From: an uncultured Clostridia bacterium
GTDB lineage: Bacteria > Bacillota > Clostridia > Oscillospirales > Ruminococcaceae
Reading direction: 5' to 3'
Assembly: GCA_945935925.1 (NCBI GenBank)
Contig: CAMERU010000004.1
Span: forward strand, 1 to 35,279
DNA length: 35,279 bases
The translations under genes were made by a program, and so were the position numbers. Shown here one piece after another: positions 1 to 35,279 of the stretch (position 1 is the stretch's first letter; every line of letters begins with the position of its first letter). The notes beneath the pieces are model-generated. The model was not told the DNA's origin, searched no databases, and saw only the letters and a list, made by a program, of their open reading frames with translations.

Positions 1-202
1 TAGCAGCGGAAGTGATGGTGATACCTCTCTCCTTCTCCTGCTCCATCCAGTCCATTGTGGAAGCGCCATCGTGAGTCTCACCTATCTTGTGGTTAATACC
101 TGTATAGAACAGGATACGCTCGGTAGTTGTTGTCTTACCGGCGTCGATGTGAGCCATTATACCAATATTACGGGTCATTTCGAGAGTTACGTCTCTTTTC
201 AT
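1..202 (-). CDS. fusA: Elongation factor G, N-terminal 67 residues (partial)
   Basis: EF-G is the GTPase that drives ribosomal translocation and, with RRF, recycling. Only the start of the G domain lies in the window; the gene continues past the left edge. The P-loop AHIDAGKTT sits at residues 17-25 and the switch I motif RGITI at 59-63, both as in the family. The ATG at 202 follows a GGAGG sequence by a short spacer. It is the third gene of the str operon, 69 bp after rpsG, as in most Firmicutes. Identification is secure. Confidence 0.97.
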
Positions 203-231
203 AAAATCCTCCGAATATAATCATACGGATA

Positions 232-255
232 CTCCGCGGTCATCAGGCCGCGGAG
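232..255 (-). other. GC-rich stem-loop between rpsG and fusA
   Basis: CTCCGCGG and CCGCGGAG form a perfect 8-bp inverted repeat around an 8-nt loop in the rpsG-fusA gap. No U-tract follows it, so it is not an intrinsic terminator. It could stabilise or process the polycistronic mRNA, or be a ribosomal-protein binding site; the role is not visible from sequence. Confidence 0.5.
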
Positions 256-271
256 CACCCAACGGCTCTGA

Positions 272-742
272 TTACCACTTGTAATGTGCGAAAGCTCTGT
301 TAGCTTCTGCCATCTTGTGAGTATCGTCACGTTTCTTGCAGGATCCGCCCTGACCGTTCAGTGCATCGCAGATCTCGTTTGCAAGTCTTTCCTTCATAGT
401 TTTTTCGCTGCGTGCGCGGCTGTAGGTGGTGAGCCATCTCAGACCGAGTGTGCGGCGTCTTTCGGGGCGGACCTCCATAGGAACCTGGTAAGTCGCACCG
501 CCGACACGGCGTGCCTTAACTTCGAGCTGAGGCATGATATTCTCCATTGCCTCCTCGAAAACCTCGAGAGCGTCTCTGCCTGTCTTTTCAGCCACGATCT
601 CGAACGCGCCATAAACGATTTTCTGGGCTACGCCCTTCTTTCCGTCAAGCATGATGTTGTTGATAAGTCTTGTTACCAGCTCGGAACCGTACATAGGATC
701 CGGCAGTACCTCACGCTTGGGAACATTACCTCTTCTTGGCAC
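272..742 (-). CDS. rpsG: 30S ribosomal protein S7
   Basis: This 156-residue protein matches bacterial S7 in full. It begins PRRG, has the VGGATYQVP motif near residue 80, the RWL(T) helix, and a conserved end with [11 protein letters not shown]7 nucleates assembly of the 30S head by binding the 3' domain of 16S rRNA. The start is GTG, chosen because AAGGAGG stands about 9 nt upstream and no nearby ATG has such a site. It lies between rpsL and fusA in the str operon. Confidence 0.97.
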
Positions 743-874
743 TTTAACTTCCCTCCTTCATACGAAATGAAAATCATAGGTACTCGAAAGCGTTCAACTC
801 CCGCCGTCCAAACAAAAGGCAATGTATTTGATATAGCCAAAATAATGCCCTGCCTGACAGCATAAAGTCAGAAA

Positions 875-1300
875 TTACGCTTTCTTTCCAGCCTTCGGAC
901 GCTTTGCACCGTACTTGGAGCGTCCCTGCATTCTCTTGTCTACGCCCTGCGCATCAAGAGTACCGCGGATGATGTGGTAACGCACACCGGGGAGGTCCTT
1001 AACACGACCGCCGCGGATAAGAACAACAGAGTGTTCCTGCAGTTTGTGTCCGATACCGGGAATATAAGCTGTAACTTCGTAACCGTTGGACAGCTTTACT
1101 CTGGCTACCTTTCTCATTGCTGAGTTAGGCTTCTTAGGAGTGCTGGTTCTTACGGCTGTGCAAACTCCGCGCTTCTGGGGAGAATGCTGATCGATCTGCT
1201 CCTTGTGCAGGGTGTTCATACCCTTCTGGAGAGCAGGCGCCTTAGACTTCTTTTCGGAAATCTGACGTCCCTTGCGGACAAGCTGATTAAAAGTTGGCAT
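875..1300 (-). CDS. rpsL: 30S ribosomal protein S12
   Basis: This 141-residue S12 sits at the decoding centre and controls accuracy. The conserved TPKKPNSA and [13 protein letters not shown] loops are present, and the lysines where streptomycin-resistance substitutions occur are wild type. Between residues ~27 and 43 it has the insertion typical of Gram-positive S12, which proteobacterial S12 lacks; this supports a Firmicutes origin. The ATG is preceded by GGAGGTG. It is the first gene of the str operon, read from the promoter at 1373-1401. Confidence 0.97.
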
Positions 1301-1372
1301 TATTTCACCTCCAATAAAATTATCCGTGTGTTATTATTTACCGCTATCGATAAAATACTCACACATTCATAT

Positions 1373-1401
1373 ATTTTAGTGAAAAAAACGGTGTTTGTCA
1401 A
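1373..1401 (-). promoter_or_regulatory. str operon promoter (rpsL-rpsG-fusA)
   Basis: On the minus strand a perfect -35 TTGACA (1396-1401) and a -10 TAAAAT (1373-1378) are separated by exactly 17 bp. The predicted start near 1366 gives a leader of about 65 nt before rpsL. The -35 lies inside the 5' arm (plus-strand view) of the rpoC terminator stem, and the terminator's U-tract forms part of the spacer, so the two elements are physically merged. Confidence 0.85.
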
Positions 1402-1432
1402 GCCCTTTTCGGAAACTTTGTGACAAACACCG
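1380..1432 (-). terminator. Intrinsic terminator after rpoC
   Basis: A perfect 12-bp stem (CGGTGTTTGTCA with TGACAAACACCG, 1389-1400 and 1421-1432) with a 20-nt loop is followed on the minus strand by seven T residues. It ends the rpoBC transcript just downstream of the rpoC stop and overlaps the rpsL promoter. Confidence 0.85.
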
Positions 1433-1468
1433 CTCAAATATTATATTCTTACAGAATTTTTGTTTATT

Positions 1469-4400
1469 TTAAACAACATTGTTGTCCGCTGATTCTTCTT
1501 CGGCAGCCTCGGCTGCTTCCTCGGCGTTCTCCTCCGCTTCCTGTGCCAGCAGACCTGTACCCGCAGGGATAAGCTTGCCTATGATGACATTCTCCTTCAG
1601 ACCGGTCAGCGGGTCGATCTTTCCTCTGATCGCCGCCTCGGTGAGGACGCGGGTGGTTTCCTGGAACGACGCCGCGGACATGAAGCTGTCCGTCGCGAGC
1701 GACGCCTTTGTTATACCGAGGAGGATAGGCTCGCAGGTCGGAAGGGTGAGCTCCTCGCCTGCCGCTATGCGCTCCTTAAGCTTGTCGCAGATCTCTACAT
1801 ATTCGTTCTTGCCAACGACTGCGCCCGCGAGAAGCGTGCTGTCGCCCGGCTCGAGAACGCGAACCTTGCGCATCATCTGGCGAACGATGACCTCAATATG
1901 CTTATCGTTGATATCAACACCCTGTAAGCGGTAAACCTTCTGTACCTCGGAGATGATATAATTCTGTACTTCCTTTTCGCCCTTTACCGCGAGGACATCG
2001 GGCGGATTAATGGAGCCCTCTGTGAGAGCGTCGCCCGCCGTTACAACGTCGCCGTCGTGAACCTTGGGACGGTAGCCGAACGGTACCGCGTACTGCTCTT
2101 CCGTGCCGTCGTCGGCGGTGATTATCGCGTGACGCGTCTTTTTGATCTCCTCGAAGCGAACCTTACCCGAAATTCTTGTGATGATAGCCGCGTTCTTCGG
2201 GTGGCGGCTCTCGAACAGCTCCTCGACGCGGGGAAGACCCTGTGTGATATCCTCTGCGGAAGCGATACCGCCGGTGTGGAACGTTCTCATCGTAAGCTGT
2301 GTACCCGGCTCACCGATGGACTGCGCCGCGATGATTCCGACTGCCTCGCCCCTGTTGATAAGCTGACCGTTCGCAAGGGACGCGCCGTAGCACTTCGCGC
2401 AGACGCCGTTTCTCAGTTCACAGGTCAGCACGGAGCGTACCTTGACCTCCTTGACGCCCGTCTTTACGATCTTGTCGGCGTCGGCGTCGGTCATGAGCTT
2501 ATCCCTCGAGATCGTGAACGATCCGTCGGGAGCGGTGAAGTCCTCCGCAAGATAACGTCCCGTAAGACGCTCGGCGAGCTTTTCGACAAGCTCGTTGCCC
2601 TCGCGGATCTCGTAAACGTCGATACCGTTTGTGGTGCCGCAGTCGTCGCCGCGTATGATAACTTCCTGCGAAACATCTACAAGACGTCTTGTCAGATAAC
2701 CGGAGTCCGCTGTACGCAGCGCGGTATCCGCCAGACCCTTACGGGCACCACGGGAGGAGATGAAGTATTCGAGAACATTCAGACCCTCACGGTAGTTGGC
2801 TCTGATAGGCATTTCGATGGTCGCACCGGAAGTGTTCGCGATAAGTCCGCGCATACCTGCGAGCTGTCTTATCTGCGCCGCGGAACCACGGGCTCCGGAG
2901 TCTGCCATCATGAAGATGTTGTTGTACTGGTCGAGGTTGCTCGTCAGCGCGTCGGCAACGTCGTTCGTCGCCTGATTCCATATGCTGATGAACTTCTCTT
3001 TTCTTTCGTTGTTGGAGATAAAGCCGCGTGCGAACTGCTTGTTTATCTTCGCGATGCTCTCGTCCGCGCCCGCGAGTATCTCCGCCTTCTGCGGCGGGAT
3101 CTCCGCGTCGCATACCGCAACGGTTATACCCGAACGGGTAGAATACTTGTAGCCCATCGCCTTGATCTTGTCCAGCACCTGCGCTGTGGTAGCGGTGCCG
3201 TGGATCTTGAGGCAGCGGTCGATTATCTGACCGAGCTCCTTCTTTCTTACCTTGAAGCCTATCTCATAATCCAGCTGATGATCGGGGTCTGTTCTGTCGA
3301 CATAGCCCAGATCCTGCGGAATGTGCTCGTTGAATATGATCCTGCCTGCGGTCGTGGGGACAATGCGTGTTATCTTGGTGTCGCCGAGATCCTTTGTAAC
3401 GCGAACCTTTATAGCCGCGTGAATGGAGATAACGCCGTCCTGATAAGCCATAAGAGCCTCGTTAGCGTCGCGGAACACCTTGCCCTCGCCCTTTTCGCCT
3501 TTCTTGTCGATAGTCAGGTAGTAGGAACCGAGTACCATATCCTGCGTAGGAACGGTAACGGGGCGTCCGTCGGAGGGCTTCAGCAGGTTTTTGGCTGCAA
3601 GCATGAGCGTGCGCGCCTCTTCCTGCGCTTCCTCGGACAGCGGGAGATGAACTGCCATCTGGTCGCCGTCGAAGTCCGCGTTGAACGCCGTACAGCACAG
3701 CGGGTGGAGCTTTATTGCCCTGCCCTCAACGAGCACGGGCTGGAACGCCTGAATACCGAGTCTGTGGAGCGTAGGCGCACGGTTAAGCAGAACGGGGTGG
3801 TTCTGAATAACGTTCTCGAGGGAATCCCACACCTTGTCGTCTGCGCGCTCAACAAGCTTCTTTGCCTGCTTGATGTTGGGAGATACGCCGTTCTTAACAA
3901 GGTCGTTCAGCACGAACGGCTTGAAAAGCTCGAGAGCCATCTCCTTGGGCAGACCGCACTGATCCATTTTGAGCTCCGGTCCTACGACAATAACGGAACG
4001 TCCCGAATAGTCGACGCGCTTACCGAGCAGGTTCTGACGGAAGCGTCCCTGCTTACCCTTGAGCATATCGGAGAGCGACTTGAGCGGGCGGTTGTTGGAG
4101 CCGGTGTAGGCTCTGCCGTGTCTGCCGTTGTCTATAAGTGCGTCAACTGCCTCCTGAAGCATACGCTTTTCGTTTCTTACGATAAGATCGGGCGCGTGCT
4201 TGGAAAGCAGGTCTTTAAGACGGTTGTTTCTCATAACTACCTTGCGGTAAAGCTCGTTGAGGTCGGAGGTCGCATAGCGGCCGCCGTCAAGCTGTACCAT
4301 AGGTCTTATCTCCGGCGGAATTACCGGAATGACATCAAGTATCATCCACTCGGGACGGTTGCCCGATGTCCTGAACGCTTCTATAACGTCCAGACGGCGC

Positions 4401-5029
4401 AGCAGCTTCACCTGCTTCTGACCCGCCGCAGTGCCCGCAAGCTCCGCCTTGAGCTCCTCGGAAAGCTTGTCGAGATCTATCTCGGCGAGCAGCTCCTTGA
4501 CAGCCTCGGCGCCCATTCCCGCGCGGAATGTGTCGATGCCTGCGTATTTGGACATATACTGCGCATACTCTTCCTCGGTGAGCAGCTGCTTCTTGACAAG
4601 CCCTGTTTTCTCGCCGGGGTCGATAACGATATACTTAGTGAAGTAAAGCACTTCCTCGAGCTTCTTGGGAGTAAGGTCAAGCACCTGACCTATTCTCGAC
4701 GGAGTGCCCTTGTAATACCATATATGGGAAACGGGAGCAGCCAGCTCAATATGACCCATGCGCTCGCGTCTTACCTTGCTGCGGGTGACCTCAACGCCGC
4801 ACTTCTCGCATATCTTACCCTTAAAGCGGATCCTCTTGTACTTGCCGCAGTTACACTCCCAGTCCTTTGTCGGGCCAAAGATCCTTTCGCAGAACAGACC
4901 GCCCTTTTCGGGCTTCTGAGTACGGTAGTTGATAGTTTCGGCGCGTTCTACAACGCCGTGCGACCACTCTCTTATCTGGTCGGGAGAGGCAAGTCCGATC
5001 TTCATAGACTCAAAAACACTAAAACCCAT
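1469..5029 (-). CDS. rpoC: DNA-directed RNA polymerase subunit beta'
   Basis: This 1186-residue protein is the large catalytic subunit of RNA polymerase. The N-terminal zinc site has cysteines near 59, 61, 74 and 77. The absolutely conserved NADFDGD loop that holds the catalytic magnesium is at 450-456. The second zinc site appears around [11 protein letters not shown], and the trigger-loop and bridge-helix region around MRTFHTGG. The C-terminus ends in an acidic, alanine-rich tail ([10 protein letters not shown]). Length matches Firmicutes beta'. The ATG follows GAGGT closely. It is co-transcribed with rpoB after a 72-bp gap and ends at the terminator at 1380-1432. Confidence 0.98.
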
Positions 5030-5101
5030 TTAATTACCTCATCTCTCTGTTAATTCGTCCGGGGAACGCGGGCGCGCCCCCCGATCGTTTCTGCGAAATA
5101 A

Positions 5102-8100
5102 TTATTCGTCGCCATCGCCGCCGAAGTCATCGAAGTCGTCGAAGTCATCGTTCTCGTCGTTGTCGCCGTCGAAATCGAAGTCCTCGTCGCCGCCGATGAG
5201 ATCCTCGTCAGCGTCGCTGACAACGCCGCCGTTCTCGGCACCGTCCTGATCCATGACCTCATAGCCCGCAGCGTTGAAATCGCTGTCCTCGGACTTGTAG
5301 TCGGCGTCGAAGCCGTGACGGCCGTAGGACTCGTCCTCGTCGTCGAGATCGTCCTTGAGATCTATCTCGGCGCCCTTGTCGTCGAGTATTCTTATATCAA
5401 GACCAAGACCCTGAAGCTCGCTTATCATTACCTTGAACGACTCGGGAACGCCGGGCTTCGGAACGGGATCGCCCTTGACGATAGCCTCGTAGGTCTTCTG
5501 TCTGCCCATGAGGTCGTCGGACTTGACAGTCAGTATTTCCTGAAGAGTATATGCCGCGCCGTAAGCCTCGAGCGCCCAGACTTCCATTTCGCCGAATCTC
5601 TGACCGCCGAACTGAGCCTTACCGCCGAGCGGCTGCTGAGTAACGAGGGAGTAGGGACCGGTGGAACGTGCGTGGATCTTATCGTCAACGAGGTGGTGCA
5701 GCTTGAGGTAGTACATATAACCGACAGTAACCGGACCGTCGAACTTCTCGCCCGTTCTGCCGTCCGTGAGCTGCGTCTTGCAGTCGGACGTCCATGCAAG
5801 CTTTGTGAAATCAATGCCTGCGGAATCCTCGCCGCCGAGCTCGTTCTTTTTGCTGCGGGCGGTGTCATACAGCTCGCGGATATCCTGCTCGTGCGCGCCG
5901 TCGAATACGGGCGTAGCGATCTTCCAGCCGAGCGCTCTCGCAACGTAGCCAAGGTGAACCTCAAGCACCTGACCGATGTTCATACGCGAAGGAACGCCGA
6001 GAGGATTGAGCACGATATCGAGCGGAGTACCGTCGGGCAGGAAAGGCATATCCTCCTGCTTGAGTATGCGGGAAACGACGCCCTTGTTACCGTGACGACC
6101 CGCCATCTTATCGCCGACGGAGATCTTACGCTTCTGTGCTATATAAACGCGTACCTTTTCGTTTATGCCGGGCGCAAGGTCGTCGGAGGTCTCGCGGTCG
6201 AACACCTTGATGTCGACAACGATACCGCTTACGCCGTGGGGAACTCTCAGGGAGTTATCGCGTACCTCGCGCGCCTTCTCGCCGAAAATAGCGCGCAGCA
6301 GCTTCTCCTCTGCGGTGAGCTCTGTTTCGCCCTTGGGGGATACCTTTCCGACAAGGATATCACCGGAATGAACCTCCGCGCCGATGCGGATAATACCGCG
6401 CTCGTCGAGATCCTTGAGCGCGTCGTCGGACAGGTTCGGGATATCGCGTGTTATCTCCTCGCTGCCGAGCTTTGTTTCGCGGCACTCAAGCTCGTATTCT
6501 TCTATATGGATAGATGTGTAAACATCGTTGTAAACAAGCTTTTCGTTGATGAGAACGGCGTCCTCGTAGTTGTAGCCCTCCCATGTCATGAAGCCGATAA
6601 GCGCGTTCTTGCCGAGCGCTATCTCGCCCATCTTGGTAGCGGGACCGTCGGCGATAACGTCGCCCTTGCTTACGCGCTCGCCCTTCTCGACGATAGGACG
6701 CTGGTTTACGCAGTTGCCCTGGTTGGAGCGCTTGAACTTTATAAGCTTGTACAGGTGCTCCTGACCGAGGTCGTTCGTGATAACTATGCGGTCCGCGCTT
6801 ACCTCGGTGACAACGCCGTCCTCCTTGGCGCATACAACGACTCCCGAGTCAACGGCAGCCTTGTACTCCATACCGGTGCCGACGATAGGATTATCCGTTA
6901 CCATGAGCGGAACAGCCTGACGCTGCATGTTCGCGCCCATGAGGGCACGGTTCGCGTCGTCGTTCTCAAGGAACGGGATCATCGCCGTCGCAACGGAAAC
7001 GACCATCTTCGGCGAAACGTCCATGAAGTCGACCTTTTCGCGCTCTATTTCAAGGATAGCGTCGCGGCAGCGCGCATTTACGCGGGGTCTTGCGAAGCGT
7101 CCCTCCTCGTCGAGAGGCTCGTTCGCCTGCGCTACGACATAGTTATCCTCAACGTCGGCGGTCATATAGACCACCTCGTCCAGCACCTTGCCCGTTTCCT
7201 TGTCAACGCGGCGGTAGGGCGCCTCGATGAAGCCGTAAACGTTTATGCGTGCAAATGTCGCAAGATAGGAGATAAGACCGATGTTAGGACCTTCGGGGGT
7301 TTCGATGGGGCACATTCTTCCGTAGTGGGAGTAGTGAACGTCACGAACCTCGAAGCCTGCACGGTCACGGGACAGACCGCCCGGACCGAGAGAGGACAGA
7401 CGGCGCTTATGCGTCAGCTCTGCAAGCGGGTTGTTCTGATCCATGAACTGGGAAAGCGGCGAGGAGCCGAAAAATTCCTTCATGGAAGCGATGACCTGAC
7501 GCGCGTTGATAAGCGACGCGGGGGACACCTTTTCGTTATCGTTCGCCTGAAGTCCCATTCTCTCGCGAATGGTGCGCTCCATGCGGGTGAAGCCTATTCT
7601 GAACTGGTTCTGAAGCAGCTCGCCCACGCAGCGGATACGTCTGTTTCCGAGGTGGTCTATATCGTCAATATCTCCGATACCCTCGCAGAGGTTGATAAAG
7701 TAGCCGACGCTTGCGAAGATGTCCTCGAGAGTGATGTGCTTGGGGATAAGCTCCTCGGCGCGAGCTGCGATAAGCTCTGCGAGCTTGTCGCGGTCGTCGC
7801 CCGCTTCCTCAAGTATCTCGGCGAGAACGCCGAACTTGACCTGCTCGTTTATGCCGAGAGCCTCAACGTCGAGATCGCCGGTGTAGAGGTGGATATCCAC
7901 CATGCCGTTGCCGACTACCTTAACGGTGCCCTCGCCCTCTTCCTTGCATACAGCCATTTCCAGAACGCCCGCGTTCTGGATCTCCATAGCCTTTTCCTTG
8001 GTTATAATCTCGTTTTCCTCAACGAGTATCTCGCCGGTGAGGGGCGCAATGACCGTCTGCGCAGCCTTTCTGCCCGCGATACGGGAGGAAATGCCGAGCT

Positions 8101-8941
8101 TCTTGTTATACTTGTATCTGCCGAAACGGGAGAGGTCGTATCTCTTGGCGTCGAAGAACAGGTTGTCGAGAGTGGTGCGCGCGGAGTCTACCGTAGCGGG
8201 CTCGCCGGGGCGCAGCTTTCTGTAAACCTCGAGGAGAGCCTCCTCCTCGTTCTTGGTGTTGTCCTTGCCGCTGTCGATAGTGACGGTTATGCGGGGGTCG
8301 TCGCCGAACTTTTCCTTGAGCATTTCGTCGCTGGAAAGCCCTATCGCGCGCAGGAAGGTCGTGCAGGGGAACTTCCTGTTCTTGTCTATGCGGACATAGA
8401 AAACATCGTTGGAGTCCATTTCAAGCTCGAGCCATGCGCCGCGGTTCGGGATAACGGTCGCCTTAAAGAGCTTCTTACCTGTCTTGTCGTGCTCAAAGCC
8501 GTAGTAAACGCCGGGCGAGCGCACGAGCTGCGAAACAACAACGCGCTCGGAACCGTTGATAACAAAGGTGCCGCTGTCTGTCATGAGAGGCAGATCACCC
8601 ATGTAGATCTCGTTATCCATCAGCTCGCCGGTCTCTCTGTTCAGCAGTCTTGCCGTAACGCGCAGGGGAGCGGCGTAGGTCGCGTTGCGCTCCTTGCATT
8701 CCTCGATAGAATACTTCGTCTTGCTGTCAAGGCGGAAGTCGATAAACGACAGCTCAAACTTGCCGTTTGAGTCGACGATCGGAGAAACGTCTTTAAAGAC
8801 CTCTTTGATTCCGTCCGTGAGGAACCACTCGTAGGAGTCCTTCTGGATACCAATAAGGTTGGGCATTTCGATGACCTCATTGATTTTGGAAAAACTGTTT
8901 CGGGTGGTTTTTCCGAGCTGTACAGGCTTTACATTCACCAT
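5102..8941 (-). CDS. rpoB: DNA-directed RNA polymerase subunit beta
   Basis: This ~1279-residue protein is the beta subunit of RNA polymerase. The rifampicin-binding region near residue 500 ([23 protein letters not shown]) has sensitive-type residues. The C-terminal sequences that contact beta' are present ([19 protein letters not shown]). The last ~75 residues are an extreme Asp/Glu/Gly-rich tail beyond the conserved core. The frame also has a GTG at 8953, but AAGGAG directly abuts that GTG and would be unusable. The ATG at 8941 lies 11 nt downstream of the same site, so I prefer it. Transcription starts at the 9064-9092 promoter and continues into rpoC. Confidence 0.97.
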
Positions 8942-8983
8942 CGGCTTTTTCACTCCTTAATATAAATACAGTCATGAATTGCT

Positions 8984-9035
8984 GCAAAAACGGTCAGAAC
9001 AGCACGCTTCTGATGTCGAAAAGCGCCCGTTTTGC
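8984..9035 (-). other. Structured leader of the rpoBC mRNA
   Basis: The ~110-nt untranslated leader contains a closing helix, GCAAAACGG with CCGTTTTTGC (one bulged T). Inside it are two mutually exclusive hairpins, CGCTT/AAGCG and TCAGAA/TTCTGA, which share the CAGAAGCG segment. This resembles a switchable or attenuator-like leader. No canonical terminator U-tract follows the closing helix, so mechanism is unknown. Confidence 0.45.
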
Positions 9036-9063
9036 ACACAAATCCATTATGATACAGTATAGT

Positions 9064-9092
9064 ATTATAACATATCCAATTCAAAAAGTCAA
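9064..9092 (-). promoter_or_regulatory. rpoBC promoter
   Basis: On the minus strand a -35 TTGACT (9087-9092) and a perfect -10 TATAAT (9064-9069) are spaced by 17 bp. The predicted start is near 9057. It is one of the strongest promoter matches in the window, in keeping with an RNA polymerase operon that stands apart from rplKAJL. Confidence 0.88.
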
Positions 9093-9175
9093 GCAATTCC
9101 GCAAAATATTTTTTCGTCATAATGGATATTTTTCTGCCGTATCCGAGCGGATTTCTGCGCATTTGTACGATTTTT

Positions 9176-9215
9176 AAAAAATTGACCCCGCAGAGGGGCA
9201 AAACTCCCTGCGGGG
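9176..9215 (-). terminator. Terminator of the lipoprotein pair
   Basis: CCCCGCAG and CTGCGGGG pair over 8 bp (9186-9193 and 9208-9215) and are followed on the minus strand by TCAATTTTTT. It lies just after the stop codon at 9224 and insulates the downstream rpoB promoter. Confidence 0.8.
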
Positions 9216-9223
9216 CGAGATCA

Positions 9224-9772
9224 TTATTTTTTGATGTACGCAAACTGAAGTATAACCTGATAGCTTTCTGCCGAAAGCATCACCATGCCATCGCTGTCGG
9301 TTTTCCAATAATAAATGCCGTCCGTTTCTCCGGCGCATTCCGTGCCGTAAAAGCTGTTCAGAGCCTCTTTCATATCCTCTGCCGCAGCTCTGTCGTAATC
9401 CGTCGAGGCGAAGGTTATCTTTTGCGACAAGCCGCTTTTCAATTCAACATCAATAACCTTGAATTTGTAATCAAAGAACCAGAAAGGCCTGAGCGACTCG
9501 TCGGCAAGCATATGGTGCTCCGAGTCACCGCTGTCGGAGAAAAGCCCCGGCGTCGACTCCTCAAGCTCAAACCCGAGTATCTCCTCAAGCTTCTTCTGCG
9601 TGCTTTCCATGGAGCAGCCGTAAATATCGCCTATACCTTTGCCCGGCTGCTTTTCAGCCTCGGAGTAAACGGGCTCTGCGACCGATGAAGCGGGAACTTC
9701 GTCGCACGCGGACAGTGAAAACGCCTCCGCAACGGCTGCCGCAGCCAATACAACACCGAATGACCTTTTCAT
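9224..9772 (-). CDS. Putative lipoprotein, unknown function
   Basis: This 182-residue protein has a lipoprotein signal peptide ending in the lipobox LSAC (Cys about residue 23), so it should be anchored to the outer face of the membrane. The mature part is acidic. It has no motif I recognise. The C-terminal half (WFFDYKFKVIDVELKSG... YYWKTDSDGMVML) looks like a small beta-rich domain. The frame extends six codons upstream to a TTG, but GGAGGG stands 7 nt before the ATG at 9772, which fixes the start. It follows the 214-residue lipoprotein by 27 bp and is probably co-transcribed with it. Confidence 0.75.
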   Translation of the reverse strand: MKRSFGVVLAAAAVAEAFSLSACDEVPASSVAEPVYSEAEKQPGKGIGDIYGCSMESTQKKLEEILGFELEESTPGLFSDSGDSEHHMLADESLRPFWFFDYKFKVIDVELKSGLSQKITFASTDYDRAAAEDMKEALNSFYGTECAGETDGIYYWKTDSDGMVMLSAESYQVILQFAYIKK

Positions 9773-9799
9773 ATTAAGTCCCTCCGTCAATACTCCGTC

Positions 9800-10444
9800 T
9801 TACTGCCCATTTGCCCAGTTCTTCGCCTCTTTCAGATATTCTTCATCCAGCGTCAGCACCTCGACCAGCTGATCCGTAAATTTCACAAGATCCGTTGCAC
9901 TGCTGCTTTCGGGCTTGATGATAACATAATATCGGATAGCACGCAGAGCCGAGCTTAATTTCTTCAACTCGGGATGCTTGTCGCAGATATCGGACACTTT
10001 CTTCAGTGCAATCTGATACTTTGCCACATAATCATACGCGGTGCAGTATTCTCTGTACACATAATCCAGACCGAGCGACGCGCTTGCACCGACAACATAC
10101 TGATACGCGGTGTCAAGATAATTCTTTGCAGACTTGTAGTAGTCGAGCATATCGGAAACCTCGTCATAATTTACGGATTTTCCGCACCTCCTGCAAGTCC
10201 CGATAGACACCGTATGACCGAGCGGCTCACCCTCCGTTGCACCGCATACGGAGCAGGTTTTTGCCTTGTCGCAGGTTGCTTCCGCGAAGGTGTGACCGAG
10301 CGGCTCGCCCTCCTTTGCGCCGCATTCGGCGCAGGTCATCGGTTCGGTGCAGGTCGCCTCGCTGAAATTATGCGTATGCAGGCAGCCTGTCAGCGAAACA
10401 AGCATAGCCGCCGTTAAAACCGCACAAATAAGCTTTTTCATCAT
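9800..10444 (-). CDS. Lipoprotein with tandem Cys/His repeats
   Basis: This 214-residue protein has signal peptide and lipobox LTGC (Cys 21). Residues ~24-78 contain two near-identical ~27-residue repeats. Each holds the pattern H-x-F-x-E-A-T-C, then TCxxCGA, then EGEPLGHT, followed by a partial third CRRCGK. Cys and His spacing suggests small metal- or disulfide-stabilised units; such repeats occur in surface proteins of gut Firmicutes. Residues 90-214 are mostly helical with no recognisable motif. The ATG at 10444 has a GAGGTG site. Its upstream region is the remnant of an unrelated gene on the other strand, so this pair may have been placed here by rearrangement (inference). Confidence 0.75.
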   Translation of the reverse strand: MMKKLICAVLTAAMLVSLTGCLHTHNFSEATCTEPMTCAECGAKEGEPLGHTFAEATCDKAKTCSVCGATEGEPLGHTVSIGTCRRCGKSVNYDEVSDMLDYYKSAKNYLDTAYQYVVGASASLGLDYVYREYCTAYDYVAKYQIALKKVSDICDKHPELKKLSSALRAIRYYVIIKPESSSATDLVKFTDQLVEVLTLDEEYLKEAKNWANGQ

Positions 10445-10446
10445 TT

Positions 10447-10605
10447 CTTCACCTCAACGTATCGACCGATATTCTGCTCGATCATGTTCCATCATCTTCT
10501 CCCGAGGAGCTCCGCATGACCGAGGATATCTCCTCTCTTTCTCCGCAGCAGAAGGAGCTGGTGCGCGCCCTTATCGACGCGATGAAAAAACAGAACAAGG
10601 AATAA
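10447..10605 (+). pseudogene. C-terminal remnant of an HTH (XRE-type) regulator
   Basis: An open frame ending at 10605 reads HLNVSTDILLDHVPSS, a short linker, then SLSPQQKELVRALIDAMKKQ. The segment NVSTDILL is typical of the region just after the helix-turn-helix of Cro/CI-type regulators (compare NVSTDYLL), and the rest resembles their helical tail. No DNA-binding domain or start remains upstream, because the frame runs straight into the oppositely oriented lipoprotein start at 10444. A terminator follows immediately. I read it as the truncated end of a former regulator gene. A short internal ATG at 10516 could in principle give a 29-residue peptide. Confidence 0.5.
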
Positions 10606-10610
10606 ACAAA

Positions 10611-10648
10611 TGCCGCGCAGGACTGCCCGCGCGGCACTGTATTTTATT
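10611..10648 (+). terminator. Terminator after the regulator remnant
   Basis: TGCCGCGC (10611-10618) pairs with GCGCGGCA (10629-10636) around a 10-nt loop, followed on the plus strand by TATTTTATTT. It stands 6 bp after the stop of the remnant, as expected for the terminator of the original intact gene. Confidence 0.7.
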
Positions 10649-10679
10649 TCACCTCCGCGCCAAAGCGGGCGTAAGTCAC

Positions 10680-10876
10680 AAAAAAACAGAGGCTCCGAAG
10701 AGCCTCTGTCAGGGGGAAACCCCCGTTTTGTTCAAAGCACCGCCTTGCCGTAGGATGCAATATAAAACCCGCTTTAGGCAGGGTGGGTAAGATCGCCCGG
10801 CGTTTTCACGCTCCCTATCATCCGCAGGGCGGGAGGTCTGCAATCCGCCGCCGGAGCCGAAATCCCTTTTTCAATG
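10680..10876 (-). ncRNA. Structured small RNA, candidate 6S RNA
   Basis: A non-coding minus-strand unit of about 197 nt begins downstream of a TATAAT at 10883-10888 (no clear -35). It ends in a strong terminator: a 10-bp stem ACAGAGGCTC/GAGCCTCTGT with a UUCG loop and seven T residues (10680-10709). The interior folds into a long rod. Minus-strand CCGCCCTGC (10824-10832) pairs with GCAAGGCGG (10740-10748), extended by GGATG (10819-10823) with CATCC (10753-10757). A GCGT-GAAA-ACGC hairpin lies near the apex and a GGGGG/CCCCC hairpin near the 3' end. Length and rod-with-internal-loops shape fit 6S RNA. It lacks the GGAAGGAAGC-type loop of SRP RNA and is too short for RNase P RNA or tmRNA. Family assignment is tentative. 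Confidence 0.5.
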
Positions 10877-10882
10877 TGTTGG

Positions 10883-10888
10883 ATTATA
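10883..10888 (-). promoter_or_regulatory. -10 box of the candidate 6S RNA
   Basis: A perfect TATAAT on the minus strand stands 7 bp before the predicted 5' end of the small RNA. The 17-bp-spaced -35 position reads GGTAAT, which is weak. A palindrome ATTACCGC-TT-GCGGTAAT lies just upstream and may be an operator or the end hairpin of the DUF1292 transcript. Confidence 0.5.
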
Positions 10889-10995
10889 GTAGCACACATA
10901 AGCGCATTACCGCAAGCGGTAATTTACAAGGCAGTAAAGCTTCTGACGATAATATTATCCGCCGTCAAGCCTTAAATATTATCGGAAATTTCAGG

Positions 10996-11316
10996 TCAAA
11001 CCTCGTCAAGTCCCTCGATATCGAGCTCGGGAAGCTCAGAAAATCTCTGAAGGAACATCTCGCCGACCGTCTGATACTCGTCGTCGTCGTCAACGGTGGC
11101 AAGCATTTCCTCGCCGTCAATGACGGTTTCCTTGAGGACAACAAATTCAGACGCGCCCTCGTCCTCGTCATATTCCGCGGGAACAAGCGCGTAATAAGCC
11201 GTTCCGTTGTATTCAAGCCTGTCCACGAACTCAAAGCGGGTGACGTTGCCCTCTTCGTCCTCGAGTTCGATCACGCCCTCGTCCTCGTCAAGTGTGATAT
11301 CGTTATTTTCAGCCAT
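10996..11316 (-). CDS. DUF1292 family protein
   Basis: This 106-residue, strongly acidic protein matches the DUF1292 family, common in Firmicutes and of unknown function. It shows the family's order: an acidic N-terminus, then GxVxEFEFVDRLEYNGxAYYALVP, then EFVVLKE and an acidic C-terminus. No signal peptide or membrane segment is present, so it is cytoplasmic. The frame has a GTG 18 nt upstream, but AAAGGA is placed for the ATG at 11316. In Bacillus the family member yrzB sits beside alaS and ruvX homologues; that neighbourhood is absent here. Confidence 0.85.
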   Translation of the reverse strand: MAENNDITLDEDEGVIELEDEEGNVTRFEFVDRLEYNGTAYYALVPAEYDEDEGASEFVVLKETVIDGEEMLATVDDDDEYQTVGEMFLQRFSELPELDIEGLDEV

Positions 11317-11364
11317 ATTCGTGTTTCCTTTCACCGCGCGAATTACAGCCGCGCTTGTACTTAT

Positions 11365-11393
11365 ATTTTACACCATGAATGTTACGATGTCAA
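11365..11393 (-). promoter_or_regulatory. Promoter of the DUF1292 gene
   Basis: On the minus strand a perfect -35 TTGACA (11388-11393) and a -10 TAAAAT (11365-11370) are 17 bp apart, with a predicted start about 40 nt before the ATG. It faces away from the plus-strand RNA promoter at 11511. Confidence 0.85.
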
Positions 11394-11510
11394 GAGGAAT
11401 TTTATGAAAATACGGTGTAATACCGTGTTTTTAAGCAATTATCATTAGTTTCAACAAAAGGCGTTTCAAAATGTTATACAAACTGACAGCCGATTTTTAA
11501 GAAAAAACTA

Positions 11511-11539
11511 TTGACTTTGACGAATTTTTGTGGTAATAT
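11511..11539 (+). promoter_or_regulatory. Promoter of the large non-coding unit
   Basis: On the plus strand the -35 TTGACT (11511-11516) and -10 TAATAT (11534-11539) are separated by 17 bp. The predicted start is near 11546. No protein-coding gene follows before the terminator at 12089-12118. Confidence 0.8.
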
Positions 11540-11545
11540 ATAGAC

Positions 11546-12118
11546 AGGGAAAGAGAAACAGATACAGCCGATGATCACATAAGCGATCGTCACCTCAGCT
11601 TCTCCGACCGGAAATCGAAAGGAGATCATTCCGATGGGTAGATAAGTACCTGTCTCGGGCGTGTCAGTCCGATGACCTTCAACTCACAAATCAGGCTTTA
11701 TGCAGAAAGGAAGCGAGTCCAATGGAAAATATCGAAGAACAGTCGTACTCATCTGCGGAGTCGCATTCCGCCGACCGTCCGTAAAAAATTACCGACGATG
11801 ATTTGCATGGGTTCCTGTCTTACCCGAAAATGCAAAATCCGCTGAAACAGGGCGTTTGACCCGTTATCACGGACCAAGGCAAGCCGCAGATGAATTCTTT
11901 ACCGCTTATGCGTTTACATAGATCGTCCCGACTATTCGAAATCAGGTGATTAAAAATGTACGCAGCAGTCAGCAGGAATGGAACAAATTTGCGAAAGGAT
12001 TGAGTCCGATGTCCCGTTAGAATTATCACAAATTCTATAAGGCGGTATAAACCAATGTACTGATAATTGTTAACAATTGAATAAATGAGTCCCCGTTTCG
12101 CGACGGGGACTTTTATTT
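11546..12118 (+). ncRNA. Large (~575 nt) structured non-coding RNA candidate
   Basis: This unit has a near-consensus promoter, a strong intrinsic terminator and no convincing protein between them. Base composition is clearly more AT-rich than the flanking genes. The motif GAAAGGA-N5/6-TCCRATG occurs three times (11617-11636, 11705-11724, 11993-12011), and CCGATG occurs in two further places. Folding signals include GATGATC/GATCGTC (11570-11576 with 11585-11591) and a possible long-range pair of the 5' AGACAGG (11542-11548; its first bases precede the predicted start) with CCTGTCT at 11649-11655; a second CCTGTCT lies at 11814-11820. The longest frames are a 57-codon basic ORF without a ribosome site and a 20-codon ORF at 11722. 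Size and setting resemble ROOL or OLE class RNAs, but no family signature was recognised. A decayed gene is the main alternative. Confidence 0.55.
12089..12118 (+). terminator. Terminator of the large non-coding unit
   Basis: GTCCCCGT (12089-12096) pairs perfectly with ACGGGGAC (12103-12110) around a 6-nt loop, followed by TTTTATTT on the plus strand. It faces the udp terminator, so the two convergent units are separately closed. Confidence 0.85.
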
Positions 12119-12139
12119 TGCAAAAGCGTTTTATTCCGA

Positions 12140-12180
12140 AAAATATTGCGAGGGGAAAATGTTCCGTTTTCCCCTCGCAA
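12140..12180 (-). terminator. Terminator of the glmU-udp operon
   Basis: A perfect 14-bp stem, TTGCGAGGGGAAAA with TTTTCCCCTCGCAA (12146-12159 and 12167-12180), has a 7-nt loop and is followed on the minus strand by TATTTTTC. It is the only clear terminator found downstream of the seven minus-strand genes 18969 to 12205. Confidence 0.9.
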
Positions 12181-12204
12181 TTCCATATTACGGTAAGCCG
12201 TAAA

Positions 12205-12993
12205 TCACTCGCCGTCCCGCTTTATAAGCTTTCTCACCGCTCCGATCGCGCATTTTATCGCACGCTCGCTGCTCTCGCAGTTCTTGTCGGGAAGCCCCGC
12301 GTTCGTCCGCTCAACGTTCCACAAAGCCGTCAGTACCGCGCCCGCGCGCGCCCTCCTCAGCAAAGCCACCGAGAATATCGCAGCCGCCTCCATCTCGCTC
12401 GTAAGGCACCCGCACCTGACATAGCCCTCCCATGCCGCGTTCAGCTTAGCCGCAACGCCCGTCTTGTTTGGGTCTATCTCCCCATAGAAATTATCCTTGC
12501 TGTGAACAACGCCGACATGGCAGCGGTTGCCGTCCTCGTCGGTGGAGAGCTCGTCGCCGGATTCCTTGAGCGCCTTTACGACCTCGAAATCCGCTACTGC
12601 GGGATAATCGTCGGGGATATATTCGTGACTAGTGCCCTCGCTGCGCACCGCCGCGCTTGCAACCAGAAGATCGCCGCCGACGACCCTGAGGTCTATTCCG
12701 CCGCTCGTTCCCACGCGTATAAACGTGTCTGCGCCGCTCATTATAAGCTCCTCAACGGCTATCGCGGCGGACGGTCCGCCTATGCCCGTCGAGCAGACGC
12801 TCACCTTTACCCCGTCAAGATAGCCCGTGTACACGTTGTATTCGCGGTTGGAGGCTATCTGCACGGCGTTGTCAAGATATTCCGCGATGAGCGGAACTCT
12901 GCCCGGGTCGCCCGGGAGAATTACATATCTTCCCACGTCGCCGTTTCTGATTTTGAGATGAAAGCGCAGATCCTCATTAATAATAGAAGCCAT
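12205..12993 (-). CDS. udp: Uridine phosphorylase
   Basis: This 262-residue PNP/UDP phosphorylase cleaves uridine with phosphate to uracil and ribose-1-phosphate in the cytoplasm. Family landmarks are in order: ILPGDPGRV near 25-33, VCSTGIGGPSAAIAVEEL near 66-83, RVGTSGGID, PAVADFEVVKAL, and the EMEAAAIF motif whose Glu binds the ribose. The PAVADFE segment and overall alignment favour uridine phosphorylase over DeoD-type purine nucleoside phosphorylase. Its ribosome site AAGGAGG lies within the last codons of the preceding membrane-protein gene, implying coupling. It is the last gene before the operon terminator. Confidence 0.9.
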   Translation of the reverse strand: MASIINEDLRFHLKIRNGDVGRYVILPGDPGRVPLIAEYLDNAVQIASNREYNVYTGYLDGVKVSVCSTGIGGPSAAIAVEELIMSGADTFIRVGTSGGIDLRVVGGDLLVASAAVRSEGTSHEYIPDDYPAVADFEVVKALKESGDELSTDEDGNRCHVGVVHSKDNFYGEIDPNKTGVAAKLNAAWEGYVRCGCLTSEMEAAAIFSVALLRRARAGAVLTALWNVERTNAGLPDKNCESSERAIKCAIGAVRKLIKRDGE

Positions 12994-12995
12994 TG

Positions 12996-13544
12996 TCAGT
13001 CCTCCTTTTTGTCGTCGGCAAGAATAGACGGCGCCACAGCCTGCTCCTTTGCGGCGCGCTTTTCAAGCCATTTCGGCAGATTTATCAGCAGCATTATAAC
13101 CAGCGTCAGCACCGTAAGGAACAGGCAGGGCAGATACAGCACCGACGGGCCGTTGTTATCGGGAATATCGGCGAACATTATCATGTAGTTATAATATGTC
13201 ACCAGCGTTCCCGCCGCTCCCAGAAGATGTATCCCGCTCGCGATCTTTGAATGCCCGAGCATGACCACGAACGTTCCTATAATATATACAACGGAGGTCA
13301 CCATCCACAGCACCGCCGCCGTCTGACTTATCGGGTCGGTTATATCAAGGTCGGCAAGTATGGTTATCGGCGCGAATATCCCCAGACAAAGCGCGAATAT
13401 CGACGTTATGATAAGCTCGAATATTTTCAGTATGATGACGATGACGCGCGCCGCACCTTCGCCCTGATCCTTTACGAAAAAGTAGAATTTCTCCTTTTCG
13501 GGTTTACTTTTCTGCTTTTTATTGCTAAGCCTGACATTTTTCAT
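12996..13544 (-). CDS. Four-helix membrane protein, unknown function
   Basis: This 182-residue protein has a lysine-rich N-terminus followed by about four hydrophobic segments (roughly residues 33-62, 75-98, 100-118 and 133-155) and a charged C-terminal tail. No domain was recognised. The start codon overlaps the stop of the TtcA-like gene by ATGA (13541-13544), so translation is coupled. Its placement between a tRNA thiolase and udp does not reveal a role. Confidence 0.75.
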   Translation of the reverse strand: MKNVRLSNKKQKSKPEKEKFYFFVKDQGEGAARVIVIILKIFELIITSIFALCLGIFAPITILADLDITDPISQTAAVLWMVTSVVYIIGTFVVMLGHSKIASGIHLLGAAGTLVTYYNYMIMFADIPDNNGPSVLYLPCLFLTVLTLVIMLLINLPKWLEKRAAKEQAVAPSILADDKKED

Positions 13545-14275
13545 GAATCATTATCCTCCCGATAACCCCAGCGGTCAATGCCCGCCTTTCTCATTGCGCC
13601 GAAAATGCGCTGCTTAATGCCCCTGTTGTTCCGCTCAAGCTCCGCGAGATATTCCTTTGTGGTCTGCCGCGTCGTCTTTTTGTCCGCGGGGCATTTTGAC
13701 TTGACGATATTGAAGCCGTTCCGTTTCGCGCAGGACATCACCGCGTATTCGGGAGCCAGCACCAGCGGTCTTATAAGCGTTATGTCCTTTCTCGAGAGAT
13801 AGGTTATCGGCGCAAAGCAGCCTATCCTTCCCTCCTGAAAAAGGTTCATCATAAACGTTTCTATCGCGTCGTCGTTGTTGTGACCGAGCGCCAGCTTGTT
13901 GCAGCCCGCCGCCTTTGCCTCGTCGTGAAGCGCTCCGCGCCGCATTTTCGCGCAGAGCGAGCAGGGGTTAGGCTCTTTCCTTATGTCAAAGACTATCTCC
14001 CCGATATCCGTTCGTACAAGGCGGTATTCCACCCCGAGCCTTTCACAAAGCTCCGCCACGGGCGTGTAGTCCGTTTCCTTACCGCCGAAGCGCGGGTCGA
14101 GCGTTATCGCCACAACATCGTATTTCTTCTCATAAAACCGCCGCATAAGCGCCAGTCCAGAAAGCAGCACCATGCTGTCCTTGCCTCCCGAAACGCCGAC
14201 AGCTATCCTGTCGCCGTCCTCGATAAGGTCAAATTCCTGACAGGCGCGCCTTATGTATCCAAGTATTTTCTGCAT
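13541..14275 (-). CDS. ttcA: TtcA-like PP-loop tRNA thiolase
   Basis: This 244-residue PP-loop ATPase belongs to the TtcA/TtuA group, which inserts sulfur at cytidine 32 (TtcA) or other tRNA positions using an iron-sulfur cluster. The PP-loop SGGKDS is at 29-34. The cluster cysteines are present as CSLC (105 and 108) and a third Cys near 195 in KCPADKK. GHNNDDAIET matches the adenylation region. AGGTAGGA stands just before the ATG. Substrate position in tRNA cannot be told from sequence. Confidence 0.85.
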   Translation of the reverse strand: MQKILGYIRRACQEFDLIEDGDRIAVGVSGGKDSMVLLSGLALMRRFYEKKYDVVAITLDPRFGGKETDYTPVAELCERLGVEYRLVRTDIGEIVFDIRKEPNPCSLCAKMRRGALHDEAKAAGCNKLALGHNNDDAIETFMMNLFQEGRIGCFAPITYLSRKDITLIRPLVLAPEYAVMSCAKRNGFNIVKSKCPADKKTTRQTTKEYLAELERNNRGIKQRIFGAMRKAGIDRWGYREDNDS

Positions 14276-14283
14276 ATCCTACC

Positions 14284-15558
14284 TCAGCGTATTCCCCTGT
14301 CCAGCATGGACAAGGTAATGCCCGACGGACCCCATTTCCTGAAAAAATCGTTGAGCCGTTCCTTTGTCTGCTCCGTTTCCGCCAGCCTGTCCGAATAGGA
14401 CAGCATCTGATAAAGCATAAAGAACATCACCCTCACGGCTATATCCTCGCCCAGCGCGAAGTATTTCTCCAGCCCGCCCGACGCTTCTTTAAGCGCGGCT
14501 ATCTTCTCCGAAAGGCGCGGCGGTATTTCGCACCGATCGGTTATCTGCGTGAACACTTCCGCGGCGTCAAGCAGCCCGTCTTTCAGAGCGCCCTGCATTT
14601 CCTCCATGGTCAGCCTGCCCGTTTCGCAGAACTCGCGCAGCTTTGCGCTTGCGCCGATGTAGATATCGTCGGACTCGGGCTCGCGCGTCAGGGCGGGCTT
14701 GCCGCTTTCGGGGGAAATTTCCTCCGCGGGCAGCTCGGCTGCCGCGGGAGAGTTTATCTCGTCTATCGAGGAACGCACCAGCGACAGCGCGTCCTCGGGG
14801 GAAATCCCGCTCAGATCCTCTCCGCCAAGCAGGTCATCAAATTCGTCAAGTTCGTCAAGTTCGTCAATGTCGTCAGGGTCATCTGTCGCGGATTCCGCTG
14901 CCTGTTCGCTGTTTTCGGGGATATCCGGCTCGGGGGACGGCTGCGCGATATCTTCCGCGGCGGCAGTATCCTCGTTTTCCTTGGGAACAGGCGCAGCGTT
15001 ATCCTCCGCAAAAGCGGAATTTACCACGGGAACAGGCTCGTTTTCCTTCGGAATACTCTGCCTCACCCCTGCCGCATTTGCTCCCGCAAAGCAAGGCTCC
15101 TCCGCTTCCTCGGGCGTAACGGTCGCCTCACCCGAAAAATACCGCAGCGCATATGCCGTGCACTCCGAGCGCTCGATCTCGCGCTCCTCCTCGGACATGG
15201 CGGAATACTGCCGCAGCAGCGTGTCGATAAGCTGCTTCAGGAACGGCTTGTTGAGCGAGATATCGCTTATGCGTATCTCGCCGCCGCAGCGGACGGAAAG
15301 CTCGTCCTCAAACGCGCTTTCAAAGCTGTGAATAACCGACACTTCCGTTATATCGGAATAATAAGCGCGCTGCGCTCTGCCGTCGGTATTGACAAGCAGC
15401 ATATCGCACAGGAACGCTATACCCCTGCTCCCGTCGGACGCGGGCGAGGTGTCGATAAATCCGACGGTCATTTCCGCAGGGGCGAACGCGCAGAATTTAC
15501 CCGCCGCGTACCGTGCGCTCACATTGCGCCCGAAATAATCCACCGTTTCGCGCAGCAT
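14284..15558 (-). CDS. PH-like domain protein with acidic linker
   Basis: This is a 424-residue cytoplasmic protein with three parts. Residues 1-~125 look like a PH/GRAM-type beta domain (GIAFLCDMLLVNTDG, then YSDITEVSV, then ISLNKPFLKQLIDTL). Residues ~130-290 are a low-complexity Pro/Glu/Ala/Asp linker with a run of DELDELDEF-type repeats. The last ~120 residues are helical and basic-acidic. The frame is open upstream, but GGGGGAGAGG precedes the ATG at 15558, which overlaps the pncB stop by one base (TGATG), so that is the start. The PH-like reading is inference; no function is assigned. Confidence 0.7.
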   Translation of the reverse strand: MLRETVDYFGRNVSARYAAGKFCAFAPAEMTVGFIDTSPASDGSRGIAFLCDMLLVNTDGRAQRAYYSDITEVSVIHSFESAFEDELSVRCGGEIRISDISLNKPFLKQLIDTLLRQYSAMSEEEREIERSECTAYALRYFSGEATVTPEEAEEPCFAGANAAGVRQSIPKENEPVPVVNSAFAEDNAAPVPKENEDTAAAEDIAQPSPEPDIPENSEQAAESATDDPDDIDELDELDEFDDLLGGEDLSGISPEDALSLVRSSIDEINSPAAAELPAEEISPESGKPALTREPESDDIYIGASAKLREFCETGRLTMEEMQGALKDGLLDAAEVFTQITDRCEIPPRLSEKIAALKEASGGLEKYFALGEDIAVRVMFFMLYQMLSYSDRLAETEQTKERLNDFFRKWGPSGITLSMLDRGIR

Positions 15559-17003
15559 CAGCCTCTCCCCCCGTTTGAAAGCAGTCCGTGCCTGATATCC
15601 CAAAGCTTCTGTGACAGGTCGACATAATATCTGTGCGGATTTTCAAACCGCAGCACCGACTCCCACAGCGTGCCGAGCTGCTGCGCGCAGCGGCTGCGGA
15701 TATCCTTTATATCGGGAGAACGGTAAACGCATTTTCCGCCGATAAACACGGGAACCTGAAGCTCCTTTGCGGTGAAATCCGTCAGCGTCTTTCGCTTCCA
15801 TGTGAAGTCGGGATCGAATATCTCAATCGGTTTGCTGTCGTCTATCACTTCGTCATGAACGCACAGCAGATCCGCCTGTGCCTTTCCCGTTTTCTTGTCG
15901 TAAAGGCGGTAAAGCTTTTTATAATGCGGGTTGGTTATCTTCGCGACATTCTCGCTTATCTTTATTTTCGGGGTTATCACGCCGTTTTCCTCCGTTGCGG
16001 CAAGCTTGTAAACTCCGCCGAACACCGGCTCGCTCGACGCGGTTATGAGCCGCTCGCCCACTCCGAAAAGGTCTATCTTAGCGCCCTGACTTAACAGGTC
16101 GGTTATAATGTGCTCGTCAAGGCTGTTGGAGGCAACTATCTTGCAGTCGGGATAGCCCGCTTCGTCCAGCATTTTCCTTGCCTCAACGGAGAGGTAGGCA
16201 ATGTCCCCCGAATCAAGACGAATGCCCTTAGGGCGCGCGCCTATCGGCTTTAACACGTTATCAAACGCCTTTATCGCGTTCGGAACTCCCGATTTAAGTA
16301 CATTGTAGGTATCCACAAGCAGTGTCGTGCTGTTGGGGTAGATACGGCAGTATTCCTCGAACGCCTCAAGCTCCGTGTCGAACATCTGCACCCAGCTGTG
16401 CGCCATAGTACCCGTCGCGGGAACATTGTACAGCTCGTCTGCGATAACGCAAGCCGTACCCGTGCAGCCGCCGATATAGGCAGCCCTCGCCCCGAGCACC
16501 GCGCCGCTCGCTCCCTGCGCGCGCCGCGAGCCGAACTCCGACACGCCGCGTCCCTGCGCCGCGCGGACTATCCTGCTCGCCTTGGTCGCAATAAGCGATT
16601 GGTGATTTATAAGCAGGAGCAGCATCGTTTCGATAAGCTGCGCCTGTATCGCGGGCGCGCGGACGGTGACAAGCGGCTCGTAGGGGAACACGGGCGTGCC
16701 CTCGGGGACGGCGTAAATATCCCCCTCGAACCTGAAATCCCTCATATAGTCAAGAAATCCCTCGTCGAAGATACCCTTAGAGCGCAGGAAGTCAATGTCC
16801 TCCCCGCTGAAACGAAGTCCCTCGATATACTTTATCACCTGCTCCAGCCCCGCGCAAACCGCGTACCCTCCCCCGTCGGGAATGCGGCGGAAAAACAGGT
16901 CGAAATACTCGATACGCTGCGCATATTTCGTCTTGTAATAGCCGTTGCCCATGGTGAGCTGATAAAAGTCACAGAGCATTGTGCAGTTCTGTTCGTTTAT
17001 CAT
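15558..17003 (-). CDS. pncB: Nicotinate phosphoribosyltransferase
   Basis: This 481-residue enzyme of the NAPRTase family makes nicotinate mononucleotide from nicotinate and PRPP in the Preiss-Handler route. Family motifs are clear: the N-terminal MLCDFYQLTMGNGYY, EFGSRRAQG near 155, the TGTMAHSWVQMF histidine segment, and GIRLDSGD and DLFGVGERL in the phosphoribosyl barrel. It starts at an ATG with GGGAG upstream and follows pncA by 33 bp. Together they convert nicotinamide to the NAD precursor. Confidence 0.95.
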   Translation of the reverse strand: MINEQNCTMLCDFYQLTMGNGYYKTKYAQRIEYFDLFFRRIPDGGGYAVCAGLEQVIKYIEGLRFSGEDIDFLRSKGIFDEGFLDYMRDFRFEGDIYAVPEGTPVFPYEPLVTVRAPAIQAQLIETMLLLLINHQSLIATKASRIVRAAQGRGVSEFGSRRAQGASGAVLGARAAYIGGCTGTACVIADELYNVPATGTMAHSWVQMFDTELEAFEEYCRIYPNSTTLLVDTYNVLKSGVPNAIKAFDNVLKPIGARPKGIRLDSGDIAYLSVEARKMLDEAGYPDCKIVASNSLDEHIITDLLSQGAKIDLFGVGERLITASSEPVFGGVYKLAATEENGVITPKIKISENVAKITNPHYKKLYRLYDKKTGKAQADLLCVHDEVIDDSKPIEIFDPDFTWKRKTLTDFTAKELQVPVFIGGKCVYRSPDIKDIRSRCAQQLGTLWESVLRFENPHRYYVDLSQKLWDIRHGLLSNGGRG

Positions 17004-17036
17004 TTTCGTTTCTCCCTTTTTAAACGAATTATACCG

Positions 17037-17555
17037 TTATATTACGTTTATCTGAACGCCGCGCATTGCCGCAAGCGCCCTTTCGTGAGCCTCGGGGTCG
17101 GCGCAGGCACAGGCGCCGCTGTCCACCGTGACAAGGCTTTCCGGCAGCGCCGCCTTTGCAATAACGGCGTTGGACAAAACGCAGATATCGGTTACCAGCC
17201 CGCAAAGCTCCACCTCGTCGAACCCGCACTTTTTCAGCAGGTCGGCAAGCTCAAGCGAGCCGAAGGACGGCTTTTTTATAACAATGTCCTCCTCGCGGAC
17301 AGCGCCCGCAAGCTTCCCGTAAAGCGCGTGTCCCGCCGTACCGTCGATACAGTGCGGTATCGGGAGCCGCTTTCCCTCCGAGGTTTCAAGATATCCGTCG
17401 GTGTGGGTGTCGAGCGTGAAAATGACCTGCCCGCCGTTTCTGCGGCATTCGTCTATCTTATAAAGAATTATCGGCTCAAGCTTCTCCGCGCCTGCAAAAC
17501 CGAGCGCCCCGCAGACGAAATCCACCTGATAATCAACCACGACAAGTGCTTTCAT
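17037..17555 (-). CDS. pncA: Nicotinamidase
   Basis: This 172-residue isochorismatase-fold cysteine hydrolase deamidates nicotinamide to nicotinate. The catalytic triad is visible: Asp8 in VVVDYQVDF, a Lys at ~94 in VIKKPSF, and Cys125 in GLVTDICV. Metal ligands are expected at the LDTHTDGY and IPHC segments. The start is the ATG at 17555, 5 nt after GGAGG; the frame runs ten codons farther but without a site. Its position directly before pncB supports nicotinamidase over other isochorismatase-like hydrolases. Confidence 0.9.
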   Translation of the reverse strand: MKALVVVDYQVDFVCGALGFAGAEKLEPIILYKIDECRRNGGQVIFTLDTHTDGYLETSEGKRLPIPHCIDGTAGHALYGKLAGAVREEDIVIKKPSFGSLELADLLKKCGFDEVELCGLVTDICVLSNAVIAKAALPESLVTVDSGACACADPEAHERALAAMRGVQINVI

Positions 17556-17604
17556 GCGTACCTCCGTTATTTCCGCTGCCGTCAATACTTCCCGACGCCG
17601 CGCG

Positions 17605-18969
17605 TCACTTCTTCTTTCGCAGCGCGTTCTTGCCCCAGTTTTCGATAACGCGCACCTGCCCGCGCTCCACCGCGAGCGAGTTCGCGGGGACCTCCTTTGT
17701 GATGGTCGAGCCCGCGGCAGTCGTCGCGTTCTCCCCTACCTTAACGGGCGCGATAAGGTTGGTGTTGCAGCCGATAAAGGCATGGTCGCCTATCTCGGTA
17801 CGGTATTTGTTTATGCCGTCATAGTTCGCGGTGACGCAGCCGCAGCCGAAGTTGACCCCGCGCCCGACAGTGCTGTCGCCGAGATATGTCAGATGAGCGA
17901 CGGCGGTATTTTCGCCGATATCGCTGTTCTTTATCTCAACAAAGTCGCCTATCTTAACGCCTCTTCTTATCGTCGTTCCGGGGCGCAGCTGTGCGAACGG
18001 GCCTATCTTCACATTGTCCTCGACAACGGAGGAATATGCCTGTACGTTATTTAACGCAACATTATTACCGATAGTACAATCCTCAATATGGCTGTTCGCG
18101 CCTATCTCGCAGCCCGCGCCGATGACCGTCTTTCCGAGTATCACCGTGTTCGGAAGTATCGTCGTGTCTATGCCTATTTTAACATCGGGAGCAATTATTA
18201 TTCCGTCGAGGGAAATAAAACCGACGCCCTCGTCCATAAGGCGGTAAAGCACGTTCTTCCGCGCCGTTTCGTTCAGCTCGTACAGCGCGCGGCGGGAATT
18301 TGCCCCCAGAACGATATCGGGGTTTTCGCTCGCATACGCCGCCGCGTTGCCGATAAGCTCAACGCAGTCGGTCAGGTAGTATTCGCCCGCGGCGTTGTCG
18401 GAGCGCAGCTTTGGCAGCGCCTCGGCGAGCATATCCGACAGGAACCAGTACGCGCCGCTGTTGACCTCGCATATTTTTTCCTCCTCGGGGGAACAATCCT
18501 TTTGTTCACGGATAGCGGTGAAAAATCCGCCCTCGCGTATTATCCTGCCGTAGCCCGTCGGGTCGGGTATCTCCGCGGATATAACGGTAACGTTCGCGCG
18601 GCTCGTTTTCATGAACGAAAGCGCGTTTCCGATCGTCTTTGCGTCAATAAAAGGCGCGTCGCCGTTCAGCACGCATACCATGTCGGTGTCGTTTATAAGC
18701 TCCGCCGCCCGGCTCACCGCGTCGCCCGTACCTTTCTGCTCCGGCTGAAAAAACACCTCGGTGTTACCGCCGCGAGAGCGGATATACTCCTCGGTCTGCT
18801 CATGCTTAAAGCCCGTGACGACCGCTATTCTGTCGAAGCCGAACTGCTCCGCCGCGTCCAGCACCCACCCGAGCATAGGCTTTTTAAGCACCTCGCACAG
18901 CACCTTGGGCTTCTCGGACTTCATGCGCTTGCCCGCGCCGCCCGCAAGAATGATACAACCTGTTCTCAT
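17605..18969 (-). CDS. glmU: Bifunctional UDP-GlcNAc synthesis enzyme GlmU
   Basis: This 454-residue protein both acetylates glucosamine-1-phosphate and transfers UMP to give UDP-GlcNAc, the peptidoglycan precursor. The N-terminal uridyltransferase has the nucleotide motif LAGGAGKRMKSEKPKVL at ~8-24 (Lys where many members have Thr) and LNGDAPF. From ~250 hexapeptide repeats form the left-handed beta helix, with FAQLRPGT, KNSDIGENT, the catalytic-histidine AVAHLTYLGD and the NYDG acetyl-CoA region. It is the first gene of the seven-gene operon and follows a GAGGT site. Confidence 0.97.
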   Translation of the reverse strand: MRTGCIILAGGAGKRMKSEKPKVLCEVLKKPMLGWVLDAAEQFGFDRIAVVTGFKHEQTEEYIRSRGGNTEVFFQPEQKGTGDAVSRAAELINDTDMVCVLNGDAPFIDAKTIGNALSFMKTSRANVTVISAEIPDPTGYGRIIREGGFFTAIREQKDCSPEEEKICEVNSGAYWFLSDMLAEALPKLRSDNAAGEYYLTDCVELIGNAAAYASENPDIVLGANSRRALYELNETARKNVLYRLMDEGVGFISLDGIIIAPDVKIGIDTTILPNTVILGKTVIGAGCEIGANSHIEDCTIGNNVALNNVQAYSSVVEDNVKIGPFAQLRPGTTIRRGVKIGDFVEIKNSDIGENTAVAHLTYLGDSTVGRGVNFGCGCVTANYDGINKYRTEIGDHAFIGCNTNLIAPVKVGENATTAAGSTITKEVPANSLAVERGQVRVIENWGKNALRKKK

Positions 18970-18994
18970 GATAATTACCTCTTGATGTATAAAA

Positions 18995-20230
18995 ATGGAT
19001 ATTGTTTTTTATTATATTCTCCGCCGTTTTTTCGTAAGGTCAAGCTTCTCCGAAAGCGTGCTATACCTTGAAAAGGGGCTTGTTTTTTTAAGGTCATGCC
19101 GCGTCCCGTATTCCTCGGTGACAGCCGTCGAGATACGGCGCACGCCGCTGCTGCGCATTCTCGGCGGAAAGCGGGTCACCGTCCGGACGCTCGGCGGAAA
19201 GGCGGCTGAATTTTACCTTCGAAAGGACGAGCCGCTGCCCTTTCTTCCGCAGGGCGGAGGTGTAACGCTCCGCCCGAAAGCGTCGTCGGTGCTTTTCGGG
19301 GCGTTCATAGACACCCGCGCGCTTAGCGGCGTGCTTATTTTCTCCGCAGCGATAAAGCGCGTCGGAACAATATTCGGCAGCAGCTACTACGACCGCATAA
19401 TCTCCGCGATACAAAGCACCGCAAGCGGCGTTTCGGATACCCTAGCGCTGCTTCATATCGCGGTGCCGAAAGCCGCGTCTGTCATCGCGGTGTTCGTTAT
19501 CGCCGCGTGGGGGTTCGCGCTGCTTGTCAAGGCCGCCGCTATGGCGCGCTTTCGCGTAACGCTGCGCGGCAATTCCGTTTCGGTGCGGCGCGGGCTTATC
19601 ACCCTTTACGAATACCATGTTTCCGCGGCTGCGCCGTGCTGCTTTGTCGTCTGCGACGCGATCTCGTCGCTTCTCGCGAACGCCGCGCCGCTGTACCTCC
19701 ATGGTATAATGATACTCCCGCCCGCGCGGAATAATTCCGCCGAAAGGCTTATCCGAATACTACTCGGAAGAGCGTGCTCCGTCCCCGAAAAGAAGCTCTC
19801 TCCCCCGAAGCGCGCCCTGTTCGGTCACTGCGCGGTTCCGCTCGGCTGGGCGGCAGTTCCCGCCGCAGCGCTCCTTCTCATTGACATCATGCGGAAAAAC
19901 GGCGCGCCGATATACGCCGAAACGCTTAAAACCGCGCTGTGGTGCAGCGTCGCCGTGCTGTTGTGGACGGCGGCGGTGTATGCGGCATATATGTTCCGCT
20001 CGGGGTCAGCGCGCGGCGGAGGCGTCGTCAGGATATCCGCGCGGCGTTTTGCGCGGCTTTATACCGTTTTCTCGCGGGAAAAAGATGTTGTTTATGCCGA
20101 AACGATACGCAGCCCGTTCAGCCGTACAAGCGGGCTGTGCGACTGCCGCATTGCCTTTTGCGAAAGGATAACGGCTCGCCTGCGGCAGGTGCCCGAGGAC
20201 GGCGCGCGGCGGTTTTGCGACAGCCCTTAA
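18995..20230 (+). CDS. Membrane protein with bacterial PH domains (YdbT-like)
   Basis: This frame of up to 411 residues resembles the bPH2 (DUF304/YdbT) family. PH-like strands appear at ~28-75 (KGLVFLRSCRVPYSSVTAVEI, then RILGGKRVTVRT) and ~185-215 (RFRVTLRGNSVSVRRGL). Hydrophobic segments lie near 160-180, 285-300 and 315-335. YdbT-type proteins have repeated PH domains with paired helices; their function is unclear. The N-terminal helices usually seen first are missing. No ribosome site precedes the ATG at 18995, which lies inside the glmU promoter region, so the true start may be further in (in-frame GTG around 19059). Its stop overlaps the convergent decarboxylase stop by 4 bp. Confidence 0.6.
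   Translation: MDIVFYYILRRFFVRSSFSESVLYLEKGLVFLRSCRVPYSSVTAVEIRRTPLLRILGGKRVTVRTLGGKAAEFYLRKDEPLPFLPQGGGVTLRPKASSVLFGAFIDTRALSGVLIFSAAIKRVGTIFGSSYYDRIISAIQSTASGVSDTLALLHIAVPKAASVIAVFVIAAWGFALLVKAAAMARFRVTLRGNSVSVRRGLITLYEYHVSAAAPCCFVVCDAISSLLANAAPLYLHGIMILPPARNNSAERLIRILLGRACSVPEKKLSPPKRALFGHCAVPLGWAAVPAAALLLIDIMRKNGAPIYAETLKTALWCSVAVLLWTAAVYAAYMFRSGSARGGGVVRISARRFARLYTVFSREKDVVYAETIRSPFSRTSGLCDCRIAFCERITARLRQVPEDGARRFCDSP
19011..19043 (-). promoter_or_regulatory. Probable promoter of the glmU operon
   Basis: A perfect minus-strand TATAAT lies at 19011-19016. The best -35 (TTGACC, 19038-19043) is 21 bp away, which is too long for a standard sigma-A promoter. Either another weaker -35 is used or the promoter needs an activator. 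It lies within the predicted 5' end of the divergent plus-strand gene. Confidence 0.5.
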
Positions 20231-21519
20231 CGGCGCGACCTGTCAACAACGGATATGTATTTCACGCCGTACTGCGCAAGCGCCTCAACGACATAGTGAT
20301 CTATTATCTCGCCCGGCATAACGAGCGGAACGCCGGGGGGACAGGGCGCATTCATGCCCGCGCAGACCTCTCCGCCCGCGTTCTGAACGGGAACGCGCTT
20401 CTGCGGCAGGAACAGCGCCTCGTATATCGGCATATCTTGCTTCGGCTTGATAACGGGGTAATTCACCTCGGGAAGCGGCTTGTTCTGCGGCGCGAACAGC
20501 ACCGCCATTTCCGCGCGCTCGCAGTCCTTGACCGTTGTTGCGGAGGAGAACAGCAGCACGACGCGGTTTTCGTCCGCCATTTCGCATTCAACGCCGTTCT
20601 TGCGCAGCACCGCCGCGTATTCAAAGCCGCTGAGCCCGCTCTGACGCGCGTTGATAACAATGCGCAGCGGGTCGCTCTTTCTAAGCGGAACGCCCGCCTT
20701 CGTGAGCTTCGCTTTAAGCGCCGCGACAGCCTCGCAGGCGTGAGTTACCGAGTTGACATTTGCCGCAATGAGCCCGTTGAACCTGTCAAGGCTTTCCATA
20801 ATAAGATAAGACGGGCTTGACGAGCCGAATATTCCCATAAACTCCTTAGCGCGGGAGAAATCGGTCCCGTTGGCGAAATGGAGATACGCGCCGCCCGTCA
20901 GCACAGGCAGCGTTTTATGCGCGGACTCCGCGCTCATGAGCGGGAAGCCGAGCTCCAGCGGGTGGAGATATTCCGTGCCGAATTTCCGCTTGTCGACAAA
21001 GCGGAGATACGCTCCGTGCGCGTTGTCGATAAGCACGGGGATATTCGGCTTCACGAATTTCCATGTGCCGCCGTAATAGTCGATATTCGGGATAAACACA
21101 GCGTCCGCACCGCTCAGCGCCTGCGCGGTGTACTCAACGTCGGCGCTGAGATACTCCCGCGGGTAGAGCCACTTTATGTTGAGCCTTAACGTCGCGGCGG
21201 CAGCGGCAAGGCTGCGGTGGGAATAGCGCGACGCGGCAATGGTGTTGACGCCCTGCGACTTCAGCACGGCGAGCGCCGCCTGTATCGCAAGCGTGCTTCC
21301 GCCGCAGGAATAGCAGGTCTTGGCGGCGCCGAATATCTTCGCGGCGATACCCTCGCTCTGCGCGATTATCCCGCCGGTGGTATCGCTCTCAAAAAGGCTG
21401 TCCGCGCCCTCTATCTCTGTTATGTCGTGCGGAAATTCCCCGTTATGACCCGGCATATGCAGGCGCAGGCGGTTATCTCTTGTGTATTTTTCCAGAAAAT
21501 CAACTATCGGTGTATTCAT
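20227..21519 (-). CDS. Orn/Lys/Arg decarboxylase family PLP enzyme
   Basis: This 430-residue fold-type I PLP enzyme matches the short Bacillus-SpeA-like branch. Landmarks are MPGHNG at 22-27, the cofactor-binding SCGGSTLAIQ near 71-80, IDNAHGAY with the PLP Asp at ~165, and the Schiff-base lysine at ~202 in SAESAHKTLPV. A C-terminal CPPGVPLVMPGE motif typical of the family is present. It probably decarboxylates arginine, ornithine or lysine for polyamine synthesis; the substrate cannot be fixed from sequence. AGGA stands 8 nt before the ATG. It follows the second foldase gene by 22 bp, so it likely shares their transcript. Confidence 0.88.
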   Translation of the reverse strand: MNTPIVDFLEKYTRDNRLRLHMPGHNGEFPHDITEIEGADSLFESDTTGGIIAQSEGIAAKIFGAAKTCYSCGGSTLAIQAALAVLKSQGVNTIAASRYSHRSLAAAAATLRLNIKWLYPREYLSADVEYTAQALSGADAVFIPNIDYYGGTWKFVKPNIPVLIDNAHGAYLRFVDKRKFGTEYLHPLELGFPLMSAESAHKTLPVLTGGAYLHFANGTDFSRAKEFMGIFGSSSPSYLIMESLDRFNGLIAANVNSVTHACEAVAALKAKLTKAGVPLRKSDPLRIVINARQSGLSGFEYAAVLRKNGVECEMADENRVVLLFSSATTVKDCERAEMAVLFAPQNKPLPEVNYPVIKPKQDMPIYEALFLPQKRVPVQNAGGEVCAGMNAPCPPGVPLVMPGEIIDHYVVEALAQYGVKYISVVDRSRR

Positions 21520-21541
21520 ATAATTATCCTATCATCAATTA

Positions 21542-22918
21542 TTATCCGGCATTGCCGTCCGATGTGTCCGAAGCTTCCGTTTCCTCCGCGAGCATAAGCG
21601 TGTCGCGGTCTATCGTGTAGCTGTATTCCTCGCGCCATTCTTTTATTGCGGCGCTGAAATTCACCGCCTTGTAGTTCGACAGCAGGTAGTCGTATATCGC
21701 CTGAATCATTTTCTCGCGCTCCGCGGGGTCAACCTCGGCGGTGCCGAGATTTTTGATTATGTGGTAGCCGTAATCCGAACCGAAGGTCGTCATGCCGCCG
21801 ACCTCGGTTATACCCATCGCCGTTTCCGCAAAGCCGTCAACGTATATCTGCGAGCCGGGCGTTACGAGATATTTCGCGGAGGTGTCGCTGTCGTCGCTGT
21901 ATTCCTTCATAAGCTCCTCGAAGTCCTCGCCGCCGTCTATCTTACCCTGCACCTCCGCAAGCCTTTCGTCCAGCGACTTGAGCTTTTCCGCGCGGAGAGC
22001 GTCGGCGCCCTCGTCGTCGCCGCTGTCGCGGAGCGTGTTTATCTCGCTGATATCCGCGTCGGGAAGCTTGAGCACTATCTGCTCGATATAGCGGGAGCCC
22101 TCGGGGATATACAGGCTTGCGTAGCTGTTTCCGTCATAGGAGGCGGGATCGCTTTCATAGCTTGACTTTGCCCCGTCTATAACGTTCTGCGCCTGCGCTT
22201 CCGCCTCGGAATGATCAAGCGTGGTGTCCTTGTTGACATATTCAACAAGCTTGTTCTGAATTGCCGACACATACGCCCAGTCGTGGAAATACTGCTCGGT
22301 TATCGCGCAGTTGGTGAGCAGGTCGTTGAACGCTTCGTCGGCAAGCCTGTCAAGCTCCTCGTCGCTGTACTTCTCAATGCTCATTGAGGATATAGCGTCC
22401 TTGCAGGTCTGCTTCATTTCGGCTATCATCTTTTCGCCGTTTTCGCTTATCTCCGCAAGCTCCTCCTCTGTAAATGCGGGAAGCAGCTCCTCAAACTTGA
22501 CCTTCATTATCTGTTCGTTTATAAGGTAATTGATTATGCGCTCGCGCTGCTCCTGCAGCAGAAGCATATTATCGGCGGATGTGTCGTCGGTGTAGCCGTA
22601 ATTCTCCATGTAATACTTATATTCTTTAAGGAACTCCCCGAAGGTTATGTTCATGCCCTCTGCCGTGGTGCAGCTCGCTATCACTTTATCCTCGGGAATG
22701 CCCGCGGTAAGTATAGAAGCGGCGCTGCTCTCCTCGGAGCCCGCTCCTCCCGTTTCAGCCGTTTCTCCCGTTTCGTCCGACGAAGCCGTGCCCTCTGCGG
22801 TAACGCTTCCGGACGTGTCGGAGGAAACACTGTCGGAGGAATTTGAGGTATCGGAGCAGCCCGCCGCCATTATTACCGCTGCGGCGGCGAGAAGCGCAAT
22901 TATTTTCTTTGCTTTCAT
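21542..22918 (-). CDS. PrsA/SurA-like foldase lipoprotein, copy 2
   Basis: This 458-residue lipoprotein (lipobox MAAGC, Cys 21) has a Ser/Thr/Glu/Gly-rich linker to ~75 and a helical SurA-N-like chaperone region with ERIINYLINEQIM near 127-139. A parvulin-type PPIC domain follows at roughly 270-395 (YIEQIVLKLP ... GEDFEELMKEYSDD ... FGSDYGYHIIKNL). It should fold exported proteins at the outer membrane face. The histidine in GYHII is as in active parvulins, but the first strand reads IEQIVLKL instead of the usual xxHILV, so prolyl isomerase activity may be weak. It is paralogous to the gene just upstream. Confidence 0.85.
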   Translation of the reverse strand: MKAKKIIALLAAAAVIMAAGCSDTSNSSDSVSSDTSGSVTAEGTASSDETGETAETGGAGSEESSAASILTAGIPEDKVIASCTTAEGMNITFGEFLKEYKYYMENYGYTDDTSADNMLLLQEQRERIINYLINEQIMKVKFEELLPAFTEEELAEISENGEKMIAEMKQTCKDAISSMSIEKYSDEELDRLADEAFNDLLTNCAITEQYFHDWAYVSAIQNKLVEYVNKDTTLDHSEAEAQAQNVIDGAKSSYESDPASYDGNSYASLYIPEGSRYIEQIVLKLPDADISEINTLRDSGDDEGADALRAEKLKSLDERLAEVQGKIDGGEDFEELMKEYSDDSDTSAKYLVTPGSQIYVDGFAETAMGITEVGGMTTFGSDYGYHIIKNLGTAEVDPAEREKMIQAIYDYLLSNYKAVNFSAAIKEWREEYSYTIDRDTLMLAEETEASDTSDGNAG

Positions 22919-22955
22919 TTTTATTGTCCTTTCGTTTTGTGAATATTACTGTTTA

Positions 22956-24239
22956 TCATGCCGCGTCGGAGGTATCGGAAGCCTCGTCGGGCGGGGTCAG
23001 ATCGAGCGCGTCGTAGTCTATATCATAGGAATACTCCGCCTGCCATTCGGCGAGCTTCTCGCTGAACGCGTTGTCCTTCTTGCCCTCGTCAAGCGTTTCA
23101 TATATGTAGTCGACATAGGACTTTATTTCCTCGTCCGTTACCACCGCGTCGGACGCGTACAGCATTATGTGAACGCCGTAATCCGTAACGCAGGTGGTTA
23201 TATCGCCGATCTCGCTCATATCGAACGCCGCCTGCTGAAATTCCGCCATGAACGACGTGCCGCCGGGGACAAGCAGATAACCGTCGGGATAGAGCGACGA
23301 GCCGGTAAGATCCGCGCTGTAAAGCGTGAGGAGGTCATCAAAGGGCACACCCTCGTCTATCCTGCCCATTATCTCGTCGACTTTCTCCTGCAGATCCTCT
23401 GCCGCCTGACTGCGTAGCCTGTCGGCGCCCGCGTCGTCGCCGTTGTCGCGGCAGGCGGTTATCTCATCGGTCAGCGTGTCGCTGAACCCGACGAGGATAT
23501 GCTTTATGCGGCGCGCTCCCTCGGGCACCCAGAACGCAGAGTAGCTCCCCGATTCATATTCCGAAACATTGTCCGCGTAAAGCTGCTTTATGCTCTCCAC
23601 ATAGGAATCGAATTTTGCCTGCGCCTCGCTGTACTCGGTGGTAACGTCCTTTGTTGCCGCTTCCTTCACCTTTTCGGTTATCTTCGCGCTCACCTGCCAC
23701 ATCAGCAGGTCGTCGCGGTCAAGACCGCAGTCCGCAAGGTATGCGTCGAACTCCTCATTGCCGCGCTTCTTCTTTTCCTCGTCGCTTATCGAGCTGCTGT
23801 CGGCGGCGGTGCCGTAATCGGCGTTCTCCCCGAAATACTCCACCTGCTCCTCAACAAGCTCGCCGAATTCTTCCTCAACGGCGTCCATCTCCTCTTCGGA
23901 GAGCACCGAAACGCCCAGCTCCTCCGCCTTCGCCATGATTATCTTCTCGTTGATGAGATAGTTGATTATCGTTTCGCGCTGCTCCGCGCACTGCTCCGCA
24001 ACGCCCTCCGCCGTGTCGTCGGGAATAGACTGAGTTTTAAGGTAATATTTATATTCCTTGGAAAATTCGATATATTTTATCTTCATATCCTCGGAAACGC
24101 CCGATTTTGTCGGCTGCGCGACAACTGCGTTGTCATCGGGCTTGACGTTGGTTCCGAACTTAACCGAGCAGCCGCTAAGCATAACGGCGCACGCCGCAGA
24201 AATTGCCGCAGCAGTATGTAATATACGGATTCTTTTCAT
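22956..24239 (-). CDS. PrsA/SurA-like foldase lipoprotein, copy 1
   Basis: This 427-residue lipoprotein (lipobox LSGC, Cys 24) has the same plan as its neighbour: short linker, helical chaperone region with TIINYLINEKIIM, and a PPIC domain from ~250 (RIKHILVGFSD ... GVPFDDLLTLYSAD ... VTDYGVHIMLY). Here the canonical KHILV strand is present. Both copies end in the same EASDTSD tail. The frame extends to 24302, but AAAGGA fixes the ATG at 24239. It is the first gene of the operon read from the 24317 promoter. Confidence 0.85.
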   Translation of the reverse strand: MKRIRILHTAAAISAACAVMLSGCSVKFGTNVKPDDNAVVAQPTKSGVSEDMKIKYIEFSKEYKYYLKTQSIPDDTAEGVAEQCAEQRETIINYLINEKIIMAKAEELGVSVLSEEEMDAVEEEFGELVEEQVEYFGENADYGTAADSSSISDEEKKKRGNEEFDAYLADCGLDRDDLLMWQVSAKITEKVKEAATKDVTTEYSEAQAKFDSYVESIKQLYADNVSEYESGSYSAFWVPEGARRIKHILVGFSDTLTDEITACRDNGDDAGADRLRSQAAEDLQEKVDEIMGRIDEGVPFDDLLTLYSADLTGSSLYPDGYLLVPGGTSFMAEFQQAAFDMSEIGDITTCVTDYGVHIMLYASDAVVTDEEIKSYVDYIYETLDEGKKDNAFSEKLAEWQAEYSYDIDYDALDLTPPDEASDTSDAA

Positions 24240-24316
24240 CTGTGTTCCTTTCGATTTTGCTGTGATATTGCTGTAACGGCAGGGGAAATTATTCCGACGC
24301 ATGACCGTACATTGTA

Positions 24317-24322
24317 ATTATA
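24317..24322 (-). promoter_or_regulatory. Promoter of the foldase operon (extended -10)
   Basis: The minus strand reads TGCTATAAT, an extended -10, with TTTTTTCGG about 10 bp further upstream and no good -35. Predicted start is near 24310, about 70 nt before the ATG. The divergent promoter at 24410 has the same layout. Confidence 0.65.
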
Positions 24323-24406
24323 GCACATATTCCGAAAAAAATAAACAGAATTTTCAGTATAAGTATGAAATATTTCTGAAAAAGTGATGATTTTTTCGGT
24401 AAGATA

Positions 24407-24415
24407 TGCTATAAT
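24407..24415 (+). promoter_or_regulatory. Promoter of the BMP lipoprotein gene (extended -10)
   Basis: The plus strand reads TGCTATAAT, preceded by TTTTTTCGG, without a clear -35. A small hairpin AAGCAG/CTGCTT follows in the leader. A second possible set, TTGACA-17-TAATAA, sits immediately before the ribosome site but would leave almost no leader. Confidence 0.65.
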
Positions 24416-24487
24416 GGAAAAAAGCAGGTTACAGCTGCTTAAATTGACATTTTCTTCATGCTGAATTAATAATACGGGAGGTAAAAT

Positions 24488-25687
24488 ATGGCTTCAAAAT
24501 GGCATAAAGCACTTGCCGCGCTGCTGGCGCTGTGCATGACAGCAGGCATTGCGGGCTGTTCGGGCGGCGAATCCTCGGGCTCGGAAGGCGCGGGCACAGG
24601 CGAAACAGCTCAGACAGGTCAGACCGCCGAAACTTCCGAAACGGAAAGCGAGCCTGTCAAGGCGGGATATATATTCCACGGAGACGCCGCAGAGGACGGC
24701 TTCACGGGGGAAATGAACAGTCAGCGTATCCTCGCGGGGACACACAGCAGCGTAGAAACAATGTATATCGACAACGTAAGTATATCGGACTTTGAAAAGG
24801 CTGTCAACACCCTTGCCGACGCGGGCTGCACCTACATAATATCGCAAAGCCCCGTTTATACGAATATCCTTGCGTCAACGGCGGGAAAATATATGAACAT
24901 AAATTTCATCGCCTACGGCACTACCGTCCGCTCCGCAAACATCGCCGCTTACACCGAGGAGGTATTTCAGGGCGCTTATATCGCGGGAATGGCGGCAGCG
25001 TATAATTCGCATAACGAGAAAATAGGCGTCGTTGCGGACACCGACCTGCTCTACCCGATACCGCTCGTCAACGCCGCCGCGCTCGGTATGCAGCTGGTTT
25101 ATTCCGACGCGGAGCTTGTGACCGCATTCGCGACCGCCGACGACGAGATAGAAACCGCCGTGAACGCGCTCAAAAACGACGGCTGCGATGTTATCATCTG
25201 CTACACCGAATCGCGCCGCGCGGCAGAGCTGTGCGAGCAGAAGAGCATTAAATTCATCGACAGCATTGACCACAGCGCCGACGCCGCCGATTACAAGAAT
25301 ATGCTGATGTACTTCTGCTGCCGCCGCGACAGCTATTTCCTCTCGGAATACAAGAAAATGACCATGGACACATGGGAGGGCGACACCTTCACGGGGACAA
25401 TGGCAAACGGCGCCGTTACCGTGTCCGACGCGCTCCCCGCCGCTAAGGACGGGACGCAGAAAATAATCGGCGCGCTCGTCCCGAAGGTAACGGGCGGGCT
25501 TGCCTACATCTTTAACGGCGAGCTCAAGGATATAAACGGAAATGTAAAATATCTCAAGGGCGACTATATGCAAACCACCGAAATATATAACATGGACTGG
25601 TATGTCTACGGCGTAAGGCTGCTCGGGAATTACCGTCAGCCCGTCACCGACCTTGTTGAGAACACCTTCGAGATACACTACGACTGA
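24488..25687 (+). CDS. BMP-family solute-binding lipoprotein
   Basis: This 399-residue lipoprotein (lipobox IAGC, Cys 24) has a Gly/Ser/Thr/Glu linker to ~55 and then a BMP/PnrA-like periplasmic-binding fold (GYIFHGDAAEDGFTGEMN, then NTLADAGCTYIISQSP, TEEVFQGAYIAGMAAA, KIGVVAD and NALKNDGCDVIICYT). Characterised members bind nucleosides for an ABC importer. No permease or ATPase genes lie nearby, so its partner is elsewhere or it acts as a sensor or scavenger. GGGAGG precedes the ATG. It is followed after 15 bp by the TSCPD gene. Confidence 0.85.
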   Translation: MASKWHKALAALLALCMTAGIAGCSGGESSGSEGAGTGETAQTGQTAETSETESEPVKAGYIFHGDAAEDGFTGEMNSQRILAGTHSSVETMYIDNVSISDFEKAVNTLADAGCTYIISQSPVYTNILASTAGKYMNINFIAYGTTVRSANIAAYTEEVFQGAYIAGMAAAYNSHNEKIGVVADTDLLYPIPLVNAAALGMQLVYSDAELVTAFATADDEIETAVNALKNDGCDVIICYTESRRAAELCEQKSIKFIDSIDHSADAADYKNMLMYFCCRRDSYFLSEYKKMTMDTWEGDTFTGTMANGAVTVSDALPAAKDGTQKIIGALVPKVTGGLAYIFNGELKDINGNVKYLKGDYMQTTEIYNMDWYVYGVRLLGNYRQPVTDLVENTFEIHYD

Positions 25688-25702
25688 AAAGGAGACATTA
25701 AA

Positions 25703-25960
25703 ATGGAACACGTTTACAGAACAAAGACGGTATGCGCACAGGAGATACATTTCCGCCTCGACGGGAATGTTGTCAGCGATATTGAATTTATCGGCGGCTG
25801 CAACGGCAACCTCAAGGCTATCTCAAAGCTTCTTGAGGGCAAAACGGTGGAGTATATCGAGCAGACGCTCGCGGGAAACACCTGCGGCAGAAAAAACACC
25901 TCCTGCGCCGATCAGCTGGCGCTTGCGGTAAGAGCGGCTTATAACGAGGAAAACGCTTAA
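25703..25960 (+). CDS. TSCPD domain small protein
   Basis: This 85-residue cytoplasmic protein matches the short stand-alone TSCPD family (TIGR03905 type). Features are the GGCNGNLKAISKLLEG segment near 30-46, the paired cysteines in NTCGRKNTSC, and the signature TSCAD (a TSCPD variant) near 66-70. TSCPD domains also occur at the C-terminus of class II ribonucleotide reductases, but the role of the free version is unknown. AAAAGGAGA lies before the ATG, and it shares the transcript of the BMP lipoprotein. Confidence 0.85.
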   Translation: MEHVYRTKTVCAQEIHFRLDGNVVSDIEFIGGCNGNLKAISKLLEGKTVEYIEQTLAGNTCGRKNTSCADQLALAVRAAYNEENA

Positions 25961-25985
25961 ACCGTAAAGATTTACATTCTCATAA

Positions 25986-26018
25986 AAAACCGCGGCAACA
26001 GGCTGCGGTTTTATTTTG
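25986..26018 (+). terminator. Terminator after the BMP-TSCPD unit
   Basis: AAAACCGC (25986-25993) pairs with GCGGTTTT (26005-26012), followed by ATTTTG on the plus strand. It lies 25 bp after the TSCPD stop. Confidence 0.8.
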
Positions 26019-26100
26019 CCCGCAAAAAAGTATTAGGTAACAAATCCGCATTGGGTTACTTAACACAAAAAAGAAATATAATTTTTATTAAGTTTACACA

Positions 26101-26129
26101 TTGAAATCGGCATAAATGTATGATATAAT
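26101..26129 (+). promoter_or_regulatory. Promoter of the galactomannan operon
   Basis: The -35 TTGAAA (26101-26106) and a perfect TATAAT (26124-26129) are 17 bp apart, with an extended TGA before the -10. Just after the predicted start lies a 14-bp palindrome, ACAGCC-TC-GGCTGT (26139-26152). That position suits a repressor operator or a 5' RNA hairpin. Confidence 0.82.
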
Positions 26130-26179
26130 ACAATCAAAACAGCCTCGGCTGTATCTACGTTAATTTTAAGGAGAACATA

Positions 26180-27397
26180 ATGGAAAACAAATTTCTCGGA
26201 CTGACCCCGCCCATGGGCTGGAACTCATGGAACACATTCACATGGCAGATAAACGAAGAACTGATAAAGCAGGCGGCTGACGCTATCGTTGAGAACGGGC
26301 TTAAAGACGCGGGCTACGAATACGTTGTCATAGACGACTGCTGGAGCGAAAAGCAGCGCGACGAAAACGGCAGGCTCGTCCCCGACCGCCGGAAATTCCC
26401 CAACGGAATGAAGGCTGTCGCGGACTACGTTCACTCCAAGGGGCTGAAATTCGGTATGTATTCCTGCGCGGGCACTCATACCTGCAGCGGGCACCCCGGA
26501 AGCTTCGAGCACGAATTTGTCGACGCGGCTACATTCGCGGAATGGGGCGTGGATTACCTCAAATACGACTACTGCTACAAGCCCGACCATATCCCCGGCG
26601 AGGTGCTGTACAAGAGAATGTCCCTCGCGCTGCGCAACTGCGGCAGGGATATAATGTTCTCCGCCTGCAACTGGGGCAACGACGATGTATATAAGTGGAT
26701 AAGAGAAAGCGGCGCGCACCTTTTCCGCTCCACGGGCGATATTCAGGACAGCTGGGAGTCCATAAAGCGCCTCGCGCTCTCTCAGATAGGAAACGAGTGC
26801 TACGGCGGGAACTACTGCCACAACGACATAGATATGCTTGTCGTTGGTATGCACGGCGGCAGCAATAACGAATGGATAAACTCCTCCTCCGACGGCGGCG
26901 TCAACGTCATCGCCGACAGTGCGACCTCCGCTGCCCCCGCTAAAATAGGCGGCTGCACCGACGCCGAGTACAAGACCCATTTCTCCCTCTGGGCAGTTAT
27001 GAACAGCCCGCTCATGATAGGCTGCGATATCCGTAACATGACCCCAGAAACAAAGGAGATACTCACCAACAAGGACGTTATCGCCATAAATCAGGATATC
27101 GAATGCCGCGGCGCATACTGCATCAGGCAGTGGAACAACCCCGAAAACGTGTTCTCGCTCGTCAAGCTGATGTCAGACGGCAGCTATGCTGTCGGTATGT
27201 TCAACTTCGGCGACCGCGACGGCGAGATGTCGCTTCAGTTCTGGGATATCGGTCTTCCCTACGCAAGCGGCAAGGGCTTCGAAATTTACGACTGCTGGAA
27301 GCACGAAAGCCTCGGCAGATTTACCGAGCGCTTCGTGACCACCGTCGCGCCGCATGACTGCATGGTGCTCCGCGCGCGCCTTGTCGATATGAAGTAA
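26180..27397 (+). CDS. GH27 alpha-galactosidase
   Basis: This 405-residue glycoside hydrolase family 27 enzyme should remove alpha-1,6-galactose from galactomannan oligosaccharides or melibiose-type sugars. The family start LTPPMGWNSWNTF is at ~8-20, VIDDCW at 50-55, the nucleophile Asp130 in YLKYDYC and the acid/base Asp187 in FRSTGDIQDSW. A beta-sandwich C-terminal domain follows (~310-405). There is no signal peptide, so it is cytoplasmic, unlike the mannanase downstream. AAGGAGA precedes the ATG. Confidence 0.95.
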   Translation: MENKFLGLTPPMGWNSWNTFTWQINEELIKQAADAIVENGLKDAGYEYVVIDDCWSEKQRDENGRLVPDRRKFPNGMKAVADYVHSKGLKFGMYSCAGTHTCSGHPGSFEHEFVDAATFAEWGVDYLKYDYCYKPDHIPGEVLYKRMSLALRNCGRDIMFSACNWGNDDVYKWIRESGAHLFRSTGDIQDSWESIKRLALSQIGNECYGGNYCHNDIDMLVVGMHGGSNNEWINSSSDGGVNVIADSATSAAPAKIGGCTDAEYKTHFSLWAVMNSPLMIGCDIRNMTPETKEILTNKDVIAINQDIECRGAYCIRQWNNPENVFSLVKLMSDGSYAVGMFNFGDRDGEMSLQFWDIGLPYASGKGFEIYDCWKHESLGRFTERFVTTVAPHDCMVLRARLVDMK

Positions 27398-27400
27398 CGC

Positions 27401-27604
27401 ATGGATAACTGGAAGACCTGCAAGGAATGCGGCGCGCCGCTCGGCTCGGACGATATCGCGATAAATCAGAAGCTTATTTCGCGCAATGTTCGGGAATTTT
27501 TCTGCATAGACTGCCTTGCCGTGTACTACCGCACTACATCAGAGGTTATAAGACAGCGAATAGAGTATTACAGGAAAAGCGGCGAATGCACGCTCTTCCG
27601 CTGA
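27401..27604 (+). CDS. Small zinc-ribbon protein
   Basis: This 67-residue protein has two CxxC knuckles (CKECG at ~7-11 and CIDC at ~35-38) separated by about 25 residues, as in zinc ribbons, then a basic helix. Function is unknown. It begins 3 bp after the alpha-galactosidase stop with only a weak ribosome site, so it is probably translationally coupled. The mannanase gene follows after 18 bp. A role in the operon (nucleic-acid or protein contact) is possible but not shown. Confidence 0.75.
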   Translation: MDNWKTCKECGAPLGSDDIAINQKLISRNVREFFCIDCLAVYYRTTSEVIRQRIEYYRKSGECTLFR

Positions 27605-27622
27605 CATGAAAGGATAAGGGAT

Positions 27623-28981
27623 ATGAAAAAGCTCCTCTCTGCCGTTCTCGCGGCGGCAATGGCGGTATCTCTCGCCGCCTGCACAAAGTCCTCCGTGGAC
27701 GAAAGCATTCCTGCCGACAGCTCCGCTTCCGACGCGGTCACCTCCGACGGCACCTCCGCCGACGGCACAACAACGGGCGGCGCGCTGTCCAACCCCGTTA
27801 AATTCACCGCCGAGGGCGATATCGACATGGAAGCCGCTCTCTCATACGAAACGGATTTCGACGCGCTCAAAGCGTCGCTCGCCGCAAAGACTGTCGACCT
27901 CGATAAGCCCGTTTCCGAAAACGCTCTCAAAAACGAAAACACCATGGAGGTTTTCAACTACCTGCGCAGCATTTACGGAAAGCAGATATTATCCTGCCAG
28001 CAGCAGATGGACGTAAACAAGATGTATGAGGATAAGGTGTTCTACCTTGCCTCGGAGGATCTCCCCGCAATGAGGGGCTTCGACTTCATTTTCTGCACAG
28101 GCTCCTACGAGGACACAAGCATGGTCGACGGCGCTATCGAATGGGGCAGGGACAACGGCGGACTTGTCACCTTCACATGGCACTGGAACGTTCCCCGCGA
28201 TATCAACGACAGCTCGCAGGGCTATGCGTTCTATCAGGAGGACATCATAAACTTTGACCCGCTCAAGGCGACTACTCCCGGCACAAAGGAATACGAGGTA
28301 GCCGTTCACGACATAGACAAGATAGCAAGCTATCTTCAGAGAATGGAATCGGAGGGCATTACCGTTCTGTTCCGCCCGTTCCATGAAGCAAGCGGATCGT
28401 GGTTCTGGTGGGGACTTCAGCCCGCGGACAAGAAGCTCATAAAGGACGGCACCTACCCCGAGACCTATCAGCGCCTTTGGTATATGATGTTTGACCGCCT
28501 TGAGAATTACCACAAGCTCACCAACCTCATATGGGTGTGGAACGGACAGAGCAAATACACCACCGTTGACCCCAACACCTACGATATCGCGGGTATTGAC
28601 TTCTACGCCGACAAGCTGGACCATTCTCCCGCGACAAGCAAGTATGAGGAGCTGAAAAGCTACACCTACGAGGGCAAAATGCTCGCGCTCTCGGAGGCGG
28701 GCTATATCCCCGACCCCGATCAGTGCATGGCTGAGGGCGTGACATGGCTCTACTACATGATCTGGAACGGCGACTTCGTTTATGAGGGCACAGGCGGAAT
28801 GCCTATCACCGACATGAAGGGCACTCCCCGCCCCAACCCCGAGCGCATTACCGAGGAGCTTATCAAGCAGTATTTCTCAAGCGACAACCTCGTCACATGG
28901 AACAAGCTGCCGCAGTTCCGCTCGTCAAAGCATGATCTTCCCGAAGGCATAAGCGTCTGGAATTATTTCAGAACACAGTAA
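27623..28981 (+). CDS. GH26 beta-mannanase lipoprotein
   Basis: This 452-residue lipoprotein (lipobox SLAAC, Cys 20) has a Ser/Asp/Thr linker to ~60 and a GH26 catalytic barrel. The acid/base Glu255 is in FRPFHEASGSWFWWG and the nucleophile Glu358 in LALSEAG. It should cut the beta-1,4-mannan backbone at the cell surface. No carbohydrate-binding module or dockerin is visible. AAAGGATAAGGG precedes the ATG. With the cytoplasmic GH27 enzyme it forms a small galactomannan-use operon; no transporter is present in the window. Confidence 0.95.
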   Translation: MKKLLSAVLAAAMAVSLAACTKSSVDESIPADSSASDAVTSDGTSADGTTTGGALSNPVKFTAEGDIDMEAALSYETDFDALKASLAAKTVDLDKPVSENALKNENTMEVFNYLRSIYGKQILSCQQQMDVNKMYEDKVFYLASEDLPAMRGFDFIFCTGSYEDTSMVDGAIEWGRDNGGLVTFTWHWNVPRDINDSSQGYAFYQEDIINFDPLKATTPGTKEYEVAVHDIDKIASYLQRMESEGITVLFRPFHEASGSWFWWGLQPADKKLIKDGTYPETYQRLWYMMFDRLENYHKLTNLIWVWNGQSKYTTVDPNTYDIAGIDFYADKLDHSPATSKYEELKSYTYEGKMLALSEAGYIPDPDQCMAEGVTWLYYMIWNGDFVYEGTGGMPITDMKGTPRPNPERITEELIKQYFSSDNLVTWNKLPQFRSSKHDLPEGISVWNYFRTQ

Positions 28982-29020
28982 TGACCCGGCGGAATATTAT
29001 CTGACATACAGCAATAAAGC

Positions 29021-29056
29021 AACCGGCTTACGATATTGATTCGGCAGCCGGTTTTG
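29021..29056 (+). terminator. Probable terminator of the galactomannan operon
   Basis: AACCGGCT (29021-29028) pairs with AGCCGGTT (29046-29053), running into TTTT on the plus strand. The flanking ACAGC/GCTGT can extend the pairing. The U-tract is short, so efficiency is uncertain. Confidence 0.6.
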
Positions 29057-29098
29057 CTGTACCTGTCGTTGATGGAACTTACGGAAGAAAACACAAAA

Positions 29099-29342
29099 GA
29101 CCCGAGAAGATCTTTCTTCTCGGGTGCAGCTTGTCGAAAAAATACGTTTTGCCCGCGTAGCGGGCATTTTAAATCCGTTTTTTGCCACGGGTCTCCCGGG
29201 GCAAAAAACACTTCTATCCGCGCAAGTGTGCGGTATGGCGGCTATGCCGACATACCGTGCGCGCAGTGCGGATGCTCTCTGTCGGAAAAATCTTTAGACT
29301 TTTTCGACAGACTGAGACCCGAGAAGATCTTTCTTCTCGGGT
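29099..29342. repeat. Hairpin-packed element bounded by identical palindromes
   Basis: Two identical copies of an 11-bp-stem palindrome (ACCCGAGAAGA / TCTTCTCGGGT, at 29100-29125 and 29317-29342) bound this block. Just inside, TGTCGAAAAA (29132-29141) is inverted as TTTTTCGACA (29300-29309). Between them are four more stems: GCCCGC/GCGGGC (29151-29165); TTTTTTGCC/GGCAAAAAA with an inner CGGG/CCCG (29178-29208); CGGTATG/CATACCG with inner CGGC/GCCG (29231-29257), framed by ATCCGC/GCGGAT; and TGTCG/CGACA (29280-29309). No ORF was seen. It may be a MITE-like or REP-like element, or a set of bidirectional terminators between convergent genes. Confidence 0.6.
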
Positions 29343-29354
29343 CGAATTATAATT

Positions 29355-31274
29355 TTAGGGAAGGTCGCGCGGTCTGCGCTTGTACCTTGCCTTGTCGGAA
29401 TACATCAGCCTGTCGGCAAGCTCGAGCAGCGAGTCAATGCTGTTCACGCCCTTGAGCGGTGAGCAGAACAGCCCTATGCTGACATTAACGGTGAACGGAT
29501 AGCCCGACGACTTGTTAAGCGTATCCAGCGCGGCGAAAAATCTGCGGCGGTAGCTTTCGCCCTGCTCCTGCGCATTGCCGCAGCACACCTTTGCGACAAC
29601 AAATTCATCACCGCCGAAACGGGAGCATATTGTTTCATCGTCGCCCGCCGCAGCTTCGGTCAGCGCTTTTGCTGTGACGATAAGCGCGTCGTCGCCCGCC
29701 GCGTGTCCGAAGCGGTCGTTTATTCCCTTCATGTCGTTAAGGTCAGCGGAGATGATGAAGATATCCTTATCCGAGCTTACGCCGTCGAAGCTGCCCGAGA
29801 ACTTGTCGTAAAATCCGTATCTGTTATAAATGCCCGTAAGCTGGTCATGCGTGAACAAAAAGCTCAATCGGCTGTTGAGCAGCGATAAATGCTCATGCAA
29901 ACGCATCATCTCAAGGCAGCGGTTCAGCGTCGTCGAGAAAGCACAGAGGCGGTCGTTGTGCCGGTTCTGCCCGACATACGGTGTAACATAATAACCCATT
30001 ACGCTGCTCTGAAAAAACACAGGAAAAATGAAAAGCGTCCGCGCCATACCCGAGAAGGCGTTGTCAAGGTCGGGAAGAAGCTTCTCCGAGCCGAATACCG
30101 TGCCTTCCGCACAGGGATAGTTCTCGATTGAGCTGCTGAACATCACCATCTGCTGCGGATAGCTCGTTTCGGGGATCTCGTCCGAGTCGGACCCGCCGCT
30201 GAAATAATCCGTAAACGCCTTTGTAAGGCAGAGCGCCGAGCCCTTGAAGCCGTATTCCCTCATAACGTCTAAAACATTTTCGGTGGTCGGGTTCGCCGCG
30301 ATCTTGTTTTCCATATTATCCAAATGCGTGTCAAAATCGCGCAGTTCCTCATACCCCCTGACATAACCGGTGAGCATACGGTTCCTCTGCGCGCTGTTCC
30401 TCGCCTTGCAGCCGCAGCTCTCCGAAAATACGGGTTCATAAAAAACACGCGCGGTATAAGGCTCCCTTGAAACGCCCGATGAAATTTCCTCTATTATATC
30501 AAGAACGGTCTGCACCTTCCTGTCGCTGTCGCAGACCGCAGTGCACAGCCGCGGGTCGTGATAGCGCTCCATCTCGATACCGTCGAAGCCCGTTACGATA
30601 ACATCGTCGGGCACACTGTAACCGTGCTCGATGAGCTTTGTGCAGACCGCTATCGCCATTGCGTCGTTACAGCACACAAATGCGTCGGGGAGCGGCTCGC
30701 CGCTCGCAAAAAAAGCGTCCATTGCCTCATAGGTAGGTCCGTCCCAGAAATTTCCGTAAAGGATATCCCCATCAGTGAGCTCCAGCCCGTGGCGCTTCAT
30801 GACCTCCGCGCAGCTGTTCACCCTCGTGAGCGAAAATTCATTGTCGGGAAAACCCGCCATGACCTTTATACGCTTGCAGCCGTGAACGGAAATAACGTGC
30901 TCAACAATATCGCCGAACGCCTCGCCGAAGCCGAGGTCGCAGAAATACGCGCCGTCAAGCTTCTCCGCTACGGAAATGACGGGCGTGTCGTTTTCGATAC
31001 ATCTGTCGACAATCTTTTTAACAACGCTGCGGTCGTGGATATAAACGGGAAGTATCACCATCGCGTCAATGATATCACAGTTGAATATATCAAAAACGGA
31101 GCTGGCGCCGCGATCGCTGCTGTTAAAATAAAACAGGTCGCCGAAGCACTGGAAGACGAGAACGCGGTATTCGCCGCTTTTTTCTGCGGCAAGCGCAAGG
31201 GAGTCTATGAAATTCTTGACAGGTTCCTTATGAACAGAAGTGCAGCATACACCGATAGTTTTAATTTTTTTCAA
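29355..31274 (-). CDS. LacI-type sensor domain fused to GGDEF diguanylate cyclase
   Basis: This 639-residue protein has no signal peptide, membrane segment or HTH, so it is a cytoplasmic sensor. Residues ~5-280 are a LacI/periplasmic-binding fold (IDAMVILPVYI, FVCCNDAMAIAVC, VIVTGFDGIEMERY). Residues ~300-480 are an unassigned, possibly GAF-like or helical linker. From ~485 a GGDEF domain follows, with DLNDMKGINDRFGHAAGDDA and the active site RFGGDEFV near 555. The inhibitory I-site RxxD is absent (DDET). It probably makes c-di-GMP in response to a small sugar. The start is TTG, with AAAGGGGG 8 nt upstream. Confidence 0.88.
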   Translation of the reverse strand: MKKIKTIGVCCTSVHKEPVKNFIDSLALAAEKSGEYRVLVFQCFGDLFYFNSSDRGASSVFDIFNCDIIDAMVILPVYIHDRSVVKKIVDRCIENDTPVISVAEKLDGAYFCDLGFGEAFGDIVEHVISVHGCKRIKVMAGFPDNEFSLTRVNSCAEVMKRHGLELTDGDILYGNFWDGPTYEAMDAFFASGEPLPDAFVCCNDAMAIAVCTKLIEHGYSVPDDVIVTGFDGIEMERYHDPRLCTAVCDSDRKVQTVLDIIEEISSGVSREPYTARVFYEPVFSESCGCKARNSAQRNRMLTGYVRGYEELRDFDTHLDNMENKIAANPTTENVLDVMREYGFKGSALCLTKAFTDYFSGGSDSDEIPETSYPQQMVMFSSSIENYPCAEGTVFGSEKLLPDLDNAFSGMARTLFIFPVFFQSSVMGYYVTPYVGQNRHNDRLCAFSTTLNRCLEMMRLHEHLSLLNSRLSFLFTHDQLTGIYNRYGFYDKFSGSFDGVSSDKDIFIISADLNDMKGINDRFGHAAGDDALIVTAKALTEAAAGDDETICSRFGGDEFVVAKVCCGNAQEQGESYRRRFFAALDTLNKSSGYPFTVNVSIGLFCSPLKGVNSIDSLLELADRLMYSDKARYKRRPRDLP

Positions 31275-31303
31275 AAACGTCGCCCCCTTTTCCCCGAATA
31301 TTT

Positions 31304-31320
31304 ATAATATAGTATATTAT
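31304..31320 (-). promoter_or_regulatory. AT palindrome with possible -10 boxes
   Basis: ATAATATA-G-TATATTAT is a perfect 8-bp inverted repeat between mreB and the sensor-GGDEF gene. On the minus strand it holds overlapping TATAAT-like sequences, so the sensor gene may have its own start here. The matching -35 region inside mreB is poor. Confidence 0.35.
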
Positions 31321-31321
31321 A

Positions 31322-32338
31322 TTATCTGAAACCGTAAAGCTGAACCTGCTCGAAGCCGTCAAGCAGATCGTCGGACATCTTGAACGCGGTGTCAACGCCG
31401 CGCGCAACGCACTCGATAGGCTTATCCGCAACATAGCACGGCGCGCCGACATTCTCCGAAATGAGCTCCGCGAGCCCGCCCAGCATTGCTCCGCCGCCGG
31501 TCAGCATTATTCCGTTTGAGAGGATATCGCCGACAAGCTCGGGCGGCGTCGACTCAAGCACGAGCTTTACCTGCTCGACTATCTCCATCGCGTTATCGTG
31601 GAGCGCCTCGTATATATCCGCGTCGCTTATCTCAATGCTTTCGGGAAGCCCCTTGAGCAGATGTCTGCCGCGAATGATCATCTTCTTTTCGCCCGTGGGA
31701 GCAAACACGTTTCCTATCTCTATCTTAGCCTTTTCGGCTGTCTTTTCGCCGATGAGTATTTTGTATTTCTGTGTGATATGGCGGATTATCGCCGCGTCAA
31801 ACTTGTTGCCCGCCATTTTTATGGAGCGCGACTGAACAATGCCGTTAAAGGAAACGATAGCCACGTCAGCCGTGCCGCCGCCGATATCAACGACCATTGT
31901 GCCGTTGGGCTTTGAAATGTCAACGCCCGCGCCGATAAGCGCCGCGATAGGCTCCTCGATAAGGAAAACCTTTCTCGCGCCCGCCGAGAGCGCCGCCTCG
32001 ACCACCGCCCTGCGCTCGACGTCCGTAACGGAGCTCGGAACGCAGAGAACGACCCTCGGCTTTACCATGAAGCCGCCGTTTACCTTGTGGATAAACTCCT
32101 TTATCATAGCCTGCGTCATGTCGTTGTCGGAAATTACTCCGTCCTTCAGCGGGCGCACCGCCACGATGTATTCAGGCGTTCTGCCGATCATTCTGTATGC
32201 CTCCGTCCCGACCGCGACGACTGCCTTCTTTTTCTTGTCGTAAGCGACAACGGACGGTTCGTTTAATACAATGCCTTTTCCCGCGACAGTGATGATGATA
32301 TTCGCGGTACCGAGGTCAATTCCTATATCAAGTGCCAT
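31322..32338 (-). CDS. mreB: MreB/Mbl-type actin homologue
   Basis: This 338-residue actin-fold ATPase forms filaments that guide cell-wall synthesis. Nucleotide-binding motifs are visible: phosphate 1 DIGIDLGTAN near 4-13, phosphate 2 VVDIGGGTADVA near 158-169, and the adenosine motif ILSNGIMLTGGGAMLGGL near 286-303. It stands alone without mreC or mreD, like mbl or mreBH loci, so the exact paralogue is unclear. AGGAG lies 10 nt before the ATG. The sensor-GGDEF gene follows after 47 bp of very AT-rich DNA. Confidence 0.93.
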   Translation of the reverse strand: MALDIGIDLGTANIIITVAGKGIVLNEPSVVAYDKKKKAVVAVGTEAYRMIGRTPEYIVAVRPLKDGVISDNDMTQAMIKEFIHKVNGGFMVKPRVVLCVPSSVTDVERRAVVEAALSAGARKVFLIEEPIAALIGAGVDISKPNGTMVVDIGGGTADVAIVSFNGIVQSRSIKMAGNKFDAAIIRHITQKYKILIGEKTAEKAKIEIGNVFAPTGEKKMIIRGRHLLKGLPESIEISDADIYEALHDNAMEIVEQVKLVLESTPPELVGDILSNGIMLTGGGAMLGGLAELISENVGAPCYVADKPIECVARGVDTAFKMSDDLLDGFEQVQLYGFR

Positions 32339-32398
32339 TTTCTGTTATCTCCTGTTTCTGTTCCGACACATCGAGTGCCTTTTTAAATACTCTGTTTT

Positions 32399-32427
32399 AT
32401 TATATCACCTTTTGTCGGGAAATGCAA
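32399..32427 (-). promoter_or_regulatory. mreB promoter
   Basis: On the minus strand TTGCAT (32422-32427) and TATAAT (32399-32404) are 17 bp apart, with an extended TGA before the -10. The predicted leader is about 55 nt. Confidence 0.8.
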
Positions 32428-32448
32428 CTAATATAACAATATTTTTGT

Positions 32449-32482
32449 AAAAAAAGAAACCGCTGTATATCGCAGCGGTTTC
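32449..32482 (-). terminator. Terminator of the DUF4870-like gene
   Basis: GAAACCGCTG (32456-32465) and CAGCGGTTTC (32473-32482) form a perfect 10-bp stem with a 7-nt loop, followed on the minus strand by seven T residues. Confidence 0.88.
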
Positions 32483-32503
32483 CATGTGTTAAAATGGGTA
32501 ATA

Positions 32504-32815
32504 TTACTTGAGAATCTGAATGCCGCCGATAATGGGCAGGGGCTTCTCTTCGCCGTTGGCAGCGTTGATTATTCCTATTATCATAAGAACCAGAACAACG
32601 ATATCGGCAATACCGGCAACAATGGAAATGATCCAGCCGATGAACGGAATGAAAGCTGTAATGCTTGCGATAACGGAAAGCGCCAGACCTGCAATGGCAA
32701 GTACGAGAGCCTGATTAAGGTGGAACTTTGCGCCCTCCTTATCGCCCGCAAGGTAAGCGACAAGAAATCCGATCCATGTAAGATATGCAACAATGCCTGT
32801 TGTTTTTGCGTCCAT
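32504..32815 (-). CDS. Small DUF4870-like membrane protein
   Basis: This 103-residue protein has three hydrophobic segments (about 7-23, 33-55 and 58-85) and resembles DUF4870/Tic20-like small membrane proteins (TWIGFLVAYLAGDKEGAKFHLNQALVL). Its function is unknown. It is a single-gene unit with its own consensus promoter and terminator. GGAGG precedes the ATG. Confidence 0.8.
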   Translation of the reverse strand: MDAKTTGIVAYLTWIGFLVAYLAGDKEGAKFHLNQALVLAIAGLALSVIASITAFIPFIGWIISIVAGIADIVVLVLMIIGIINAANGEEKPLPIIGGIQILK

Positions 32816-32869
32816 AAATAACCTCCATAATATAATACCTGAGCAAATTTGCAGAATAACTGCATATTA

Positions 32870-32898
32870 ATTGTATAATAAATATCTTTACTTGTCAA
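32870..32898 (-). promoter_or_regulatory. Promoter of the DUF4870-like gene
   Basis: On the minus strand a perfect TTGACA (32893-32898) and TACAAT (32870-32875) are 17 bp apart. The predicted leader is about 48 nt. Confidence 0.85.
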
Positions 32899-32932
32899 CC
32901 TTTTATTCCATAAGTGTGCAATATTTTCGCTC

Positions 32933-34354
32933 TTATTTGTCAAAAAAACCAATTATTCTGCTTTTCGCCGCCAGTGCTTCGTTAAATCTGTCCAAATATT
33001 CGTATGGGTATTTGAGGTTGGAAATGCGCTCAATTCGTTTTTTGGGAACATCGACAAGCTTTGTCGAAGCGCCCGCGCCGACGGCGATGATGGTCTGAAC
33101 CTCCTCCATGATGAAAACGTTGTACAGGCTCTCGGTGCCGCGCTTTGCGTAGCCCGTGTTTTCGCAGTTGTCGGCGGTATTTTTCTGGCGGTAGAGATAA
33201 TACGGCTCGTAGCCGCAGGCGGCAAGCCTTTCATGCGCATATGACAGCATTTCAAAAGCGCCCGACAGCTCGCTCTCACGCTCGCGGAACAGCCGCGCCG
33301 CACGCTTCAGCGAAAGCGAATGCACCGTTATATTCTCAGGCGCAAGCTCGCACACGCGGTCAAGGCTCCTCCTGAACCCCTCAACGTCGTCCGTCGGAAG
33401 TCCCGCGATGAGATCCATATTTATGCTGTCGAACCCGACCTCCCGCGCAAGCTCATAGGCGCGCTCGGTCTGCGCGGCGGTGTGCCGCCTGCCTATCGCT
33501 TCGAGGACGCTGTCGTTCATCGTCTGCGGATTTACCGATATCCTCCGCGCGCCCGCCGCCTTTATCGCCTCCAGCTTTTCGCGGGTGATGGTGTCGGGTC
33601 TGCCCGCCTCGACAGTAAATTCCCTTACTCCCGAAAGGTCAAAGCGCTCCAGCGCGCCGAAAAGCCGTTTCAGCTGCTCCGCGGAAAGCGTTGTAGGCGT
33701 GCCGCCGCCGAAATATATCGTGTCGAGCCTGAGCCCCGCCGCCCGCGCCGCTTCTGCCGCCGCGCCTATCTCCTCGCACAGCCTGTCAAGGTAATCCCCG
33801 ACAAGCCCCGCCGCCTTGTCCACCGAGTGGCTGACAAAGCTGCAATAGCTGCACCTCGTCGGGCAGAACGGTATCGAAACATAAAGGCTGAACGACCGCT
33901 CGGGGATACTCCCGATAAGCGGGCGCTGTATCTCGTTTATCCTGTGGGCAAGCCTTGTCTTTTCCGGGGCGACAAGCAGCCGCTCCGCCGCCGTCCGCTC
34001 GTCGATATCCGCAAGCAGCTTCACGGGGCGTATTCCCGTCAGAATGCCCCACGGCGGCATGACCCCCGTGTATTCCGAAAGCACTCCGTACAGCAGTATG
34101 CAAAGCTCCCTTTCCTGCTCCTTGTCGGGCGTATCTGCGGGAACGACCGTTTCCCTGCGCCCGCAATGCTCCCCCGCGCGGAGCTCGACCGAAAGGGTAA
34201 CGCTCTCGCCGTCCCGAATGCGCTCGGTAAGGCAGAAATCGCCGCAGGCGTCCTCCGCGCTGTGCGACAGCGTTATCTTAACAGGCGGGAAAAAGCTTCG
34301 GAAAAGGCGCTCCGCTTCGTATGCGAACGGGTGACCGCTGAAAATAAGTGTCAT
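32933..34354 (-). CDS. hemZ: HemZ-type radical SAM coproporphyrinogen dehydrogenase-like protein
   Basis: This 473-residue protein matches the HemZ branch of the HemN-like radical SAM family. The cluster motif CxxxCxxC is at 164, 168 and 171 (PFCPTRCSYCSF), followed by YFGGGTPTTLSAEQL and NMDLIAGLP. The HemZ-specific N-terminal ~150 residues are present. It is annotated as oxygen-independent coproporphyrinogen III oxidase-like, though HemN-family members also include HemW-type chaperones, so the reaction is unproven. The frame is open upstream to 34471, but GAGGAG fixes the ATG at 34354, 10 bp after the hydrolase stop. Confidence 0.87.
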   Translation of the reverse strand: MTLIFSGHPFAYEAERLFRSFFPPVKITLSHSAEDACGDFCLTERIRDGESVTLSVELRAGEHCGRRETVVPADTPDKEQERELCILLYGVLSEYTGVMPPWGILTGIRPVKLLADIDERTAAERLLVAPEKTRLAHRINEIQRPLIGSIPERSFSLYVSIPFCPTRCSYCSFVSHSVDKAAGLVGDYLDRLCEEIGAAAEAARAAGLRLDTIYFGGGTPTTLSAEQLKRLFGALERFDLSGVREFTVEAGRPDTITREKLEAIKAAGARRISVNPQTMNDSVLEAIGRRHTAAQTERAYELAREVGFDSINMDLIAGLPTDDVEGFRRSLDRVCELAPENITVHSLSLKRAARLFRERESELSGAFEMLSYAHERLAACGYEPYYLYRQKNTADNCENTGYAKRGTESLYNVFIMEEVQTIIAVGAGASTKLVDVPKKRIERISNLKYPYEYLDRFNEALAAKSRIIGFFDK

Positions 34355-34364
34355 GCCGCGCTCC

Positions 34365-34997
34365 TCAGTACGCCCCGATGTAGGGGTTGTATTTCTTCTC
34401 GTTTGAGAGCGTCGTCGGCTCGTCATGACCGCAATATATCGTGTAGTCGCCCTCGATGAGGTTAATGTCATGGAGCGTCTGCTTCATCTGCGTCCTGCTG
34501 CCCGAATAGCCGTCCGTTCTGCCTGTCGCGCCGCGGAAAAGCACGTCGCCCGAGAAAATGACGTTCCCGAGCGTCCTGCAGAACAGCAGGCAGCTCCCCG
34601 CAGTATGCCCCGGCGCAGCCATGACCTTAAATTCAACGCCGCTCGCCGTAAATTCCTCCCCGTCGGAAAATGTCCTGTCGGGGACAACGGGTCGGAACTC
34701 CGTCCGCGGCATGAAGTCCGCCCAGCTTTTCGCGGCGCTTGACAGCATTTCCGCGTCAAGCGCGGGCGCAAGCACCTCCGCGCCTGTCTGCTCCTTTAAC
34801 GCGGCTACTCCCGCGAAATGGTCGAAATGCCCGTGCGTTAATACTATCGAGCCGAGCGTCAGCCCGTTCGACTGCAGGAATATCATCACCTCCGTTGCAG
34901 AAGCGGGGTCAATAACCACCGCCTTATTATCTGCCGCAGGAATAATATAACAATTCGCCCCAAGCTCCCCGAGAGGGAGCATATAAACATCTTTCAT
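34365..34997 (-). CDS. Metallo-beta-lactamase-fold hydrolase (GloB-like)
   Basis: This 210-residue enzyme has the full metal site: THGHFDH at 54-60, PGHTAGS near 128-134, FSGDVLF and CGHDEPTTL. It matches the small YqgX/GloB-like group in Firmicutes, related to hydroxyacylglutathione hydrolases; the true substrate is unknown. GGAGA precedes the ATG. It forms a short operon with hemZ downstream and the GIY-YIG gene 12 bp upstream. Confidence 0.88.
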   Translation of the reverse strand: MKDVYMLPLGELGANCYIIPAADNKAVVIDPASATEVMIFLQSNGLTLGSIVLTHGHFDHFAGVAALKEQTGAEVLAPALDAEMLSSAAKSWADFMPRTEFRPVVPDRTFSDGEEFTASGVEFKVMAAPGHTAGSCLLFCRTLGNVIFSGDVLFRGATGRTDGYSGSRTQMKQTLHDINLIEGDYTIYCGHDEPTTLSNEKKYNPYIGAY

Positions 34998-35009
34998 AGC
35001 TTTTCTCCG

Positions 35010-35279
35010 TTATTTAACACGCGTTACCTTTGCGCCGCCCTTTGTTTTGTTGTAGCTGTCGGTGGCGCTGAACGCTTCTATAAGCGCGGTTTCCATGTCG
35101 TTGAGCCGCTTTGCTTTCACGGGGACAATGCGCACATAGGCATACTTGCCGTATTTTATGTCCGCGTAGATATCGCCCTTTCCCTTGCCGTTGAAGTGAT
35201 TGTGCACCCGCTGACAAACATTGACCGACTGCCCGATATAAATGTTCTCGTAGTTATAAAACCGCTTCCCGCGCACGGG
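35010..35279 (-). CDS. GIY-YIG nuclease-superfamily protein (partial, 5' end missing)
   Basis: The last ~89 residues of a gene that runs off the right edge. The segment YNYENIYIGQSVNVCQRVHNHF fits the YIGQS...R..H part of the GIY-YIG core. The catalytic GIY strand would lie just outside the window. A GTG at 35276 is in frame, but the reading frame stays open to the edge, so the start is not seen. The C-terminal part is basic (KTKGGAKVTRVK). Substrate is unknown. Confidence 0.75.
   Translation of the reverse strand, partial: PVRGKRFYNYENIYIGQSVNVCQRVHNHFNGKGKGDIYADIKYGKYAYVRIVPVKAKRLNDMETALIEAFSATDSYNKTKGGAKVTRVK

Follow-up and report, generated by a model that had tools for sequence, protein, structure and literature searches.

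Positions 11511-12118 of the window, by which we mean the whole 35,279-nucleotide stretch of DNA that was analysed, form a conserved, partly structured RNA unit, predicted to run from promoter to terminator without an ordinary protein gene, and the repeats within it are, by their sequence, translation-initiation modules. An earlier note had proposed such a unit, and its relatives in the genus bear this out. As to function, we favour, with confidence that stays a little below even, an independent, partly structured RNA built from tandem minigenes, which would load and hold ribosomes, as a decoy or buffer; we infer its transcription, its occupancy by ribosomes and the decoy or buffer role. A wider statement, held tentatively and well below even confidence, is that a family-wide RNA of tandem start-stop minigenes with near-complete complements of the 16S tail may sequester or buffer ribosomes in trans, as a ribosome counterpart of 6S RNA.

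On the plus strand, the unit is enclosed by a sigma-A-type promoter at 11511-11539 (TTGACT-17-TAATAT with a TG upstream of the -10, that is, an extended -10), which is conserved across the genus and the diverged relatives, and by an intrinsic terminator at 12087-12112, whose hairpin has an 11-pair stem and whose T-rich tail reaches about 12118. About 570 nt lie between them. The promoter position predicts an RNA start near 11546 (plus strand), and the conserved 5′ start at 11544-11555 (plus strand) reads ACAGGGAAAGAG in the window and TCAAGGAAAGAG in most relatives. The scan for these signals gave four promoter-like sites against 2.2 in shuffles and four terminator-like sites against 1.0, which is weak support taken alone; conservation decides. 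We accepted the unit as real because its promoter (TTGACTTT...TG.TATTAT), its 5′ start (TCAAGGAAAGAG) and its 3′ end (AATTGAATA with a GC-rich hairpin) recur across the genus, and both signals named in the earlier note are thereby confirmed. That note saw no protein in the unit, which holds for an ordinary one: the longest plus-strand open reading frame has 57 codons (11672-11845) and is present in the window's element only, and the longest on the minus strand has 69 (11820-12029, GTG start). What it overlooked is that the unit carries six start-codon modules with short frames. The repeated motifs that it reported are real, as copies of GAAAGGA...TCC(A/G)ATG, but their nature as ribosome-binding sites with start codons, many followed by near-immediate stops, had been missed.

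Each module consists of a Shine-Dalgarno (SD) sequence that continues as a bulged complement to the 3′ tail of 16S rRNA (AAAGGAGGTGA-N-TCC), then R-ATG and often an in-frame stop within 1-4 codons. The genus form is GAAAGGA-N(4-6)-TCC(A/G)ATG and the family consensus is about AAAAGGTGA-(G/T)-TCC-A-ATG. All six copies in the window lie on the plus strand. Module 1 (11618-11645) reads AAAGGAGATCATTCCG-ATG GGT AGA TAA, a mini-ORF (MGR) that has 1-5 codons in the genus relatives keeping it. Module 2 (11657-11674; GGGCGTGTCAGTCCG-ATG) is degenerate, with a weak SD and no early stop; in many relatives it is a mini-ORF (MAR, MAC, MHL, MA) and in others it is lost, while in the window the stop and most of the SD are gone. 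The most conserved block is module 3 (11706-11784), in which AAAGGAAGCGAGTCCA-ATG opens a 20-codon frame, MENIEEQSYSSAESHSADRP, and module 4 (11945-12003) joins GGTGATTAAAA-ATG to a 15-codon frame, MYAAVSRNGTNLRKD. Module 5 (11994-12020; AAAGGATTGAGTCCG-ATG TCC CGT TAG) encodes the mini-ORF MSR, and module 6 (12042-12063; GCGGTATAAACCA-ATG TAC TGA) encodes MY, which in most genus relatives is a bare ATG-TAA. Mini-ORFs are found in the window at modules 1, 5 and 6 only, which counts against the best explanation. In whole genomes of the genus, matches to the GAAAGGA-type pattern cluster at the element, three of five in the window's own genome. Modules are spaced by at least 43 nt in the family and, apart from one overlapping pair at 7 nt, by at least 38 in the genus, with a maximum of seven in one locus. 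On the divergent side of DUF1292 genes, three loci (L184, L177 and L101) hold five to seven modules, in places at a near-regular spacing of ~90-130 nt and many with 1-4-codon ORFs; these arrays look like repeat expansion. At L043, on the minus strand and some 600-800 nt past the promoter, a module is present as three tandem copies of ~67 nt, with the frames MEGEYLPL, MESEYLPL and MEGEYLLL, which suggests a recent module amplification.

Apart from an additional base ahead of the TCC, the module is a predicted complement of the free 16S tail. TCC[A/G]ATG precedes none of 161 ordinary starts, and TGA at -8 to -6, a position left free by the search, occurs in 60 of 127 family modules and fits the complement of the 16S tail (GGATCACCTCCTTT). 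Predicted duplexes with the tail averaged -14.9 kcal/mol for 132 genus modules, -15.3 for 31 diverged ones and -14.4 for 59 modules from 31 family loci. Ordinary starts (183) averaged -10.3 and shuffled modules -6.3; the comparison is favoured by TCC being required in the module definition. The tail sequence used was typed in; of 61 genomes, two matched a pattern for the 16S 3′ end, each belonging to another family, and the window genome's own 16S end was not among the matches. Away from the element locus, an exact complement of the 16S tail, AAAGGAGGTGATCCAATG, stands before an ATG at G031:C185:2037-2054.

Behind many modules the frame closes at once, as MGR, MES, MAR, MHL, MY, MK, MA or bare ATG-TAA. 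We counted stops within four codons at loci with two or more modules, with expectations from dinucleotide shuffles. Over all modules, 64 of 123 closed in the family (22.8 expected; 40 loci from 40 other genera) and 72 of 132 in the genus (24.6 expected), where the loci are related and the counts not independent. When the first module of each locus was left out, the figures were 60 of 83 in the family (16.8 expected) and 48 of 102 in the genus (19.9), and for the last module of each locus 28 of 40 (9.7) and 30 of 30 (9.8), respectively. As controls in the same family loci, early closure was seen for 157 of 756 other ATGs, and for 39 of 130 when an SD-like word preceded the ATG. The most frequent mini-ORF length in the family is two codons (42 modules). 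Counting against the best explanation, frame +1 gave 42 early stops of 88 in the family set and frame +2 gave 8, the former being frequent partly because codon 2 often begins with A. Earlier counts had dropped, in each locus, the first module whose frame had at least 11 codons, an outcome-dependent omission that favours the minigene reading, and stood at 64 of 88 (family) and 72 of 102 (genus); a further count of 29 of 40 shares this omission. The arrangement that defines regulatory minigenes, an SD and an AUG with a stop within a few codons, is thus present in the family and the genus. The 13 diverged loci are at chance (5 of 28 against 4.5 expected), again a point against the best explanation.

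The unit used as a blastn query matched in 35 of 100 genomes, 34 of them among the genus's 43, the window's own included. Together with a second query, the element of another species, it places the element in 41 of the 43 genus genomes, only G036 and G037 lacking it; two 25-nt matches of the second query (G037 and G008) were left uncounted, G008 being counted from the first. A profile search recovered all 30 loci of the first blastn at E-values of 5.4e-32 or better, the profile having been built from 28 of them. A scan for the module-3 pattern in the contigs of the named species genomes picked out 46 stretches, with titles mostly of uncultured Clostridia, Oscillospiraceae, Ruminococcus and Ruminiclostridium: 26 genus-type elements, 16 diverged ones whose ends resemble the genus-type ends, and four (L032, L063, L065 and L067) set aside as chance. 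At L063, near 6174 on the minus strand, the pattern is followed by ATGGAATGA, a two-codon ORF, ahead of what by eye is a small heat-shock protein-like gene. A phage or plasmid origin was rejected, as there was no match in the distant blastn of phages and plasmids or in viral contigs scanned for the module-3 pattern.

Diverged relatives of the unit are spread through the family, and the usual neighbour is a divergently oriented DUF1292 gene, which in the window lies outside the RNA at 10996-11334 on the minus strand. Among 71 loci whose promoter could be located, a total in which some contigs are counted twice, 61 show this orientation. The ten exceptions are two loci without upstream sequence, seven entries that represent four loci of a single clade and their duplicates, and L054. 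The clade of L009, L010, L020 and L021 has kept the element, has no adjacent DUF1292 gene and starts ORF3 with GTG. Also outside the RNA, a match at 10733-10925 (minus strand; 22.5 bits against a gathering score of 46.4, over the full model length) is probably a diverged 6S RNA gene missed by Rfam. On the flank of DUF1292 that faces away from the element, 6S RNA occurs close by in 13 of 20 and 14 of 20 family loci. We dropped this linkage as a functional clue, for the pair is also found in other families (11 of 20 loci), where modules are rare; on this ground the proximity is probably ancestral gene order and no evidence for shared function. Only L001, L002 and L042, of which L042 is the same contig as L002, have the window's downstream gene next to the element; the gene is not conserved, and the unit is therefore not a leader.

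Taking DUF1292 as an anchor, we read its divergent side in 91 family genomes, each of a different genus (31 mainly best by E-value and 60 hand-picked from the same list), and in 29 genomes of other families. At least two modules occurred on the element's strand in 40 of the 91 family loci (on the opposite strand in 1) against 2 of 29 in other families (opposite strand 0). The remaining 51 family loci have fewer than two strict modules, which counts against the best explanation. All 30 genus loci and all 16 diverged ones carry a stricter module core, as do 44 of the 91 family loci and 1 of the 29 from other families; the diverged figure is partly by construction, because the scan pattern contains the core. 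L118 and L124/L125, from other families of the order, show one or two module-like sites divergent from DUF1292, in L118 a single AAGGTGAGTCCGATG with a promoter-like site. From such sites, the RNA may extend beyond the family.

We propose repeated ribosome engagement because the unit offers several start sites of exceptional predicted strength, many of which close at once, and no conserved gene follows. Each module would present to the 30S subunit an SD extended toward the start codon as a bulged complement of the 16S 3′ tail, with an AUG next to it and often a stop only 1-4 codons later. A ribosome would bind such a site firmly, initiate, terminate almost immediately and bind again, and a single RNA could in this way keep several ribosomes occupied while no useful protein is made; titration of ribosomes would need the RNA to be abundant. 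In the available portion of one source, ORFs of two codons behind a strong SD hold ribosomes, reinitiate and shield the RNA on which they lie (PMC8708949); the axe-txe minigenes described there act in cis, not in trans, and are not toxic, which counts against a decoy. In the part available of another, S. aureus ribosomes accommodate SD helices extended toward the start codon, a tolerance that its authors relate to the shorter bS21 of Firmicutes (PMC13009471); there the extended SDs aid ordinary initiation, again a point against a decoy.

The main rival, which we regard as unlikely yet serious, is that the ribosomes serve the RNA itself in cis, the mini-ORFs blocking nucleases or steering folding while the structured parts do another job. 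It draws on the unit's structure, which is part of the best explanation as well. The single-sequence fold energy is slightly unusual (MFE z-score -2.1; 4 of 100 shuffles equally good) and insufficient to settle the matter. The complementary segments announced in the earlier note exist as a perfect 10-bp arm pair on the plus strand, TCATCTGCGG at 11749-11758 and CCGCAGATGA at 11884-11893, which forms a long-range helix bridging a frame, and across relatives the arms change together (TCATCTGCGG, GAATTGCGG and GAATTGAG, each with its complement). Inside it, on the same strand, lie a covarying hairpin at 11802-11836, with arms TTTGCAT (11802-11808) and ATGCAAA (11830-11836), and a short hairpin at 11850-11862, GGG (11850-11852) with CCC (11860-11862), which shows compensatory changes in relatives. 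Over the 17 pairs of these three helices in the genus alignment, 94.2% of cells are paired. The earlier note had suggested a check for covarying pairs, and it was positive: 54 cells are changed on both sides, where shuffles give 20.7 and slid controls 3-14, for a structure derived from the same alignment on which it was tested. There is no excess of further pair types (18, with 17.7 in shuffles), and helix 1 has seven pairs of which six are invariant within the genus. Base-pair covariation, the mark of a structured noncoding RNA, is thus present. In addition, the motif TGCGGCTCG has near-exact partners 121-132 nt further on in the seven genus loci inspected and in 6 of 13 others (L031, L046, L055, L069, L074 and L193), the remaining seven having none or a chance-like 6-7-mer. 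Covarying helices and a helix that bridges a frame suit a role in cis, as do the published minigenes, which in the portion seen of their source stabilise their own mRNA (PMC8708949). Such a role would need neither near-complete complements of the 16S tail nor repeated modules, up to seven per locus.

Less probable still is a polycistronic mRNA for micropeptides, in which ORF3 and ORF4, and ORF5 in some clades, would yield short functional peptides. ORF3 begins with Met/Val-Glu and stops within 15-30 codons in all 46 tabulated elements, its second codon being partly fixed by the search pattern. Indels of 3 nt leave the frames open, each of the three stop codons is used to end them, and GTG can replace ATG as the start, for ORF3 in 5 of 46 rows and for ORF4 in L020 and L021 (a GTG start for L028 is a misplaced start). 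By eye, some peptides look similar between loci, for instance MKFTKFRVFFKIGPSE in L031 and MRIVFRIGPSE in L047. As point estimates, the pN/pS values of 0.67 (ORF3) and 0.59 (ORF4) lean the same way and that of ORF5, 1.61, the other. Against peptides, the one- to three-codon ORFs would be left without explanation, and TGCGGCTCG, 28-42 nt behind the ORF3 AUG, is read in three frames, C-G-S (L070 and L193), L-R-L (L031, L047 and L055) and A-A-R (L009, L020 and L196); it is therefore the RNA that is conserved there. We also looked for the conserved protein that would have spoken against a noncoding unit: the frames are kept, yet the amino-acid content of the module peptides appears weakly constrained. 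On these grounds a conserved protein is judged improbable for ORF3-ORF5; for the 57-codon frame it was rejected on its presence in the window's element only.

Quite improbable, in our judgement, is that the repeats are untranslated sites for a protein or another RNA, with the AUG-stop pattern secondary. UCC-R-AUG is far more constant than an ordinary ribosome-binding site, and partial GGA/UCC mini-hairpins could form in some copies; the ATG/GTG interchange, the position of the SD and the excess of in-frame stops indicate translation instead. We rejected such a mini-hairpin as the cause of the conserved TCC, which by eye it fits in some copies, while others (GGTACRGTCC) cannot form it, and preferred the 16S-tail complement because it fits more copies and explains TGA at -8 to -6. 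That complement, near-complete and bulged, would also suit an antisense RNA to the 16S 3′ end that pairs with the tail to serve the maturation of ribosomes or the quality control of 30S subunits. We consider this very improbable, since the AUG and the stop would be left without explanation. Large ornate RNAs of the ROOL, OLE or GOLLD type resemble the unit in being long, partly structured and without an ordinary protein gene, and the earlier note had thought the RNA either ROOL-like or new; the size and the missing protein gene notwithstanding, this assignment is hardly credible, as none of their covariance models matched in the window, in a permissive scan of the unit or in the loci of 15 relatives, and the anatomy here is one of repeated ribosome-binding modules. 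Specifically, no Rfam family reached its gathering score anywhere in the window, the element had no Rfam match in those 15 loci, and the permissive scan of 11350-12200 gave 13 low-scoring rows, none of them ROOL, OLE, GOLLD or raiA, the models named in the earlier note. The best permissive match by E-value, BSnc120 (12047-12131; 26.7 bits against a gathering score of 114), overlies the terminator and was rejected.

Regulatory mini-ORFs are a familiar device, the lambda bar minigenes being one example. Others are axe-txe mg2, the LEE1 and LEE4 leaders and B. subtilis ycbK (PMC8708949), which, in the portion of the source available, resemble the modules in having a strong SD, an AUG, one or a few codons and a stop. 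These known minigenes sit singly or as a pair in the leader sequence of a gene under regulation, whereas here there are up to seven per RNA, and the window's unit ends in a terminator of its own, with no conserved gene following. With the extended SDs of S. aureus the modules share an mRNA-16S pairing that continues past the SD toward the start codon; in the part seen of that paper the extension is about two extra pairs in ordinary mRNAs (PMC13009471), unlike the almost complete, bulged tail complement found here, repeated and mostly placed before mini-ORFs. Single minigenes and extended SDs are thus known. For a stand-alone conserved RNA of tandem start-stop minigenes we found no description in the open-access full text searched, most subscription journals lying outside it. 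If the proposal is right, intergenic transcripts held to be protein-free may be dense with selected start codons that are invisible to ORF finders using length cut-offs, and the unit makes one question testable at a single locus, namely whether selection builds RNAs whose "translation" is itself the function. By mimicking a template, 6S RNA occupies a central machine, RNA polymerase. The unit would be comparable in its manner of working only, as an analogy: its target would be the ribosome, and the two have no sequence relation. If the proposal is true, a dedicated bacterial RNA competes for ribosomes through repeated, hyper-complementary start sites that end at once, which would be a new way of setting translation capacity in gut anaerobes.
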